Assembly: GCA_017543335.1 (NCBI GenBank)
Contig: JAFYGE010000060.1
Coordinates: forward strand, 1 to 64,000
Direction of reading: 5' to 3'
DNA: 64,000 bases
DNA from: Ruminococcus sp.
GTDB taxonomy: Bacteria > Bacillota > Clostridia > Oscillospirales > Ruminococcaceae
Made by a program: the position numbers and the translations under genes. The notes under the pieces are model-generated. The model searched no databases. It was not told the origin of the DNA and was given only the letters and a program-made list of their open reading frames with translations. Positions 1 through 64,000 of this stretch are shown piece after piece; position 1 is the first letter of the stretch; every line of letters begins with the position of its first letter.

Positions 1-10
1 GCATTCATAG

Positions 11-86
11 TCCTCCTTAGTTCAGTCGGTAGAGCACTCGGCTGTTAACCGAGTTGTCGCCCGTTCGAGCCGGGCAGGGGGAGCCA
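11..86 (+). tRNA. tRNA-Asn (anticodon GUU)
   Basis: Full cloverleaf. The 7-bp acceptor stem (TCCTCCT with AGGGGGA, one G-U pair) is followed by discriminator G and an encoded CCA. The anticodon stem CTCGG/CCGAG encloses loop CTGTTAA, giving anticodon GTT (Asn). The T-arm carries GTTCGAGCC. A rho-independent terminator follows directly. The promoter would lie outside the window. Confidence 0.96.
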
Positions 87-89
87 AAA

Positions 90-124
90 AAAGATACTGA
101 ACAATTTGTTCAGTATCTTTTTAT
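90..124 (+). terminator. Rho-independent terminator of tRNA-Asn
   Basis: Perfect 12-bp stem AAAGATACTGAA/TTCAGTATCTTT with loop CAATTTG, running into a T-rich tail. It sits 3 nt after the tRNA CCA end. Confidence 0.9.
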
Positions 125-151
125 TTTATAGTTTGTATAATAATGTATTTA

Positions 152-208
152 GACTCGATTTTAATAATTTTCACGAAATGTGAAAACACTGGAATCGAGT
201 CCTTTTTT
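152..208 (+). terminator. Nested double hairpin with T-tract, orphan
   Basis: Outer arms GACTCGATT and AATCGAGTC enclose an inner perfect hairpin (TTTTCAC, GAAAT, GTGAAAA). The outer 3' arm is followed by CCTTTTTTG. The layout is a plus-strand intrinsic terminator, but the tRNA upstream already has its own. It may be a second terminator or the end of a separate short transcript. Confidence 0.5.
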
Positions 209-417
209 GTTCTACAAAAAAGGAATGATAGAAAGTTTATCAGCGGTTTGTGAGCCGTTTTTGACGGCATTGGTTGCAGTTCGGGAAACTACACCACCGA
301 GAGCAACAAAAGTCGCTGTGAACGATTTGTGAGCCTCCTGTGGCAGATACATAGAAAGCAGATTATATATGTTTCCTATGAAATCATTAATTTTGGACTA
401 ACATTTACCCCAAAAAA
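209..417. other. Unassigned intergenic stretch downstream of tRNA-Asn
   Basis: No gene with a good start and ribosome site is visible. On the plus strand two overlapping short open frames run through it. One could start at ATG 227 and read 35 codons. The other, from about 269, is open for some 50 codons and has balanced, protein-like composition. This could be a decayed gene fragment, but no family is recognisable. It lies beside a tRNA, a common integration site, yet no integrase is visible. Confidence 0.3.
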
Positions 418-458
418 TTAAAATCCGGACCGAATATACATATTCGATCCGGATTTTA
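418..458 (-). terminator. Terminator of the ABC transporter operon
   Basis: Long imperfect hairpin just beyond the permease stop codon. Arms AAATCCGG and CCGGATTT are extended by CGAATAT/ATTCG around ACAT. On the minus strand it is followed by TTTTAATTTTTTGG. Confidence 0.8.
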
Positions 459-463
459 TAATA

Positions 464-2896
464 TTAATCGCTAAGTCTTTCAACAGCACTTTTCTTAGTA
501 ATAAACTTAGATACTATCAGTGGTATTATTACAGAGGTTACAATAAGAAGGAGCATTGTTACAGCTATAGGAACTATACTGAAATGGTACTTGAATGCAC
601 CGCTGTCACGAAGAATAACACCTATTATAAGGTAGCTGAGCAATGTGCTTACAGGCACATAAAACAAAGAGACTATCAGAGCAAAGATAAGGCTTTCAAA
701 CATCTGCATAGAGCGTATTTGTTTTGAAGTCATGCCTATCGCATTAAGAATAGCGGTTTCGTATTTTCTTGATATAATTTCTGATATAGAAGTATTTATG
801 AAATTTATCATTCCTATCAAGAGTATAACAAGGCTAAGAGTGATGCTGACTACAGAAAACTGAGAATTATTCTTTTTGATCTCGTTTTTATATTCGGATT
901 TAACAGTATAGTCAAGTTCCTTATTATTTAACGAGATGTAGCTGTCGAGCTTATCTTTTAGCCTGTTCACCTCATTATCATCGGCAAAAAGCGAGAGCGA
1001 CATTATATCAGTATCTTTCATGTCGATCAATTCTGATGCCGGTAGGTAAGCAGAGAAGCCTATTGCGACGTTATATCTTGCAGACAATGCGAATAATTTC
1101 TCATATGAAACTTTTCCCATGACCTCATATTCTTTATCCTTGTTTACTGTCACTGTATCTCCTATACTTACATCTGCACCTTTATCATAAGCGATGATAA
1201 TGTATTTTCCGGTCTGGAATTTTTGCTTGTCGAAATCGCCGCTTATCATGCTGTCTTCGAGTATATCGTACCAATAGTCATCAAGACCATAAAGCATTGA
1301 ATAAGTTGGTTCACCCTGTGAGTTGATATAAGTTTTATCATCACATCTGAAATAAACTGCCGCAGCATTTTTTACTCCCTCAAAAGAGGAGATTTTTTTG
1401 ACATCATTTTCTTTAAGAGTATATGTTGGTTCGTTATATGACGAAGAAAAATCGACATAGCTTTTATCAGCGACCATAACTTCTCCGTAAATATAAGTTT
1501 GGGTCATATTCTCAACATCGAAGCTTTTGGAAAAGGTATAGAAAACATTTACAAGAATCATACCTAAAACTACTGAAACTATAGTAATTACAGTTTTCTT
1601 TTTGTTTCTGAAAAGGTTCGCATATCCCATCTGGAAGATGCCGGAGCGTTTTGAGATAAGTTTCTTTTTAGGGTGATAGATTTTATTTGTCCCATTGAAT
1701 CTCATGGACTCTATGGGAGTTATTTTAGAAGCATATTTTGCAGGATGTCTACAGCTGATAAAGACAGTTATCAAAGATAGCAGAGCTGCTGACGCCACAA
1801 ATACCGGACTTACAACAATATCGACATTCTCTGTAACATTAGATATTGAAACTGCATATGGAAACATTTTTGCAGACAGGAAGTAACCTGCCGCAAGTCC
1901 GCACGGTATGCCTATCAGACAGTAGATCAGGCTCTGTATATTGACCATACGCTTTATCTGAGAAGAAGTAGTTCCTATTGTTTTAAGCATACCGTAAGAG
2001 CGGATATTTTTTTCGATCGAAATAAAAAATATATTATATATGAGAAAGAATCCGCTTATCATTACAATGATCAGTATACAAACAACAGCTGCTATCGTAC
2101 CTTTATCAGTTTTTGTATCTCTGAAAGCCTCGTTGACTCTTGGAACACTTCTTGCAGGATCGGTATTTGTATCTTCGACTATCTTATCGAGTACGCTTTT
2201 CAGATCTTCATCTTTACAATCAAGATCAGCCGCTGCCTGATATGAGCCGATATACGTACCGTTGCTGATATTTTCCTCAACATTTGTATTTTGCAGTAAT
2301 TCGTCAGCTAATTCAACTGATATGTATGCTGTAGCATATGGAGAAAGTGTTTTATTATCGCTCCATATACCGCTCACTGTAAATTCAAGTTCATAATGCT
2401 TGTTATCAACATCAAATGAAACAGGGAACTTCTGACCTATCTCGCAAGGTAATCCCATATCTTTAAGCATCCACGTTTTTACAGCAATTTCATTTTTGTT
2501 TTCCGGAAGTCTGCCTACTGTAGGAAGACTGTATGTCATATCTGCGTACTCTTCGTCAGCAGTGCGTATTTCAAGAGGTGTTTTATCCCATGGAGCGGTA
2601 TGAACTCCTGCAACTATTCTTGAAGCACCAAACTTTTCTACCATATCATGTGATGAAATTGCATCCGCTTCATTTTTCAGCAGACATTGAAAAGATACTT
2701 CGGACTTCTGACCGTTATCTTTCATCTGTGCGGCTTTTCCGGCTTCCATAAGCGTATTGCCTATAGTGAGGATGGTCATTATAAGCATCGTAGTAAGTAT
2801 TATTGCAGCAACAGAAAAAATATTTTTTAGCCATGAACTTTTTAGCTGCCTTAATGCAAGAGAAAAGATAGTTTTATTATTTGGAACTTTAAGCAT
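464..2896 (-). CDS. FtsX/MacB-type ABC transporter permease
   Basis: Large (810 aa) membrane protein of the FtsX/MacB permease superfamily, partner of the ATPase encoded just upstream. A first membrane segment lies at residues about 22-45, followed by an extracytoplasmic domain of about 220 residues. Three more segments lie near 270-290, 320-345 and 365-385. The pattern then repeats (segment near 435, extracytoplasmic domain, three segments at the C-terminus near 690-800). This duplicated eight-segment layout is typical of BceB/YtrF/SalY-like permeases that handle peptides or lipids rather than import nutrients. The ATPase stop lies one base upstream, so translation is probably coupled. With the adjacent sensor kinase it resembles antimicrobial-peptide sensing and detoxification modules. 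The substrate is unknown. Confidence 0.9.
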   Translation of the reverse strand: MLKVPNNKTIFSLALRQLKSSWLKNIFSVAAIILTTMLIMTILTIGNTLMEAGKAAQMKDNGQKSEVSFQCLLKNEADAISSHDMVEKFGASRIVAGVHTAPWDKTPLEIRTADEEYADMTYSLPTVGRLPENKNEIAVKTWMLKDMGLPCEIGQKFPVSFDVDNKHYELEFTVSGIWSDNKTLSPYATAYISVELADELLQNTNVEENISNGTYIGSYQAAADLDCKDEDLKSVLDKIVEDTNTDPARSVPRVNEAFRDTKTDKGTIAAVVCILIIVMISGFFLIYNIFFISIEKNIRSYGMLKTIGTTSSQIKRMVNIQSLIYCLIGIPCGLAAGYFLSAKMFPYAVSISNVTENVDIVVSPVFVASAALLSLITVFISCRHPAKYASKITPIESMRFNGTNKIYHPKKKLISKRSGIFQMGYANLFRNKKKTVITIVSVVLGMILVNVFYTFSKSFDVENMTQTYIYGEVMVADKSYVDFSSSYNEPTYTLKENDVKKISSFEGVKNAAAVYFRCDDKTYINSQGEPTYSMLYGLDDYWYDILEDSMISGDFDKQKFQTGKYIIIAYDKGADVSIGDTVTVNKDKEYEVMGKVSYEKLFALSARYNVAIGFSAYLPASELIDMKDTDIMSLSLFADDNEVNRLKDKLDSYISLNNKELDYTVKSEYKNEIKKNNSQFSVVSITLSLVILLIGMINFINTSISEIISRKYETAILNAIGMTSKQIRSMQMFESLIFALIVSLFYVPVSTLLSYLIIGVILRDSGAFKYHFSIVPIAVTMLLLIVTSVIIPLIVSKFITKKSAVERLSD

Positions 2897-2897
2897 A

Positions 2898-3572
2898 TCA
2901 CTTTTCCCCTGAAACTATCTTTCCGTCTTCAATACGTATTATGCGGTCAGTCATCTGAGCTATTTCATCATTATGAGTAATAATGATTATAGTCTGCTTG
3001 AACTGCTTATTCATTTTTTTAAGAAGCAGTATGACTTCCATGCTTGTTTTACTATCGAGATTTCCTGTTGGTTCATCAGCGAGGAGAATAGTTGGTTTTG
3101 AAACAAGGGCACGGGCGATAGCGACTCTTTGCTGTTGTCCTCCAGAAAGATTATTCGGATAACTGTTTATTTTTTTGGTCAGACCAAGTGATTCGATTAT
3201 TTCGTCCACGAATTTTGTATCCGGCTGTTTGCCGTCAAGTTTAGTTGGAAGAACAATATTTTCATAGACATTTAATATCGGGATGAGGTTATAATTCTGA
3301 AAGACAAAACCTATTTTTCTGCGGCGGAAAATAGTCAGTTCATCGTCATTCATTTTAAATATATTTTTATCGCCAATGAATACCTGTCCGGATGTTGGAC
3401 GGTCGAGACCTCCGAGAAGATGCAGAAGAGTGCTTTTTCCGCTTCCGCTTGTTCCCGTGATAGAAACGAATTCCTCATTTTTTACCGAAATGTTGACATT
3501 ATTCAAAGCACGAACAATATTCTGATTTTTACCATAATGTTTGATAAGTTTTTCTGCTCTTAATACTTCCAT
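2898..3572 (-). CDS. ABC transporter ATP-binding protein (MacB/LolD/BceA type)
   Basis: Nucleotide-binding subunit of 224 aa. It has Walker [11 protein letters not shown]-loop FQNYNLIP, signature LSGGQQQR, Walker [14 protein letters not shown] and switch histidine in IIIITHN. The NLDS element after the Walker B glutamate is typical of ATPases paired with FtsX/MacB permeases. The start ATG has an AAGGAG site (CACTCCTT on the plus strand). It is followed at once by the permease gene and preceded by a palindromic element that separates it from the kinase gene. It is expected to energise the permease at the inner face of the membrane. Confidence 0.95.
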
Positions 3573-3596
3573 TTGACTTCACTCCTTAAAATTTAG

Positions 3597-3768
3597 GGTA
3601 ATATCGCACAAAGATTGTGCTGAAGATGCACAGTCAGATTTTTCGTCAGATTGTATAGAACTTCCGCAGGCATACTGCCGTATGTCAAGGAAGTTCTGTG
3701 CAAGATGACGGAAAATGTGCAAGCAGATTCAGTACAAAACCGCAAGGTGTGCTTTGTGCGGTATTGCC
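3597..3768. repeat. MITE-like long palindromic element between kinase and ABC genes
   Basis: About 170 bp of imperfect palindrome. The outer arms match over about 17 bases, with the core CGCACAAAG (3605-3613) against CTTTGTGCG (3752-3760). Inside, TTTTCGTCA pairs with TGACGGAAAA with one bulge, and GAACTTCC (3658-3665) pairs with GGAAGTTC (3689-3696) around a loop of about 23 nt. It has no coding capacity. Terminal inverted repeats and lack of a gene suggest a miniature transposable element or a mobile structured RNA. In this operon it also forms a large hairpin in the mRNA between sensor and transporter genes and could alter their relative expression. No second copy is visible in this window. 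Confidence 0.6.
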
Positions 3769-3840
3769 TTAGATCAATGAAGTAATTATATATATTAATA
3801 GTTACTGAATAATTACCGAAAAATAATAAAGCTGTTATTT

Positions 3841-4749
3841 TTAGCATGGCAGAAAGACTGAGAAAGTACTTCCTTTTCCTATAACTGAAGAAACTTTTAT
3901 ATATCCGTTTTCCTTCAGGATTATTTCACGGGAAAGAAAAAGTCCTATCCCAAGCCCACTGTAGCCTTTTACTGCTTCTGAGCGATAGAACCTTTTGAAA
4001 ATATCATTGAATTCATTTTTTGCGATACCTATACCTGTGTCAGAAATATCAAGGCACACATATGTCTCATAGCATATTGATTTTATGGATATCAGTCCGT
4101 TTTGGGGAGTATATTTTACAGCATTCTCAATTAAGTTATACACAGCTTCTTTTGTCCAGTTGAAATCGAAATCTGCCGTTACCTCCTCGTCTATATCAAC
4201 GCAAATATTGATATTTTTTGCAGTAATAGATGTTATAAGTTCAAGGATCGTATCAGATATGAGTTTTCTTACACTTTGTCTTTTAATATTATTTACAGCG
4301 ATTATACCTGCTTCAAGACGAGAAGATTTCAGCATTACCTCAAAAAGAAACCTAAGCTTTTCTGACTGCCTGTGCAGGTCGTTCAGTAAGATTCGTGTTT
4401 CTTCGTCCTGTATATCTTTTTCAGTAAGCAGTTCAATATAAAGACATACATCACTGACAGGCTGTCCTATCTGATGAGATACATTAGATATTATCATCTG
4501 CAAAGACTCTTTCTCGTCCTCAGCTGCTTCAAGCTTGCTTTTATTGATGTTTATATATCTTAATATAGAATCATATAACGACGATAATATACTTTCATCG
4601 TAATGAAGTTCTACAGGTCTTTCGTTTATAGCATCATCAAATGCCTTTGATAGCTTTTTATACATATTGACTGCTGAAATTTTTGAAATGATAATATAAA
4701 TAAATTCGATAGTACATAAAATAAAAAGAATAAATAACAGCATTTTCAT
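3841..4749 (-). CDS. Sensor histidine kinase
   Basis: A 302-aa kinase. The start is the ATG overlapping the regulator's stop (ATGA), with GGAGGT eight bases upstream. A longer frame exists upstream but lacks support. One N-terminal membrane segment (residues about 2-24) is followed directly by cytoplasmic sequence, with no sizeable extracellular sensor. This suggests sensing within the membrane or through the linked ABC permease. The phospho-acceptor region reads VSHQIGQP, unlike the usual HE/D-L/I-K-T-P. The ATPase domain has N box NLIENAVKYTP, G1 DTGIGIA and G2 GLGIGLFLSREI. It should phosphorylate the adjacent OmpR-type regulator. Confidence 0.92.
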   Translation of the reverse strand: MKMLLFILFILCTIEFIYIIISKISAVNMYKKLSKAFDDAINERPVELHYDESILSSLYDSILRYININKSKLEAAEDEKESLQMIISNVSHQIGQPVSDVCLYIELLTEKDIQDEETRILLNDLHRQSEKLRFLFEVMLKSSRLEAGIIAVNNIKRQSVRKLISDTILELITSITAKNINICVDIDEEVTADFDFNWTKEAVYNLIENAVKYTPQNGLISIKSICYETYVCLDISDTGIGIAKNEFNDIFKRFYRSEAVKGYSGLGIGLFLSREIILKENGYIKVSSVIGKGSTFSVFLPC

Positions 4750-5429
4750 TTTGCAATACCTCCGGTCCATATATAGCCAAGTCCGTAGATATTCTTTATA
4801 TATACCGGAGATTTAGGGTCGTCCTCGATTTTTTGTCTTAATCTTCTTATTGTTACGTTAAGTGCATTTTCGACTATGAAATCCGAATCATTGCTGTATA
4901 TGGTTTCCATTAGCTGTTCTCTTGTGAGTATCTGACCTTTGTTTAGAATGAGCTTTTTCAGTAATTTCTGTTCGTTTTTGCTGAGTTCTATTGTTTTTTC
5001 TCCTTTTGAAAAAATCAGATTATCGAAATCAAGTACAAGGTCATCGATAGTAAAACGCATGGATGAATTTCCGTCACATCGTTTTAATACAGCTTTTATA
5101 CGTTCCTGAAGTATCATCATACTGAAAGGCTTTGTAACAAAATCGTCACAGCCGACTATAAAGCCTGAAACAACGTCTGTTTCAAGATTGTTGGCTGTCA
5201 GAAAAATAATGGGCACGTTTGAAGCTGCTCTTATTTTTGAGCAGAATTCAAGTCCGCTGCCGTCAGGAAGCGATATATCAAGTATGATAAGGTCTATTTT
5301 GTTATTTTTGAATATATCTTCAGCGGTTTTTAATTCATGTGCCTGAAATGTGTTGTTTTCTTTGCTAAGGTATATGGAAAGTCCCTGATTTAATGAAATG
5401 TCGTCTTCAATTATTAAAATGTTGTGCAT
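4746..5429 (-). CDS. OmpR/PhoB-family response regulator
   Basis: A 227-aa two-domain regulator. The receiver domain (residues 1-118) has the acidic pair EDD at 8-10, phospho-acceptor Asp in LIILDISLPDGSG and Lys in FVTKPFS. The C-terminal winged helix (130-222) has NEQKLLKKLILNKGQ, the recognition-helix region NVTIRRLRQKIEDDP and IKNIYGLGYIW. It is the first gene of the minus-strand operon, with GAGGAG upstream of the ATG and a consensus promoter about 130 bp further up. Likely target: its own operon, including the ABC transporter. Confidence 0.96.
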   Translation of the reverse strand: MHNILIIEDDISLNQGLSIYLSKENNTFQAHELKTAEDIFKNNKIDLIILDISLPDGSGLEFCSKIRAASNVPIIFLTANNLETDVVSGFIVGCDDFVTKPFSMMILQERIKAVLKRCDGNSSMRFTIDDLVLDFDNLIFSKGEKTIELSKNEQKLLKKLILNKGQILTREQLMETIYSNDSDFIVENALNVTIRRLRQKIEDDPKSPVYIKNIYGLGYIWTGGIAK

Positions 5430-5560
5430 CGAGTTTTGCTCCTCTATATTAAATGTGGTGAGTGTGTTTTGTGTTTAAGACATTTATTATGCCTCATAGT
5501 TTAGTGTTACTGTGTGCTTACTATTTATAAATAGCGATAATAAGACAAAACATTATTGTA

Positions 5561-5589
5561 ATTATAACACTCAGTGTTTCGAGTGTCAA
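5561..5589 (-). promoter_or_regulatory. Sigma-A promoter of the two-component/ABC operon with operator palindrome
   Basis: Reading the minus strand: TTGACA, 17-bp spacer, TATAAT, a perfect match in both boxes. A perfect 13-bp palindrome (AACACT-C-AGTGTT, 5566-5578) fills the downstream half of the spacer and touches the -10 box. ACACTC/GAGTGT arms also flank the spacer. This is a candidate binding site for the regulator or a repressor. The predicted leader is about 120 nt. Confidence 0.8.
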
Positions 5590-5654
5590 GCGAAGAGGGT
5601 TTAGCTTCAGATAACAAAAATATAAAAACTATAATGTTAATTTCCCCTGAATGT

Positions 5655-5682
5655 GACTGCATTACGATGCAGTCTTTTTTAT
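5655..5682 (+). terminator. Orphan plus-strand terminator between divergent operons
   Basis: Perfect 8-bp hairpin GACTGCAT/ATGCAGTC with loop TACG, followed by TTTTTT. There is no plus-strand gene upstream of it and the PP2C promoter lies downstream. It either ends an unseen short RNA or insulates the PP2C operon. Confidence 0.7.
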
Positions 5683-5765
5683 TGCACGAAAGATAGAAAA
5701 TAGTGTTATAGTATTGTAGAAACTGATGAAATTAATGAGCTGGGCATAAAATTTTGTTAGGTATA

Positions 5766-5794
5766 TTGACATAAAAAGATGAATAGTGTATAAT
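5766..5794 (+). promoter_or_regulatory. Sigma-A promoter of the phosphatase/kinase operon
   Basis: TTGACA, 17-bp spacer, TATAAT, both boxes perfect. It lies about 85 bp before the PP2C start codon and is the only strong promoter seen before the five-gene operon. Confidence 0.88.
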
Positions 5795-5880
5795 AAATAA
5801 AAAGTGCAGTTTTATTAAGTAAAAATAATTATCTTAATATGCGAAGATAAAATCCAGATCAGAAATAAGGTGTCAGGACT

Positions 5881-6648
5881 ATGAAATTTTTAACAGCCGT
5901 ACATACCGATGTAGGCATAAAAAAAAGAACGAATCAGGATTCTGCTTTGATAATGGAGGCAGAAACAGAAATAGGAAGGATCCTTATGGCTGTTATATGT
6001 GACGGCATGGGAGGTCTTGCAAAGGGAGAAGTTGCAAGTGCAGCTCTGATAAATGCTTTTTCTGATTGGTTCAAAAATAAACTTCCGGAGATAGTGCAGA
6101 ACGGAGTAGATCATCAGGCAGTATTCAATTCATTTGGAAGTATAGCCTTTGATATGAACCACCGTATAGGAGAATATGGTGCGAAGAATGGAGTAAGTCT
6201 TGGTACTACTATAGTTGTGATGCTTTTTGCAGCCGGAAGGTACTATATAATGAATATCGGAGATTCAAGAGCATATAAAATGACAGATACTATCTATCAG
6301 CTTACAAAAGATCAGACTTATGTACAGCGTGAAATAGATATGGGACGTATGACTCCTGAGGAAGCGAGTGTTAGCGACCAGAGAAATGTACTGCTCCAGT
6401 GCGTTGGAGCGAGCGATGTTATTTCTCCAGATTTTTATTCGGAAGAGATAGAGTCCGGCGATTGTTATCTGCTATGCAGCGATGGATTCAGACACACTGT
6501 AACTCCGTCGGAATTCTTTGAGAGAATGAATTCACAGATGCTTACAGACGAAAAGGCAATGCTGGATACATTGATTTATTTTACTGAGCTAAATAAAAAC
6601 AGACGGGAAACGGATAATATTACCGCTATTCTCGTCCGAGCGGATTGA
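5881..6648 (+). CDS. PP2C-family protein Ser/Thr phosphatase
   Basis: A 255-aa metal-dependent phosphatase. Metal-binding and fold motifs appear in order: TDVGIKKRTNQDS (motif 1), VICDGMGGLAKGE (motif 2), GTTIVVMLF, YIMNIGDSRAY (motif 5), LTKDQT, LLCSDGF (motif 8) and DNITAILV (last metal Asp). The family dephosphorylates Ser/Thr residues modified by PknB-type kinases. It is the first gene of the operon and is followed directly by its likely antagonist kinase. No membrane segment, so cytoplasmic. Confidence 0.96.
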   Translation: MKFLTAVHTDVGIKKRTNQDSALIMEAETEIGRILMAVICDGMGGLAKGEVASAALINAFSDWFKNKLPEIVQNGVDHQAVFNSFGSIAFDMNHRIGEYGAKNGVSLGTTIVVMLFAAGRYYIMNIGDSRAYKMTDTIYQLTKDQTYVQREIDMGRMTPEEASVSDQRNVLLQCVGASDVISPDFYSEEIESGDCYLLCSDGFRHTVTPSEFFERMNSQMLTDEKAMLDTLIYFTELNKNRRETDNITAILVRAD

Positions 6649-6657
6649 GTGATTGTT

Positions 6658-8436
6658 ATGCTGGAAATAGGACAAGTTATTGACGGAAAATATAAAATAC
6701 TGAACGTTATCGGCAAGGGCGGTATGAGTATCGTTTACCTTGCGATGAACGAGAAAGCCAATAAGCAGTGGGCTATCAAGGAAGTGCGTAAAGACGGCAA
6801 GCAGGACTTTGATGTTGTCAAGCAGGGACTTGTGGCTGAGATAGATATGCTCAAACGTTTCAATCATCCTAATCTTCCGAGCATCGTCGATGTTATCGAC
6901 GGCGACGGTACTTTTCTCATAGTTATGGACTATATCGAGGGTAATGCTCTTGATAAGAAACTTCAGGAGGAAGGGGCTCAGGATCAGGATGATGTTATTG
7001 CATGGGCAAAGCAGCTCTGCGACGTTCTGGGTTATCTTCATTCCAGAAAGCCGCCTATAATCTATCGTGATATGAAGCCTGCCAATGTTATGCTCAAGCC
7101 TGACGGCTCTGTAACGCTTATTGACTTTGGTACTGCAAGAGAATTCAAATATGCCGGTGTTGCTGATACCACTTGTCTGGGAACAAGAGGATATGCTGCT
7201 CCGGAGCAGTTCGGAGGTCAGGGACAGACTGACCCACGAACAGACATATACTGCCTTGGTGCGACCATGTATCACCTTGTTACAGGTCATAATCCGGCTG
7301 TATATCCGTATAAGATGTATCCGATAAGGCAGTGGAACTCCCTGCTTTCATCCGGACTTGAAGAAATAATACTTAAATGTACACAGCAGAATCCTGATGA
7401 CCGTTATCAGACCTGTGCTGAGCTTATGTATGCACTTGAACACTATCAGGATCTTGATGCTGAAAGTAAGAAAGCTCAGAATTTCAAGTGGAGAACTTTC
7501 ATTGCAACATCTGCATTAAGCCTTGTTATGGTAGGCGGTGCGTTGACGTTCAAGTCGCTTGAAAAGAGCAAAACTGCTGATACTTACGATTCATATCTGC
7601 TCAGAGCTTCTACTGCGGAGACTGATGAAGCATATGATCTTTATAATAAAGCCATTTCGCTGAAACCGGATGATGCTAAGGCATATAACGAGCTTCTGAA
7701 CTACTTTAAAGGTGACGGAGTTCTGACAGCTGAGGAGAACTCTACACTCATAAGGCTGACTTCGGGTACTTCCGAAAAGCCGAGAGAAAAGGCTTTAAAA
7801 GACAGTGATCCGGAAGCATACTCACTCTTCTGCTATGATGTCGGAAGATATTATTATTTCAATTTCAATACTGATGCTGATGCTGATATTACTGACAGCA
7901 CTGTTCGTCAGACCGGAGCTCAGTATGCATATGCATGGCTAAGCAAAATTCCGGATACTGAAAAGCTGAAAAAAGCTGCCGAGGATGAGCAGCGTAAGGA
8001 CCACGATACAATTGCCGAAAAGGCTGAGATAATAACTAAAATGTCAAAGTTTATGAAGGACGGCGGAAGAGGTCAGGTAAACAATGAGGGCTATTATGAG
8101 TACTCTTTCCTCGATTACTGGAACGACTATTCTTCCATGATCGCTATGGACCTTGAAAGTACTGAAACTGTTACTATAGCACTTTCAGTTTATAAAAGCT
8201 TTGCTGTTACCGTTTATTCAAAGGCTGACGAATTCCTTAAAGTTAAGACTGAGGATGAGATAAAGGCTGAGTTTGGCAAGATACTTGAGAATGTCGGAAA
8301 GATCAGCACTTATCCTACTTACTATGCTGAGAATAACGATAAACAGGCTGCGGAACTCAGAAAGCTGATAGATATGACTTTGGAACAGGTAAGCAATGCA
8401 GCTAAGTCACGACAGAAACAGGGAGGTGCGGAATAA
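6658..8436 (+). CDS. PknB-like Ser/Thr protein kinase with single membrane segment
   Basis: About 592 aa from ATG 6658 (MLEIGQVIDGKYKIL, a usual kinase start). A GTG nine bases upstream, abutting the phosphatase stop, is an alternative. The kinase domain spans residues about 10-265: glycine loop GKGGMSIVYLA, lysine in AIKEVRK, catalytic loop YRDMKPANVML (Tyr replaces the His of HRD), DFGTAR and GTRGYAAPEQFGG activation and P+1 segments. A membrane helix (about 280-300) is followed by an extracytoplasmic part of about 290 residues beginning with a short tetratricopeptide-like stretch. No PASTA repeats, so this is not the usual cell-wall PrkC. It is co-transcribed with a protein full of threonine motifs, a likely substrate. 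Confidence 0.95.
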   Translation: MLEIGQVIDGKYKILNVIGKGGMSIVYLAMNEKANKQWAIKEVRKDGKQDFDVVKQGLVAEIDMLKRFNHPNLPSIVDVIDGDGTFLIVMDYIEGNALDKKLQEEGAQDQDDVIAWAKQLCDVLGYLHSRKPPIIYRDMKPANVMLKPDGSVTLIDFGTAREFKYAGVADTTCLGTRGYAAPEQFGGQGQTDPRTDIYCLGATMYHLVTGHNPAVYPYKMYPIRQWNSLLSSGLEEIILKCTQQNPDDRYQTCAELMYALEHYQDLDAESKKAQNFKWRTFIATSALSLVMVGGALTFKSLEKSKTADTYDSYLLRASTAETDEAYDLYNKAISLKPDDAKAYNELLNYFKGDGVLTAEENSTLIRLTSGTSEKPREKALKDSDPEAYSLFCYDVGRYYYFNFNTDADADITDSTVRQTGAQYAYAWLSKIPDTEKLKKAAEDEQRKDHDTIAEKAEIITKMSKFMKDGGRGQVNNEGYYEYSFLDYWNDYSSMIAMDLESTETVTIALSVYKSFAVTVYSKADEFLKVKTEDEIKAEFGKILENVGKISTYPTYYAENNDKQAAELRKLIDMTLEQVSNAAKSRQKQGGAE

Positions 8437-9482
8437 TGAGAGTTGCACTTTCTAATTTGGTTCTTGCTGCGGACTCTGAAAAGCTGATAAATTTATATCA
8501 CAATGGCTTTATAGTCTGCATAATTCTTGCTATACTCTTCTTTGTAGCTGCTATTGTAATGTTTTTTGTATTTGATATAAGAAATATTTTCAATATCAAG
8601 ACCGGAAGAGCTCAGAAGCGTAAGATAGACGAAATGGAAAAGGAGAATTCCCTTACCGGACGCTTTATAGCTCCTAATTCCAAAAAGAAGAAAAGCGGAC
8701 TTACCGGTGAATTTTCCGGCAAGCTAAATAAGATAAAGAATGATATAACTTCAAGAAAAGAAGCTAATAAACCTCAGGAGGAATTCAGTGCAAAGGAGTA
8801 CTATGAAAAGCAGGAGTATCCTGAACAGGCATATAAGCCTAAGGCACTCGTAGAACCTCCGGCAGCAGCCGATAAGGAAGCTCCGAAGGCTGTTCAGAAT
8901 GAGGAGATAAAGGTTGATGAGCTCGCAAACGAAAAGCCTGAAACTACTGTTCTTTCAGCTGCTCAGGCGGACATAAATGGTGTACAGGAGACTTCGGTAC
9001 TCTCAGAGACACCTGTTGACGACTATGGTGTACAGGAGACCTCAGTACTCTCAGAGACACCTGTTGACGATTATGGTGTACAGGAGACTTCGGTACTCTC
9101 AGAGACACCTGTTGACAATTACGGTGCACAGGAGACATCAGTGCTCTCAGAGACACCTGTTGACGACTATGGTGCACAGGAGACATCAGTGCTCTCAGAG
9201 ACACCTGTAGATAATTATGGTGCACAGGAGACTTCAGTACTCTCAGAGACACCTGTTGACGACTACGGTGCACAGGAGACCTCAGTACTCTCAGAGACAC
9301 CTGTAGACAACTACGGTGCACAGGAGACTTCAGTGCTCAGTGCAGCTCCTGCCGCAGCTCAGACAGCACAGTCTGCCTCGGTTGAGGATACAGATATTGG
9401 TGACTATGCTCCTGTATACTCAGGATTTAAGATAACCAAAAATATAGTGCTCATACATACTCAGGAAATAATTGATATATGA
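8436..9482 (+). CDS. Membrane protein with seven 16-residue Thr-rich repeats, likely kinase substrate
   Basis: A 348-aa protein whose ATG overlaps the kinase stop (TAATG). One membrane helix at about 24-48 is followed by a basic cytoplasmic-type stretch (Lys/Arg-rich, residues 50-120) and an acidic linker. Then come seven tandem copies of (V/A)QETSVLSETPVD(D/N)YG plus a partial eighth. The repeat core ETSVL resembles the ETTSVFRAD phospho-threonine motif of GarA/OdhI. TPVD places Asp at +3 of a threonine, the pattern read by FHA domains. I infer a multi-site phosphorylated docking protein acted on by the neighbouring kinase and phosphatase. No homologous family recognised, and no FHA protein lies nearby. 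Confidence 0.8.
   Translation: MRVALSNLVLAADSEKLINLYHNGFIVCIILAILFFVAAIVMFFVFDIRNIFNIKTGRAQKRKIDEMEKENSLTGRFIAPNSKKKKSGLTGEFSGKLNKIKNDITSRKEANKPQEEFSAKEYYEKQEYPEQAYKPKALVEPPAAADKEAPKAVQNEEIKVDELANEKPETTVLSAAQADINGVQETSVLSETPVDDYGVQETSVLSETPVDDYGVQETSVLSETPVDNYGAQETSVLSETPVDDYGAQETSVLSETPVDNYGAQETSVLSETPVDDYGAQETSVLSETPVDNYGAQETSVLSAAPAAAQTAQSASVEDTDIGDYAPVYSGFKITKNIVLIHTQEIIDI
8982..9347 (+). repeat. 48-bp tandem repeat array (7 full units plus partial)
   Basis: In-frame 48-bp units, each encoding 16 residues and differing only at a few third positions and at the GTA/GCA and GAC/AAT codons. Units alternate DDYG and DNYG endings in the later copies, which suggests duplication of a 96-bp pair. 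An array this uniform can change copy number by slippage. Confidence 0.95.
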
Positions 9483-9498
9483 TATACGGAGGATAATT

Positions 9499-9963
9499 AT
9501 GAAAAGGGATATGGCGAAGTTCAGGAAAATATTTATGCTGATGCTTTGCTGTTACTGGCTCATACCGCTGTCATTTTTGCTGATGATATTTGCGGACTTT
9601 AATATCCCCGGTATCAGAAGGATACTTGCCTATGGAGTCGGTATCCTGTTCTGGACCGGAGCTCTTTCCGGAACAGTATTTCTTATTATACTGGACAGAG
9701 CAAGAAAAAAAGAGAATTTTAAGGAAGACAAAACATTGTCTCCCGGAGCATTTGCATTTTTCCGGACAAAGCAGGCAAGACCGGTCGATATAATAACAAT
9801 ACCGGTCACAGCTGCCGCAGTTGTAATGATTTTCATAAAAGATGTACCGCAGACAATAAAGTTTGCAGTGTGGTCATTAGCTCTATTTATGATAATTTTT
9901 CATTCAGCAGTTAACGGAAGAAATTATATATATTTGAACAAAAGAGCACAGATGAAAGGATGA
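9499..9963 (+). CDS. Small polytopic membrane protein, unknown function
   Basis: 154 aa from the ATG preceded by ACGGAGGAT at seven bases. A frame extending 27 bases upstream overlaps the previous gene and lacks a ribosome site. Four predicted membrane helices: about 12-33, 42-66, 100-117 and 122-140, with a charged loop at 70-95 (RARKKENFKED). No family recognised. It sits between the repeat protein and the giant surface protein in one operon, so it may assist signalling or export of the surface protein. That role is a guess from position only. Confidence 0.8.
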   Translation: MKRDMAKFRKIFMLMLCCYWLIPLSFLLMIFADFNIPGIRRILAYGVGILFWTGALSGTVFLIILDRARKKENFKEDKTLSPGAFAFFRTKQARPVDIITIPVTAAAVVMIFIKDVPQTIKFAVWSLALFMIIFHSAVNGRNYIYLNKRAQMKG

Positions 9964-9972
9964 GTGGTAGAA

Positions 9973-12900
9973 ATGAAAAAGAGTGAACTGGCTAAACGTG
10001 CCTCCGCACTTTCGGTTGCGGCTGCACTGACAGTTTCGGCACTATGCTGGGATAATGTGCTTCTTAATAATAAGGATATAACGGCTGTTTCCTATGCTGA
10101 GGACGCAGCTGCAGTGCCAAATAACAGAAAAAGTGCTATGGTTACCAGCAAATCTGAGTATCCTTCATGTCTGGTCATCACATCCCGTGAGCCGGAAATA
10201 GTCGGAGAGTTTGTCATAGGTGTTGAGTACTATGATATCGTAAGAAATTTCTTTGACATAAATATTATAATACCGGCTGACCCGAGTGATCCGGAGTCTG
10301 TTGAGGAGAGAAAGGTAATAAATGCCGACGGCGTAACTGTGCCTGCCGGTGCATATACTGTGGAGATAACTGCAAAAGAGGATACCCTTGCGGAAAATCC
10401 GTATGATCTGAATGGCTTTACTGACAATAAGCTCTCAGTTACTATAAATACATGGGACCTGAATGCATCTCAGTTCGTGTATCCGGAGAACGGAACCTCT
10501 TTCTTCTATCTTAATGACAATACTATCCTTTCACCTCTTGCGTATGATTATATCAAACACAGAGGCTATACCGATACAGGAAATATACTTATATCCAATG
10601 ACGATGAGTACTCCGAGTTTGAGTCGGATATGTTTGAGCCGGATATGACTGTTTTGAAGGTAACTGAACTCAGAACAGGTGATGTTCCGGAGAGCAGTTC
10701 GTATACCATAAAACGTTATACTAAAGATAATTCAGTGCCATATTATTACGGTGAGAAAGTAAGGATAACTCCGTATGCTTCTAAGGTAAGAGTAGGCGGA
10801 GATCCTAATGAGTATACCAAGCCTTTCTTCTATACAGTAGGCAGCGGTGCTGTTACAGCAGAGCCTTTCACAGTGACACTAAAAAATGATTCCGGTGAAT
10901 TTGTGGTAGAAGAACAGCCTGATAAGTTTATTGTAAAACCTGCAAATGCCGATGTTGTCGCAGGTAAGATATATCAGATAGCTGTTGAGTTCGATACGGG
11001 TACTGTAGTTACCAATGAGCCTCTTGTCATAGATAAAAATAATATGACGGGCGATATAAAGTGCATTACTAAAATTGAAAGCACTGACTTTATTGTAAAC
11101 AATAATACAAGCTTCGGAAGAGCTGTTCTGAGCGAAGATCATAAGCTGCTCACAGTTACTCCTAACAGCGGCTATTCGCTTGGAAAGGTGTATATCATAC
11201 CTGACAGCGACAAAAAGCGTGTGGAGCTTCTGCCGCAGAATAATCCGGACGGTTCTGTAAGCTATAATATTGATACCACTAATATCCACTGCAATGCGAC
11301 TATTGAGATCAATTATTTCCTTGCCCTCAGTATTGACCTTGCTGAACTTGCAAGAAGCGGTCAGGTTTTGCCGCTTGCCGACGGTATTGGAAAGGTCGAG
11401 ATAGTAGGTCAGCATCATACAAGCGGATTCTTCTATGAAGACCGTAAAGAGAATTCTTTTGATGTCAGCCACGGTATCACAGGTGCTCAGCTCCTTGTGA
11501 CTGTTACAGATAACGGTGCGGATGACATATCGAATCCTGCACATAAGTGGATGATACACAGCGTCAATTACAATGGCGGAAGCAATGGAGTTCGTGTAAG
11601 AGAAGATGATCCTACAAGAAAGCTCGTCGACATAATGTTTGACCTTAATTCTCCGAGCCACAATGTTCAGGTACAGTTTGAGCTTCAGGCTTTTGCTCAG
11701 AGCATAACTGCCGGTGAGGGCGGTACAGCTGAGCTTCAGGGCATAGATGCTGACGGAAATGCAAATTACTCCGGCAGTATAACAGTCAACGCAGTTCCGA
11801 AAGCAGGATATTACGTAAAGTCCATAACAAGGAACGGCACAGAGATATTCAGTGCAGCAGAGACAAACGGTGCTGTTATCAGCAATAACGGAATGGTATC
11901 TCTCACTGACCCTGAAAAGGTAAAAACAGAAAATAACTATGAGGTAGTATTCGCAGAAGCAGAAGAAAACAGCAATACTGCGTCGCTGAATATTACAAAG
12001 ATAAACGACAGACTCGATCCGGCTATGAATACTTCACTGCTATGGAATGGCAGCGGTAAGAGCTATAATGTCAGCACTCTTGTTGATGAGTATGATATTG
12101 AAGTGACCGGTGAAGATGCTGAATACAATTATTATGAAGCTTCGGCTGAGTCTGAAGATTATAATTTCATACAGGCAGCAAAAGTAGTTTGTCATGAGAA
12201 AATACAGCAGACCGGTGAGGAAATGCATACAGTTTATTTCCTCGATAAGACTACCGGTGTTGTAACAAAGACTTCTGTAGCAGTAAATGCAGTTGCTCCT
12301 GATATACAGATAACAGATTTTGACGTTACTACAGATAAGTCAACTCTAAGATTCCTTTCGTTCGGTATTTTTGGCCATGACACAATGACAGTAAAGGTAA
12401 CAGCTGAGGACAAGAGCTTAGTACCGCTTACTATCGACGCAATAAGTGCGGTAAGCAGCAACGGCGATGTATATGCAGAGAAAGCTCCCGAGGACGCATC
12501 CGCTTCTGTTGAATTCACTTTTGACCCGGATAAGGACCCTCACAGAGAATTTACCGTTCAGGCAAGCTCTATGGGAGTAACCGGAGTTTCATATACCGTT
12601 AATGTCGAAAACGGCGACATAAAGAATGTTACTCCAAGTAATGAGGAGACAGGATATATCAACCTTTATCTCGAAACCGGAGCTCCGGACGTTAATATAT
12701 CACCGGTAATTCGCTCCGGCGGAAATGATAACGCTTTTGAGACTGCTCTCGAAAACAGCAAGAAGAGCGACAAGAATCATAACGGATTCTACCATAATGA
12801 CGGACTAAAATTCCACGCTTACAGCAGTCCAAAGAATTCAGTCTGGACTAACGCTCCGTTTGAGTATAAGGTAGAAGCTTCCGATAAGTACTCCGGTATA

Positions 12901-15900
12901 GAGAGCGTAAGCGTCAACGGAAAGGTCGTTTCAAGAAGTTCTGACCCTAAGCTGTTTGAGTCGGCAGAAAGTGCTGATTGCAGATATACAGGCTACTACA
13001 AGGCTGATATGGCTGACGGTTCAAACAGTATAACTGTAACAGCTGAGGACCTTGCAATGAACAAGTCTTTCCCTGTATCAAAGACTATAAGGATAGACCG
13101 TTCAGCTCCTGAGCTAAAAATCGAAAGTGCGGTCGTAGTTGACGGTAACGGAAATAAATCAGGATATACAAGCGGTTCATGGACTAATAAACGTGTGGTT
13201 CTGACATTATCTGCTGAGGATAAGGAATCCGGAGTATATTCCATAAACTCATTGGGAAAAGAAAAACTTGAATTTGCAGGCGAAGAAGTAGACAGTGCTA
13301 CAGGTATCAGCAGGAAAAAACGCTATACCTTGACTATACCTGCCGGAAACAATGGAACCTACATATTCGATGCTGTCGACAATGTAAGCAATAAGAGCAA
13401 GCAGGTTTCGTTCACTGTAAGAACTGAGGATTTTGCTCCTTCTGTAAACAGTTTTTATTTCGATAAAAATAAATCCGGCTACTCAATAGACGATGAGGAC
13501 GATAATTCCTATCCTGCACAGGAAATGGATTACGGTTACTATTTCTTTGATGATACAGTAGTAAGGATCAACGCTGCTGATGATGGTGGAAATATAAGTT
13601 CCGGTATCAATCGCTATGAGTACTCACTCATAGATGCAAGTCTTATCCCGGACGGAACTGATATAAACGACAGCCTTATAGCTGAGGCAGGTATACACAC
13701 TATCAGCGGAAAGTCCGAACCGGTATTCAGAGTTCCGGCAAACTGGGCAGGACAGATAGTCGCAAGAGTATTCGATAATGCTGGAAATTGCAGCGGCTGG
13801 CGTACTCCTGACGGTATCATACTTGAGTCTCAGGCTCAGCACAACGCTGAGGAGCATATAAGTATTCAGCTCCCTGAAACAGCTTACAAAACTACAGGTA
13901 CAGGCATTAAGCTTTATGATAAGGCTGTACGCATACCTATGGTCATAAAGGATAACACAGGTATAGGTGATGTTGACTGGGCGTTGAATACATCTGACGG
14001 TCAGGCTCTTAGTGCCGGACATATCAGCATAAGCAGTATAGACCATATCGATGATGACAGATACGAAGTGGGTTCGGTTATCAAGGACTCTGCCGGCATA
14101 AACTGGACTATCACCGAAATGGATAAGAATAATATCACAAGACTTGAAGCTGTTGTTTCTGTAAATCAGGAACGCAGCAATATGGAGCTTTCAGTCAGCA
14201 TGAAGTGTAATTCAGGACATTCAAGTGCATCATCTGCAAGCTTCTCTATAGATACTCAGGCTCCTGTGATACAGTCTGTAACTTTTGATAACAATGCAGC
14301 AAATGAGGTAAACGGAAAGAAGTATTATAATACTCACAGAACAGCTACAGTAAGAGTAAAGGAGAGAAACCTTGATACCAAGAAACTCAACGAGCTTATA
14401 AATGTGGCTGTGTCAAATCCTTCCGGACCTGTAACTGCTGAAAGTTCGTATACAGTAGGACAGTGGAGACTCGTCAGCGGTGAGTCGGATATTGACAGCG
14501 ATAACGCTAATATCTGGGAAGCAAAGGTTACATTCATTGCTGATGCAGACTATACATTCAGTATGGCAGCAGCTGATGCAGCAGGTCATAAGAGCGGAGC
14601 TTCAAATACAGAGGCATTCACTATCGATACTATAGCTCCGGTACTTACTGCCTCATTCGATAACAATGATGTGAAGAACGAGGTATACTACCATGCTGCA
14701 AGAAAAGCGACCGTAAAGATAGTGGATCATAACTTTGATCCTAAGGCAGTAAAGTTTGATCTGAGTGCGTTTGACTCTGATAATACAAGCTATGTAAGTC
14801 TTCCTTCACTCAATATAGAGCCTGATTCATGGAAACGCAGCAGCTCTGATCCTGATGAGTGGACAGCAAGCGTGGTATTCTCAAGAGACGGAAAGTACTC
14901 TTTCAGACTGAATTATACCGATCCTGCAAGAAACAGTGCATCACCATATAGTTCAGGTACATTCTATATCGATACAACAGCTCCTAAGATAATGCAGACC
15001 TTTACCGGAGAATTGTCCGATAAAAGGGCTGTAAACGGAACTTTCGCACCTACTGTTACCTTCCTTGACTTCAATATGGCAGATGAGGGAATGGCAGATA
15101 AGCTTTGCAAGGTAGTTATAGAAAAGGTAGATGTAAACGGTAAGACAGATAAGAAATTCACTTGTTCTTCTCAAAAATTCAGAAGCGGAACATTCTCAAC
15201 TGCTGCAAGCTATGAGCTGATATACGATATATTTGGTGATGAACCTGAAACAGACGGTATCTATAATATCACCATAACTGCCGAGGATATGGCTGGAAAC
15301 GCAGCAAGACCTCAGCATCTCACAGTGTCTGTAAACAGATACGGTTCAACATATGAGGTAATAAATGAACCGGCTATCGATGCGATCAAAAAATTCAGTG
15401 AAGGTACGCCGGTAAGCACTGAATTGCAGGTAGTTGTAAGGGAGATAAGTCCTTCAGAGATAACTGAGGACAGGGAAGTTACTGTTATAAGAAACGGTTA
15501 TGATACCAAAAAGATCGATTCAGCTGGAATGAATATCGAATCCTATAAGACCGGCAATAAAGAAGTGAATGCGGCAGAAAGCGAAGAAGAACAGGACGGC
15601 TGGTATGAGTATATTTACACGTTGAATAGCGATAATTTCAATGCTGACGGTAACTATCTCATAAATATACAGTCGAAGGATGAAGCCGGAAATATCAACA
15701 GTAATAACGCTCCGGTATACGCTGAGAGAAAGTGCGGAATAGAATTCACAATTGACAGGACTGCTCCGGAAGTAATAATAGCAGGTGTTGAGGATAACGC
15801 AGTACTGAAAGAATCTGAAACACAGCTCAGGATAACCTGTTCCGACCAGAATATGAAGGATGTTGAGTCTTTGAGCAAAAATGATATTGTCGTAAAGATA

Positions 15901-16206
15901 AACAATCACAAGTATGATGTCGAGGGACTTCGTATGTTCGGTGCATCATTGAGCAGTGATAGTGCTAATAATATCATAATTGAGCTTCCTATAAAGGCGA
16001 CCGGCAGAAACTCAACAGAGGATATACTGGTATCCGTAAAGGATAAGGCAGGAAACTACTCAGAAGATTCCAAGAGCGGTATCAAATTTAAGCTTTCAGC
16101 TTCATTCTTCCAGAGAAATATGACTGCATCATTGGGAATTGGTGCAAGCGGACTTCTGGCATTGATAGCTGTAGCAATGCTTCTTATGAAAAAGCGTAAG
16201 AAGTGA
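9973..16206 (+). CDS. Giant membrane-anchored Ig-like surface protein
   Basis: About 2,077 aa from ATG 9973; a GTG nine bases upstream is a possible start. The N-terminal signal peptide (KRASALSVAAALTVSALC, cleavage likely after VSYA) is followed by a long extracellular region. The C-terminal half contains repeated Ig-like modules, recognisable by the inter-domain phrase D(T/R)xAP coded near 13096, 14250, 14626, 14968 and 15754 and by recurring W/F-T-x-x-A-x-D-x-A-G-N motifs typical of bacterial Ig-like/HYR domains. A C-terminal helix (LGIGASGLLALIAVAMLLM) followed by KKRKK anchors it to the membrane; no LPxTG motif. Likely an adhesin or structural surface protein, last in the kinase/phosphatase operon. 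Confidence 0.88.
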   Translation: MKKSELAKRASALSVAAALTVSALCWDNVLLNNKDITAVSYAEDAAAVPNNRKSAMVTSKSEYPSCLVITSREPEIVGEFVIGVEYYDIVRNFFDINIIIPADPSDPESVEERKVINADGVTVPAGAYTVEITAKEDTLAENPYDLNGFTDNKLSVTINTWDLNASQFVYPENGTSFFYLNDNTILSPLAYDYIKHRGYTDTGNILISNDDEYSEFESDMFEPDMTVLKVTELRTGDVPESSSYTIKRYTKDNSVPYYYGEKVRITPYASKVRVGGDPNEYTKPFFYTVGSGAVTAEPFTVTLKNDSGEFVVEEQPDKFIVKPANADVVAGKIYQIAVEFDTGTVVTNEPLVIDKNNMTGDIKCITKIESTDFIVNNNTSFGRAVLSEDHKLLTVTPNSGYSLGKVYIIPDSDKKRVELLPQNNPDGSVSYNIDTTNIHCNATIEINYFLALSIDLAELARSGQVLPLADGIGKVEIVGQHHTSGFFYEDRKENSFDVSHGITGAQLLVTVTDNGADDISNPAHKWMIHSVNYNGGSNGVRVREDDPTRKLVDIMFDLNSPSHNVQVQFELQAFAQSITAGEGGTAELQGIDADGNANYSGSITVNAVPKAGYYVKSITRNGTEIFSAAETNGAVISNNGMVSLTDPEKVKTENNYEVVFAEAEENSNTASLNITKINDRLDPAMNTSLLWNGSGKSYNVSTLVDEYDIEVTGEDAEYNYYEASAESEDYNFIQAAKVVCHEKIQQTGEEMHTVYFLDKTTGVVTKTSVAVNAVAPDIQITDFDVTTDKSTLRFLSFGIFGHDTMTVKVTAEDKSLVPLTIDAISAVSSNGDVYAEKAPEDASASVEFTFDPDKDPHREFTVQASSMGVTGVSYTVNVENGDIKNVTPSNEETGYINLYLETGAPDVNISPVIRSGGNDNAFETALENSKKSDKNHNGFYHNDGLKFHAYSSPKNSVWTNAPFEYKVEASDKYSGIESVSVNGKVVSRSSDPKLFESAESADCRYTGYYKADMADGSNSITVTAEDLAMNKSFPVSKTIRIDRSAPELKIESAVVVDGNGNKSGYTSGSWTNKRVVLTLSAEDKESGVYSINSLGKEKLEFAGEEVDSATGISRKKRYTLTIPAGNNGTYIFDAVDNVSNKSKQVSFTVRTEDFAPSVNSFYFDKNKSGYSIDDEDDNSYPAQEMDYGYYFFDDTVVRINAADDGGNISSGINRYEYSLIDASLIPDGTDINDSLIAEAGIHTISGKSEPVFRVPANWAGQIVARVFDNAGNCSGWRTPDGIILESQAQHNAEEHISIQLPETAYKTTGTGIKLYDKAVRIPMVIKDNTGIGDVDWALNTSDGQALSAGHISISSIDHIDDDRYEVGSVIKDSAGINWTITEMDKNNITRLEAVVSVNQERSNMELSVSMKCNSGHSSASSASFSIDTQAPVIQSVTFDNNAANEVNGKKYYNTHRTATVRVKERNLDTKKLNELINVAVSNPSGPVTAESSYTVGQWRLVSGESDIDSDNANIWEAKVTFIADADYTFSMAAADAAGHKSGASNTEAFTIDTIAPVLTASFDNNDVKNEVYYHAARKATVKIVDHNFDPKAVKFDLSAFDSDNTSYVSLPSLNIEPDSWKRSSSDPDEWTASVVFSRDGKYSFRLNYTDPARNSASPYSSGTFYIDTTAPKIMQTFTGELSDKRAVNGTFAPTVTFLDFNMADEGMADKLCKVVIEKVDVNGKTDKKFTCSSQKFRSGTFSTAASYELIYDIFGDEPETDGIYNITITAEDMAGNAARPQHLTVSVNRYGSTYEVINEPAIDAIKKFSEGTPVSTELQVVVREISPSEITEDREVTVIRNGYDTKKIDSAGMNIESYKTGNKEVNAAESEEEQDGWYEYIYTLNSDNFNADGNYLINIQSKDEAGNINSNNAPVYAERKCGIEFTIDRTAPEVIIAGVEDNAVLKESETQLRITCSDQNMKDVESLSKNDIVVKINNHKYDVEGLRMFGASLSSDSANNIIIELPIKATGRNSTEDILVSVKDKAGNYSEDSKSGIKFKLSASFFQRNMTASLGIGASGLLALIAVAMLLMKKRKK

Positions 16207-16220
16207 TAAAAGAACATAAC

Positions 16221-16260
16221 AAAAAGGCTTCATACGAAATTGTATGAAGCCTTTATTTTA
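16221..16260 (+). terminator. Terminator of the kinase/surface-protein operon
   Basis: Perfect 13-bp stem AAAGGCTTCATAC/GTATGAAGCCTTT, loop GAAATT, then ATTTTA. It lies 17 bp after the surface-protein stop and can also serve the minus-strand gene beyond. Confidence 0.9.
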
Positions 16261-16291
16261 GGTCGTGATTTAATTGTCTGAGAAATAATTA

Positions 16292-17449
16292 TCAGTCGTT
16301 GTCATCGTAGAATACATTATAGGTAACAGCTCGGTGACTGTATGTGCTGAGCACAAGACCTATGACTGCGTACATACTTATCATAGCTGTACCGCCGGCA
16401 CTGAGGAATGGCAGAGGAACTCCGATAACCGGAGCAACTTTAAGTACCATGCCGATATTCATTATACAGTGTGAGAGCATCAGACCGAAAGCTCCCATAC
16501 AGATGAATCTACCGAGACGGTCACGGGTAACACGGCTGTCAGCAAATATTTTCAGGCATATATAAGCAAGGATGATAAGAAGTCCGATAGAGCCGAGGAA
16601 GCCGAAAACCTGTCCGACATAGGTAAAAATGAAATCGTTGTGTATTTCGGGAACATAGATATATTCTTCGGCATTTTTGAAAAGTCCCTTGCCGAATATC
16701 TTGCCTGATTTAAGAGCTGCAAGACCGAGGTCCTGCTGATACTCGATATTTTCAGGGTCTGAGCCGGGGTTAAAGAGTATAGTTATACGTTTTTTGTGGA
16801 AGGAGTCGAGTGCGAAAAACCACATTCCTGCGACAGCTCCGCCTATTGCAAATGGAGCTGCAAGAAGATATTTCCATGATATTTTTGCCGAGCATATCAT
16901 GAATCCGAATATAGCAGCGAATACAATAGCTGTACCGTAGTCACCCTGAAGTCCGACTATGCCGATTGGGAGTGCACCATGCAGCAGGAGCAGGAGCATA
17001 TGAGCAGGTTTATTCATGTCCTCCTCATCACGGGAAAGGTGATAGCTGAAAGTAAGTATGAATGCGAGTTTCAACACTTCTGAAGGCTGAAGGTTGAAAC
17101 CTGCGATCCTTATCCAAGCCTGATCGTCCGCACCCGAACGTTGGTATCCGAGCGAGGTGAACGTCAGGGCGACAAGTCCCAACGCTGCCGGAGCGAATAT
17201 GAACCATAGCTTTACGAGTTTACGGTAATCCATAAGTGAAATGAATATCGCTGCAAACAGACCGGCAGCTGTAGATATCAGCTGGGTCTTCCAGTAGCTT
17301 GCACCTACGCCTTCGTCATCACCAAGTCCGCTTTCAACGATAGAGTATATGAGAAGCGTACTTATAATGGCACAAAGCGTAACAGCAAACAGCAATCCGG
17401 CATCGATATTATGTTTGTTGATAGATAATTTTTTGAATGCTGATCTCAT
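16292..17449 (-). CDS. rodA: SEDS-family peptidoglycan glycosyltransferase (RodA/FtsW type)
   Basis: A 385-aa polytopic protein with about ten membrane helices. SEDS hallmarks: WIRIAGFNLQPSEVLKLA after the fourth helix, GDYGTA, the large extracytoplasmic loop between the RITILFNP stretch and HNDFIFTYVGQVFG, and GVPLPFLSAGGT near the C-terminus. SEDS proteins polymerise lipid II with a class B penicillin-binding protein, in elongation (RodA) or division (FtsW). The length and loop sequence favour RodA, but FtsW/SpoVE cannot be excluded because no partner PBP is present. It follows yifB by 14 bp with AAAGGA before the ATG and is probably co-transcribed with it. Confidence 0.88.
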   Translation of the reverse strand: MRSAFKKLSINKHNIDAGLLFAVTLCAIISTLLIYSIVESGLGDDEGVGASYWKTQLISTAAGLFAAIFISLMDYRKLVKLWFIFAPAALGLVALTFTSLGYQRSGADDQAWIRIAGFNLQPSEVLKLAFILTFSYHLSRDEEDMNKPAHMLLLLLHGALPIGIVGLQGDYGTAIVFAAIFGFMICSAKISWKYLLAAPFAIGGAVAGMWFFALDSFHKKRITILFNPGSDPENIEYQQDLGLAALKSGKIFGKGLFKNAEEYIYVPEIHNDFIFTYVGQVFGFLGSIGLLIILAYICLKIFADSRVTRDRLGRFICMGAFGLMLSHCIMNIGMVLKVAPVIGVPLPFLSAGGTAMISMYAVIGLVLSTYSHRAVTYNVFYDDND

Positions 17450-17463
17450 TGTAATCCTTTCTT

Positions 17464-18993
17464 TTATCCTTCTGACCAGTATTTCCTGTCCAGACTTCTG
17501 TACTGTGCGGCAGCGGCTATATGCTGTTTTTTTATGACCTCAGAGTTATCGATGTCAGCGATAGTTCTTGCGACTTTTAATATCCTGTCGTAAGCTCTTG
17601 CACTGAGTCCGAGTTTATCAAATACATTTTTCATAAGTTTTTCTGCATTCTCATCCATAGGACACATTTCCTGAAGCTTGTCCGGAGTTATGAGAGCATT
17701 GCAGGTTATAGCCGTACCTTTGAAGCGTTCCTCCTGTATTTTTCTTGCGGACATGACACGCTTTCTTATATCTGCTGAGGATTCTTCCTTTGCTTTTGAT
17801 GACAGGTCACCGAATTCTACAGGAGCGACTTCTATATGAAGGTCAAATCTGTCGAGCAGCGGACCTGATATTTTTGAAAGATAATTTGCTACCTTTTTCT
17901 GCGGACATATGCATTTGCGTTTCGGATGTCCGTAATATCCGCATGGACATGGATTCATAGCACCTATAAGCATAATAGTACAAGGGTAAGACACTGTACC
18001 TGATGCACGGGCGATAGTTACTTTTCTGTCCTCAAGCGGCTGACGCAGTATCTCAAGGGTCTTACGGTCGAATTCAGCAAGCTCATCGAGGAAGAGAAGT
18101 CCGTTATGAGCGAGTGAAACTTCACCGGGATGCGGTATCGTACCTCCTCCGGCAAGACCGGCAGAGGAGATAGTGTGATGCGGTGAACGGAAAGGTCTTT
18201 TAGTTATTATGGGCGTTTCCGGAGTAAGTAAACCTGATATGGAATGAATTTTTGTAGTTTCAAGAGCTTCTTCAAAAGTGAGCGGCGGAAGTATCGAGGG
18301 CATCCTCTTGGCAAGCATACTTTTTCCGCTTCCGGGTGAACCGATAAGCAGTGCATTATGACCGCCGGCAGCAGCTATTTCAAGAGCTTTCTTTGCGGAC
18401 TGCTGTCCCTTTACGTCAGAGAAGTCGAGAACTTCGTTATAGGCTGTTTCCGGAGGGATATAGTGCTCGCAGGGGGATAGGAGTTCCTCATTGCGGAAAT
18501 GTCTTATAAGCTCCTCAGCGTTATTTACGGCATAGATATTTATTCCGTCTATGACTGACGCTTCAAGAGCGTTTTCAGCCGGTACAAATACAGACTCTAC
18601 ACCTTTCTCACGGGCGAGCATCACCATAGGGAGCACTCCGTTTATTCTTCTAATATCTCCGTTAAGAGATATTTCACCGATAAATGCACATCCGTCAAGC
18701 GGCTGGTCGAGCATCCTCATGGCTTTTAGTACAGCCATGAAAATAGCCATATCGTGAACAGAACCGCTCTTTTTGGTATCTGCCGGAGCGAGATTGACCA
18801 TGACCTGAGCTACAGGAAAGCTTATACTGCATGACCTTAATGCAGCACGTATACGCTCACGGCTCTCTTTTACAACGGTATCGGGAAGTCCGACAATATC
18901 GAACTGCGGATTTCCACGGCTGATATCTATTTCAACATCTACAGGAAAAGCATTCAGACCGAACAGTCCGAGGCTTGAAACTTTTGCAAACAA
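17464..18993 (-). CDS. YifB/ComM-type Mg-chelatase-like AAA+ ATPase
   Basis: 509 aa from a TTG start: AGGAGGT lies eight bases before TTG-TTT-GCA-AAA, which gives the canonical family N-terminus (L/M)FAKVSSLGLFG. A longer frame upstream has no ribosome site. An N-terminal ChlI/Lon-protease-like fold (1-165) is followed by the AAA+ core: Walker A GSPGSGKS, Walker B GLLFLDELAEF, and a zinc-binding cluster CPCGYYGHPKRKCIC. A C-terminal domain (about 400-505) follows. In Gram-negative relatives ComM is a branch-migration helicase in transformation; the role in Clostridia is not settled. No dprA or topA neighbour here. Confidence 0.93.
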   Translation of the reverse strand: MFAKVSSLGLFGLNAFPVDVEIDISRGNPQFDIVGLPDTVVKESRERIRAALRSCSISFPVAQVMVNLAPADTKKSGSVHDMAIFMAVLKAMRMLDQPLDGCAFIGEISLNGDIRRINGVLPMVMLAREKGVESVFVPAENALEASVIDGINIYAVNNAEELIRHFRNEELLSPCEHYIPPETAYNEVLDFSDVKGQQSAKKALEIAAAGGHNALLIGSPGSGKSMLAKRMPSILPPLTFEEALETTKIHSISGLLTPETPIITKRPFRSPHHTISSAGLAGGGTIPHPGEVSLAHNGLLFLDELAEFDRKTLEILRQPLEDRKVTIARASGTVSYPCTIMLIGAMNPCPCGYYGHPKRKCICPQKKVANYLSKISGPLLDRFDLHIEVAPVEFGDLSSKAKEESSADIRKRVMSARKIQEERFKGTAITCNALITPDKLQEMCPMDENAEKLMKNVFDKLGLSARAYDRILKVARTIADIDNSEVIKKQHIAAAAQYRSLDRKYWSEG

Positions 18994-19036
18994 GTGTAAA
19001 ACCTCCTGTCGTTGGTTATTTTTGTCATACACTAAT

Positions 19037-19065
19037 AGTATATCACTTTTCCGGTGAAATGTAAA
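19037..19065 (-). promoter_or_regulatory. Sigma-A promoter of yifB-rodA
   Basis: On the minus strand: TTTACA, 17-bp spacer, TATACT, about 45 bp before the TTG start of yifB. Confidence 0.75.
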
Positions 19066-19123
19066 TATTAGCAGAAAATTTTGTTGACGCTTGTCAGACG
19101 GGACTTTTTTCTTGAAAATGCTA

Positions 19124-19152
19124 TTTACAATCTCTTTAAAATATGTTACAAT
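19124..19152 (+). promoter_or_regulatory. Sigma-A promoter of the CPBP protease gene
   Basis: TTTACA, 17-bp spacer, TACAAT, about 35 bp before the start codon. It lies back-to-back with the yifB promoter. Confidence 0.75.
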
Positions 19153-19186
19153 ATTCCATGTAAGTATACAAAAAAGGAGGAGTATA

Positions 19187-20377
19187 ATGTCCGACTTTAT
19201 AAGTGAAGAACAGCATCATGCAGAAGTTGCTGCTCTTAATCACGAAATATATCGTTTAACAAAACACATAAAGGATAAAGAACAGGAAAGAGCATTATCC
19301 GAAATGCCCGACCCTAAAGACCCTTTCAATAATCCGACAGAATATCACGATTATAATGACGATTATTCAGAGGTCCTTCCGCCGATAAAGACTCCGGCAT
19401 ATAAGATAAGTCTTGAGCCTGATTACGCAGAGAGACAGAAAATAAAGCATTTCTACGCTATCGGAGGCTGGTGTGCAGTATTGCAGTTTGCCGCTTCAAC
19501 TTTTGCGGCGGTGGTCATAGTGCTGATAATAAGAACGCTGCTTGAAGGACAGAATCCGGATGCTGACAATGTCTCGATAACTACCTACATGAAAGGCTCA
19601 TCAATACTGACATCGCTGAATATGCTGATATACATAGCAGCTAATGTAGGATGTGCCATGATAGGATTCAAAATGGCTGGAGTGAAAGCCTCGTCGCTTG
19701 TAAAAACGAGGGACTACGATGTCGGTAAAGCCATACAATACTGTACTGCGGCGATGTTTATATGGTTAGTATCAGTATATATTTCACTCGGAGTAGAGGA
19801 TATATTCACAAAATACGGCTACAGTACGGAAGTTCAGGATATGGACGGATATGCGGTAACTAAACTTGGCTTCGTTATATCTATCGTATATACCTGTATA
19901 ATAGCTCCTGTGACGGAGGAATTCTTCTTCCGTGGGATGCTGCTGAAAGTCTTTTCAAAGGCAAACCAAAGATTCGCAGTATTTGCTACAGCAGTATTTT
20001 TCGGACTTGCTCACGGAAATCTTCCGCAGTTCCTTCTTGCATTCCTTCTTGGATTATTCCTTGCACATATAACACTTAAACACGGCTCAATAATACCTTC
20101 AATAGTAGTACATATTTTCGTAAATACATTTGTTACAGTTATGGGAGAGTTAGACCTCTCAGGAGATATGGAGATCGTTCTGAATTTATCCCTTGAAGCT
20201 CTTGCAGCTTTCGGACTTCTGATGCTGCTCATATTCAGAAGCAAGGATAAACTTCCGGCAACAACTCCGGCACAGTCAAAACGAGGATTTGCTATAGCTA
20301 AAACTACTGTTGGTGTTGTTGCGGCGTTCACCATTCAGACAGCCTATATGCTGTTCCTTGTATTTTCAAAAGCATAA
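19187..20377 (+). CDS. CPBP-family intramembrane metalloprotease
   Basis: 396 aa from ATG 19187, preceded by AAGGAGGAG; the frame extends upstream but without signals. The soluble N-terminus (about 110 aa, acidic) is followed by about eight membrane helices. The abortive-infection/CAAX-protease motifs are all present: EEFFFRG (EExxxR), FGLAHGN (FxxxH) and HIFVNTF (HxxxN). The family includes CAAX prenyl-endopeptidases and bacteriocin-immunity proteases; the substrate here is unknown. Monocistronic, with its own promoter and terminator. Confidence 0.93.
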   Translation: MSDFISEEQHHAEVAALNHEIYRLTKHIKDKEQERALSEMPDPKDPFNNPTEYHDYNDDYSEVLPPIKTPAYKISLEPDYAERQKIKHFYAIGGWCAVLQFAASTFAAVVIVLIIRTLLEGQNPDADNVSITTYMKGSSILTSLNMLIYIAANVGCAMIGFKMAGVKASSLVKTRDYDVGKAIQYCTAAMFIWLVSVYISLGVEDIFTKYGYSTEVQDMDGYAVTKLGFVISIVYTCIIAPVTEEFFFRGMLLKVFSKANQRFAVFATAVFFGLAHGNLPQFLLAFLLGLFLAHITLKHGSIIPSIVVHIFVNTFVTVMGELDLSGDMEIVLNLSLEALAAFGLLMLLIFRSKDKLPATTPAQSKRGFAIAKTTVGVVAAFTIQTAYMLFLVFSKA

Positions 20378-20383
20378 TAATTT

Positions 20384-20421
20384 GTCGCTGTAAAAAAATT
20401 TTTTTACAGCGATATTTTTTT
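20384..20421 (+). terminator. Terminator of the CPBP gene
   Basis: Perfect 15-bp stem starting GTCGCTGT, loopless except for the A/T centre, followed by a run of seven T. It lies six bases after the stop codon. Confidence 0.88.
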
Positions 20422-20499
20422 GTGACACTTTCAAAATTCTATCCGAATATGGTTAATGAAAGTGATCCATGGAAAACTTCATAAAAGGGAGGAAATCAG

Positions 20500-21066
20500 A
20501 TGACAGGCAGTGAATATTGTTCACTCCTCAGAAATTCACCTCAACAAGCTCATAAAGTAATTTTTGATGAGTATTTTAATTATGCCTATACTATCGTTTT
20601 TAACCGACTAAGAAGCGTTGCCGGTACTGAAGATGTTGAAGAATGCGTCAGTGACGTTTTTGCAGAGGTGTTCTTCAATTACTCCGAGGACGATAAGGGC
20701 GATAAAGATATGAAAGGCTATATCGCTACTATCGCTCAACGCAGAGCAATAGACCGCTTTCGCAGTATATCTGTAAAAAACGGCCGCTCTGTATCACTTG
20801 AAGGCGATGTGCTTACAGAGCTAAAAGCAGAAGAAGATATAGTTGAAAATTCTGAAAAGAAGGATGTTCAGCTTACGCTGATACAGCTTATAAAAGAGCT
20901 TGGAGAGCCTGATTCGACCATTATCCTGCATAAATATTACTATGACCGATCTTCCGGAGAAATAGCAAAACTGCTTAACATGAAAGCAACAAATGTACGT
21001 ATGCGGTGCAAAAGAGCACTCGAAAAACTGCGTTTGATGCTGAAAGTTAGCGGAATTGATCTTTAG
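20500..21066 (+). CDS. ECF-type RNA polymerase sigma factor
   Basis: A 188-aa sigma-70 family protein with region 2 (residues about 20-90, including GYIATIAQRRAIDRFRSI for -10 recognition) and region 4 (about 125-185, with SGEIAKLLNMKATNVRMRCKRALEKL as helix-turn-helix). No regions 1 or 3, so group IV. AGGAGG-like site GGGAGG before the ATG. The gene 12 bp downstream encodes a single-pass membrane protein that probably restrains it. The upstream region (20422-20499) has no clear sigma-A promoter, compatible with autoregulation. Confidence 0.93.
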   Translation: MTGSEYCSLLRNSPQQAHKVIFDEYFNYAYTIVFNRLRSVAGTEDVEECVSDVFAEVFFNYSEDDKGDKDMKGYIATIAQRRAIDRFRSISVKNGRSVSLEGDVLTELKAEEDIVENSEKKDVQLTLIQLIKELGEPDSTIILHKYYYDRSSGEIAKLLNMKATNVRMRCKRALEKLRLMLKVSGIDL

Positions 21067-21078
21067 GAGGTATAGAAA

Positions 21079-22863
21079 ATGAAAAAAGATGATTTTGATC
21101 TTGAAATACTTGAAAATGCTGATAATGAAGTCATTGATGCACTGAATTCCTTTCCGTCAGCTGACGAAGAAACTAAAAGGAGAGTGTTTTCCATGAGTGA
21201 AAAGAAGTTTAATGATTTAAATAATAATTTTGAAGCAACAGATGAAAATTCAGTTAAAGGCGTTGAAACTTATAGAAAGCCAAAGTGGTACAGAGCTGTT
21301 TGTGCAGCAGCTGCTGCTCTTGTGCTCGTAGGCGGTGGTACAGCTACTTTCGCTGCACTCCATAAAACAAAGAAGTCTAACGAGAGTATGCAGGCGACTT
21401 CTGAGATAGAGACATCCCTTGCAAATGGTGAAGATGATTCTTCCATGATGTCTGAAGAGGCAAAGAAAATCCTTTATGAGCATTTATTCTTTAATTTTTG
21501 GAAATTACAAAGAGAAGTTGAGATTGAACTTGATAAACCTATTAATTACTATTTCTACTATTGTGATGCTGAAAATGCCACGGATGAAGAAATAGCAAAA
21601 ATTCCTGAGATGTATTCAAATAATATTAAGGAAGAGAACGGTAAAATTTATGTAGGAATAGAATATTATAAGCTGAATAGTCCTTATTTCAGTTCATTAG
21701 AAGAATATTACCGAAAAATACTTGAATTTTCAAATGAAAAAATGATATATAAACTTTGTGGCGATGTATTTTTTGACAATAAATTTCTTGAAGAGCATGA
21801 CATCACTCCTTATGAATATTATGACTATTATGACTATCACAATTTTGCTGTTTACGACAATGGCTATACTAAGGTAGATTTTTCAGATGCACCTAAGTAT
21901 GTTGATCGTTATACTAAGCTTTATACTCAAGTTTGTAAACCAGATTCATTTGATCCGGAAAAATGTGAGATAACATATGAAAAATCATTTCCTATCGACT
22001 CTGATTCATTTATATGGGAAAGCTATTATCGTTTAGCTGATGATCCGGATACTATACGTAGAGTAAATGTTTATATTGAAAATGTGGAAGGTTACGGATG
22101 GAGAATTTTTGATTTCAGTATGGATCAGTGTGAATATGAAGAGTTTAAAGATTATCAGGGCGGAGAGTATCCTTCATTAATGGAAGATGTCTATAAAGAA
22201 GCACTGCTAAATAAAGATAGCGAATTAACATCTGAATCAACGAAAACTCAGGAATCAACAGAGGAAAATGCAGAGCCGGAAACAGTTGAGGATATTACCG
22301 AACCTTTAACTGCTGAACCAAATAAAGCTATAAGCGATTATTCTGATGAAGAATTACAGAATATATCAATGCTACTTATGAATAAATATGTAGAGTTGGA
22401 GCATCTTCCTGATTCTCCTTATTTAGTCCCAGATGAAATAGTTACATTCGCTAATCCTACACCTTCTAATGGTTGGCCTTCAAATGACTACATAAGGCTT
22501 GATGATCCAAGATTCTCTAATCTTGAAGAACTTGTTGCTTATTATTCTCCGTATATTGAGGAATCTCTCATTACTTACAATTGTGATAACAGAAATGAAT
22601 TTAAAGAAGGAGACCTTATTACAGAAGAGTTATATCCTGATCATTTAACTCTTCCTGAAATAATTGAGTTTAATGGTAAGTTATATACATATAGTATTGG
22701 TAATTTGTATGATAGTGTAGTATCATGTGAAATTAAAGAAAAAAATCAGAATGGTTTCCAAATAGTAGCTCAAACTGACAGCAATTGTATTCTTACAGCT
22801 GATATTGTAAAAACAGATGAAGATACTTTCAGAATTGAAAAATGTTGGTGGGATATCACCTGA
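21079..22863 (+). CDS. Single-pass membrane protein, putative anti-sigma factor
   Basis: A 594-aa protein with AGGAGG upstream of the ATG. A cytoplasmic N-terminus of about 70 residues is followed by one membrane helix (AVCAAAAALVLVGGGTATFA, 74-93). The acidic, tyrosine-rich extracytoplasmic part of about 500 residues is interrupted near 385-415 by a Thr/Glu-rich linker (STKTQESTEENAEPETVED). The two halves flanking the linker may be related domains. No HxxxCxxC zinc motif of classical ZAS anti-sigma factors. Position directly after an ECF sigma gene and the topology suggest it sequesters the sigma factor until an external signal arrives. Confidence 0.75.
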   Translation: MKKDDFDLEILENADNEVIDALNSFPSADEETKRRVFSMSEKKFNDLNNNFEATDENSVKGVETYRKPKWYRAVCAAAAALVLVGGGTATFAALHKTKKSNESMQATSEIETSLANGEDDSSMMSEEAKKILYEHLFFNFWKLQREVEIELDKPINYYFYYCDAENATDEEIAKIPEMYSNNIKEENGKIYVGIEYYKLNSPYFSSLEEYYRKILEFSNEKMIYKLCGDVFFDNKFLEEHDITPYEYYDYYDYHNFAVYDNGYTKVDFSDAPKYVDRYTKLYTQVCKPDSFDPEKCEITYEKSFPIDSDSFIWESYYRLADDPDTIRRVNVYIENVEGYGWRIFDFSMDQCEYEEFKDYQGGEYPSLMEDVYKEALLNKDSELTSESTKTQESTEENAEPETVEDITEPLTAEPNKAISDYSDEELQNISMLLMNKYVELEHLPDSPYLVPDEIVTFANPTPSNGWPSNDYIRLDDPRFSNLEELVAYYSPYIEESLITYNCDNRNEFKEGDLITEELYPDHLTLPEIIEFNGKLYTYSIGNLYDSVVSCEIKEKNQNGFQIVAQTDSNCILTADIVKTDEDTFRIEKCWWDIT

Positions 22864-22892
22864 TATTAACGCAATCCAGACTCATCCAAATA

Positions 22893-22932
22893 AAACCGCC
22901 TATGGTCATATGACCATAGGCGGCGATTTTTT
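22893..22932. terminator. Bidirectional terminator
   Basis: Perfect 13-bp stem CCGCCTATGGTCA/TGACCATAGGCGG around TA. The plus side is followed by CGATTTTTTATT and the minus side by TTTTATTTGG. Shared by the putative anti-sigma gene and the convergent small gene. Confidence 0.88.
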
Positions 22933-23290
22933 ATTCAAAAATAAATGTGAGTTTTATCTTGAATTCACTATCGTGAAAATTTGATGGAACCTTAGGATTA
23001 GCAACATATAATCCATTGAGAGAGTCAGTGTCTTTTACAAAATCAGTATATTTTCCATTTTTGATTCCACTAAATGTGCATGGATCTGAAACAATTTTTT
23101 TATCTTCCATGATGTCAAATTCAATTCCATCCGGGCATTCCCATTTTATTGTTTTTATTGGATTTCCGCTCTTTGTACAGATCTCCTTTAAATCATAATT
23201 ATAACTTGATCTGTGTTTTTGTCCATCCATAACACTGCTGAATGACTTGATAACAACTCCTTCGATATTTCTGGATTCAAAATTTGCCAT
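22931..23290 (-). CDS. Small protein of unknown function
   Basis: 119 aa from the ATG preceded by AAAGAGGAGT; a frame 14 codons longer is unsupported. No signal peptide or membrane helix. Composition is that of a small soluble beta-rich protein (alternating hydrophobic residues, several KxxxW/F strands, C-terminus FKIKLTFIFE). Two cysteines. I do not recognise a family. A remote similarity in length and strand pattern to Hcp-like or phage tail-tube proteins came to mind but I see no motif to support it. Flanked by its own terminator. Confidence 0.7.
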   Translation of the reverse strand: MANFESRNIEGVVIKSFSSVMDGQKHRSSYNYDLKEICTKSGNPIKTIKWECPDGIEFDIMEDKKIVSDPCTFSGIKNGKYTDFVKDTDSLNGLYVANPKVPSNFHDSEFKIKLTFIFE

Positions 23291-23531
23291 AATAACTCCT
23301 CTTTCTTTTATTAATATAATTATTGAATTCAACTGCTGATTGGCCTAATCAAACAGCGTTTTTGTGAAAATGTTTTGCAATTATTAGTACTAATAATAAA
23401 ATCACTGTTATAATTATACAGGTGGATAAAGGAAAAATCAATCCGCATTATAAATGAAATCTGAACTGGTTATATAGTAATATAGCACAAAACTGACACT
23501 ATACAGTGCTTTTTGCAGATTTTAGTAACAC

Positions 23532-23563
23532 AAAAAGCAGCTGAACAATGTCAGCTGCTTTGG
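23532..23563 (-). terminator. Terminator overlapping the end of the second CPBP gene
   Basis: Minus-strand hairpin AAAGCAGCTGA/TCAGCTGCTTT with a 6-nt loop, followed by TTGTGTTAC. The 5' arm contains the last codons and the stop of the gene. Confidence 0.75.
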
Positions 23564-24555
23564 GTTTCATTTGTGTTTTTAGTTGTAGCTATGCCATTCT
23601 TTTTTATAAGAAATGCCACGACTGCGAGACCGCTTAAAAGAACGATAGTAGTAAATATACTTCCCTCTATACCGAAGTCTCCGCCGGTAAGGAATGTGTG
23701 TGAAGATTTTGCGGAGGTACGAAAAACAGATTCAGAGTCGCCAGAGCCGCTTACGCTTATTCCGTAGAGATTTCCCTGAGTGAAATTCCATATTGAGTGT
23801 ATCGCACAGCCGCCCCATATATCGTCAAAATATATCATGTAGACTGCCGCAAAGACTCCGAAAAGAATAAGGTTAGTCATTGCAAGGACGTTTATTCCGG
23901 GATTGCTGATATGTGCTAATCCAAAGGCTACAGAGCTGACGCCAATAGCAATGGCAGGGGAGTTAGCTCCGCCGACAGTGTTCATAAGATAGCCTCGGAA
24001 GATGAATTCCTCGCTCATGCCCTGAAAAAAGAAACCAAGGAAATAGAGTGCTATTATACCAAAATTGATTCCAGTGCAAAGTTTGATACTGTTTGCTCCG
24101 GAGACAACTGTAAGAAGCGTTATGACAGTCATCATGACAGCTCCAACAACAAGACCGCCGAGGTAATGTTTTACAAGCTTACGTTTTCTTGCTCCCATTG
24201 AGCTGACTTTTCGCATCTCGATGCATCGGCAATAAAAGATAGATGAAACAGTTCCTATCAACGTGCTGAAAAGGAGAATAAGCCGTCCTTTGGTTCTTCC
24301 AAAGATATCATAAGTTACCTCTTTTGAATAGCTGTATGTGACTTTTTTAGTTCCTTGCAAAACGTCATTATCTTTTCCTATTTCTTTCATTATGTCTGGT
24401 AAAGCAATTACATATGCTATTAAAGACTGTAATATGTATATCAGAAAAAATACTATCAGGAATATCAGAATCTGAACAAATATATTCTTTGATGCATGAG
24501 ATTTGGAAGATTCTTCAAACATTTTTATTCTGTGATCTGGTTTGAGTTCTTTCAT
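23551..24555 (-). CDS. CPBP-family intramembrane metalloprotease
   Basis: 334 aa from the ATG preceded by AAGGAGGTGC; a longer upstream frame overlaps phage-relic sequence and is not credible. About eight membrane helices. Motifs: SEEFIFRGYL (EExxxR), FGLAHIS (FxxxH) and HSIWNFTQG (HxxxN). All catalytic positions are kept. The N-terminal 45 residues are cytoplasmic and charged. Unlinked to the other CPBP gene 3 kb away, to which it is only distantly similar. Lies beside a phage head-gene relic, so it could have arrived with it, but base composition does not stand out. Confidence 0.9.
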   Translation of the reverse strand: MKELKPDHRIKMFEESSKSHASKNIFVQILIFLIVFFLIYILQSLIAYVIALPDIMKEIGKDNDVLQGTKKVTYSYSKEVTYDIFGRTKGRLILLFSTLIGTVSSIFYCRCIEMRKVSSMGARKRKLVKHYLGGLVVGAVMMTVITLLTVVSGANSIKLCTGINFGIIALYFLGFFFQGMSEEFIFRGYLMNTVGGANSPAIAIGVSSVAFGLAHISNPGINVLAMTNLILFGVFAAVYMIYFDDIWGGCAIHSIWNFTQGNLYGISVSGSGDSESVFRTSAKSSHTFLTGGDFGIEGSIFTTIVLLSGLAVVAFLIKKNGIATTKNTNETQSS

Positions 24556-24617
24556 TATGCACCTCCTTGTTTTTGCTATAATCATTTTACTATAATTACG
24601 GTCTTTTGTCAAGGCTG

Positions 24618-25187
24618 CGACGCTTACGAAATAGCCGTCCGGAATAATATTCTTCAGGTTGATGAAATACGCCGTGAAGAGCACTTACAGAGCTGAGATA
24701 TAGTGACAATCAGCCGAGAGACGCAAAAGGACGCTGGGCAGCAACAGGCGGAGGAGGTCGAAGACTTTACAGCAACGGCGGTGCTAAGCCAAAGAAAAGT
24801 GTTGACAAATCCGATGAAAGCGATATAATAAAATCGGAAGATGTATCTGCAACCGGCGAAAATGAACTCAGAGTCAAAGGCTTCCCAAGCAAGCAGAAGC
24901 TGAATAACCACTGGCAGAATGGCAGAACTCACGCCGATGAATACAAGGATGACGGAATAACAACTAAAGAGCAGTATGAAAAACGTGGTGTTGAGCTCGC
25001 TGAAAGTGCTACCGACGGAAAGAAGATATTAGGCTATAAGACAAAAGAAGGATATATCTGCCGTTATGATGTCAAGAAGAACGACTATGTAAAGGCGGAT
25101 ATAAACAAAGGTCTTAGAACTTTATTTAAGCCAACGGAAGGAATTGATTATTTTAATTACTGGAAAGGGAAAGAGGGAGTAAAATAA
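24618..25187 (+). pseudogene. Truncated, frameshifted phage head protein with C-terminal nuclease-toxin-like domain
   Basis: Two adjoining frames. The first (to 24686) ends in VRNNILQVDEIRREEH, like the C-terminal region of HK97-type portal or minor head proteins. After a one-base shift the frame continues with SDNQPRDAKGRWAATGGG, a linker seen at the ends of phage head proteins, then a Lys/Ser-rich stretch. The C-terminal domain of about 110 residues has NNHWQNGR, TTKEQYEKRG, ICRYDVKKNDYV, GLRTLFKP and GIDYFNYW. That order resembles the barnase/EndoU-like nuclease domains attached to phage and polymorphic-toxin proteins. The 5' part and start are missing. It ends TAATG, overlapping the next gene, as toxin-immunity pairs do. 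The family assignment is from memory of motif order and needs a profile search. Confidence 0.65.
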
Positions 25188-25426
25188 TGGACGATGAATT
25201 GAAATGTCCTGTTTGTGGGCAATTTTATTTCGAGGAACGAGACGATTACGATCTTTGTCCTGTTTGCGGTTGGTTCAATGATGGATTTCAGAAAGAATAT
25301 CCCGATAAATTAGGCTGCAATCATAGAACGCTTAATGAACACCGTGAACAATGGAAAAACGGCACTCTTCCGGATTACATCTATGACCTTATCGAACAGA
25401 ATAAAGACAGATTACCGTCTAAGTGA
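25187..25426 (+). CDS. CPCC-type cysteine-rich small protein, possible immunity protein
   Basis: 79 aa; the ATG overlaps the stop of the toxin-like frame and GGGAG lies upstream. Two CPVCG knuckles (residues 8-12 and 26-30) form a zinc-ribbon-like N-terminus, followed by WFNDGFQ, a histidine/asparagine-rich middle and a helical tail. It fits the CPCC family often found beside polymorphic toxins as immunity or accessory protein. The frame is intact although its partner is broken. Confidence 0.72.
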   Translation: MDDELKCPVCGQFYFEERDDYDLCPVCGWFNDGFQKEYPDKLGCNHRTLNEHREQWKNGTLPDYIYDLIEQNKDRLPSK

Positions 25427-25466
25427 TTAGGCGGTTTTCTTATACCCATTTGAAGGAGTTGATAAA

Positions 25467-25529
25467 ATGAAAATCGAAGTCAGAGCCGACGGACTGCATA
25501 TCAGCGGAGAGGAAAAGTACATTATATAA
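25467..25529 (+). pseudogene. 5' remnant of a phage prohead protease gene
   Basis: Only 20 codons remain (MKIEVRADGLHISG then an unrelated end), preceded by a good GAAGGAG site. The opening resembles the N-terminus of HK97-family prohead proteases. With the portal-like fragment upstream it keeps the usual portal-protease gene order, supporting a prophage relic cut off here by deletion. Confidence 0.6.
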
Positions 25530-25578
25530 AAAACAAAAGGAACTGAAAAGACTATATGCAGCCACTTTCAGTTCCTTA
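25530..25578 (-). terminator. Terminator of the M16-lgt-folD operon
   Basis: Minus-strand stem AAGGAACTGAAAG/CTTTTCAGTTCCTT with a loop of about 14 nt, followed by TTGTTTTTTATA. It lies 15 bp after the folD stop. Confidence 0.85.
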
Positions 25579-25592
25579 TAATTAGCGTGATA

Positions 25593-26450
25593 TTACTCCA
25601 GACCAGCCTGCTGTTTAGCAGCAGTAAGCGTATTTTTCATGAGCATAGCGATAGTCATAGGACCAACACCGCCCGGAACAGGAGTGATATAAGAAGCTTT
25701 CTTTTCAGCGGATTCAAACTCAACATCGCCGCAGAGTTTGCCGTTTTCAAGACGGTTCATACCGACATCGATAACCACAGCACCTTCCTTTATCATATCT
25801 CCTGTAACGAAGTTAGCCTTACCGATAGCAACAACGAGAATATCAGCTCCGAGGCATATTTCCTTGAGGTTAGTAGTCTTGGAGTGGCAGATAGTAACAG
25901 TGCCGCTCTTGTGGAGCAGGAGCATAGCCATAGGCTTGCCTACGATATTACTTCTTCCGATAACTACGCACTGCTTACCGGTTATATCAGTGCCTGTGCT
26001 TTCGATAAGACGCATAACGCCTGCCGGAGTACATGGCAGGAAAGCGTACTCACCTATCATTATTTTTCCGACATTGATAGCGTGGAAAGCGTCGACATCC
26101 TTGGCAGGAGAAATAGCATCGATAACAGTTTTTTCGTCGATATGCTTAGGAAGTGGGAGCTGTACGAGGATACCGTTTACTCTTGTATCCCTGTTAAGTA
26201 CCTGAATGAGATCGAGGAGCTGTTCCTGAGTAGTATTCTCATCGAGTGCATACTCGAATGACTGGAAGCCAACTGCTTCACAGGCTTTTTTCTTATTATT
26301 TACGTAAACTCTTGAAGCAGGGTTATTACCTACTATTACAACTGCGAGACCAACTTTGAGTCCCTTTTCTTCACGGAGTTTTGCAGCCTCATCAGCTACC
26401 TCCTGTTTAACTGCGGCTGAAACAGCCTTTCCATCGATTATCTGTGCCAT
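25593..26450 (-). CDS. folD: Methylenetetrahydrofolate dehydrogenase/cyclohydrolase
   Basis: 285 aa, normal length for the bifunctional enzyme that interconverts 5,10-methylene- and 10-formyl-tetrahydrofolate with NADP(H). Motifs: catalytic region SRVYVNNKKKACEAVG (Tyr and Lys), QLPLPKH, DVDAFH, dinucleotide-binding GRSNIVGKPMA and the C-terminal signature PGGVGPMTIAML. The ATG overlaps the lgt stop. Cytoplasmic one-carbon metabolism. Confidence 0.97.
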   Translation of the reverse strand: MAQIIDGKAVSAAVKQEVADEAAKLREEKGLKVGLAVVIVGNNPASRVYVNNKKKACEAVGFQSFEYALDENTTQEQLLDLIQVLNRDTRVNGILVQLPLPKHIDEKTVIDAISPAKDVDAFHAINVGKIMIGEYAFLPCTPAGVMRLIESTGTDITGKQCVVIGRSNIVGKPMAMLLLHKSGTVTICHSKTTNLKEICLGADILVVAIGKANFVTGDMIKEGAVVIDVGMNRLENGKLCGDVEFESAEKKASYITPVPGGVGPMTIAMLMKNTLTAAKQQAGLE

Positions 26451-27625
26451 TATTCTTCATCCTCCTTATTGTTTTCGTCCGATACTTCATCGGAAGTTTC
26501 ATCCTCATTTTCAATATCCTCATCATCAGAGTTTATATCATCATCTTCATCGTCATTGAAGTCGTCGTCATCATCGTCGTCATCGAGAATATCGTTATAG
26601 TCTATATCGTCGTCATCATCGCTGTCGAATTCATCTTCTGGCGGCATTCCCATACGTTTTCTGCGTGATTCCTCGATAAGTTTGATAGATTCCTCAGTAT
26701 TTGCGTAGAGCACGAAGCTCTCAGGGTCTCTTCTTCTTTTTGAGAAAAGAACTATTTGCAAAATGATCGAAGCTATGCATACTACAGCGGAAAGAAGCTG
26801 AGAAACTCTGAGGTTGCTGCTGCCTATATAGAGGCTGTCAGTACGTAGACTTTCAACAACAAAACGCTCAGCACCGTACCATGTAAGGTACATGAGGAAG
26901 AGCTGTCCGTCATACTTTCTGCGTTTAGAGAACCATGCGAGCAGGAAGAATCCGAGCAGACACCAGAGTGACTCGTAAAGGAAGCATGGGTGAACAGCTT
27001 TGTCCCATACGACTGTAGCCTGATCGTGGATATACATATCTCCGCCGATCTGAGTTTCACGGATTATAGTATTCTGGATACGTCCGCCTGTCATTCCGAG
27101 GAAGCTGTTTGTGTTAGTACCGAAAGCCTCCTGATTGACGAAGTTGCCCCAGCGGCCGACACCTTGTCCGATAAGCAGACCAAGCACTGTCAGGTCAAGC
27201 AGAGGGAGTTTCTTTACCTTGCGGAAGTGGCTTACGATAAGACCTATCGTAAGAGCACCGATTATACCGCCGTATATGGCGAGTCCGCCCTCACGGGTAT
27301 TGACCACGGCTTTGAAGGTTTCGGAAAAGGATGATTTTTTGTACTGATCCCATTGAAAAGCAACATAGTAAAGTCTTGCACCGATAAGACCTCCGAGTAC
27401 ACCGCCTATAACAGCGTCAATAGCTCTGTCGGGGTCTATGCCGAATCGCTTCATTTTTGAGAAGCAGTAGATAAGTGCGAGTGCAAGTCCTACCGTGATC
27501 AGCAGACCGTACCATTGTATTTCAAGTCCGAAGACTTTAAAAGCGGTAGGGTCGATATGGAAAGTCCAGCCAAGTTCAGGGAAACTTATTTCGTGGACAT
27601 CAGTTATTCGTTCAACAGCAGCCAT
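26450..27625 (-). CDS. lgt: Prolipoprotein diacylglyceryl transferase with long acidic tail
   Basis: 391 aa from the ATG preceded by GGAGG at nine bases. The catalytic body (residues about 20-320) has seven membrane helices, GGLAIYGGIIGA, and the Lgt signature GRWGNFVNQEAFG with the essential Arg. It transfers diacylglycerol from phosphatidylglycerol to the lipobox cysteine. Unusual: after a basic stretch (SRRKRMGMPP) the last roughly 60 residues are almost all Asp/Glu/Asn/Ser, including an eight-Asp run. Most Lgt proteins end after the last helix at 260-300 aa. Encoded between M16 peptidases and folD with one-base spacing. Confidence 0.95.
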   Translation of the reverse strand: MAAVERITDVHEISFPELGWTFHIDPTAFKVFGLEIQWYGLLITVGLALALIYCFSKMKRFGIDPDRAIDAVIGGVLGGLIGARLYYVAFQWDQYKKSSFSETFKAVVNTREGGLAIYGGIIGALTIGLIVSHFRKVKKLPLLDLTVLGLLIGQGVGRWGNFVNQEAFGTNTNSFLGMTGGRIQNTIIRETQIGGDMYIHDQATVVWDKAVHPCFLYESLWCLLGFFLLAWFSKRRKYDGQLFLMYLTWYGAERFVVESLRTDSLYIGSSNLRVSQLLSAVVCIASIILQIVLFSKRRRDPESFVLYANTEESIKLIEESRRKRMGMPPEDEFDSDDDDDIDYNDILDDDDDDDDFNDDEDDDINSDDEDIENEDETSDEVSDENNKEDEE

Positions 27626-27626
27626 A

Positions 27627-28907
27627 TCAATCTGCCTCCCCTTCGACAACTGACATGACGAGTCTTTCAGGGATAAGCTCATCACGCATGAAGTTGATTA
27701 CATCATTACTTGTCAGTTCAGAGAGAACTGAAAGCGAATCGTATGGACCAACGCCGTCCATATGGGAGTTTATAAGCAGATTAGCAACAGCTTCGACGTT
27801 ATTCAGCTCTCTTACGAGCATACCGTAAGTTGATTTCTTTATTCTCTGGAAGTCTTTTTCGTTCAGACCTTCTTTGAGCATACGGTTTATCTCAGCGGTG
27901 ATCGCATCTCTGATTTTAGCGGGCTCTTTGGATTCTCCGCCGAAAATTACGGTGAAGTAGCCGTCGCCGTCGAATATTTCAGAGCCAAAGCTTGAATTGA
28001 TTATTCCCTCGTCAAGGAGCTTCTTATACATATCGGAAGAAGCGTCAGTGAGCATTGATGAAGCTATAGAAGCCGCCATACTCTTGCGGAGTCTTTCTTC
28101 GCCGCTGCAATTTCTGCACTTGTATCCTATCTGGAAAATAGGAGTACCAACAGGCTGAGTCTCGAAGAATTCCGGCATTACAATCTCGTCCGGCTCGTCA
28201 GGGAAAACAGTTTCAAGACCTTTATCCTCGCAGGGTTTAAGGTACTCGTCGCATATAGCGAGTACTTCGTCAGCCTTTATGTTACCTGCGATAGAGAGGA
28301 CCATATTATTGAGATTATAGAAAGTGTAATAGCACTTATAGAGCAGGTCAGCGTCTATCTGAGCGATACTTTCGACAGTGCCTGCAATATCTATCTTTAC
28401 AGGGTGAGTGTGGTACATACAGCGGAGCATATTGAAGAATACACGCCAGTCAGGGTTATCGTTGGTCATTTTTATCTCCTGACCGATTATGCCCTGTTCT
28501 TTGTCGACAGTTTCCTGAGTGAAGTAAGGCTTCTGTACGAAGTCAAGGAGTATCTTCAGAGACTCCTGATAATTCTTTGAACAGCTGAACAGATAGCAGG
28601 TCTTGTCGAATGAAGTGAAGGCGTTTCCGGAAGCACCTGTTTTAGCGTAAAGTTCAAATACATCGCAGTCCTCATTCTCGAAGAGCTTATGTTCAAGGAA
28701 GTGGGCGATACCCTCAGGTACTACAGTGTACTCCTTATCGTCACGCATTTTGAACATTGTATTTATAGAGCCGTATTTTGTACCGAAAAGAGCTTCAACG
28801 CTGCTGAATCCGGGCATTTCGCAAATGTATATATCAAGACCGCTCTTGTGCTTGACGTGGATGCAGCTGTCGCCGGTGTTCTGACTTTTTATGATATTTT
28901 TTTCCAT
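27627..28907 (-). CDS. M16-family zinc peptidase (YmfH-like)
   Basis: 426 aa. The active-site HxxEH is present as HFLEHKLFE near residue 67, with the downstream Glu in the expected helix (QGIIGQE). Two repeated M16 lobes, the second starting near 215. Followed by lgt with one base between; the upstream M16 gene overlaps it by one base. The pair matches B. subtilis ymfF-ymfH, in which one subunit carries zinc and the other forms the second half of the clamshell chamber. The substrate is unknown; cytoplasmic, no signal peptide. Confidence 0.92.
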   Translation of the reverse strand: MEKNIIKSQNTGDSCIHVKHKSGLDIYICEMPGFSSVEALFGTKYGSINTMFKMRDDKEYTVVPEGIAHFLEHKLFENEDCDVFELYAKTGASGNAFTSFDKTCYLFSCSKNYQESLKILLDFVQKPYFTQETVDKEQGIIGQEIKMTNDNPDWRVFFNMLRCMYHTHPVKIDIAGTVESIAQIDADLLYKCYYTFYNLNNMVLSIAGNIKADEVLAICDEYLKPCEDKGLETVFPDEPDEIVMPEFFETQPVGTPIFQIGYKCRNCSGEERLRKSMAASIASSMLTDASSDMYKKLLDEGIINSSFGSEIFDGDGYFTVIFGGESKEPAKIRDAITAEINRMLKEGLNEKDFQRIKKSTYGMLVRELNNVEAVANLLINSHMDGVGPYDSLSVLSELTSNDVINFMRDELIPERLVMSVVEGEAD

Positions 28908-30175
28908 TATTCAGCCTCCTTATCGAGCATGAGATAGATACTGTCGAGCTTTACAGTATTTGCAGCCTGAATTATGCGTTCTTTTGTGACGTTTTTGTAC
29001 TCAGTGAACAGCTGCTCAGGGAGCATTTCATCACCGCAGCAGAAGCGTTCAAAGTACCATGATGAATATGATTCAGGTGTATCACCGACCTGAGTTATAG
29101 CGTTATCAAGGGTAAGGAGAGCACTTTCAAGCTCTTCGTCCGAGATATTTCCGTTTTTCATTTCGTCGAGCTGGCGGAGTATCTCAGCTTTAGCCTTTTC
29201 GATGTTTTCACGCTCAACACCGATGTCGACTGTCAAAGCTGCCTTTGGAGCCATAGAGCGGCAGGCACAGTAGTAACAGAGACTCATTTTTTCACGGACA
29301 TTCATGAAAAGCTTTGAAACCGGAGTTTCACCAAAGATAGTGCTGAAAAGCTTTACAGCGTAGCGGTCATCGCTGTCGGTCTTGAAGTTCATTACCATTT
29401 TGCACTGTCTTACATCGAACTGGTCGGATTCTGTAACGACCTCGCTGCGGACAGGGCTTGGGGTGCGGAAAACAATATCCTGCGGAGCACGTTTTATCTT
29501 GCTGAAGTAATCTGATAAAAGCTCTGCAATAGTGTTGTTTTCCTCTGATGCAACATAGTGTATCTCTATCTGAGCAGTCTCGAGCAATTTGAGGTAAGCT
29601 TCATAAGCGTCCTTTGAGGTTAACTTTTCGACTGCTTCCTTAGTACCGTAGCATGAGTTTTCAGCAGGTTCGCCTTTGAAAGCAATCTCGGAAGCTCTTG
29701 AAAGAGCATATCCACGCTTATTGTTGAGCTCAGCATCAATGCGGTCGAGGAGCTCGTTCTGAGTTATGCGGTAGGAATCAGCATCGAATTCGCCGTTAAC
29801 AACGTTCGGAGCAAAAACGCAGTCCTTTATTATATCGAGCATTTCACCGGTCACGTTCTCACCGTCGAACGCATAGCGGTCGTTTATCCATGAAGCGGTA
29901 ACGCCGAGTATCTGGACATCTCCACGCTTTCTTGCAAAGCTGCTGAGGCTCGCACCATAGAGCTCAGAGAGCTTTTCGTTGAGTTTGGCAAGTGTTGTGT
30001 ATTTACTGCTTGAGCAGGTCAGCACACTCATAGCGAGTGCGTTGACAGAAGCGGTGCTGCTGTCAAGTTTAGTGATGAAGCGGATCAAAAGAGAACCGGT
30101 TTTGAACTTTTCGTCTATTATTGTTGAAAAGCCAACATTTCCGGCGAGTTTCGTCCTTTTATATTTCATTGGCAT
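28907..30175 (-). CDS. M16-family non-catalytic partner peptidase homologue (YmfF-like)
   Basis: 422 aa from ATG 30175, with AAGGAG five bases upstream. M16 lobes with conserved LYGASLS and EKMSLCYYCACR (the R/Y substrate-binding region) but no HxxEH in the first lobe, so it should not bind the catalytic zinc itself. It likely supplies the Arg/Tyr half-site to the downstream catalytic M16 protein. First gene of the operon; a TATAAT box lies about 35 bp upstream but its -35 is poor. Confidence 0.9.
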   Translation of the reverse strand: MPMKYKRTKLAGNVGFSTIIDEKFKTGSLLIRFITKLDSSTASVNALAMSVLTCSSSKYTTLAKLNEKLSELYGASLSSFARKRGDVQILGVTASWINDRYAFDGENVTGEMLDIIKDCVFAPNVVNGEFDADSYRITQNELLDRIDAELNNKRGYALSRASEIAFKGEPAENSCYGTKEAVEKLTSKDAYEAYLKLLETAQIEIHYVASEENNTIAELLSDYFSKIKRAPQDIVFRTPSPVRSEVVTESDQFDVRQCKMVMNFKTDSDDRYAVKLFSTIFGETPVSKLFMNVREKMSLCYYCACRSMAPKAALTVDIGVERENIEKAKAEILRQLDEMKNGNISDEELESALLTLDNAITQVGDTPESYSSWYFERFCCGDEMLPEQLFTEYKNVTKERIIQAANTVKLDSIYLMLDKEAE

Positions 30176-30246
30176 AAACACTCCTTATTAAAAAAGTACA
30201 TATAAATATATTATATCATACTCGTTATAAAATTACCATACTATTT

Positions 30247-31347
30247 TCAAATTTTTTCATTTTTTCTTCCGTCACATTCGCAGATAAGCAGGAAGGTCAT
30301 AAGGAGTATCATAACGGACGGAACAGGTGAGGCAGCTTTATGGAGACTGAATCCTGCGGAAGCAGGAACAGTCACATCTGCAAGCGTGAATTTCATGATA
30401 TACCGGCAAATGAAGTAGCTGAGCACAGCTGCGGCGGAGCGTAAAGCTATGAGCGGACGAAGTGAAAGAGCTCCTTTTGTTATAGCAGCAGCCTGCATCA
30501 TCACGCAAACTCCGCCGAAAGAAACGAGAGCACATATCTCCGGAAGCAGGGCATAGTTGCCTGAGGGTAACTGAGAGATCGCAGAAACGTCCATAAATGA
30601 GCAGCAAATTGCATTGGCAGTTTCATACGGAAGTCCGGTCAGCGAGGAGAGAAGCTCCGAAAAGGAGTTCAATACGCCGTATGTTCTGAGCATTGACGTC
30701 ACAACAGCGAAAATAATTACCATAAGACATATACCGGACATACTTCTCCCTGCGGACATAACGCAGTCCGTCAGCATATCAGCGGAAAAATGAAAGGCCT
30801 GTTTTTTTGAAGTTTTGAAACTGCATTTTTTCAGCTTCGGAGAGATGAGCAGAGCAAGCAGTATATTCGCCAGAATTGTGGATATGAGAATAGTTTGTCC
30901 GACAGCTGCATTTCCGTATAGCTGACCTGAGATGCATCCGAAAATAAAAGCGGGTCCGGCTCCAAAGCACACGCCCATCAGAAGCTCTGCGGAGTTTTTT
31001 TCTATGTGACCGTTTTGGTATTCGGAGTATATCATTTTAGCTCCTGTAGGATATCCGGCGGTCATGCTGAAAAGGAATATCAGGAAGCAGTCATCGTCCA
31101 TACCGAAAATTTTATGTGCGGCTTTTTTTATAAAGTTGGGGATAAGTCCGAGAAGTCCGCTTTCGGTGAGCAGAGAAGAAACTGCGAGCATTGCGTAAAG
31201 TGAGGGGATAAGGATATTCAGACAGCGTGACATTCCCTCCGAAACTGCGGCTTTTACGGCAGTTGTTTCCGTAATACAGTACCATGCGGAAATCAGGAGC
31301 AGGAGTACTTCGATAACTGATATGACTTTTTCTGACGTTTTTTTCAT
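30247..31347 (-). CDS. ylbJ: YlbJ-like sporulation membrane protein
   Basis: About 366 aa from ATG 31347 (GGTGAT upstream); a start 18 codons earlier is possible. Polytopic, with about nine helices. The duplicated gate/nucleoside-recognition-type motif includes TAGYPTGAKMI and FGAGPAFIFGCISG. YlbJ is needed for spore formation in B. subtilis and spore-formers generally. The C-terminal LPSGNYALLPEICAL segment and length also fit. Divergent from yqfC-yqfD, another sporulation pair. Confidence 0.82.
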   Translation of the reverse strand: MKKTSEKVISVIEVLLLLISAWYCITETTAVKAAVSEGMSRCLNILIPSLYAMLAVSSLLTESGLLGLIPNFIKKAAHKIFGMDDDCFLIFLFSMTAGYPTGAKMIYSEYQNGHIEKNSAELLMGVCFGAGPAFIFGCISGQLYGNAAVGQTILISTILANILLALLISPKLKKCSFKTSKKQAFHFSADMLTDCVMSAGRSMSGICLMVIIFAVVTSMLRTYGVLNSFSELLSSLTGLPYETANAICCSFMDVSAISQLPSGNYALLPEICALVSFGGVCVMMQAAAITKGALSLRPLIALRSAAAVLSYFICRYIMKFTLADVTVPASAGFSLHKAASPVPSVMILLMTFLLICECDGRKNEKI

Positions 31348-31392
31348 AAAGATCACCCAGTCAATCATATTATTTGAGAGAGAAAAATATTC

Positions 31393-31427
31393 AGGCAGCA
31401 CTGCACAAAGCTTGAGCGGTGCTGCCT
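31393..31427. other. Hairpin abutting the yqfC ribosome site
   Basis: Perfect 9-bp inverted repeat AGGCAGCAC/GTGCTGCCT with a 17-nt spacer, one base before AGGAG of yqfC and in the leader of divergent ylbJ. No T-tract on either side, so not a terminator. Possible operator or translational control element. Confidence 0.45.
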
Positions 31428-31441
31428 CAGGAGTGATATGA

Positions 31442-31744
31442 TTGTTTGATAAGATAGCTGACAGAGCAAGAGAGAGTTTTTTTCTCGAACCTCAGATATA
31501 TTTTGACTGCGACAGGCAGCTGCTCATAGAAAACTGCCGGAGGATCGAGGAGTATAACGAGATATTCATGAAGCTGATATCGGGAAAGCTTTGCATACAG
31601 ATATGGGGCAGCGACCTTAAAGCATATGATTTTCGTGGTAACGGACTTATCGTGAGAGGAAAGATAGCTAAGGTCGAATTTATTGAAAGGGGAGACAGTA
31701 AAAATGAAGGAGCAAATGCGGAGAAGAATAAGGATAAGTGCTAA
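31442..31744 (+). CDS. yqfC: Sporulation protein YqfC
   Basis: 100 aa from a TTG start (AGGAG eight bases upstream); no ATG fits. Short protein of the YabP/YqfC family: PQIYFDCDRQLLIENCRRIEEYNE and SGKLCIQIWGSDLKAYDF match the family's two-strand pattern and its usual length of about 90-100 aa. In B. subtilis yqfC is made under sigma-E in the mother cell with yqfD, as here. Confidence 0.88.
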   Translation: MFDKIADRARESFFLEPQIYFDCDRQLLIENCRRIEEYNEIFMKLISGKLCIQIWGSDLKAYDFRGNGLIVRGKIAKVEFIERGDSKNEGANAEKNKDKC

Positions 31745-32870
31745 AGGAAAAGAGCTGTATAAATTCATAAATGCCCTTCATTCAAGCAGGGTCAGCTGTG
31801 CGGGACAGTACTGCAAAAAGGATGTATTTTATGGTGAGATACATAGCTCAGGACTTGATGAAGTGCTGAAACTTGCCGATAAATACGATATTGAGTTAGA
31901 ACATCATGAGTACAATAATGTATTTATAAAAATAAAAAAATACCGGCTGAGATTCGGTATTATTGCAGGTATGATATTGACTTTGCTCGGTTCGCTGTAT
32001 TTTTCAAATGTAGTTGTGAGCATCGATATACAGGGCAATTCAAGGGTCAGTGACAGAGACATTCTTGCTGCTCTTGATGAAGTCGGTATCCGCCGTGGAA
32101 AATTCATACACGATATTGACATTAAATCCTGCGAAAACGAACTTCGTGTCATGCTTGACGACATAGCGTGGGCAGGCATCCGACGCACCGGCAACAGGAT
32201 CGTAGTTGAGGTCACAGAGACAGTCAGGAAGCCGGATATGGTGCATGAGCGTACACCGTGCAACCTTGTTGCATCTAAGGAAGCGGACATAATTTCAACG
32301 ACAATATATGACGGCTTTTTGCTTCATAAGGTAGGTGACCATGTTGTGGAAGGAACTCTGCTTGTTAGCGGAGTTTATGCTGATGCTTACGGTCGGACAG
32401 TCATAAGTCACGCTATGGGCAAGATAAGGGGACGGTATAAGGAAAAGGTCGAGTTTTCGGGAGAGTTTAAGTCGGTACGCAGAGAACCTTCGGGAGAAGT
32501 TGAAAATGAGAATTATCTGAAGCTTTTCAGTTTGGATATACCGCTGTTTATCGGCAAAAAAGAGCATGAATTCACTGAGAACGAGATCTCCGAAAAAAAG
32601 TTTGAAATATTCGGAAAAGACTTGCATATAGGTACTATGAAAAAGAAGGTGACCGTCTTTGAGCAGACCGAGACTACTTTGACTGAAGAAGAACTCAGGG
32701 ATGAACTTATGGGTAAGGTTTATCTCTATGAAAAGAATTTCCTTTCCGGGGATACAGAGATAATAGACAGAAAAATATCAGAAAAAAAGACAGAAGAAGG
32801 TATCACACTTACTGTTGAATATGTTGCGGAGGGCAATATATGTGAAGAGAGAGAAATATTTATTAAGTAA
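31704..32870 (+). CDS. yqfD: Sporulation protein YqfD
   Basis: 388 aa from ATG 31704 (GGGGAGA upstream), overlapping yqfC by 41 bases. One membrane helix near residues 83-103 (FGIIAGMILTLLGSLYFSNVVV) is followed by a POTRA/FtsQ-like domain (IDIQGNSRVSDRDILAALDEVGIRRG) and a beta-rich C-terminal part. YqfD is required for engulfment-stage sporulation and is always paired with yqfC. Confidence 0.92.
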   Translation: MKEQMRRRIRISAKGKELYKFINALHSSRVSCAGQYCKKDVFYGEIHSSGLDEVLKLADKYDIELEHHEYNNVFIKIKKYRLRFGIIAGMILTLLGSLYFSNVVVSIDIQGNSRVSDRDILAALDEVGIRRGKFIHDIDIKSCENELRVMLDDIAWAGIRRTGNRIVVEVTETVRKPDMVHERTPCNLVASKEADIISTTIYDGFLLHKVGDHVVEGTLLVSGVYADAYGRTVISHAMGKIRGRYKEKVEFSGEFKSVRREPSGEVENENYLKLFSLDIPLFIGKKEHEFTENEISEKKFEIFGKDLHIGTMKKKVTVFEQTETTLTEEELRDELMGKVYLYEKNFLSGDTEIIDRKISEKKTEEGITLTVEYVAEGNICEEREIFIK

Positions 32871-32906
32871 AACAGCCGCAGGCGGCATAATGAGGGCATA
32901 AGGAAA

Positions 32907-32925
32907 GGGGAGGCTGAGCCTCCCC
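32907..32925. terminator. GC-rich hairpin between convergent yqfD and cellulase genes
   Basis: Eight-bp stem GGGGAGGC/GCCTCCCC with loop TGA. It lacks a clean T-run on either side but is the only terminator-like structure in the gap. Confidence 0.4.
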
Positions 32926-32953
32926 CCCTGAAAATATGGATTTATAAAACATA

Positions 32954-34393
32954 TTATGCCGCTCCGGCTGGAGTAAGCGATGTTACTGTATGTATCAGAT
33001 ATTTCTGTATCAAAAGTGCATCCATATTAGTAAGTCCGCTCGTGCCGTTATCGTAAACATCGGCAAGTTCCTCGCCTATTTCCGTAATATGATTCTTGTC
33101 CGTACCGTTAACACCATATACGTCAGCATTGGATATTGCCTGCATTACAAGTACTGCGTCATTCATCTGGACAGTGCCGTTATTGTTAGCATCTCCCCAG
33201 ACTCCGGCAGGCTGCTGAGAGGACTTATCAGGGTCAGGCTGTCTTGCTCCGATAGCTTTCAGCTGCTGTACGAGCTGCTGGTCTTCCATTTTGTAGGTGG
33301 TCCTGTTGTAGTGTCCGCCCGGAGTTGACCACATTACCGGACACATATTACGCTCATATATCGCTTTGCAGACTGTGCTTAGGAAAAGTCTTACGGAATC
33401 CGGCTCTTTGCCCTTTGTCGGACATCCGTATTCGCCTATGATAACAGGTATGCCTTTATCAACAAAGTTTGTCTTCATCATGTCGAGATTGTATTTAAGC
33501 TCGTTGAGGTCATCGTTAGTCCCCCATGTCGACCTTGCCTTTGCCCATGATTCGTCCTTATCTTCGAGGATAGCAAAACCTGCCGGAGTATAGTAGTGTA
33601 CTGATACTGCACAGCGGTTCTGTGGGTCAGCAGGCATTTTGAAAAGAGGGTCACAGGTGCGGTCTATGCCGGTGTTATAGCCTGATATGAGCAGATGACG
33701 CTCAGGATTATTACCGTCGGATGAACGTACAACGTCCACGAACTTCTGGTTTATTTCGTTTACGAGTGCGTAGGATTCAGCTTTGCCGTCAGTACTTCCC
33801 CACGGATTCCAGATAGATTCCCAGCCAAGCTCTTCATTCTGTGACTCAAACATGAGATGATCGCCGTAATCCTCAAAGCCATCGCATATCTGTTCCCACA
33901 TTCTTGTGTAACGCTTCATATTTTCATCCTTATTATCCGGAAATTTATTTACCCAGCCGTTATCCCAGTGGATATTGATGATAGCGTACATATCAGCATC
34001 TATAGTCCAGTCGACTATCTGCTGAACTCTCGACATATAGTCCTGACTGATAGTGTAGTTATCTCCCATGAGATTCGACCACGCTACAGGGATACGAAGT
34101 ACGCCGAAGCCCTCTTCAGCCATGCCCTTTATCATCTCCTCTGTTACTTCCGGACTTCCCCATGCAGTCTCATATGACCTTACAGTGCCGTCGCCGTATT
34201 CAGCTATCCAGTCGCCGGCAGCCTCCATAGTGTTTCCGAGGTTGATACCTATGCCCATATCTCTGACAAGCTCCATAGTGGTGATGTCACGCATCGAGTT
34301 GTTATGGGACTCTGCGTTGCACGGAGTGATGATGAGAGAGGGTATCACCATTGCAGCCGCTGCAAGCAGGCTTGTTGCTTTTGTTTTGAACAT
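32954..34393 (-). CDS. GH5 endoglucanase with type I dockerin (cellulosomal)
   Basis: 479 aa from the ATG preceded by AAAGGAG. Signal peptide (KATSLLAAAAMVIPSLIITP, cleavage after CNA). The GH5 domain spans residues about 30-385, opening with MRDITTMELVRDMGIGINLGN as in subfamily 4-like cellulases. It has INIHWDNGW, the acid/base glutamate in FESQNEELGW, VSVHYYTP, and the nucleophile in IIGEYGCPTKG. After a Ser/Gln/Pro linker the C-terminus is a dockerin with two EF-hand-like repeats (GDANNNGTVQMNDAVLVMQA and DNGTSGLTNMDALLIQKYL) that bind a scaffoldin cohesin. Secreted; hydrolyses beta-1,4-glucans. Divergent from an AraC-type regulator. Confidence 0.95.
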   Translation of the reverse strand: MFKTKATSLLAAAAMVIPSLIITPCNAESHNNSMRDITTMELVRDMGIGINLGNTMEAAGDWIAEYGDGTVRSYETAWGSPEVTEEMIKGMAEEGFGVLRIPVAWSNLMGDNYTISQDYMSRVQQIVDWTIDADMYAIINIHWDNGWVNKFPDNKDENMKRYTRMWEQICDGFEDYGDHLMFESQNEELGWESIWNPWGSTDGKAESYALVNEINQKFVDVVRSSDGNNPERHLLISGYNTGIDRTCDPLFKMPADPQNRCAVSVHYYTPAGFAILEDKDESWAKARSTWGTNDDLNELKYNLDMMKTNFVDKGIPVIIGEYGCPTKGKEPDSVRLFLSTVCKAIYERNMCPVMWSTPGGHYNRTTYKMEDQQLVQQLKAIGARQPDPDKSSQQPAGVWGDANNNGTVQMNDAVLVMQAISNADVYGVNGTDKNHITEIGEELADVYDNGTSGLTNMDALLIQKYLIHTVTSLTPAGAA

Positions 34394-34448
34394 TGTGAAA
34401 ACTCCTTTCATGACCAAAGTCATTTTTGTTGTTTGTATACGCCTATTC

Positions 34449-34486
34449 TTGAAAGTGAATAGAAATTCTGCTATAATGATTATAGC
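34449..34486 (+). promoter_or_regulatory. Divergent promoter/operator between cellulase and AraC regulator
   Basis: Plus-strand promoter TTGAAA, 17-bp spacer, TATAAT (34449-34477). The -10 box is one half of a perfect 17-bp palindrome GCTATAAT-G-ATTATAGC (34470-34486), whose other arm presents a TATAAT to the minus strand, toward the cellulase. The two promoters may therefore compete, and the palindrome is a candidate regulator site. Confidence 0.7.
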
Positions 34487-34555
34487 ATGATGAGACAAAA
34501 AAGATGCAGGATTTTTCTGACACATTTAAGCACATATATGACAAGGAGGGATAAT

Positions 34556-35425
34556 ATGTTCAGGATGTCGCTGAGTGCCTTTACAAAGGATGAAAGCTTC
34601 CCGTTTTATATACAGTATGGTGTGCATGAAGAGCCGCTGTATCTTCATGGTCACGACAATTATTTTGAGCTTGTTATCGTTCTCAGCGGAACTGCTGTAC
34701 ATATTGTTGACGGCGAGCGGTATAGTGCCAAAAAAGGCGATGTTTTTGTTATAGGAAGCGATACAGAGCACGGTTATGACGAGCCTGAAAATTTCAGGAT
34801 ATGCAATATAATGTTCCGGAAGAGCGTCCTCGATGAGGTTTCAGAAGACCTTGCCGGTTCTGTCGGATTTCAGGCACTTTTTGTGGTTGAACCAAATGCA
34901 TCGATGAAAAAAACTTTTTGCAGCAGCCTTCATCTTGGATCAGTCGAATTCAGCCGTATAAGTCAGCTGATACACAATATGAACTGTGAGTATACATCGA
35001 ATCTTACGGGAAGAATAGCTATGCTGAAAGCCTGTTTTCAGACGCTCGTAGTCACGCTTTCGAGGCTCTATGACTTTGAAAAGATAAGCGAAAACAAGGA
35101 TATGCTCAAGCTTGCAAAGGTGCTGGCGTATATCCATACGAATTATACTTCTGATGTAAAGGTCAGCAAGCTTGCAGAAATAGCAAATTATTCACAGCGA
35201 CAGCTTATAAGACTTTTCCACAGCACCTTTGACTGCGTACCGAGTGAGTATATAACACAGCTCAGGATGCAGGCGGCAAGAGATATGCTCATTGACGGAA
35301 GAATGTCTGTCGCAGAGGTGGCAGCACAATGCGGATATACAGAAAGTAATTATTTTAGCAGAATATTCAGAAAATATAATGGGCTATCTCCCACAGAATA
35401 TCGTGAACATTTTGTAAAAAAATAA
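34556..35425 (+). CDS. AraC-family transcriptional regulator with cupin sensor
   Basis: 289 aa from ATG 34556 (AAGGAGGG upstream). N-terminal cupin (residues about 15-90) with HGHDNYFELVIVLSG and GDVFVIGSDTEH. The C-terminal AraC DNA-binding domain (about 190-285) has two helix-turn-helix units: VSKLAEIANYSQRQLIRLF and SVAEVAAQCGYTESNYFSRI, then FRKYNGLSPTEYR. Cupin-AraC proteins usually sense sugars. The divergent dockerin cellulase is the obvious target. Confidence 0.93.
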   Translation: MFRMSLSAFTKDESFPFYIQYGVHEEPLYLHGHDNYFELVIVLSGTAVHIVDGERYSAKKGDVFVIGSDTEHGYDEPENFRICNIMFRKSVLDEVSEDLAGSVGFQALFVVEPNASMKKTFCSSLHLGSVEFSRISQLIHNMNCEYTSNLTGRIAMLKACFQTLVVTLSRLYDFEKISENKDMLKLAKVLAYIHTNYTSDVKVSKLAEIANYSQRQLIRLFHSTFDCVPSEYITQLRMQAARDMLIDGRMSVAEVAAQCGYTESNYFSRIFRKYNGLSPTEYREHFVKK

Positions 35426-35444
35426 CGAAATTGCTGTAAAGTTA

Positions 35445-35473
35445 TTGAAATTGTCCGAAAAATGTGTTATTAT
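35445..35473 (+). promoter_or_regulatory. Sigma-A promoter of the GGDEF gene
   Basis: TTGAAA, 17-bp spacer, TATTAT, about 32 bp before the start codon. Confidence 0.75.
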
Positions 35474-35504
35474 GTAGTTAATAAACATTTCGGAGGACAC
35501 ATTG

Positions 35505-36677
35505 ATGAATATACAGTCTATTGTAATTACCAACTGTATAGGTTTTGCAATGCTGGCAGTCCTTTTCATAAGCAGTCATCTTGTACGTCAAAGACATGGC
35601 GTTAGTGACAAGCTATTTACATTAATGATGTCGCTTACAGCCGGAAGCTGTGCAGTGGAAGCGTTAGGTTTTTTTATTGACGGCAGATCATTCAGAGGCT
35701 GCGAAGAACTTTCAATATTGACAAATTCCTATCTATATGCAGCAAATATGACAGTGTCTTTTGTATGGTGTATTTATGTTGATCTCAGATTATATCAGGA
35801 TGAGTCAAGGATAAAAAAGTACTATCCGTTTATTGGCATCCCAGCATTTTTGGCAATCCTTACGCTGGTACCGAATGCATGGTTAAGATTTCTTTTCTAT
35901 ATCGATGAAAATAACCTTTACAGACGTGCCCCGATAGGTTATACTTTTTATGTAATAACGCTTGGCTATCTGATATTCTCAACTTTCCTGACATTGCGAT
36001 ATACACATAAATATGGAAAGATACACTTTTTCCCGATAGGGATGTTCCTTACACCTATCTTTGCAGGCATCACTATACAGATGCTTGTATACGGAATATC
36101 CATAGCGTGGACTTCTGCGGCTCTCGGACTTGTGGGCATACACATGAGTCTGCAAAACGAGCTTTCTTATATTGACTCGCTTACAAAACTCTACAACCGA
36201 AATTATCTCGATCATGTTATAAGAATAATCAAACGTAATTCGGCTAATCTTGGCGGACTTATGATAGACCTTGATTTCTTCAAGACCATTAACGATGATT
36301 TCGGACATTCCGTAGGTGATGAGGCTCTTGTTGATACAGCAAAGCTAATAAAGCGTGCAACACCTTCAAAGTCCGTAACGATACGTTTTGCCGGAGATGA
36401 ATTCATAGTTCTTATGTTTATCGAAAGCGAACAGGAGATACTTGATACTATAGAGAATATCCGAAAAGAATTGGAATTATTTAATTCCAAGAAGGAAAGA
36501 GTTTATGAATTGTCATTTTCTATAGGTTACAGTATTCTTAGTGACGGTAGTTCTGTGGATTCATTCTTGAATAAAATGGACGAAAATATGTACGTTGAAA
36601 AGCGTCAGAAACACACAAGAACTGCCGAAAAAAGTTTCATTCAAAAAAATCTGAAAAAAATTTTGAAAAACGCTTGA
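35505..36677 (+). CDS. Membrane diguanylate cyclase (AGDEF variant)
   Basis: 390 aa from ATG 35505 (CGGAGGA upstream). Seven membrane helices in residues 5-215 form the sensor, then a GGDEF domain (225-375): DSLTKLYNRNYLD, LMIDLDFFKTIND, GHSVGDEAL and FAGDEFIVL. The active-site loop reads AGDEF rather than GGDEF, a tolerated substitution in known cyclases. No RxxD inhibitory site is seen five residues upstream (the residues there are TIRF). It probably makes c-di-GMP from two GTP. Its stop codon lies inside the -35 box of the tRNA-Leu promoter. Confidence 0.92.
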   Translation: MNIQSIVITNCIGFAMLAVLFISSHLVRQRHGVSDKLFTLMMSLTAGSCAVEALGFFIDGRSFRGCEELSILTNSYLYAANMTVSFVWCIYVDLRLYQDESRIKKYYPFIGIPAFLAILTLVPNAWLRFLFYIDENNLYRRAPIGYTFYVITLGYLIFSTFLTLRYTHKYGKIHFFPIGMFLTPIFAGITIQMLVYGISIAWTSAALGLVGIHMSLQNELSYIDSLTKLYNRNYLDHVIRIIKRNSANLGGLMIDLDFFKTINDDFGHSVGDEALVDTAKLIKRATPSKSVTIRFAGDEFIVLMFIESEQEILDTIENIRKELELFNSKKERVYELSFSIGYSILSDGSSVDSFLNKMDENMYVEKRQKHTRTAEKSFIQKNLKKILKNA

Positions 36678-36702
36678 CAAATCAGAATTTATCTGATATA
36701 AT
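36674..36702 (+). promoter_or_regulatory. Sigma-A promoter of tRNA-Leu
   Basis: TTGACA, 17-bp spacer, TATAAT, perfect in both boxes, about 40 bp before the tRNA. The TGA stop of the GGDEF gene is part of the -35 box. Confidence 0.88.
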
Positions 36703-36742
36703 ATTAAAGCAGTCGGGTGATACGAAACATTGACTGCTTAAT

Positions 36743-36827
36743 GCGAGTGTGCTGGAATAGGCAGACAGGCACGTTTGAGGGGCGTGTGTCGAGAGACGTA
36801 TGGGTTCAAGTCCCATTACTCGCACCA
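36743..36827 (+). tRNA. tRNA-Leu (anticodon GAG)
   Basis: 85-nt class II tRNA with long variable arm. Acceptor GCGAGTG/TACTCGC, discriminator A and encoded CCA. Anticodon stem CACGT/GCGTG with loop TTGAGGG gives GAG. The variable arm is GTGTCGAGAGACGT and the T-loop has GGTTCAAGTCC. Confidence 0.95.
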
Positions 36828-36830
36828 AGG

Positions 36831-36857
36831 AACTCCACATTTATGTGGAGTTTTTTG
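36831..36857 (+). terminator. Terminator of tRNA-Leu
   Basis: Stem AACTCCACAT/ATGTGGAGTT followed by TTTTGTTTT, three bases after the tRNA CCA. Confidence 0.9.
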
Positions 36858-36876
36858 TTTTATGTATATAAAAATT

Positions 36877-36912
36877 AAGTCCGGAAGTATTTTTACTTCC
36901 GGACTTTTTATT
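36877..36912. terminator. Bidirectional hairpin terminator, tadA side
   Basis: Perfect 13-bp stem AAGTCCGGAAGTA/TACTTCCGGACTT with loop TTTT. Plus side TTTATT, minus side AATTTTTATA. It overlaps the tadA stop region and ends that operon. Confidence 0.8.
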
Positions 36913-37378
36913 CCTGTTTTTTTCTTTTTTTTCGAGCTCTGAGGTCTTTGAAAAAAGCTGAGAGCATTTCTGAGCACTCTTCCTCCATAACTCCGCCGAT
37001 AACTTCCGGCTTGTAGTTGTAAGGAAGCTCGAACATCTTCTGCACTGATACTGCTGACCCGCTTTTATAATCATAAGCTCCGAAATATACGTTGTCTATG
37101 CGAGAGTTGATTATCGCACCACAGCACATAGGACATGGTTCAAGAGTCACATACATAGCACAATCCGGCAGTCTCCATCCGCCAAGCTTTTTGCAAGCCG
37201 AGTCTATAGCCATAATTTCAGCATGAGCAAGAGCATTCTTTGCTTGCTCTCTCATGTTTCTTCCCTCACCGACGATCTCTCCGGTGCTTTTTTTTACCAC
37301 TACCGCTCCGACCGGGACTTCTCCTTCATTATAAGCGTCACGGGCGAGTTCAAGAGCACGCTGCATATACTTATCCAT
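36908..37378 (-). CDS. tadA: tRNA-specific adenosine deaminase
   Basis: 156 aa. Zinc site and catalytic Glu in NALAHAEIMAI, and PCPMCCGAI, as in TadA, which converts A34 to inosine in tRNA-Arg(ACG). The C-terminal basic tail (RARKKRKKQE) could aid RNA binding. It follows the degenerate CPBP gene by 9 bp with AAGGAG before its ATG, so the two are co-transcribed. Confidence 0.95.
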   Translation of the reverse strand: MDKYMQRALELARDAYNEGEVPVGAVVVKKSTGEIVGEGRNMREQAKNALAHAEIMAIDSACKKLGGWRLPDCAMYVTLEPCPMCCGAIINSRIDNVYFGAYDYKSGSAVSVQKMFELPYNYKPEVIGGVMEEECSEMLSAFFKDLRARKKRKKQE

Positions 37379-37387
37379 AGAAGCTCC

Positions 37388-38554
37388 TTAAAAAGCGATC
37401 CTTACCAAAGCCTGTATAAAGCAGACTCCGGCAACAGCGGTAAATGGCGACATTCTTAAAGCGTAAGCAAAACGGTTTGAAGCTCTTACTTCTGAGCTAT
37501 AGTCTGCAAGCACTTTCTTGTCCTTACGACCTTTAGATAACTGTATCGATGCTGTTAAGACTACACCTGTAATGAATACAGCTATCATGAAGAAGTTCCT
37601 GTGCAGAACCATTTCAGGGGAATTTTCTCCCTGAAGTATTACCAGCGTGAATTGGTAAAGCTTATAAATTATTCGGACAAAGAATGCAGAAACTATAGTT
37701 CCGCTTCTCAGCATTCCTACAGAAGCGACTATTGATATAAGTACTTCTGCCGGTATTTCGTATAGATCTCCCATTAGCAGTGCGGCGACGATAGAGGTCA
37801 TGATAATAGCAAAACGGTCGCCAAACTGTCTTAGTGCACCGAATATAGCACCTCTTAGCAAAACCTCGGTAAGTACAGCAAAGATAAGTACTTCAAAGAT
37901 GATATAAACAACGAATTCGCCCTGACCCCATACTGAAACATCAGCATCGATAGTTTTGAAGTAGTTGTATATATCCTTTGTGTCGCTTGAATACGCTGAA
38001 GGCAGACAAACGATAGTGCAAACTACCAGTGCCATACCTATGCTGGAAAGTATCTCAAGAGAATCATTGACAGTACTCATGAATTCGACTCGTAAAGGCA
38101 TTTTCATTTTTTTATGCAGGTAAATCGACGGAGCAATAAGCGAGATACAGCTTATGCTCAGTATTACTGCGACTATCTCAGCAGAGCCTCCATAAACGGA
38201 TGGGCTGAAAAGATTGGTATGTATGTCAAATCCGATAAGGTCAAGAAGAGCAATAATGGACGTTCCTATTATTTTTTCGATAACAATATATATCAGCATT
38301 GCGTATCCTATACGCCGCATGATATGTCTTAAAGCGGAACGTTCGGCATCCTTCAGGGATTTATTTTCAAATCCACGGCTGTCATTGTAAATGCGTTCAC
38401 GAGTGTTTGTTTCAAATTTGAAACCACATGAATTGTTCTTTTGCTTTCTCCATTTCCGGAACAGATCATTATATTCTTTACGCTGTACAGTAGGGTCGAG
38501 GTCTTCAATTACGTTTATAACGGCATTGTTTTCGGTTTTTACTTTATCGCTCAC
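37388..38554 (-). CDS. CPBP-like membrane protein lacking catalytic residues
   Basis: 388 aa from a GTG start with GGAGG seven bases upstream. A cytoplasmic N-terminus of about 95 charged residues is followed by about eight membrane helices. The topology and the segment LTEVLLRGAIFGALRQF match the first CPBP motif, but EExxxR is reduced to TExxxR. The second motif (LLMGDLYE) has no His and the third (FFVRIIYKL) lacks HxxxN. I infer a non-proteolytic family member. Operon with tadA. Confidence 0.8.
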   Translation of the reverse strand: MSDKVKTENNAVINVIEDLDPTVQRKEYNDLFRKWRKQKNNSCGFKFETNTRERIYNDSRGFENKSLKDAERSALRHIMRRIGYAMLIYIVIEKIIGTSIIALLDLIGFDIHTNLFSPSVYGGSAEIVAVILSISCISLIAPSIYLHKKMKMPLRVEFMSTVNDSLEILSSIGMALVVCTIVCLPSAYSSDTKDIYNYFKTIDADVSVWGQGEFVVYIIFEVLIFAVLTEVLLRGAIFGALRQFGDRFAIIMTSIVAALLMGDLYEIPAEVLISIVASVGMLRSGTIVSAFFVRIIYKLYQFTLVILQGENSPEMVLHRNFFMIAVFITGVVLTASIQLSKGRKDKKVLADYSSEVRASNRFAYALRMSPFTAVAGVCFIQALVRIAF

Positions 38555-38851
38555 TCCGACACCTCCGTTCTTAATATAATAATATTATACACTTGTCACT
38601 AAAATAAGTCAATAAAAAGCATAAAACATATAAATATACTATTATATAGTATAATAATACCATATATCTGCAAAAACTGGATTAATAGTCGGGCAACATT
38701 TTCTTAATATTATATTAATAAAAATTATAGTTTAATTATAACGGCCGCCGGACCTATGTGACGACTGTGTGAATGTCAAGCTTTTTCTGCTGTTTTTTTC
38801 TTTCTACAGCCTTTCAAATTTGTTGGAAATGCTTATTTATACGGCTGTTTC
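38555..38851. other. AT-rich intergenic region, no gene seen
   Basis: Divergent spacer between the CPBP-like gene and the sulfatase-family gene. Mostly A/T with short GC patch GGCCGCCGG (38742-38750). No convincing open frame. A possible minus-strand -10 lies near 38575-38590. Otherwise nothing recognised. Confidence 0.5.
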
Positions 38852-38880
38852 TTGACATTATATTGCTGCTGTGGTACAAT
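38852..38880 (+). promoter_or_regulatory. Sigma-A promoter of the glycerol-phosphate-type operon
   Basis: TTGACA, 17-bp spacer, TACAAT, about 50 bp before the first start codon of the three-gene operon. Confidence 0.85.
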
Positions 38881-38929
38881 GTAAATTGCATGATTATAGG
38901 CATATAACAATTCTTTATGAGGGTAAAAA

Positions 38930-40747
38930 ATGGATAAAAAAGAGAAAAAAAACGAAAGTTCCGGAAAAACTACAGATATTCAGACTAAAAAGAATTCACG
39001 CTTCAATAAGAAAAATGAACTGACGATAATACTTCTCAGCATTACTTTCAGTTTCACTATTTTCTTCTTTTCACCGATAGATATATTCCTCGGTAATCAA
39101 AGAGACTTTGTAGTCAGCTTTGGTCATGTGGCGGTCCCTATGCTGCTGACCTCACTTGCTTTTTCAGCAGTACTTATTCTATTGATGAATCTTTTCCTGC
39201 TGATACACCAAAAAGCTTATACCGTTATTTCAAGGCTGTTCTTTGGTATTCTCCTTGCAGGATATGTACAATCACTGCTGCTAAACAGCAAAATGACCGC
39301 TGTAACAGGTGACGATGCAAGCTATAAGGATAATAAGTCATCAGTAATATTTAACCTTGTACTGTTGTCGTTCATAGCTCTTGTGCCTTTGATACTGAGT
39401 ATGGTTTCATGGTTTGCAAAGAAGAACAAGTTCCTGCTGCTTCTTCACGATAAGGGTGTACCGTACCTTTGCGGACTTATATTTTTCATGCAGGCTGCCG
39501 GAATAGGCTCTTCAATACTTACTACTGATTTTGGAAAGTATAAGAAAATGTATACCTCATATCTCTCCTACGAACAGGGAATGTCACTTTCAAAGGACGA
39601 AAATGTGGTTGTATTTCTCACCGACAGACTCGATAGCTTCTGGATGGACAGAGTTATCAAGGAATATCCAGATGTAAAGGAAAAATTCGACGGATTTACT
39701 TTCTATCAGAATAATGTTTCACATAATACAAGTACTTTCCCGTCCGTACCTCAGATGCTCACAAACTCTTTCTATAAGGGAGAGGAATGGACAGAATACG
39801 TAAATAAGGCATGGGACGGAGATACCGTACCAAAAGTTCTTACCGAGAATGACTATAATGTAAATCTTCTCATCGATAACCTCACGACCTACAGCAGTAT
39901 TGCTCATCTTGAAGACCAGTGCATAAATATAAGCCACTGTGACCCTGAGGATGTAAAATTCAACTACTTAGGTGAAGGAGGTATCATCCCTTCAATGACT
40001 CAGCTTTCACTCGCCAAGCTCTCTCCGTATATGTGGAAGGGTGACCTCGTTACAGGTTTTGGTTCAAATCTGTCAGCTGACTTCATAAAGTACAATAAGA
40101 AATTCCCGGACATGATGCCAATGGCAATTGGCCCTGAGTCAGACATTAAGTATTTCGATTACATAAAAAGCAATGAGTTCAATGCTGATTCACCTAAAAA
40201 GACATTCACTTATGTCCACCTCAATGGTGCTCACGATACTGATGAAAGACTTGCAGCACTCTATGATGATTCAATTGACGTTGACCGCTGGGTGACTACA
40301 AGAGGAGATTTTGAGATACTTTTCTATTACTTCGATCAGCTCAAAAAGCTTGGCATCTATGACAATACAACTATTATTGTTCTTGGTGACCACGGCAGAG
40401 CTCCAGATGAAGTAGAGCGTGAAGGCAAGGAAGGTCTTGACGATCCTATAGTTACAGCTCTTCTTGTAAAGCCTGCAAATGCAGAGAGCGGGAAACTTAA
40501 ACTCGACGATAAGGCTGAACTTTCTCTCGATTTCTTCCCAGCAAGCGTTATAGAGTACGCAGGTATCGACCATAAGGATTTCGGTACTTCATTCAATGAT
40601 GTTATAGAAGGCGGTCTTCACCCTGACCGCTGGCTCCAGACCTATGAATGGGGCGGATACGGCAAGGTCATCTACAAGACCCTGTATAAAATTACAGGCG
40701 ATGCAAGAGATTTCGCAAACTGGGAACCTCAGCCAGAACATGAATAA
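38930..40747 (+). CDS. LtaS-like alkaline-phosphatase/sulfatase-superfamily membrane enzyme
   Basis: 605 aa. Cytoplasmic basic N-terminus, five membrane helices between residues 28 and 205, then an extracytoplasmic catalytic domain (about 220-590). Superfamily features: first metal-site strand VVVFLTDRLDS, a likely nucleophile Thr in NTSTFPSVP, YVHLNGAHDTDE, and the second metal site VLGDHGRAPDE. Topology equals that of lipoteichoic acid synthases and phosphoglycerol transferases, which move glycerol phosphate from phosphatidylglycerol. Co-transcription with a CDP-glycerol glycerophosphotransferase-like domain supports a glycerol-phosphate role. Exact reaction unknown. Confidence 0.82.
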   Translation: MDKKEKKNESSGKTTDIQTKKNSRFNKKNELTIILLSITFSFTIFFFSPIDIFLGNQRDFVVSFGHVAVPMLLTSLAFSAVLILLMNLFLLIHQKAYTVISRLFFGILLAGYVQSLLLNSKMTAVTGDDASYKDNKSSVIFNLVLLSFIALVPLILSMVSWFAKKNKFLLLLHDKGVPYLCGLIFFMQAAGIGSSILTTDFGKYKKMYTSYLSYEQGMSLSKDENVVVFLTDRLDSFWMDRVIKEYPDVKEKFDGFTFYQNNVSHNTSTFPSVPQMLTNSFYKGEEWTEYVNKAWDGDTVPKVLTENDYNVNLLIDNLTTYSSIAHLEDQCINISHCDPEDVKFNYLGEGGIIPSMTQLSLAKLSPYMWKGDLVTGFGSNLSADFIKYNKKFPDMMPMAIGPESDIKYFDYIKSNEFNADSPKKTFTYVHLNGAHDTDERLAALYDDSIDVDRWVTTRGDFEILFYYFDQLKKLGIYDNTTIIVLGDHGRAPDEVEREGKEGLDDPIVTALLVKPANAESGKLKLDDKAELSLDFFPASVIEYAGIDHKDFGTSFNDVIEGGLHPDRWLQTYEWGGYGKVIYKTLYKITGDARDFANWEPQPEHE

Positions 40748-40784
40748 TGAGGATTCTCTTATATAAAGAAAGGATATGATTTTT

Positions 40785-41039
40785 ATGTTTACTTCAACAG
40801 CAGCAATGTACATTGATCCGGCAACAACAAGCTACATCATCCAGATAGGTGCAGGTGTAGTTATCGCTCTTGGTACTGTTATCGGTATCTTCTGGAGCAA
40901 GATCAAACGTGTTTTCAAGAAAAAGAATGAGGACGAAACTCCGGCTCTCGATGCAGCAGAGATAAATGCTCTTCATGACGGTAAGAAGGACGTTGTCACA
41001 GCAGAAGACCTTCTTGCTGACGATGATGACGAGAAGTGA
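40785..41039 (+). CDS. Small single-pass membrane protein
   Basis: 84 aa from ATG 40785 (AAAGG 11 bases upstream); an ATG three codons earlier is too close to the ribosome site. MYIDPATTSY, then one helix (IIQIGAGVVIALGTVIGIFW), a basic KIKRVFKKK, and an acidic cytoplasmic tail ending DDDDEK. No known family name. Sandwiched between the sulfatase-family gene and the YidC fusion; a likely accessory subunit. Confidence 0.82.
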   Translation: MFTSTAAMYIDPATTSYIIQIGAGVVIALGTVIGIFWSKIKRVFKKKNEDETPALDAAEINALHDGKKDVVTAEDLLADDDDEK

Positions 41040-41060
41040 TAAAACAGGAGCGTCTGAAAT

Positions 41061-43094
41061 ATGTCAGTATTAGGTAATATACTCGGCTGGTTCATGGGTA
41101 TCATCTACAATGTGATACATAATTACGGTCTGAGTATAATCGTATTCACATTGTTCACTAAGTTCATCCTCTTTCCGCTCAGCCTTCTTACCCAGAAGAA
41201 TTCAATAAACATGGTAAGGCTCATGCCGGAGGAAAACGCACTCAAAATAAAGTATATAGACGATAAAGATAAACTCGCTGATGAGAGACTGGCTCTGTAT
41301 AAGAGATATAAGTACCATCCGATACTCGGAACAGTACCGCTTCTCATTCAGATACCGCTCGTACTCGGACTTGTTTACGTTATCTATCGTCCGCTTTCAT
41401 ATGTTTTGCAGATAGATGCAAGCGTTATCGATAATCTTCGTGACTGGCTCGTAAACGTTGTCGGAAGCTCGAAGAATGACGACAGCGTCTATCAGACAGA
41501 GATAATCAGACAGATAAAAGACGGTCTGAGACCAGCTTCTGATATTGCCGGAAGTAATGTAATCAAGGACATCTGTGACCTTGATACCCATTTCCTCGGA
41601 ATAGACCTCAGCCTTACTCCTTCAATAAAGAGTATGGACAGACTTCTTCTCATTCCGGTATTTTCCGGTCTGAGTGCATGGCTTCTCTGCTGGGTGCAGA
41701 ATAAGATAAACATTCTGCAAATGGCTCAGGGAAACGCAAATAAGGTCCTCACTACTATTTTCATGGTAGCATTCTCGACATACTTTGCTTTCCTCGTACC
41801 AACAGGTGTAGGTCTTTACTGGATATTCGGAAACCTTTTCGCTATCCCGATGATGTACCTTACAAACCTTTGTATGCCTCCAAAGAAGTATATCGATTAC
41901 GATTACCTCAAGAAGATGCAGGAACAGCGTATAGAGAAGGAAAAAGAGCACAAGATACACAGTGCCCGTGAAAAGGAAGATTACAAGAAGTTCTTCTCAG
42001 TTGAGAAGATGCAGCTCATGTTCTACTCAGAGCAGAGCGGTTTCTATAAGTACTACGCAGGTATGATAGATTATATCTGTGAGCACTCTGATATCGATAT
42101 CCACTACGTTACAAGTGACCCTGAGGATATCATATTCAAAGACCCAAGACCTCAGATAAAGCCTTATTACATAGGCTCTGACAAGCACCTCATACCGCTT
42201 TTCATGAAGCTTGACTGTGATATGTGCGTAACTACTGTACCTGACCTTGAAAAGTATCATCTGAAACGTTCAAGAGTAAGAAAGGATATAGAATATGTCT
42301 ACGCTTTCCACGGTATGGGAAGTACAGCTCTTACTCTCAGAAAGGGAGCTCTTGATTGGTACGATACTGTATTTGCTGTAGGTGTTGACTGCGTTAACGA
42401 GCTGAGAGATTCTGAGGAGCTTTATAAAACTCCAAAGAAGCGTCTTGTTGAGACAGGTTATCCGCTTATAGATGAGATGATAGAAAAGTATGAGAGTACA
42501 GAACATCCTGAAAATAAAGTACCTAAGATACTTATTGCTCCTTCATGGCAGCCGGATAATATCATCGATTCTTGTATTGACGGACTCCTTGAGGCTCTTT
42601 CTAAGACCGATTATGATATAATCGTGCGTCCGCATCCTCAGCAGGTAAGACACCAGCCTGAAAAGTTTGAGGTAATGAAAGAGAAGTTCGCAGGAAGCTC
42701 AAATATCGAGATACAGACCGACTTCTCATCCAACAATCCTGTTATGGAGTCGGATATACTCATTACAGACTGGTCTGATATAAGCTGGGAGTTTGCTTTT
42801 GTTACAAAGCGTCCTGTGCTGTTTATAAATACTCCGATGAAGGTAATGAATACTGAGTGGGAGAAGATAAAGACCAAGCCTATCAATATCACTCTCAGAA
42901 GCGTCATAGGACGTGAAGTTGAGCCGGATAAGATAGATACAGTTAATGATGTTATCGCTGAGATGCTCGCAAATAAAGAGCAGTACCGTGAGACTATCAC
43001 GAATACTTTCCATGAGCACGTATTCAATGTCGGTAAGAGCCGTCAGCTTTGCGGTAAATATATCGTTAAGTCACTTGGCGGTAAGAAAAAGTAA
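41061..43094 (+). CDS. YidC/Oxa1 insertase domain fused to CDP-glycerol glycerophosphotransferase domain
   Basis: 677 aa. Residues 1-280: YidC/Oxa1 core with five membrane helices, FTLFTKFILFPLSLLTQK (Lys where bacterial YidC has the groove Arg), the cytoplasmic helical hairpin (RLMPEENALKIKYIDD, RYKYHPILGTVPLLIQIPLV), and PTGVGLYWIFGNLFAIP. A charged helical linker (about 285-320) leads to a soluble domain (320-665) with TagB/TagF features: VYAFHGMGSTALTLRKGA, AVGVDCVNEL, ETGYPLID, ILIAPSWQPDN, DIIVRPHPQQ and LITDWSDISWEFAF. That domain transfers glycerol phosphate from CDP-glycerol. The reading frame is continuous with no sign of assembly error. The membrane half may anchor the transferase or present its acceptor. 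Confidence 0.9.
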   Translation: MSVLGNILGWFMGIIYNVIHNYGLSIIVFTLFTKFILFPLSLLTQKNSINMVRLMPEENALKIKYIDDKDKLADERLALYKRYKYHPILGTVPLLIQIPLVLGLVYVIYRPLSYVLQIDASVIDNLRDWLVNVVGSSKNDDSVYQTEIIRQIKDGLRPASDIAGSNVIKDICDLDTHFLGIDLSLTPSIKSMDRLLLIPVFSGLSAWLLCWVQNKINILQMAQGNANKVLTTIFMVAFSTYFAFLVPTGVGLYWIFGNLFAIPMMYLTNLCMPPKKYIDYDYLKKMQEQRIEKEKEHKIHSAREKEDYKKFFSVEKMQLMFYSEQSGFYKYYAGMIDYICEHSDIDIHYVTSDPEDIIFKDPRPQIKPYYIGSDKHLIPLFMKLDCDMCVTTVPDLEKYHLKRSRVRKDIEYVYAFHGMGSTALTLRKGALDWYDTVFAVGVDCVNELRDSEELYKTPKKRLVETGYPLIDEMIEKYESTEHPENKVPKILIAPSWQPDNIIDSCIDGLLEALSKTDYDIIVRPHPQQVRHQPEKFEVMKEKFAGSSNIEIQTDFSSNNPVMESDILITDWSDISWEFAFVTKRPVLFINTPMKVMNTEWEKIKTKPINITLRSVIGREVEPDKIDTVNDVIAEMLANKEQYRETITNTFHEHVFNVGKSRQLCGKYIVKSLGGKKK

Positions 43095-43140
43095 TTATTT
43101 AGAAACCGGCGAAGCCGGACATAATATTGTCGTATAAAAA

Positions 43141-43172
43141 ATTATCCCCTTCCATTCGGAAGGGGATAATAA
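43141..43172. terminator. Bidirectional terminator between fusion gene and biosynthetic operon
   Basis: Perfect 13-bp stem ATTATCCCCTTCC/GGAAGGGGATAAT, loop ATTC. The minus side is followed by TTTTTATACG, so it ends the biosynthetic operon. A small CCGGC-GAA-GCCGG hairpin lies 30 bp to the left. Confidence 0.88.
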
Positions 43173-43173
43173 T

Positions 43174-43872
43174 TTATATGCCAAGTTTATATTTTATTAT
43201 ACTACAAATTTCTTCTTTATGCTGATTGAAATAGAAGTGACCTCCGCTCATAGGGATAACGTCGCAGCTGCCATTTGTAAAGCGATTCCAGCTTTTCATA
43301 TCAACTGACTGCATGAGTACGTCCTCAGTACCGTAAATGACCGTAATATCGCAGTCAAACCGTACATCATCCGGAGAAGCTGTGTAATTTTCAGCCATAC
43401 GCACATCGGTACAAAGAGTTTGGTTGAGTATCTTAGTAAGCTCCTCGTCCTTAGTGACCGGACTTGTTGCCAGCGAATTAGCAGCAAAAAACTCGACTAT
43501 CTCATCGTCGGACGCATTAGCGGCATTATCGAAGCAATGCACATTTTCATCCGGCGGATTCTTTCCCGAAAGGAATATGTGACACGGCATACCCATGCCC
43601 TTTTCTTTAAGCTGACGCACAAGCTCCGTTGTGAGGACAGTTCCCATACTGTGACCAAATACAGCAAATTGACCGTCCTGCATAAGCTCTCCGTGTTTCT
43701 GTATGAGGTCAGCCACGCAGGACTGCACATCTGTCAGCATAGGCTCAGAGGAGCGTGTAAAGCGTCCTGACAGCTCCATAGGAACGACAGTCAAATCTTT
43801 TGGCAGAAAGCGTTTGAACGAGCTGTAGCTCTTTGCAGAGCCTCCGGCGTGCGGAAGAAAGAAGAGCACCAT
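43174..43872 (-). CDS. Type II thioesterase (GrsT-like)
   Basis: About 232 aa from ATG 43872; a TTG at 43884 with AAGGG eight bases upstream is an equally good start. Alpha/beta hydrolase of the external thioesterase family: LFFLPHAGGSAKSY, nucleophile Ser in FGHSMGT, FLSGKNPP, acid residue near VIYGTEDVL and His in SGGHFYFNQ. Such enzymes clear misprimed or stalled acyl groups from carrier proteins of polyketide or peptide synthases. Last gene of the operon, directly after an acyl carrier protein. Confidence 0.92.
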   Translation of the reverse strand: MVLFFLPHAGGSAKSYSSFKRFLPKDLTVVPMELSGRFTRSSEPMLTDVQSCVADLIQKHGELMQDGQFAVFGHSMGTVLTTELVRQLKEKGMGMPCHIFLSGKNPPDENVHCFDNAANASDDEIVEFFAANSLATSPVTKDEELTKILNQTLCTDVRMAENYTASPDDVRFDCDITVIYGTEDVLMQSVDMKSWNRFTNGSCDVIPMSGGHFYFNQHKEEICSIIKYKLGI

Positions 43873-43873
43873 A

Positions 43874-44128
43874 TTATTCTTCAAAAGGAGTACCCTTTTC
43901 GTTGAGAAGGTCGAATATCTCTCCGACCAGACTTATTGAAGCCACGAGCGAAAGAGGGATATTGAGCTTGTACTTCTCAGTTATCTGTGAGCCAAGTCCG
44001 AAGAGTCCGAGAGAATCAAGGTAGAGGTCGTCATATACATCTGTTTCTCTAGTTATTTCGGAAGCGTCAACGCCGACATAATCTGATATGTCCTGAACAA
44101 ATTCGTCAAAATTAAGATTATTCATCAT
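43874..44128 (-). CDS. Acyl carrier protein 2
   Basis: 84 aa. Helical carrier fold with the phosphopantetheine serine in DLYLDSLGLFGLG. It starts at the ATGATG overlapping the ligase stop. Adjacency to the AMP-forming ligase suggests it receives the starter acyl group. Confidence 0.92.
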   Translation of the reverse strand: MMNNLNFDEFVQDISDYVGVDASEITRETDVYDDLYLDSLGLFGLGSQITEKYKLNIPLSLVASISLVGEIFDLLNEKGTPFEE

Positions 44129-45684
44129 TTATACTCCTTTTTTCTAAGGTATTTGAACTGTATCTTGCCAATGTCCTTAGGTATTTCTTCAACGAGGACT
44201 ACTTTATCCGGTACTTTGTAAGCCGAGAGCTTTCCGTCAAAATATCTTGCAAGCTCGCCACGAGTTATCTTTTCGTCACCCTTTGGCTGTATATAGGCAA
44301 CTATCTGCTGACCAATCACCGGATGAGGCTCATCGGTAACGGCAGCTGCTGCGACCTTAGGGTGAGTAAGCAGACAAGCTTCGACTTCTTCTGCGTGAAC
44401 GAGATTTCCGCCACGCTTGATTATTCTCTTGCTTCTTCCGGCAAATCTAACTATGCCGTCAGGGAGCTTATTTACGAGGTCACCTGTGCAGAACCATCTT
44501 CTGCCCTTTTCATCAGTGAGTATCTTTTCAGCTGAGAGCTCAGGGTTACCGAAGTAGTTGAGTATAACTCCGTCGGTATACACGCACAGCTCACCGACTT
44601 CACCCTCAGCCACGTCGTTATGATTTTCGTCTATTACACGGAAATCAGTGAAGCTGAGCTTTCTGAAATCGCTCGGGTCAGTACCGGCATCTCTTGCGGA
44701 GTCCCAAACGACCATAGTGCAGGTCTCGGAAGAACCTATTACGTTGATAACACGTATTCCGAGCTTTTCAACGAAAATGTCAGCTATCTCTTTCGGGAGC
44801 ACCTCGCCTGCAAAATAGCATATACGAACACTTGAAAGGTCATATTTATCGAAATCCGGAGTAGATAAAAGCACCTTAGCGAGTGTGGAAGTCAGCTGAA
44901 TGATATTGACTTTATATTTCTGTACTGTTTCAAGGAACGATATAGGATTGAACTGAGGCTGATACATCACTGTACCGCCTTTCAGAGCCATTTGCTGTCC
45001 CATACCGAAACCGCCCTGATGATAGAGTGTCATTCCGAGCATCATAACATCATTGGCAGTAAATTCGAGATAATCGCCCATTTCCTCCTGAGTTGAGAGG
45101 AATCCGCCGCTTGGTACGGAGAGTATCTTAGGTGTGCCGGTACTTCCTGATGTGCAGGCAAGCGACATAGTGTGGAGATACTCCGGCTGGTAAATATCGC
45201 AGTCCGGACTGCCGAACTCTTCTGCAAAGCTGTTTGCTGAGACGTAGCAGTCAATATCCGGAATAGCACTTTCATCGGCAAAGCAGATGACCTTATTCAG
45301 CTCAAACTGTGACGGCACAAGCTCGCTCACGGCTTTGATAATGTTATTATTGCGATATTTTTCAGTTACGAATAAAATTTTTGAAGTAGTAGCAGGGATA
45401 AGTCTTGAAAGTTCGAGGGAGCCGCTCTGCGGGTCCATAGGAACAGGCTGAGCACCTATTCTTACTGCTGACCAGAAAACGATGAACCACTCGATACTGT
45501 TCGGCATACAAATACCGACCTTATCGTCTGCGTTTATGCCTGATTTTTTCATGGCACTGCCGAAAACGGCAGTTTTCTCCATGAATTCTTTATATGTCAG
45601 GGTATTGTCATCTATTCTGAGGACTACCTTATCGGGAGTTTCCTCAGCGTATTTGCTGTAGTAATCAAAAAATTTCTTGCTCAT
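44125..45684 (-). CDS. AMP-dependent acyl-CoA/acyl-ACP ligase
   Basis: 519 aa class I adenylate-forming enzyme. Core motifs: ATP-binding ACTSGSTGTPK, YHQGGFG, GSSETCTM, CTGDLVNKLPDG, hinge FAGRSKRIIKRGG and C-terminal Lys region KIQFKYLRKKE. The family activates carboxylates as adenylates and loads them on CoA or a carrier protein. It overlaps the hydrolase gene by four bases (ATGA) and abuts acyl carrier protein 2, so it probably loads a starter carboxylate. Substrate not readable from sequence. Confidence 0.93.
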   Translation of the reverse strand: MSKKFFDYYSKYAEETPDKVVLRIDDNTLTYKEFMEKTAVFGSAMKKSGINADDKVGICMPNSIEWFIVFWSAVRIGAQPVPMDPQSGSLELSRLIPATTSKILFVTEKYRNNNIIKAVSELVPSQFELNKVICFADESAIPDIDCYVSANSFAEEFGSPDCDIYQPEYLHTMSLACTSGSTGTPKILSVPSGGFLSTQEEMGDYLEFTANDVMMLGMTLYHQGGFGMGQQMALKGGTVMYQPQFNPISFLETVQKYKVNIIQLTSTLAKVLLSTPDFDKYDLSSVRICYFAGEVLPKEIADIFVEKLGIRVINVIGSSETCTMVVWDSARDAGTDPSDFRKLSFTDFRVIDENHNDVAEGEVGELCVYTDGVILNYFGNPELSAEKILTDEKGRRWFCTGDLVNKLPDGIVRFAGRSKRIIKRGGNLVHAEEVEACLLTHPKVAAAAVTDEPHPVIGQQIVAYIQPKGDEKITRGELARYFDGKLSAYKVPDKVVLVEEIPKDIGKIQFKYLRKKEYK

Positions 45685-46805
45685 TTATTTTCACCTGTGA
45701 GTCTTTCAGCGATAAAATCTGCGGCTTCATGCTTTACCCAGTGGTACTGCTCGCCGACAGGCATAGCGTGCATGATTGTTTCTTCTGATACGTAAGCTGG
45801 TTTTTCGGTTATTTTCAGTCTTTCCTTATAGCCTGTAGCCTTATTCCAGAGAGTTTCAGTAGCCTCCGGACTCATCCAGTTGTCGTCGTCGCTGTGTACC
45901 ATAAGGAAATCGTTATTGATGCTGCCTTCTTCGAGTATCCTCATACCCTCCATATAGTTTTCACTCTGCTGGTATGAGCTCCATTTGCCTTTTTTCATCC
46001 ATATCGGGATAGAGGACTGGTTGGCAAAATTCATAAACAGTGGGAATAAGCTAACGCAGCATTTTGTTTCGGGATGTTTTACAGTGGCACGGAAGGCATA
46101 TCCTCCGCCCATACAAAGACCGAAATTAGCAACTCTGCTGCTGTCGAGATCTGAACGTTCATCAATGAATTTGTATATTGCGTCTATGGCTGATTCGATT
46201 TCAGGACCGCCGCATTTAACGTTATTGTAAATAACAGCACCGCCTGTTCCGGGCATATCCGGAGTAATAACAGCTACTCCTCTTTCGAGAAGAGGCGTAG
46301 CGAGCATATCAAGCTCTTCTTTACAGCTTCCAAGACCTGAATAAGTAATGGCAACAGGATAGCTTTCCTTAGAGCCGTCATCAGGGAAGTGGATATAAGC
46401 TGGCAATTTACCATATTCTGTATCTATTTCTATGTACTCTATCTTGTTGTCGCAGAGTTCGATGTAGTTTTTATAACTTTTTACAAGACCGTCATAGATA
46501 GCACTTTTGTACTCAACATCCTGAATATTTATCATATAGCAGGCATAGTGGCACTCGGTTATCATTTTTGCGTAAGCTCTTGCTGAGCATCTGTTACCCT
46601 TAGCCTTAGCTTTATCGCAGAGCTCGGTATAATGGATTATTTTACTGAACCACTCATCGAGCCATACAGTCTGTATCATTTTACCGCTCATAGTTTCTAT
46701 AGCGTCAACCTTTTTGAGAAGGTATTCTACATCAAACGGATTTGTTCCGTAAAGCATTGATCTTGTAACAACAGGATTAAGGAGATCTCTTATAGCCCAT
46801 TTCAT
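45681..46805 (-). CDS. Ayg1/DHPON-hydrolase-like alpha/beta hydrolase with Cys nucleophile
   Basis: 374 aa. An N-terminal helical domain (residues 1-130) precedes an alpha/beta-hydrolase domain. This arrangement is shared by FrsA-like hydrolases, 2,6-dihydroxypseudooxynicotine hydrolase and fungal Ayg1. Expected catalytic elements: nucleophile elbow NFGLCMGGGYA with Cys in place of Ser (as in dienelactone hydrolases), an Asp in VHSDDDNW and a His in GEQYHWVKHEA. Ayg1-type enzymes shorten polyketides by retro-Claisen C-C cleavage. In this operon it could trim, cyclise or release the chain. GGAAGGA before the ATG. Confidence 0.85.
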   Translation of the reverse strand: MKWAIRDLLNPVVTRSMLYGTNPFDVEYLLKKVDAIETMSGKMIQTVWLDEWFSKIIHYTELCDKAKAKGNRCSARAYAKMITECHYACYMINIQDVEYKSAIYDGLVKSYKNYIELCDNKIEYIEIDTEYGKLPAYIHFPDDGSKESYPVAITYSGLGSCKEELDMLATPLLERGVAVITPDMPGTGGAVIYNNVKCGGPEIESAIDAIYKFIDERSDLDSSRVANFGLCMGGGYAFRATVKHPETKCCVSLFPLFMNFANQSSIPIWMKKGKWSSYQQSENYMEGMRILEEGSINNDFLMVHSDDDNWMSPEATETLWNKATGYKERLKITEKPAYVSEETIMHAMPVGEQYHWVKHEAADFIAERLTGENK

Positions 46806-46823
46806 AATTAATATTTCCTTCCT

Positions 46824-47180
46824 TTACTTGGTGTATTTCCATGCACCCTCACGGGTCATTTCGGTAAACTGCATATAGATGCGGTACGGGTCGACATGGG
46901 TGTGCTTCTGGATAAGAGCTAACATTCTGTCAGCAAGTTCTTTTAGAAATGCGGACTTTTTACCAGCGTATTCCGGAGGGAGAATATATCGGAATTCTGC
47001 GAAAAATACGGTGTCCTCAGAGCTGTTCATGTACATTGCACAGTCATCCAGCATTATCATGATCGCCGGAAGTGGTTTTCTGAGAATATCCGCAAGCTCC
47101 TTTGCAGCTTCGTCAAGGAAAGCTGTTTTTTCAGCCGGAGCTGAGAATTTATAGTTCGTTTTCATCTGTGCTATAGGCAT
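46824..47180 (-). CDS. MIF-like tautomerase
   Basis: 118 aa, the length of macrophage-migration-inhibitory-factor family proteins. It begins MP, giving an N-terminal Pro-1 after methionine removal, the catalytic base of this superfamily; then IAQMKTN. The C-terminal DPYRIYMQFTEMTREGAW parallels the MIF segment PDRVYINYYDM...GW. The family tautomerises enol/keto forms. Finding one in a carrier-protein operon suggests action on a keto-enol polyketide intermediate or aryl-pyruvate-like starter. AAGGAG before the ATG. Confidence 0.85.
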   Translation of the reverse strand: MPIAQMKTNYKFSAPAEKTAFLDEAAKELADILRKPLPAIMIMLDDCAMYMNSSEDTVFFAEFRYILPPEYAGKKSAFLKELADRMLALIQKHTHVDPYRIYMQFTEMTREGAWKYTK

Positions 47181-47205
47181 AATATGCTCCTTTCATAGGG
47201 ATTGA

Positions 47206-48414
47206 TTATTGATATTTTTTGAAAACTAATGCTGCGTTGTGACCTCCGAAACCGAAGGAATTTGAGAGTGCGACGTTTACATTTTTGTTTATTGCATTGT
47301 TGGGGACATAATTCAGATCCAGCTCTGGATCGGGTTCATCGTAATGCAGAGTAGGAGGGATGATACCTGTTTCAATAGCCTTGATACAAGCAATTCCCTC
47401 TATAGCACCGCCTGCTGCAAGAGTATGTCCTACGGCGGCTTTTATTGAAGATACCGGGATGTCGTACGCTTTAGCTCCGAACACTTCCTTGACAGCCATA
47501 GTTTCATAAAGATCGTTAAGGCTTGTGGAAGTTCCGTGAGCATTTATGTAGTCAACTTCGTCCGGAGAGAGAGAAGCGTCTTTCAGTGCTATCTGCATGG
47601 ATTCAGCCATGCCTGTTCCGTTGGTTTTCGGAGCAGTAAGGTTATATGCTTCAGTACATATGCCTGCACCGGCGAGTTCACAGTAAATTTTAGCACCTCT
47701 TGCTTTTGCGTGTTCTTCGGATTCGAGTATGATCGCTCCGCCGCCTTCGCCCATAATGAAACCGTCACGGTTCTTTGAGAACGGCCGGCAGGCTGTTTCG
47801 GGGTCAGGATTTACCGACATAGCAAGAAGCTGATTGAAGCCGTTGATAACGACCTCGGTAACGAGATTTGAAATGCCTCCTGTTATGACCATATCACACA
47901 TACCGCTCTCGATGAATTGTTTTCCGAGGGCAGCTGCGTATGCAGCAGATGCACAAGCTGTACTGACGTTGAAAGCCGGTCCGGTAAAGCCGTATTTTAT
48001 AGCGAGCATTGCCGGTATTATACTTGGCATACGTTTCAGTGTGATATTGGGCTTTATGTCAAGTTCCTGACCTAAATAACTGTTGTCGGCTACTCCGAAC
48101 ACGGAAGCTATTCTTGATCTGTCGGCAGATTCCATATCGATGCCGGAGTCCTCAACAGCCTCGCAGGCAGAGGCGAGTCCCATTCGTGTTATTTTTGTTG
48201 TTGCACTCAGAAGACGTTTCTTGAAGTACTTTGATGTTTCGGCTTCAAAGGAGTCGTCGACCTGAGCGGCAACTTTAGAATCGATATTTTCAGCAGGTAT
48301 ACGGGTGATAGTCCCCATGCCGCTTTTTCCGGCAATGAGGTTTTCCCAGTATTCAGGGGCTGTATTGCCGAGGGCGGTAACAGCACCGATACCGGTAACA
48401 ACAACTTTTTTCAT
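47206..48414 (-). CDS. Beta-ketoacyl synthase (FabF-like KS)
   Basis: 402 aa. Catalytic triad complete: Cys in STACASAAYA, His in NAHGTSTSLND and His in VGHTLAAGG; Lys-containing TKTNGTGM region is also kept. C-terminal SNSFGFGGHNAALVF. A FabF-type condensing enzyme rather than a chain-length factor, since the Cys is present. It is the only KS in the operon, so any elongation must be iterative. Separated from the dehydrogenase gene by 107 bp, the largest gap inside the operon; GAGGT before the ATG. Confidence 0.96.
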   Translation of the reverse strand: MKKVVVTGIGAVTALGNTAPEYWENLIAGKSGMGTITRIPAENIDSKVAAQVDDSFEAETSKYFKKRLLSATTKITRMGLASACEAVEDSGIDMESADRSRIASVFGVADNSYLGQELDIKPNITLKRMPSIIPAMLAIKYGFTGPAFNVSTACASAAYAAALGKQFIESGMCDMVITGGISNLVTEVVINGFNQLLAMSVNPDPETACRPFSKNRDGFIMGEGGGAIILESEEHAKARGAKIYCELAGAGICTEAYNLTAPKTNGTGMAESMQIALKDASLSPDEVDYINAHGTSTSLNDLYETMAVKEVFGAKAYDIPVSSIKAAVGHTLAAGGAIEGIACIKAIETGIIPPTLHYDEPDPELDLNYVPNNAINKNVNVALSNSFGFGGHNAALVFKKYQ

Positions 48415-48521
48415 GATCGTTACCTCGTTTCTGGATTGGATTTATGGTTGGTCTGAGCGTTCCGGCTGTAGTGGGGGATAGTTGATTCTCAGTTTTTGTT
48501 TATAATTATTAGTATGCCGGA

Positions 48522-49643
48522 TCAAGCATTAAAATACTTATCGAATAATTCCTTATCGCAAGGTTTGAATGAAGCAAATCCTGTATCAGCATACAGCTGA
48601 TCGAGCTTATTTATTATAGCGTCAGCACCGAACTTCTTGTAGTAGTATGCCGGAGCTTCAGCAAGTCCGAGAAGGTCCTGAACAGCCTCGAAGAAGAAGT
48701 TACCCAAGCCGCTTTCCTCTTTTGCAGTGACAGCTTCGTTGAGTATGAGAGCTGCCATTGAAAGAGCAGCATCCGAAGCGTCATTTCCTGTATCCGGAAG
48801 CTTATCTCCGATAAAGCTGAGGAAAGTACCGGTCTTTTCAGGGCATCCGTCGTTTAGCCAGCCCTGCATTTTATCGCAGCCGTAGCTAAGGAGAGCTTTA
48901 TTTCGCTCTATAGTGAAATTGCGTGGATTTTCGCCCATAAGTCCGAGGCTAATGCTGTCGAGCATCTGGAAAGGAGCTGCCACAGAGAACATCTCTGCAA
49001 GAGCCTTATCAAGTTCATTTGCAGATACGTTATACTTCTCACGGAGGTATATAGCGTTAGCTATAACGCAGGATATGAGCTGATTGAAGTATATATGGTA
49101 CTCACCGCTGAGTACGATAGGGTACTTGCCGATATTGAGTATTATCGGACCGAGGTCTCTGATTATAGCTCCGTTTGTCTCCGGGAGGATGTTGAGCTCA
49201 ACATATCCGGAAAGCTTTACAGGATAATAGAAGTGCATACCGCAGCAGCGTTCGAGATTTCTTGTATCCTTGAATACATCAGCTATCTTGAGAGAAGATG
49301 TATTAGTGAGGAGTACACATCTTGGTGAAACTATCTCAGATATAGTCTGGAAGAGTTCCTGTTTGAGTTCAAGCATCTCTGGAGCTGCTTCGATAATGAT
49401 ATCGCAGTTTCTTAATTCGTTGAGGTCGCTTGTGAACTTCATTGATTTAAGTTTTTCGACATAGAGGTCGTGATTTATAAGACCTCTTTTCAGACTTTTA
49501 TCAAGACTTTTTATGACCTCTTTGTGGTCATCTTCTTTTATAAACGGATCAACAACAACAAAGGTGTTATCAACAAGCTTATCAAATAAGAGCCTGAATA
49601 TCTCCTTACCCATTTTGCCGTATCCGACGATTCCTATATTCAT
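48522..49643 (-). CDS. 3-hydroxyacyl-CoA dehydrogenase-like protein
   Basis: 373 aa. NAD-binding Rossmann GIVGYGKMGKEI, IIIEAAPEMLELKQ, TNTSSLKIADV, and the catalytic-His segment MHFYYPVKLSGYVEL that replaces the usual HFFNPV. The C-terminal helical domain is longer than in standard 280-310-aa enzymes. In this operon it is the only candidate to reduce the beta-keto group made by the ketosynthase, working in the reductive direction on an ACP- or CoA-bound substrate. AGGAGG before the ATG; overlaps the crotonase gene by four bases. Confidence 0.9.
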   Translation of the reverse strand: MNIGIVGYGKMGKEIFRLLFDKLVDNTFVVVDPFIKEDDHKEVIKSLDKSLKRGLINHDLYVEKLKSMKFTSDLNELRNCDIIIEAAPEMLELKQELFQTISEIVSPRCVLLTNTSSLKIADVFKDTRNLERCCGMHFYYPVKLSGYVELNILPETNGAIIRDLGPIILNIGKYPIVLSGEYHIYFNQLISCVIANAIYLREKYNVSANELDKALAEMFSVAAPFQMLDSISLGLMGENPRNFTIERNKALLSYGCDKMQGWLNDGCPEKTGTFLSFIGDKLPDTGNDASDAALSMAALILNEAVTAKEESGLGNFFFEAVQDLLGLAEAPAYYYKKFGADAIINKLDQLYADTGFASFKPCDKELFDKYFNA

Positions 49644-50347
49644 TGGACTTTTCCTCCTTTATTGCTCAGGTACCCTAAGAGGTATTCATCTCTGAGGGAC
49701 GGAGCAAATTTTCCTTTTGATGCGATATACTCTATAAGAGCAATTGCTTCTGTCAAACCTTGTTTTTTGTCAGTATATATGTCAGCCCAGCCGAGCTCGA
49801 AGGCTTTTTCTGCCGGAATAAGCTCGCCGGACATTACAAGTTCATAAGCATTCTGCAAGCCGCAAATACTGATAGTTCTTGCAAGACCTCCGAGAGCCGG
49901 CAGTATGCCGAAAGTTGATTCGGGCTGACCAATTCTTGCATTTTTCTCAATTACTCTGTAAGTGCTGTTTACAGCTATTTCGCTTCCGGAGCCGATGCAG
50001 AAACCTGTTACTGCACTGACAGTCGGGAACGGAAGTTCACTGAGAAAAGTGAAGAAGTGTTTTTGTTTTATATGGCTTTCAGGGAGTACCCCTGTAGAGT
50101 CGTCATAGTTTTCATTTGCAGAGCGTTCCAGAAGTGCGTCGACATCTGCACCAACGCAGAAGTGTCTGCCTGCACCTCTGATTATAAGACCTTTATATGA
50201 GTCGGAAGCTGCTTTCTGCTCTATATCTGCCATTACCCTTTCGTACTCCGAGAGAAAGTCTGCGGACATGATATTGTTTACAGGCATATCCATGGAGAGG
50301 ATGAGTATACCGTTCTCACATTCGAGTATCATACCTTTTTCAGCCAT
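49640..50347 (-). CDS. Crotonase-fold enoyl-CoA hydratase/isomerase 2
   Basis: 235 aa from the ATG preceded by GGGAGGCG; a longer frame lies inside the previous gene. Oxyanion-hole strands GAGRHFCVGADV and FCIGSGSEIAVNS, and a Glu in GQPESTFGILPALGG, match catalytically active crotonases. It may dehydrate the 3-hydroxyacyl intermediate or shift its double bond. Fully embedded in the operon. Confidence 0.92.
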   Translation of the reverse strand: MAEKGMILECENGILILSMDMPVNNIMSADFLSEYERVMADIEQKAASDSYKGLIIRGAGRHFCVGADVDALLERSANENYDDSTGVLPESHIKQKHFFTFLSELPFPTVSAVTGFCIGSGSEIAVNSTYRVIEKNARIGQPESTFGILPALGGLARTISICGLQNAYELVMSGELIPAEKAFELGWADIYTDKKQGLTEAIALIEYIASKGKFAPSLRDEYLLGYLSNKGGKVQ

Positions 50348-50771
50348 TCTGAACGCCTCCCGTCTTATCAGCGATGAGCCTGTAGAAAGCTCTTGACTCG
50401 CAGTTGAGGAGCTCCTGAACAGATGCACCTTTGCGAGCAGCGACGAAGCAGGCAGTTATCTCACTTACTTGCTTAGCTGATTTATCCTTGAAAAGTTTTT
50501 CGGTATATTCAGCAGTAGTTTCTGCCGGTATAATAAGGTCGAAGAGGGATTTCAGTTCTTCCGGTACTTCCTTACCGTTTTCGCAAGCTGCGGCAGTCAT
50601 ATAGTCGGCACTGCGGAAAAACTCCTCAGCACTGCTGCACAGCTTCAGGTCGTCATTAATGTGAACTATCAGAAGTGCGGGCGAACCAAGTCTGTCCTTT
50701 GCGGAGATGAGCTCTTCAAGAGAGGAAAGCTCTTTTATTTCTGTTACAAATTCGTTATTATTTATTATCAT
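50340..50771 (-). CDS. Short crotonase-like protein, probably non-catalytic
   Basis: 143 aa from ATG 50771, overlapping the thioesterase gene; a GTG nine bases upstream is an alternative. The C-terminal helix NCESRAFYRLIADKTGG and preceding FVAARKGAS look like the last helices of crotonase-fold proteins, but the oxyanion-hole Gly-rich strands are absent and the protein is about half length. It recalls small crotonase partners such as DpgB that assist a full-length enzyme. Identity is tentative. Confidence 0.6.
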   Translation of the reverse strand: MIINNNEFVTEIKELSSLEELISAKDRLGSPALLIVHINDDLKLCSSAEEFFRSADYMTAAACENGKEVPEELKSLFDLIIPAETTAEYTEKLFKDKSAKQVSEITACFVAARKGASVQELLNCESRAFYRLIADKTGGVQNG

Positions 50772-51171
50772 CCGGATCACTCTCGATGTATTCTTTTATT
50801 GCAGCTGGTACGTCACGAATAATTCGTTCTTTTTTATCGACAAAACCAAACTTGCCTTTTATGACGCATGAAATAACATTAGTATTTTTATTTTTTACCT
50901 TATGCTTGTAGGTAACGAGGTAATCAGAGCAGGTGAACTCAGAATCTATCTGTACTTCATCAAGAAGTTTTAGTTCATGCAGGTATCTTTGACTGCTTTC
51001 CGAGATGACCGGAAACACACCGGCTTCTTCGAGATATTTCAGAAGATCGGACTTCTGAAAGAAGTTCCAGATAGCGGTCTCTCCGTACTGTAAATAAACG
51101 GAATTATTTACGTGACCAAATCCGTCAAGTTCATATCCTCTTACAGTCAGAGAAAATGTAGACTTTCTCAT
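50758..51171 (-). CDS. Hotdog-fold acyl thioesterase
   Basis: 137 aa. YELDGFGHVNNSVYLQYGETA is the 4-hydroxybenzoyl-CoA-thioesterase-type signature with catalytic Asp and GHVNN. Cytoplasmic tetramer-forming family that hydrolyses acyl-CoA or acyl-ACP. Likely releases the finished chain. Its ATG overlaps the crotonase 1 stop (ATGA). Confidence 0.92.
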   Translation of the reverse strand: MRKSTFSLTVRGYELDGFGHVNNSVYLQYGETAIWNFFQKSDLLKYLEEAGVFPVISESSQRYLHELKLLDEVQIDSEFTCSDYLVTYKHKVKNKNTNVISCVIKGKFGFVDKKERIIRDVPAAIKEYIESDPDDNK

Positions 51172-51887
51172 TCAGCATTTACCTCCGAAAGAGCTTTTTC
51201 AAAGCAGCCTTTTGAGGGATCTTTTATACCTGCTTCTGCACGGCAAATAGTACCTATTATGCCGTTTATCTGTGCCATTGACTTACCGGATATAAGCTCT
51301 TTTACAAAAGATATAGTCTCTGGAAGAGCGTCTTTATCCTCAGAAATTTTTGTAATAAGCCCTGTTTCCAGAGCAGATTCAGCTGAAAGCATTTCGCAGC
51401 CGAATATCATTCTTATAGCTTTTTCCTTGCCGACTATACGTGTAAGTTTTTCGATACCGCCCATACCGGGGATGACTCCGTGCATTACTTCGGTAAGTCC
51501 GAGACGGGACTTAGGGGAAGCTATGCGGAAATGGCAGCTCATTGCAACTTCAAGTCCGCCGCCGAAGCAGCCTCCGTTAATTGCGGCAGCAGTTATTATA
51601 GGCAGCTCTTCTATAGTACGCAGAAGTTCTCTTCCTGCTTCAAGCTTATGGGAGAGGGCTTTTTCGTCCGATGCACCGAAAAGGGAGACATCTGCACCGT
51701 GCGAGAAATGTTTACCTTTTCCGGTAATGACAAGCCCCCCGACTTGTTGGTGTTTATCCAACCAGTCGAGGAGCGTTTTACGGTCTATAAATTCCGGCTC
51801 TGTGAGCAAGTTTTTAGGTCCGTTGTCTATGGTGAGAACTGCTATATTATCGTCGGCATAAAGCTCTGATAAATTTGAATTAAGCAT
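51168..51887 (-). CDS. Crotonase-fold enoyl-CoA hydratase/isomerase 1
   Basis: 239 aa from ATG 51887 (AGAGGT upstream, overlapping the ACP stop). Oxyanion-hole segments GKGKHFSHGADV and GGCFGGGLEVAMSC, with Glu residues in GLEVAM and LGLTEVMHGVIPGMGG at the positions of the catalytic pair. Could act as dehydratase, isomerase or decarboxylase in the pathway. Paired with a second crotonase and a short one in the same operon. Confidence 0.93.
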   Translation of the reverse strand: MLNSNLSELYADDNIAVLTIDNGPKNLLTEPEFIDRKTLLDWLDKHQQVGGLVITGKGKHFSHGADVSLFGASDEKALSHKLEAGRELLRTIEELPIITAAAINGGCFGGGLEVAMSCHFRIASPKSRLGLTEVMHGVIPGMGGIEKLTRIVGKEKAIRMIFGCEMLSAESALETGLITKISEDKDALPETISFVKELISGKSMAQINGIIGTICRAEAGIKDPSKGCFEKALSEVNAE

Positions 51888-51896
51888 CCGCACCTC

Positions 51897-52199
51897 TTAC
51901 TGATTTACAATATCGTTACCGTACTGATATACCTTGTAGAACATTTCAACAACATCTTTCATGGTATCTATTGATGCTTTGAGCATATACTTTCCGATGC
52001 TCTGAAGCTTGATATCGAGTCCGTACTTGTCGGAAGTCATTTCAATAAGTTCAACGAACATAAGCGAATCGCTTCCAAGGTCCTCCTGCGGATTAGTTTC
52101 CATTGTGATCTCACTTTTGTCGATCTCGCACTCTTCTGCGTAGTAATCAAATATCATTTCCTTGATTTCGTTTTGGATCTCTGGTGTGATTTCTCTCAT
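51897..52199 (-). CDS. Acyl carrier protein 1
   Basis: 100 aa. Phosphopantetheine attachment serine in EDLGSDSLMFVELIEM. Longer C-terminus than ordinary AcpP and acidic throughout. AAGGAGG before the ATG. Placed next to the acyltransferase, so probably the malonyl/elongation carrier. Confidence 0.94.
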   Translation of the reverse strand: MREITPEIQNEIKEMIFDYYAEECEIDKSEITMETNPQEDLGSDSLMFVELIEMTSDKYGLDIKLQSIGKYMLKASIDTMKDVVEMFYKVYQYGNDIVNQ

Positions 52200-52245
52200 A
52201 GTGATATCCTCCTTAAAAAATATAATGATATAAAATAAAATAAAA

Positions 52246-53157
52246 TTATATATTTCCCGAAAAAACGTCTTCGAGAGTATAAATTTTACATTTTCGGCTA
52301 ACTCTTGAGAACTTATGTACAGCTCCGTTAGAGCTTACGTCGAAGAACTCTTTTACACCGCTTTCTTCAAGCTTTTTCAGAGCTATATCCCAGCGGATAG
52401 GGGTAGTGATATTAAGCAGATTTTCTCTTTTTACTTCTTCTGCCGTAGTCATAATGTTGTGGTCGAAAACAGAAATTATAGGATATTTCGGATCCTTATA
52501 CTGTATATTTCTGCATACTTCCATATGTTCCTGAGAATAGGCTTCTATAATAGGATTATGGAAAGCGGTCTCAGTGCCCATACTGAAAGCCTTTATAGCA
52601 CCTTCACTCAAAGCAAGTTCAATAGCTTTGTTTACTGCCTCAGCTTTACTGCATATCATTACATGAAAGCTTGAATTTCCGCTGCCGATCATAAGTTCAT
52701 CGGAGGAGAAATGTCCGTTCAGAAGTTCGGACAAATCGTCATAGGAGAAGCCAATAATAACTCCCATATCGAGTTTCAAGCCATGTTCCTTGAGGGATCG
52801 GAACATTGAGCGGTGAGACATCATGAGGTCATGAGAGTCCTCATAATTCATAGAGCCGAAACAAGCACTTATACTTACTATACCTGAGCTGTATCCTGCA
52901 CCTATATCAGGAATGATACCTTTTTCTATGTAGTATTCATAAACAACTCTGTCAGTAAGTAAGGGTACTATCCATTCTGCGACTTTGACATCGTATCCGG
53001 TATTTTTTTCTATATCTTTATTCAATCCGAGTCTGTCAAAGGCAACGTCGAAATAATGAGTATACCGGTCCATTAATTCCGGAGGAAGTTTTACGAGTAA
53101 TTTTTCCGGACGTGAACCGATGGCATTAAAAAGAAATGCACGTTTGAGATTATCCAT
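52246..53157 (-). CDS. Malonyl-CoA:ACP acyltransferase-like protein
   Basis: 303 aa, normal size for a stand-alone FabD-type acyltransferase. Nucleophile elbow GAGYSSGIVS (GxSxG, a variant of GHSLG), the Arg region MMSHRSMFRS and the catalytic His in TETAFHNPIIE. The N-terminus (AFLFNAIGSRPEKL) replaces the usual FPGQG. It loads extender units, presumably malonyl, on the operon's carrier protein. First gene of the operon, AAGGAG before the ATG. Confidence 0.88.
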   Translation of the reverse strand: MDNLKRAFLFNAIGSRPEKLLVKLPPELMDRYTHYFDVAFDRLGLNKDIEKNTGYDVKVAEWIVPLLTDRVVYEYYIEKGIIPDIGAGYSSGIVSISACFGSMNYEDSHDLMMSHRSMFRSLKEHGLKLDMGVIIGFSYDDLSELLNGHFSSDELMIGSGNSSFHVMICSKAEAVNKAIELALSEGAIKAFSMGTETAFHNPIIEAYSQEHMEVCRNIQYKDPKYPIISVFDHNIMTTAEEVKRENLLNITTPIRWDIALKKLEESGVKEFFDVSSNGAVHKFSRVSRKCKIYTLEDVFSGNI

Positions 53158-53178
53158 TCAAGACTCCTTGCCAAATAC

Positions 53179-53247
53179 ACTATATATTTTGTATATAGTA
53201 TCACTTAAATCATAATATATAATAACATTTTATGAACGATATGTCAA
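53179..53247 (-). promoter_or_regulatory. Sigma-A promoter and inverted repeat upstream of the biosynthetic operon
   Basis: Minus strand: TTGACA, 17-bp spacer, TATTAT (53219-53247). Between the predicted start of transcription and the ribosome site is a perfect inverted repeat ACTATATA-TTTTG-TATATAGT (53179-53199), a candidate operator or leader hairpin. Confidence 0.8.
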
Positions 53248-53381
53248 TAGAATTTGGAAATTTTATAAATTTTTGAGTAAAATTATAAAAAGAATTGCTT
53301 AATTATAACACGATATAATATTTCATCAATAGTTTACGTCCTGTATATATGTGTTTTCGGGGTGCAATTTGAATAAAAAAA

Positions 53382-54368
53382 TTATTTTTTCAACATTTTT
53401 TCAAAAGCGTCCACACCGATGTAAAGTAAACCTGCTACAACAAGTATTACCCAGCTGTCTCCCCAGTTGTGTTCGGCTAAACTGATACCGAAATAGAGTG
53501 CAAGAGCTATAGACCAGTAAACAGAGGTTATCAGAGAGAAATGGTCTGATTTTTCGATTTTATTTTCACGTTTATAGTCATCTTCTTCAAGGAGTTTGCT
53601 GAAGCCTCCGGTGATTATCCCGTTTTTTACAAGCAGCGGACATCCGAATGCACATATAAGCAGCATTATACATACACCTGCAACTCCGATCATGTCGGTG
53701 TCACGTATAGATATGAGCGTTATAAGCGGTACGACTGAGATTATGCAAAGAGCTATTCCGATGACCAGATGCTTTACACGGTGAGGTTCATAAGCGTCAC
53801 GTTTTTCCTTGACCATTCCGGAAACTCCGTATTCAGTATCTATGCATTCGTTTTCGAGGTATTCATATTTTTTTATTTTGGTGCTTGCAGCTACTATTAT
53901 TGAGGTCGCAATAGCAGCTATAAGAATGAGTATGACCAGACCAATACCGCTGCCGAGGTCCTCGCTTATTGGGAGAGTACCGGTCTCGCCGGCTGTTCCA
54001 AGAAAAAGCATACATATAGGCGAGAGAATGTAAAGCATTATTGAAATTGCAGATTTTCTTGCATAGTTATTATTGTCGTTCAGGAAATCATTAGCCTCCT
54101 CCATAGATACCGGATGAAGGGCAGGAGTATCAGAGGAATCTTTTGCTTCCTGTATCGGTTCGGATTCACTTATCTCATCCTTTAAAAGATAGTCCGTACT
54201 TACTCCGAATATTTTTGACATCTGGAGTATTCTGTTGAGGTCCGGAGTGGATTGAGCTCCTTCCCACTTTGAGACTGACTGTCTGCTTACACCAAGTTTT
54301 TCTGCAAGTTCTTCCTGTGACCAGCCTGCTTTTTTTCTTAATTCGATTATCTTATCTGCGAGTATCAT
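53382..54368 (-). CDS. XRE-type regulator with membrane domain
   Basis: 328 aa. N-terminal HTH_3 domain ([32 protein letters not shown], residues 10-62), an acidic linker with prolines, then about six membrane helices (105-325). DNA binding and membrane parts in one chain suggest a membrane-tethered transcription factor. GGAGGT before the ATG. It lies on the same strand just upstream of the biosynthetic operon but has its own spacer and the operon its own promoter, so it is a plausible but unproven regulator. The last codons run into a weak AT hairpin. Confidence 0.85.
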
Positions 54369-54510
54369 AAAAGTTACCTCCTGTGTGAATTTTATGATAT
54401 GATTATAGCATGATATGCGTAAAAAACTCTACCAACCGGACTTTGCAATTTGTCAACACGGGGTTGCAATTGGCTGTTTTCAGGCTTTTTTTGAGTTGCA
54501 TTATTAAAAT

Positions 54511-54530
54511 CCCTCTCTTTAAAGAGAGGG
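54511..54530 (-). terminator. Terminator of the ECF S-component gene
   Basis: Perfect 10-bp palindrome CCCTCTCTTT/AAAGAGAGGG followed on the minus strand by ATTTTAATAA. Confidence 0.7.
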
Positions 54531-54553
54531 AGAAGCGGTTTAACAGCGAGTAC

Positions 54554-55174
54554 TTATTTTTTGTCGGTGTTTTTGATAAGTTTTGCTTTGAAGAGGGCAC
54601 ATCCGACTGCTCCTGTTATGACTGTAGCGGCTATCATTTCAAATACCGCATTGATACCTACTGAAGCAACGATGTAAACGAGGATATTTCTTCCGTCTAT
54701 TTTATCTTTCATGTAGCTTGTGTTTCCGAAGAGTGCGACCAGTGAGAACATGAAAAATGCTGTATTGAAAAACGCTGTACAGAATCCGGTAACGAAGCAG
54801 GATACTTTTACATTTGATACTTTTGAGAAAAATTTGAAGATACATCCTGCAAGGAAGCCGTCCAGAGCACGGGGGACAAATCTCTGTATGAACGCAAGGA
54901 CAGGATTTATGTCGACAAGAGCAGCTCCCATTGAACTGATAATACCTATGCCGAAGCATTGCAGAAAGCTGAACAGTCCAAATACAGAGCCGATGATGAG
55001 TCCGCCAATAGGTCCGAGAGCTACTGCCGCTATCGCTACAGGTATAACGTTCAGAGTGATAACTAATGGACCGACAGGTATCGAGCCGACAGGAGTGAAT
55101 GAGAACAATACAACTATTGCCGAGAGCAGTCCGAGCAGAACCATAGATTTGGTTGTGAATTTAGTTTTGATCAT
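54554..55174 (-). CDS. ECF transporter S component (vitamin type)
   Basis: 206 aa with six membrane helices, the size of energy-coupling-factor substrate-binding subunits. An alanine-type N-terminal motif (LLGLLSAIVVLFSF), IPVAIAAVALGPIGGLIIG and INPVLAFIQRFVPRALDG are typical of S components. The last two resemble pantothenate- and folate-type subunits more than riboflavin or thiamine ones. The EcfAA'T module must be elsewhere. AGGAGGT-like site before the ATG. The leader is short and shows no vitamin riboswitch. Confidence 0.85.
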   Translation of the reverse strand: MIKTKFTTKSMVLLGLLSAIVVLFSFTPVGSIPVGPLVITLNVIPVAIAAVALGPIGGLIIGSVFGLFSFLQCFGIGIISSMGAALVDINPVLAFIQRFVPRALDGFLAGCIFKFFSKVSNVKVSCFVTGFCTAFFNTAFFMFSLVALFGNTSYMKDKIDGRNILVYIVASVGINAVFEMIAATVITGAVGCALFKAKLIKNTDKK

Positions 55175-55208
55175 TCGTATTACCTCCGCACTTGATTAAG
55201 ATTATATA

Positions 55209-55237
55209 ATTATATCATTTTTTTTAGAAAAAGTAAA
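55209..55237 (-). promoter_or_regulatory. Sigma-A promoter of the S-component gene
   Basis: Minus strand: TTTACT, 17-bp spacer, TATAAT, 35 bp before the start codon. Confidence 0.7.
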
Positions 55238-55515
55238 TACATATTTATATTTTTTTGAGTTTATATCAGGAGTATGATAATATTTAAACTAATACAATAT
55301 ATCATTAAACTTATTGTATATACTTTGAGTATAAAAATAATATATGAAAAATATATCGATAATATTTGATTTTAAAGCTTGCTTATGAGCGTAAAAATAG
55401 AAAAGTGTTGATTTGTTGTACAAAAGACACAATAAAGAATAGTGTTTTTTGTTGTTCATGTGATTTATACATAAAATCGGAGCTTTATTTTCTATTTTTT
55501 GTTCACAAAAAAACA
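55238..55515. other. AT-rich gene-free stretch
   Basis: Very A/T-rich with A- and T-tracts at near-helical spacing. Open frames on either strand are short and of low-complexity composition. No gene or structured element recognised. It may simply be a curved upstream region of the non-coding RNA promoter. Confidence 0.5.
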
Positions 55516-55544
55516 TTGCATTTCATATATAAATATGATATAAT
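55516..55544 (+). promoter_or_regulatory. Promoter of the large non-coding RNA
   Basis: TTGCAT, 17-bp spacer, TATAAT. The start of transcription is expected near 55551, at the first arm of the RNA's terminal helix. Confidence 0.75.
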
Positions 55545-55548
55545 GATA

Positions 55549-56191
55549 TTGCATAAATCAATAATTGTGTAATATTTATCTGCAAGGGTACGGGGTGGTT
55601 ATATGATTTATGCAAAAATCGGAAAGGATGAGTTGCTATGAGAATGTGATCTGGAAAACGTCCGGCAGACGTTATCCCCGTATGTCATACCGGCATTTGA
55701 GAGTGGTTTGTCAGTATGACGGCATCCATAGGAACCGGAGCTTATGATAAAACTTTGATTCAAAAGAAATTATGGGCGTTATTTCTTTTGATACTCCGGT
55801 AAAAAGGCAGAGCAGTTCCGTATTGCATCGTTTTAAGGCGGCGGTGCTGAGGATGTTTGTTAAGCTCGCCTTTCATCGATACTGTCTTTGATTTGGAAAA
55901 GACGGTGACATCAGCATATCAGATGCTGATATAGAAAAAGGTTTGGATAGAAAATGATCGTATCGGTCAAAAATCGTTCTTTTGGACACATTATTATTTT
56001 ATATCATACCAGACAGAACTGCACTTTTGTCTGAGTATACCCTCTAATATTCCGGTATCTTTCATTAATGCTCTCACCAGTGAGATGTGAGTGAGACCAT
56101 TATGGGCGATGAAAGATGCTTATATTCAAATTAAAACTTATTTGTTCGGATACTGAAAGATCCTTCCGTGAAATCGGAAGGATTTTTTTGC
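55549..56191 (+). ncRNA. Large structured non-coding RNA (about 640 nt)
   Basis: No open frame with a ribosome site beyond a few codons, yet it has a promoter in front and a strong terminator at its end (stem ATCCTTCCG/CGGAAGGAT, 56160-56183, then seven T). Perfect or near-perfect helices fill it: TTGCATAAATCA (55549) with TGATTTATGCAA (55604); AACGTC/GACGTT (55657-55673); GTCATAC/GTATGAC (55684, 55714); ACCGGAG/CTCCGGT (55734, 55794) enclosing TCAAAAGAAAT/ATTTCTTTTGA; AAGGCG/CGCCTT (55835, 55867); ACTGTCTTT/AAAGACGGT near 55880; ATCAGCAT/ATGCTGAT (55910-55930); AGACAGAA/TTTTGTCT (56011-56032); ATCTTTCAT/ATGAAAGAT (56057, 56109) around TCTCAC/GTGAGA. Size and complexity match ornate large RNA classes (ROOL, GOLLD, OLE); class membership unverified. 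Confidence 0.75.
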
Positions 56192-56200
56192 TGTAAGGGG

Positions 56201-56229
56201 TTGTAAAATCGTGTTCTGTTTGGTATAAT
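56201..56229 (+). promoter_or_regulatory. Promoter of the corA transcript
   Basis: TTGTAA, 17-bp spacer, TATAAT, directly after the non-coding RNA terminator. The predicted leader before the CorA start is about 160 nt. Confidence 0.72.
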
Positions 56230-56272
56230 ATAAATATAAATATAAATGTATTATGATAATCGGAGGTGCGTT

Positions 56273-56314
56273 ATGAGTGTTGACCCTTATGGGAGTATTA
56301 TATTGATCCCTTGA
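56273..56314 (+). CDS. Leader peptide (13 aa) upstream of corA
   Basis: MSVDPYGSIILIP, then TGA. GGAGG lies six bases before the ATG, a better ribosome site than that of corA itself. It contains an Asp-Pro pair and ends Ile-Pro before the stop, both able to slow or destabilise ribosomes. The stop codon is immediately followed by the first arm of a leader hairpin, the arrangement expected of a translational attenuator. Confidence 0.65.
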   Translation: MSVDPYGSIILIP

Positions 56315-56391
56315 TCCGGCGGATGCTCATGCTCACTTGCCTTCGCCGGAAATTCTGGCGAAAGGAGCAATGTCTGTTTTTATGACAGACA
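56315..56391 (+). promoter_or_regulatory. Attenuator-like leader with alternative hairpins controlling corA
   Basis: Hairpin A: TCCGGCG (56315-56321) with CGCCGGA (56344-56350). Hairpin B: CCTTCGCC (56340-56347) with GGCGAAAGG (56357-56365). They share bases and exclude each other; B hides the AAAGGAG ribosome site. A third hairpin TGTCTGT/ACAGACA (56371-56391) lies between that site and the corA start and, when folded, leaves about six bases between GGAG and ATG. Confidence 0.65.
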
Positions 56392-56394
56392 CGT

Positions 56395-57327
56395 ATGATT
56401 ATGATAAGTTTTTACACTAATGAAAACGGAAAGCTCACTCAATGCGATGAGCCTTCTGTGGGATGCTGGATCTCAGTTATAGATCCGACACCTCAGGAAA
56501 TTATTGAACTCATAGAGACTTATGGTCTTGACAGCGGTTTCGTTAAGTCCTCTCTCGATGAGGAGGAGTCGTCACGTATAGAGCGTGAGGACGATCAGAC
56601 CCTCGTTATCATCGATACCCCTGTATCTACTGTTGACGAGGATCAGACCAGAAACTTCTATACCCAGCCTATCGGCATAATTATTAATGAGGACTATGTC
56701 TTCACTATCTCACTAAAAGAAACTCAGATACTTAAAGAAGCTATGCACGGTGGGATAAGAAATCTGCGTCCGAGCTTTAAAACACGATTCGTTTTGCAGC
56801 TTCTTCTTAGAATAGCAGCTCTCTTCCTTACTCACCTTAAACAGATCGACAAGATATCATCTGCTGCTGAGCAGCAGCTTCACGATGCGATGAAGAATGA
56901 GCTTCTCATGCAGCTCCTTGCTCTTGAAAAGTCACTCGTATATTTCTCGACTTCTTTAAAAGCCAACGAAGCTACAATAGAAAAGATATTCCGTGGCAGA
57001 GTAATAAAGCTCTACGATGAGGATCAGGACCTTCTTGAAGATGTTCTGATCGAGATGAAACAGGCTATCGAAATGGCAAGCATATACACCGGCATCCTAT
57101 CCAGTATGATGGACGGATTTTCGTCGATAATCTCTAATAACCTTAACCTCGTTATGTGGAGATTGACCATTATCACCGTCGTTCTGGAGATACCTAATAT
57201 CATGTTCGCATTTTACGGTATCAATACCGTCGACCTGCCTATGCCGTATACGTGGTTCGCTATTACACTTACCATCTTCCTGACCGGTATAACTGCATTT
57301 GCTCTTATGAAATGGAAAAAGAAATAA
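56395..57327 (+). CDS. CorA-family divalent cation transporter
   Basis: 310 aa from ATG 56395; ATG 56401 is the alternative. The long N-terminal cytoplasmic domain (1-250) has a helical stalk, and there are two C-terminal membrane helices (about 252-275 and 285-305). The selectivity signature normally YGMN reads FYGINT (GIN for GMN). The family forms pentamers carrying Mg2+ or other divalent ions. Expression is probably controlled by the leader peptide and hairpins upstream; no M-box features are seen. Confidence 0.88.
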   Translation: MIMISFYTNENGKLTQCDEPSVGCWISVIDPTPQEIIELIETYGLDSGFVKSSLDEEESSRIEREDDQTLVIIDTPVSTVDEDQTRNFYTQPIGIIINEDYVFTISLKETQILKEAMHGGIRNLRPSFKTRFVLQLLLRIAALFLTHLKQIDKISSAAEQQLHDAMKNELLMQLLALEKSLVYFSTSLKANEATIEKIFRGRVIKLYDEDQDLLEDVLIEMKQAIEMASIYTGILSSMMDGFSSIISNNLNLVMWRLTIITVVLEIPNIMFAFYGINTVDLPMPYTWFAITLTIFLTGITAFALMKWKKK

Positions 57328-57346
57328 AAAGACAATAATTAACCGA

Positions 57347-57369
57347 AGCCTGAGTTTTTCCCTCAGGCT
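57347..57369 (+). terminator. Hairpin after corA
   Basis: Stem AGCCTGAG/CTCAGGCT, 7-nt loop, followed by CTGTTTG. Weak T-tract, so partial readthrough to the next gene is likely. Confidence 0.55.
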
Positions 57370-57393
57370 CTGTTTGTAAAGGGAGGTATCAAT

Positions 57394-58209
57394 ATGACAC
57401 AATATGCTGATATTCGTAATGACTGGAAAAAGCTTCTGCCTTTTGTTGCCGGAATATTGCTTTGTGCTGCGGCAGTATCTATAATTCTCGCTTCAACACT
57501 GCTCAGCAAGGATTATGTTGATAAGACCTTTGAGGAAAAGCGAGTCTATTCCGGAATAACGGATTCAGTCCGTGATAAGGCGAAAAACGCATATCTTAAA
57601 ACTGACCCTCCGCAAAAAGTAAAAAATGACCTCACCACAATAATGGCAGAGGTAATAACTGAAGAACCGGTAAAAAAAGAAGTAAGGGACATTCTCGACC
57701 AGCTATACAGCGGCAAAAAAGCTCGTGTAAAAGGAAAGTATCTGCAAGAGAGTATATCTTCAAATGCTAAGAGCTATAATTCAAGAAAAAGTCTTGGAAT
57801 GGATGCAAGCAAGCTCGATGAATTTATTGGTAAGTCCGTTGATGCCGGAAAGGAAACGATCGACGTGAGCAAGTACACGGACAAAATTCCGGTATCTCTC
57901 AGCGGTGGTACAGTAAAGGCTGCGATATTTACTTTCCTTGCATTGGCAGCTTTGATGCTGAACTATTTTATGTCTTATGACAGACTTGCTAAGACCGGTA
58001 TTGCTTTGATAGTGGGCGGCGGACTGCTGCTTTTAGTTGGAATCGTGTTCGGAGGTGCATTTAAAGTCGATGAAATGTCATTTCCGTTGGAGGCAATGAA
58101 AGATGCTGCGGAAGAGCTGAAAAGTGCGGTGACTTCACGCTGTTTGATATTCGGACTTTTATTCTCGGCAGCAGGAGGCGGAAGCATAGTGTATAAAAGA
58201 ATGAAATGA
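57394..58209 (+). CDS. Four-helix membrane protein of unknown function
   Basis: 271 aa, GGGAGGT before the ATG. Helix 1 at about 15-37, then a mainly helical, lysine-rich extracytoplasmic domain (40-172), helices at 178-195, 203-222 and 248-266. It has the look of a sensor or stress membrane protein, but no domain is recognised. It follows corA with a weak hairpin between, so co-expression with the transporter is possible. Confidence 0.75.
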   Translation: MTQYADIRNDWKKLLPFVAGILLCAAAVSIILASTLLSKDYVDKTFEEKRVYSGITDSVRDKAKNAYLKTDPPQKVKNDLTTIMAEVITEEPVKKEVRDILDQLYSGKKARVKGKYLQESISSNAKSYNSRKSLGMDASKLDEFIGKSVDAGKETIDVSKYTDKIPVSLSGGTVKAAIFTFLALAALMLNYFMSYDRLAKTGIALIVGGGLLLLVGIVFGGAFKVDEMSFPLEAMKDAAEELKSAVTSRCLIFGLLFSAAGGGSIVYKRMK

Positions 58210-58231
58210 AAAAACATACTAAAAAATAAAA

Positions 58232-58260
58232 GAAAAAGCCGACTTCCTCGGTTTTTTTTC
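58232..58260 (+). terminator. Terminator before the germinant receptor operon
   Basis: A-rich 5' arm with CCGA paired to TCGG and TTTTT (one bulged G), loop CTTCC, then a run of eight T. Confidence 0.75.
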
Positions 58261-58298
58261 TTTTTATTTTTTGCAGATACTACCTTTGAGGTGAAAAC

Positions 58299-59738
58299 AT
58301 GAACGGTGAACTTATTCCCAAACTCAAAGATAATATCTCACATATAAAGCAACTCTGCGGAAATACTTCGGACCTGCTTGTAAATGAATTCGTTACCGGA
58401 GGCATCCACTGTGCCTTGTTATGCTGTGAGGGTATGGTATCGACTTCTGTAATTACGGAGCTGATATTTGAACCAATAACAGATATAGATGCCAAAAAAG
58501 ACTCCGAGGAGCTTTTCCACTACATTAAAGAGGAACTTCTTCTGTCCACTGACAGACCGGAAGTGAAGGATTATGATACCCTTTTCCGTCTGATAGATTC
58601 CGGATTTGCAGTACTCATAGCAGAGGGAATGCGGACGGCTCTTGCTTTCGGGGTTCAGGGCTATCAGTCAAGGGGAGTGCAAGAGCCATCCGGAGAGGGA
58701 AATGTCATGGGAGCTCATGAGGGTTTCGCAGAGACTATCCGCACCAGTATGTCTCAGATACGCCGCAGACTAAAAACTCCGGAGCTGGTCATGGAGCTCA
58801 TGGTCAAAGGTGAAAAAAGCCGGACTGACATTTGCCTGTGCTATATGAAAGACCGTGTACCGGATGAACTTTTAAGACGAATAAAAGGCTCACTGAACGA
58901 GATAAAGCTCGAATCAATACTTTCCACAGGCTATATAAGACCTTTTGTGGAAAGTCAGAGATTTGAGCTTTTTAGCTCTAACGGAACAACAGAGCGTCCG
59001 GATGTACTTTGTTCAAAGCTGATAGAGGGAAGAGTGGGACTGCTTGTGGACGGCGTGCCATATGCTATTGTCATTCCAAGACTATTCTGCGAAAGCTTCC
59101 AGACGCTCGACGACTACGCTTTTAAGCCATATTATGCAACATTTATCCGTTGGATAAAGTATATGGCGTTTATCCTTTCAATACTGCTGCCGGCAGTGTA
59201 CACAGCGATAGTTATGCATCATCCGGAGCTCCTTAATAGCACTCTGCTTATGATACTTGTTGAAGCTGAGAGAAAAGCTCCGCTTTCTATTATGACAGAA
59301 TCTATAGGAGTGCTGCTAATGTACGAGATAATAAGGGAGGCTGGAGTGCGTCTGCCAAAGCCTATGGGCGGAGCTGTCAGTATCGTAAGCGGACTTATAA
59401 TCGGAGATGCAGCTGTACAGTCCGGACTAATAAGTACTCCTCTTCTCACCATGACTGCCCTTGCGGTCATGAGCGGACTATGTGTACCTGAGCTTAATCC
59501 GCCTATAACTGTACTTCGTTTTGCTTTTCTTATTGCCGGAGGTATCTTTGGTCTTTTCGGTATTAGTCTGCTTGCCTGTGCAGTGCTTGTGAATGTATGT
59601 GCTACGGAGGATTATGGTTTCCCGTATACAGCTCCGGTATCGCCGTTTAAGAAGTCAGGCATGGGAGATACTGCAATACGGAGCGGATTCAGGAAGATGC
59701 AAAACAGAGGTTTCACAGTGGAGGAGTATCATGAATAA
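58299..59738 (+). CDS. Spore germination receptor A subunit (GerAA/GerKA family)
   Basis: 479 aa. Soluble N-terminal domain (1-285) with the family-typical IRTSMSQIRRRLKTPELVMELM, SILSTGYIRPFVE and EGRVGLLVDG, then about five membrane helices including EAGVRLPKPMGGAVSIVSGLIIGDAAVQSG, split here by function not by gaps. Shorter at the N-terminus than many A subunits. It forms the germinant receptor in the inner spore membrane with B and C subunits encoded next. Confidence 0.94.
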   Translation: MNGELIPKLKDNISHIKQLCGNTSDLLVNEFVTGGIHCALLCCEGMVSTSVITELIFEPITDIDAKKDSEELFHYIKEELLLSTDRPEVKDYDTLFRLIDSGFAVLIAEGMRTALAFGVQGYQSRGVQEPSGEGNVMGAHEGFAETIRTSMSQIRRRLKTPELVMELMVKGEKSRTDICLCYMKDRVPDELLRRIKGSLNEIKLESILSTGYIRPFVESQRFELFSSNGTTERPDVLCSKLIEGRVGLLVDGVPYAIVIPRLFCESFQTLDDYAFKPYYATFIRWIKYMAFILSILLPAVYTAIVMHHPELLNSTLLMILVEAERKAPLSIMTESIGVLLMYEIIREAGVRLPKPMGGAVSIVSGLIIGDAAVQSGLISTPLLTMTALAVMSGLCVPELNPPITVLRFAFLIAGGIFGLFGISLLACAVLVNVCATEDYGFPYTAPVSPFKKSGMGDTAIRSGFRKMQNRGFTVEEYHE

Positions 59739-60723
59739 AGTAACAGCCTCACAGTTTTCAGCAATGCTGCTTTTAAGTGATGCATTTGCTCTTTTTGGCT
59801 TTACGGGGAGGATGTCGCTGTTTACTGTCGGAGCATTTTCGTTTGGTATAATAGTACAATTCTTGCTTGCTGTACTCCTTATCAGGTACAGAGAAACAGA
59901 CTGTACGGCAGTCAAATGGTTTTATATGCTATATTTTATTTTCTGGGGCGGAGTACTGTTCAATATGCAGTGGCAGACTTCCGAAGCGATATACATTCCC
60001 TATGAAAGCTCAAATGGGATATGGGGAAAGCTCCTTATATCCGGACTTATAGCACTGGCTTGTCTGTATATTTCATCCGAGGGCATAAAGGCAGTTTCAA
60101 GAGCTTCACTTATAGCTGCTGCTGTCGGAGCAGTATACCTGCTGATAGTAGCAGTGAGCGTTGCAAGAAACGCTGATATAGAAAATTTAACTCGTGCAGA
60201 CAGCAATATGAGCTTCAAAAATGAATTTATCAGAAGTATTGCTATGAGCGGCAGCCTTGGCGGACTTTCAGTGCTTACCGGTATAACAAATGGAAATCCG
60301 TATAAGTCAGTTGAGAAATACTTCATTGCAAAAGCCGTTATGACATTGATGATAATGCTGACTGTTATTCTTGCAGTTGGCGGTATAATGCAGATAACTG
60401 ATTTTCCGACTGTGACCGCAGCTCAGGTATCGCAGCCATTTTCAGCTCAGAGGATAGACTCTCTTTTTCTTATAGTTTTTGTTATATGCGGAGTTTTTTC
60501 TATAGGAGTTCAGGTCTCGGCATCGGCATATCTGCTCCGAGAACTTTATCCTGCCTGTAAACACTACAGCAGCAGTATAACTCTTGCGGTAATGCTCCTC
60601 ACGGCATTTCTTATCTCAAAGACGGATATTTATGGCGGATTTACAGCATCGGCAGTAATTCTGGCAATGCTTATAGTCCCCATGTTAACTGCAATAAAAA
60701 GTAAGCAGAAAGCAGGTGCGTGA
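59731..60723 (+). CDS. Spore germination receptor B subunit (GerKB family)
   Basis: 330 aa from ATG 59731 with GGAGGAG upstream, overlapping the A-subunit stop by eight bases; a longer frame upstream is the A gene in another frame. Ten membrane helices of the amino-acid/polyamine permease fold (VTASQFSAMLLLSDAFALFG; late helices after 225). B subunits bind the germinant. Typical length is about 360 aa. Confidence 0.92.
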   Translation: MNKVTASQFSAMLLLSDAFALFGFTGRMSLFTVGAFSFGIIVQFLLAVLLIRYRETDCTAVKWFYMLYFIFWGGVLFNMQWQTSEAIYIPYESSNGIWGKLLISGLIALACLYISSEGIKAVSRASLIAAAVGAVYLLIVAVSVARNADIENLTRADSNMSFKNEFIRSIAMSGSLGGLSVLTGITNGNPYKSVEKYFIAKAVMTLMIMLTVILAVGGIMQITDFPTVTAAQVSQPFSAQRIDSLFLIVFVICGVFSIGVQVSASAYLLRELYPACKHYSSSITLAVMLLTAFLISKTDIYGGFTASAVILAMLIVPMLTAIKSKQKAGA

Positions 60724-61274
60724 TGCTGAGGAAAATAATTTTAGTCACTTTTCTTCCGCTGTTTATGCTGACCGGCTGTGCGTCCTCCGGACGTGTTCAC
60801 GATAAGGACTATCTCAGAGCTGTTTCGATTTCCGGAGATGAACGAAAAGAGATCACACTTAGCTTTTTTTCTGAGGATAAAGAAAGCGTTTCAGTCAGCG
60901 GAGAGGATATCGATTCCGCTATAGAAGCCGCTGAGATTGTTACGGGAAAGACCGTTTTTACCGGATATACTGAACTTATTATTCTCGGAGACTGCAACTG
61001 TACGGAGGTACTTTCATATCTGCTGAATAAGTGGAAAGTATCGCCGTCATGTCTGGTCGCATACAGCAGAAACGGAGCGTCATTGCTCCGTGATAAGGAC
61101 GCTGAGCAGCTCGAAGGAGCAGTAAAAGAGGCAGCTGAGCAGGGAAAAGTCCGGAACAGTGACATAATAACAGTGCTTGGAAAACTTCTTAATGATTCAG
61201 AGGCAGAACTTCCGGAGCTCCATAAAAGCGGAGATATAACTGCCTGCATCGTAGAAAAAAAGACTGACTCGTGA
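60723..61274 (+). CDS. Short lipoprotein, GerKC-like C subunit lacking C-terminal domains
   Basis: 183 aa; ATG overlaps the B stop (TGATG). Signal peptide with lipobox LTGC. The residues after it (DYLRAVSISGDERKEITLSFF, IDSAIEAAEIVTGKTVFTGYTELIILG) follow the pattern of the N-terminal domain of Ger(x)C proteins. Usual length is about 370-400 aa, so the second and third domains are missing. The frame ends cleanly before a terminator, so it is a naturally short form rather than a frameshift; the sequence after the stop shows no continuation. Confidence 0.85.
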   Translation: MLRKIILVTFLPLFMLTGCASSGRVHDKDYLRAVSISGDERKEITLSFFSEDKESVSVSGEDIDSAIEAAEIVTGKTVFTGYTELIILGDCNCTEVLSYLLNKWKVSPSCLVAYSRNGASLLRDKDAEQLEGAVKEAAEQGKVRNSDIITVLGKLLNDSEAELPELHKSGDITACIVEKKTDS

Positions 61275-61283
61275 AAAAAGTTT

Positions 61284-61321
61284 GCCCCGAAGCAATCTAT
61301 CGGTTGCTTCGGGGCAGTTTT
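61284..61321 (+). terminator. Terminator of the germinant receptor operon
   Basis: Perfect 12-bp stem GCCCCGAAGCAA/TTGCTTCGGGGC, 8-nt loop, then AGTTTTTC. Confidence 0.92.
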
Positions 61322-61340
61322 TCATTAAAAATTGAAATCT

Positions 61341-62870
61341 TTAATTACACGGATAAGTATTTTTCAGATATTCGACAAGCATTTCCGGAATGAATTGGTA
61401 ATGGTGAGACTCATACAGCTTATATGTAAGATCTGCATCGTGAGCTTCCAGACGCTCTTTAAGCTTTGCAACACCTTCAAGTGTTGTATCATCGCCCTCA
61501 CGATAATGGTCAGCATAGTCTGGATCCTCCAGAGAACCTGCACAGAGGAAAACAGTTTTATTCAGCGTTTTATTTCTGTCAAAATAGTTGTAATCACTCA
61601 GCACATCGTCTTTATTATCGCAATGATACAGCCCCCAGAATGCAGGACTGCCGATGATATAATGACCAAACGGCTGATTCTCATATTTATCCGAGTTGAA
61701 CAGTGCATAGTGCGTGAATACACCGCCGTCCGAATGACCGTAAAGTGTTGAATTTCCGCAGTCGATATTATAATTCTCGCATAAATACGGCATAATATTG
61801 TTGGTGATAAAATCAAGCAGCTTGTCACGGTTTAAAACAAGATCAACAAAGCGTTGTTCTTGGTCTGGATCAGTGACATCATAGCTGTAATAAAGGCTGA
61901 CAAGGATAACAGGAGCAGCCTCGCCGTTTTCCATGCATTTTCTCAGCTCCGGACAGTTACCGAAACGCCATATACCGTCAGTCAGGAAGAATACAGGATA
62001 TGTCTTGTCCTTGTCGTAATCGGGCGGGATAGTAACGTGTACAGTAAATGTTTCGCCCAGTTCATCGTCATAAATACTTATCTCGTCAATTGAATCCTTT
62101 ATTGCTTCAACGGCTTCACGGTCATATTCCCATTCGCTTCTGTAATTTTGAAAGATATTCCAGAGATGCAGAGAACTATCATATGGATCGACCGAGCCAT
62201 CGGGAAGTGTCTCATAATTGCCTGTTTTCAGAGCTTCGTTTGCAATTTTCATATAAAAAATAGTCAGCTCGGTTTGTTCAGCGGTGTAGCCTAATAATTC
62301 TTCAGCATTTTTCTGAATGAATCCCAGATACTCTTCAAATGTATCAAAAGAATATGTTTTAGCTTCCAGTTCGCCTTTTTCGTTACGTTCTGTTATAGTA
62401 AACTTAACAGTACCTCCGTCATAAAAGGGATCCTCATATGGCACTCTTAACTGTAAAATATAGCCGTCTACGAGAATTATGTTCGGAACACGATATTCGC
62501 CGCCTGCTTTTTCAGCTTTTTTTATATGCTCCAATGCACTGTTGTATTCTTCATCACTCATTTCAGCTCGGTTATCCTCAATTGAGGTACGCCATTGCTC
62601 AATATCGATCGTCTGAAACTCGATACTTACTTTGTGCTCAGCATTCGGGTCTGCATTTGGTTTTTTGATTTCGTCCAACAGAGTCAGCTCGTGCTTTTCT
62701 ACGCATTTCAGCTCATTCTCTGTCATTTTATTTGTGAGCTTTGTGGGAGAGACAGTCTGCACCTGCTCGCATGATTGACAGGATGAACTGCTCTTTCCTG
62801 ATTTGTTATTGCAAGCAGTAATTGATGAGACCATTGCAAGAAGTAAAAATATTGTGACTATTTTTTTCAT
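61341..62870 (-). CDS. Esterase-family lipoprotein
   Basis: 509 aa from ATG 62870 (AAAGG upstream). Lipoprotein signal peptide with lipobox ITAC. The N-terminal 220 residues are acidic and helical. The C-terminal alpha/beta hydrolase of the putative-esterase (Fes/feruloyl esterase D) family runs from about 265: FFLTDGIWRFG, nucleophile Ser in YGHSDGGVFTHYALF, and His in SHHYQFIPEML. Surface-attached; could cleave esters in plant polysaccharides or siderophore-like compounds. Substrate unknown. Monocistronic. Confidence 0.88.
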   Translation of the reverse strand: MKKIVTIFLLLAMVSSITACNNKSGKSSSSCQSCEQVQTVSPTKLTNKMTENELKCVEKHELTLLDEIKKPNADPNAEHKVSIEFQTIDIEQWRTSIEDNRAEMSDEEYNSALEHIKKAEKAGGEYRVPNIILVDGYILQLRVPYEDPFYDGGTVKFTITERNEKGELEAKTYSFDTFEEYLGFIQKNAEELLGYTAEQTELTIFYMKIANEALKTGNYETLPDGSVDPYDSSLHLWNIFQNYRSEWEYDREAVEAIKDSIDEISIYDDELGETFTVHVTIPPDYDKDKTYPVFFLTDGIWRFGNCPELRKCMENGEAAPVILVSLYYSYDVTDPDQEQRFVDLVLNRDKLLDFITNNIMPYLCENYNIDCGNSTLYGHSDGGVFTHYALFNSDKYENQPFGHYIIGSPAFWGLYHCDNKDDVLSDYNYFDRNKTLNKTVFLCAGSLEDPDYADHYREGDDTTLEGVAKLKERLEAHDADLTYKLYESHHYQFIPEMLVEYLKNTYPCN

Positions 62871-62955
62871 TATAATTATACCTTTCTTTTTGGAATTATT
62901 ACGGAAACACCGCATATATTTATTGTGCAGTACTGCTTTTTAAAAAAACCACATT

Positions 62956-63144
62956 TCAATTCTGGTGTCTTACAACACCGTATTCATCGTCGAGCCTGTA
63001 ATACGGACAGGCGTAATTAGTTCCTTGCAGGAAGCGGTACATTTCGTCCTCATCGAGATTGACCATGCACACGTAGCAGTCGTAGTCATCATCGTAGACA
63101 AAATTGGTGCAGGTCTCGCAGTTAGTTATTATTTTCTTTTCCAT
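62956..63144 (-). CDS. Small cysteine-rich protein (DUF6472-like)
   Basis: 62 aa. CETCTNFVYDDDYDCYVCMVNLDEDEM has paired cysteines like a small zinc or redox-active fold, with a fifth Cys in NYACPYY. Clostridial genomes carry a conserved small family of this form; I believe it is DUF6472 but cannot verify. It follows tsaD by 12 bp on the same strand, so probably co-transcribed. Function unknown. Confidence 0.75.
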   Translation of the reverse strand: MEKKIITNCETCTNFVYDDDYDCYVCMVNLDEDEMYRFLQGTNYACPYYRLDDEYGVVRHQN

Positions 63145-63156
63145 AAATGCAGCCTC

Positions 63157-64000
63157 TCAGATGTCTTCCATGGAGAGTGTGGCGATAGCGTTAAGACTTT
63201 CATCGGCAGTTATGCCTGCGAGGAAATTATAGCTTCCCTGACAGGCTATCATAGCACCGTTATCGCCGCAGAGCTTTTTTTCAGGCATATAGAAATCGAA
63301 CCCACGCTCCTTGCAAGCGGCAGAGAGTGCGGCACGAACTCCGGAGTTAGCTGAAACTCCGCCTGCGAGAGCGACCTTTTTATATCCAAGAGCTTCTGCT
63401 GCGAGGATAGTTTTGTTTGTCAGTATCTCAGATATGGTACGCTGCAAGCTTGCGGAAAGGTCATTTTTATTCACTTCAACACCTTTCTGCTCGGCATTAT
63501 GGAGCAGGTTTATAACTGACGTTTTTAGTCCTGAGAAGCTGAAATCGTACTCGTTTCCGGCAACAGCAGGGTGTGGGAGCTTGAATGCAGTACTGTCTCC
63601 GGACTGAGCAGCGTTGTCAACATGGACTCCGCCGGGATATGGGAATCCCATTGCACGGGCACACTTATCAAAACATTCACCGGCAGCATCGTCACGGGTA
63701 CGGCCTACCACACGGAATTTGGTATAGCTGAGCACCTCGATTATATGGCTGTGACCGCCGCTTGCTACAAGGCAGAGATATGGCGGTTCAAGCTCTGGGA
63801 ATGTCAGATAGTTCGTAGCGATATGACCTGCGATATGGTGTACAGGTATGAGCGGTTTGCCGCATGACATTGCAAGAGCCTTTGCGAAGCTTACTCCGAC
63901 AAGCAGAGCTCCTATAAGTCCGGGAGCGTATGTAACAGCAATGCCGTCAAGGTCGTCAAGAGTTACCTGAGCCTCATCAAGAGCCTGACGAACAACTCCG
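63157..64000 (-). CDS. tsaD: tRNA threonylcarbamoyladenosine transferase, partial
   Basis: The 3' part, about 281 codons; the start lies beyond the window. The frame reads through from the window edge: GIAVTYGPGLIGALLVG, then metal-binding VHHIAGHIATNYL (HxxxH), LVASGGHSHI, DDAAGECFDKCARAMG and PGGVHVDNAA, later VALAGGVSANSG and CGDNGAMIA. It transfers the threonylcarbamoyl group to A37 of ANN-decoding tRNAs with TsaB and TsaE. Confidence 0.97.
   Translation of the reverse strand, partial: GVVRQALDEAQVTLDDLDGIAVTYAPGLIGALLVGVSFAKALAMSCGKPLIPVHHIAGHIATNYLTFPELEPPYLCLVASGGHSHIIEVLSYTKFRVVGRTRDDAAGECFDKCARAMGFPYPGGVHVDNAAQSGDSTAFKLPHPAVAGNEYDFSFSGLKTSVINLLHNAEQKGVEVNKNDLSASLQRTISEILTNKTILAAEALGYKKVALAGGVSANSGVRAALSAACKERGFDFYMPEKKLCGDNGAMIACQGSYNFLAGITADESLNAIATLSMEDI

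Follow-up and report, generated by a model that had tools for sequence, protein, structure and literature searches.

A candidate lineage-specific structured RNA in the regulatory shell left by a lost adhesin gene in Ruminococcus

In this work we analysed a stretch of DNA of 64,000 nucleotides (the window) from a Ruminococcus sp. draft genome (2.4 Mb, 86% complete), in which a large non-coding RNA had been predicted. The region 55550-56190 is non-coding and strongly folded, with a promoter on one side and a terminator on the other. Sequence comparisons favour, by a modest preponderance, the view that this unit is a functional lineage-specific structured RNA, lodged where an adhesin gene was lost but its regulatory shell remained. 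They also suggest that the gene is probably of recent origin and restricted to its lineage, rather than one for a known large RNA (ROOL or OLE, for example). The elements of the locus are as follows.

54554 to 55174, minus strand: ECF transporter S component, the divergent upstream neighbour (Pfam ECF_trnsprt, 3.1e-16).
55516 to 55544, plus strand: promoter TTGCAT-17 nt-TATAAT, homologous to the giant adhesin gene promoter of relatives.
55621 to 55649, plus strand: probable remnant of the start and ribosome-binding site (GGAAAGGATG) of the adhesin gene, with a frame that stops after three codons, at 55647.
56155 to 56190, plus strand: intrinsic terminator, a hairpin (56155-56188) of up to 14 pairs and then a T run.
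56201 to 56229, plus strand: separate promoter-like site of CorA, TTGTAA-17-TATAAT, found by the consensus promoter scan.
56395 to 57327, plus strand: CorA Mg2+ transporter, the downstream neighbour (Pfam CorA, 2.8e-46).

The original prediction of a bounded, ornate non-coding unit of about 640 nt was borne out. On the plus strand the unit folds at -189.8 kcal/mol, against -157.3 (sd 7.9) for 20 shuffles (z -4.1), and no open reading frame (ORF) of at least 60 amino acids (aa) was found on either strand between 55573 and 56394. The unit contains 12 ORFs of at least 20 aa. Seven of these are broken or frameshifted in G001, the genome of a related species that carries the same unit, and the five that remain open have at most three changed codons each, too few for judgement; a small protein encoded by the unit is thus not supported. 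The proposed sigma-A promoter was absent from a consensus promoter and terminator scan of the window because its first hexamer agrees with the consensus at only three of six positions, but the site is homologous to the promoter of relatives. The terminator was likewise absent from the scan, but its hairpin and T run are present. Since the scan lists neither boundary, the limits of the unit rest on the sequence and on the relatives, and it is homology with the relatives that makes the promoter credible.

The relatives have, in the interval from the same divergent ECF gene to CorA, a giant gene for a sortase-type adhesin (about 1100-4200 aa). Seven of the eight ECF-to-CorA intervals fetched contain a giant ORF (1106-3917 aa) that starts about 360-570 nt past the divergent ECF gene, and the eighth (G032) holds other genes. 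Just before the CorA leader, the end of a giant protein, with a Thr-rich or sortase-like PxTG C-terminus, was present at 10 of the 13 loci examined, which were not a random sample. Further ORFs lie between adhesin and CorA in L124, the adhesin is evident in the ECF-to-CorA interval of L120, and at other loci (e.g. L013, L020 and L021) inspection by eye revealed no end of an adhesin in front of CorA. Pfam pAdhesive_15 was detected in both such proteins scanned, and SpaA in one of them. In six of the seven CorA-bearing stretches of relatives besides G001, CorA is followed on the same strand by GerA, GerAB and GerAC (the Ger genes are inverted in G075), and the gene preceding CorA varies.

The 5' leaders of the giant adhesin genes have the motif GCGNACA in common (16 of 16 aligned). 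Folded alone, 14 of the 16, as counted by reading the folds, have a single long, irregular hairpin that precedes the ribosome-binding site, G035 and G023 being the exceptions. The shared leader was seen at loci L118-L124, L003, L078, L092, L094, L096-L098, L101, L104 and L106, and Rfam at gathering gave no match to it in L118-L124. It is possible that this leader is a regulatory element of adhesin mRNAs.

Several observations connect the unit with this adhesin shell. The adhesin promoter (ATTGCAATTTGTATA...TATAAT) corresponds to the promoter of the RNA, and the G001 copy begins with exactly ATTGCAATTTGTATA. When 15 adhesin 5' ends (promoter and leader) were combined into a DNA profile, it matched the window at 55501-55678 (E 3.8e-9) and G001 at the corresponding place (E 9.2e-9), against a best E of 5.8 in the reversed window. 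With blastn, the promoter was 83% identical over 48 nt (E 4e-8) to that of G024, a genome outside the 15-member profile that was added to the 16-leader alignment. A model of the 16 adhesin leaders with their ribosome-binding sites (R3), built without the window or G001 and in effect a sequence model (only two pairs in the alignment consensus), ranked 55553-55630 first over 91 kb (29.2 bits, E 0.003), followed by the corresponding place in G001 (26.9 bits); the third-best match scored 18.8. Nhmmer profiles of the adhesin ends without the promoter (m2 and m3) missed the window locus. The region of the ribosome-binding site and start scored 32 against G069, the best of the 16 leaders, compared with 15.0 (sd 2.3) for shuffles (0 of 5000 as high); for the other valid leaders P ranged from 0.007 to 0.38, G064 and G072 having been excluded from this comparison. 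Of the three non-self hits that a model of the 5' part of the RNA (R1) gave in a blind search of 125 genomes of the genus, one was the start of this adhesin gene in G069. The leader hairpin of the RNA keeps a 12-bp perfect base but not the GCGNACA tip. At the other end, the terminator of the unit resembles the one between adhesin and CorA in G081 and G087 (39 nt, 82%, E 0.003 in a small set). It is very likely, on these similarities, that promoter, leader and ribosome-binding site/start region form an adhesin-derived shell, and the terminator probably belonged to the adhesin gene as well.

What lies inside the shell is different. The adhesin ORF is absent at the window locus and about 500 nt of hairpins, matching nothing, stand in its place; the part from about 55735 to 56150 gave no match to the examined adhesins or to anything else searched. 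A search for a full adhesin of the relatives' kind, with one adhesin as query, found none in the genomes G000 and G001, both of which are incomplete, and yielded a single weak match of 84-86 aa in each. The main rival explanation starts from this point: the adhesin gene would have been deleted, leaving its promoter and terminator, and the hairpin-rich remainder would be a functionless, decaying relic. The adhesin origin of promoter, leader and start region, the narrow distribution described below, and a middle part without homologue among the sequences searched are all compatible with such decay. They have to be weighed against a middle part that is unlike adhesin coding sequence, a fold far better than that of shuffles, and the pattern of substitutions between the two carriers.

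Between positions 55547 and 56151, the window and G001 are identical at 565 of 604 positions (93.5%), with one gap and 39 substitutions. This exceeds the identity at neighbouring four-fold sites (84/104 in the ECF gene, 114/130 in CorA), which over the in-frame genes, GerAB left out, amounts to 1116/1307 (about 85%) with a wide spread per gene, from 168/234 (GerA) to 47/49; in the upstream intergenic region 233 of 265 positions are identical. Within the unit, conservation is highest in the 5' leader (69/71) and the 3' part (207/216), and 55734-55935 (183/201, 91%) is near the neutral level and not clearly above it. The substitutions also avoid stems: those of G001 break 8 pairs of the window MEA structure, compared with 16.8 (sd 2.9) expected, and none of 634 circular shifts was as extreme. 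The z score of this effect is -3.2, against a mean of -0.5 (sd 0.8) in 37 neighbourhood windows, all less extreme; these are the 37 of 42 half-overlapping windows with the required 15 substitutions, some of them overlapping the target, as does the lowest (z -2.5), the lowest non-overlapping one being at -1.85. When given the 39 G001 substitutions, the window sequence keeps its fold energy, a result matched by only one of 100 random mutants. The effect is weak (P 0.04) with the window MFE structure in place of the MEA or centroid structure, and the stems of the minus-strand fold are avoided equally. By the original prediction, homologues lacking compensatory changes would count against it; stems are spared in G001, and only one pair is changed on both sides between the two species. 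These substitutions are therefore evidence of constraint, not of rich covariation, and as there are only two carrier species the constraint rests on 39 substitutions. Taken together, these data leave the decaying relic unlikely, though still the foremost competitor, and make a functional RNA somewhat more likely.

The predicted fold of the RNA is elaborate. At least nine helices had been claimed, and the two-species consensus fold contains 15, each of 6-14 uninterrupted pairs; a long-range helix closes the structure. The main elements are these.

55549 to 55615, plus strand: 5' leader hairpin, a homologue of the adhesin mRNA leader; it comprises inner helices and a perfect closing helix of 12 bp (TTGCATAAATCA/TGATTTATGCAA).
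55618 to 55634, plus strand: 5' strand of the predicted long-range closing helix (two-species consensus fold).
55682 to 55725, plus strand: hairpin of the consensus fold, in which one pair is changed on both sides and three on one side.
55760 to 55791, plus strand: 11-bp perfect hairpin (TCAAAAGAAAT/ATTTCTTTTGA), present in the two-species consensus fold.
55880 to 55930, plus strand: two neighbouring hairpins of 10 and 8 pairs (two-species consensus fold).
55936 to 56151, plus strand: 3' hairpin domain, 207/216 identical in the two species, including a 13-bp helix (56054-56066/56108-56120).
56135 to 56151, plus strand: 3' strand of the predicted long-range closing helix (two-species consensus fold).

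The closing helix has 15 pairs in three runs in the consensus fold and would pair the old ribosome-binding site with 56135-56151. It is present in both single-sequence folds beside the consensus and in the centroid, and absent from the minimum-energy fold of the window. For the hairpin at 55682-55725, an alternative register (GTCATAC/GTATGAC) loses one pair in G001, by eye. A pseudoknot TACGGGG/CCCCGTA, in which G001 loses one pair, is not claimed. Within the RNA, an exact 10-nt repeat (ATTATGGGCG) occurs at 55769-55778 and 56099-56108, and degenerate repeats about 190 nt apart occupy 55870-55937 and 56059-56130; these internal repeats are perhaps an old duplication, or chance.

The minus strand of the unit is equally structured (z -6.1), so that folding alone leaves the strand unassigned. 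In a plus-strand scan of the window (99 tiles of 640 nt, 12 shuffles each, pooled sd), the target had a z of -5.7 and was among the most structured parts of the window. Four tiles were equally extreme. One of them (55681) overlaps the unit, and the others, starting at 1, 3201 and 36481, contain a tRNA gene or a nested inverted repeat. The latter, at 3586-3770, is long, intergenic and MITE-like (GGTAATATCGCACAAAG ... CTTTGTGCGGTATTGCC), and similar letters were seen by eye near the ECF gene in L121. This repeat and the strong hairpins on both strands of the unit would fit a third explanation, by which a palindromic mobile or repeat element was inserted in an adhesin relic and makes up the middle part. 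We consider this improbable: a second copy is absent from the own genome at E 0.001, no terminal inverted repeat that flanks the middle part stands out, the arm ATACCGG differs in G001, and the searches gave no phage match and a single plasmid match of 28 nt (E 0.6). For viral contigs, a search with three exact patterns returned none.

The RNA has a narrow distribution. Blastn against 125 genomes of the genus found one clear homologue, G001, 94% identical and at the same locus; beyond G001, among the matches listed for 60 and for 125 genomes, there were only weak ones. Models of the 5' part (R1) and the 3' part (R2) detected, beyond weak hits, only the own locus and that of G001 in the 125 genus genomes, and only the own locus in 396 genomes of the family, a draw that did not include G001. 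The larger genome searches used stricter filters and many genomes are incomplete, so that absence here means 'not found'. The weak hits were set aside: the R1 match in G390 sits in a relaxase-like gene (by eye); the R2 match in G447 (32 bits, E 9e-6 for one genome) is an AT-rich stretch before a ribosomal L33-secE-like pair and was judged by eye to be chance, as were those in G216, almost wholly within coding sequence, and G324, a 59-nt alignment of 19% GC; and the second R2 matches in G000 (contig C71) and G001 (contig C5) are antisense in a GTPase-like gene (by eye). In Ruminococcus flavefaciens MC2020 (L086 700-780; L008), a 67-nt stretch that precedes a feoB-like gene (a label read from sequence) by about 360 nt may be homologous to the RNA's 5' end, to which its similarity is 76%.

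The position directly upstream of CorA, common to both carriers, suggested another reading, in which the unit would be a giant cis-regulatory leader of CorA with controlled termination at 56190, and the original prediction had drawn attention to the pairing with a Mg2+ transporter. This pairing did not hold up, as CorA is present in 116 of the 125 genus genomes and the RNA was found in two. Regulation of CorA by the RNA is unlikely because CorA has a promoter-like site of its own (56201-56229) and, in 30 of 30 loci (only two of which carry the RNA), a conserved leader that includes a small ORF; moreover, the gene upstream of CorA differs between relatives. We therefore rejected the CorA leader reading, whose probability we regard as very small. 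The leader sample consisted of window positions 56201-56420 and 30 loci (L009-L038), the best CorA matches. In it, the small ORF starts MS(S/A/T/V)DPYG(N/S/H) or MN(A/P)DPYGN behind a strong ribosome-binding site, and in many loci, by eye, a hairpin ends near GGCGAAAGGAGC before corA. Rfam returned nothing at this leader beyond weak chance-level matches such as SNORD10. By analogy with corL/mgtL, described in PMC11552253 as Mg2+-sensing leaders of enterics, the CorA leader of the genus could be a sensor.

The remaining surroundings of the unit are not phage-like, since among 10 neighbouring proteins compared with PHROGs only an HTH regulator and CorA matched phage families, none of them structural. 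The only tRNA genes of the window are at 11-86 and 36743-36827; the second, a tRNA-Leu (GAG), was found by ARAGORN and is absent from the Rfam list at gathering. Elsewhere in the window, 49640-53157 holds consecutive genes for an acyltransferase-like protein (below Pfam's cut-off), an acyl carrier and two enoyl-CoA-hydratase-like proteins (the hydratase label was read from sequence), and this row is perhaps a biosynthetic cluster.

In conclusion, we propose the following course of events for the preferred reading, a functional RNA in an adhesin-derived shell. The giant sortase-anchored adhesin ORF would have been lost while its regulatory shell stayed. Transcription from the old adhesin promoter would now yield a stable RNA of about 640 nt, in which the closing helix may engage the old ribosome-binding site and which would end at the adhesin-like terminator directly before the CorA promoter; the unit would then act as RNA. 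That a functional large structured RNA was born in this manner in one lineage, by takeover of the adhesin promoter, mRNA leader hairpin and terminator with loss of the protein, is a scenario that we advance tentatively and hold to be slightly less than evenly probable. The likeliest role would be regulation in trans, with the RNA produced under the conditions in which the adhesin was formerly needed; this is a guess, and at best a rather unlikely one.

To our knowledge large structured bacterial RNAs are few, and the origin of one has not been traced. In the present case, relatives still have at this locus what is presumed to be the ancestor, a giant adhesin transcription unit, so that the steps from an mRNA to a non-coding RNA could be followed. 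If the proposal is correct, this would be a bacterial equivalent of the non-coding RNA genes that arise from dead protein genes. If the unit is only a relic, the lesson is that a promoter, a terminator and an ornate fold alone do not make a new RNA class.

Among the known systems closest to the unit are the giant sortase-anchored adhesin genes of the genus (pAdhesive_15 / SpaA), with which it shares the locus, promoter, leader and ribosome-binding site/start region, together with a similar terminator, and from which it differs in lacking the ORF of about 1100-4200 aa and having about 500 nt of hairpins instead. Membership of ROOL, GOLLD, OLE, raiA or HEARO had been raised by the original prediction, and only size and ornate fold favour a diverged member of one of these families. 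Rfam at gathering, run on the whole window, assigned no family to the unit and matched only a tRNA elsewhere; with E up to 10, region 55300-56400 gave ten weak matches and none to ROOL, GOLLD, OLE, raiA or HEARO. The best of the ten, the PyrR binding site (RF00515, 56055-56192, E 0.01), was rejected at 34.4 bits for a gathering cut-off of 54. Together with the adhesin-derived 5' end and the setting devoid of phage character, these searches largely refute a diverged known large RNA, which we regard as hardly tenable. Thus, from the overall original reading, the bounded ornate unit and the sparing of its stems in G001 were retained, and family membership was abandoned together with the link to CorA and Mg2+. 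A limited search of open-licence papers did not reveal this RNA in the literature. OLE is similar as a large structured RNA, with a Mg2+ link drawn in the original prediction via CorA, but the unit has no Rfam match and its CorA neighbour occurs without the RNA across the genus. With ROOL, an RNA in the size class of about 600 nt whose name is tied to the rumen, the unit has in common its size, its many helices and its non-coding nature. However, according to PMC12286853, it is phages and prophages that encode ROOL, in many cases close to tRNA islands. From the tRNA genes and the PHROGs comparison of the 10 neighbours, the unit has no such setting: no phage genes were found nearby, its 5' end is adhesin-derived and it has no Rfam match. 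Finally, Raghavan et al. in 2015 reportedly described young bacterial sRNAs formed after genome rearrangement. These would resemble the present case in being new RNA genes of narrow range on pre-existing regulatory DNA, but the RNA considered here would be about 640 nt long, multi-helical and housed in the shell of one identifiable protein gene.
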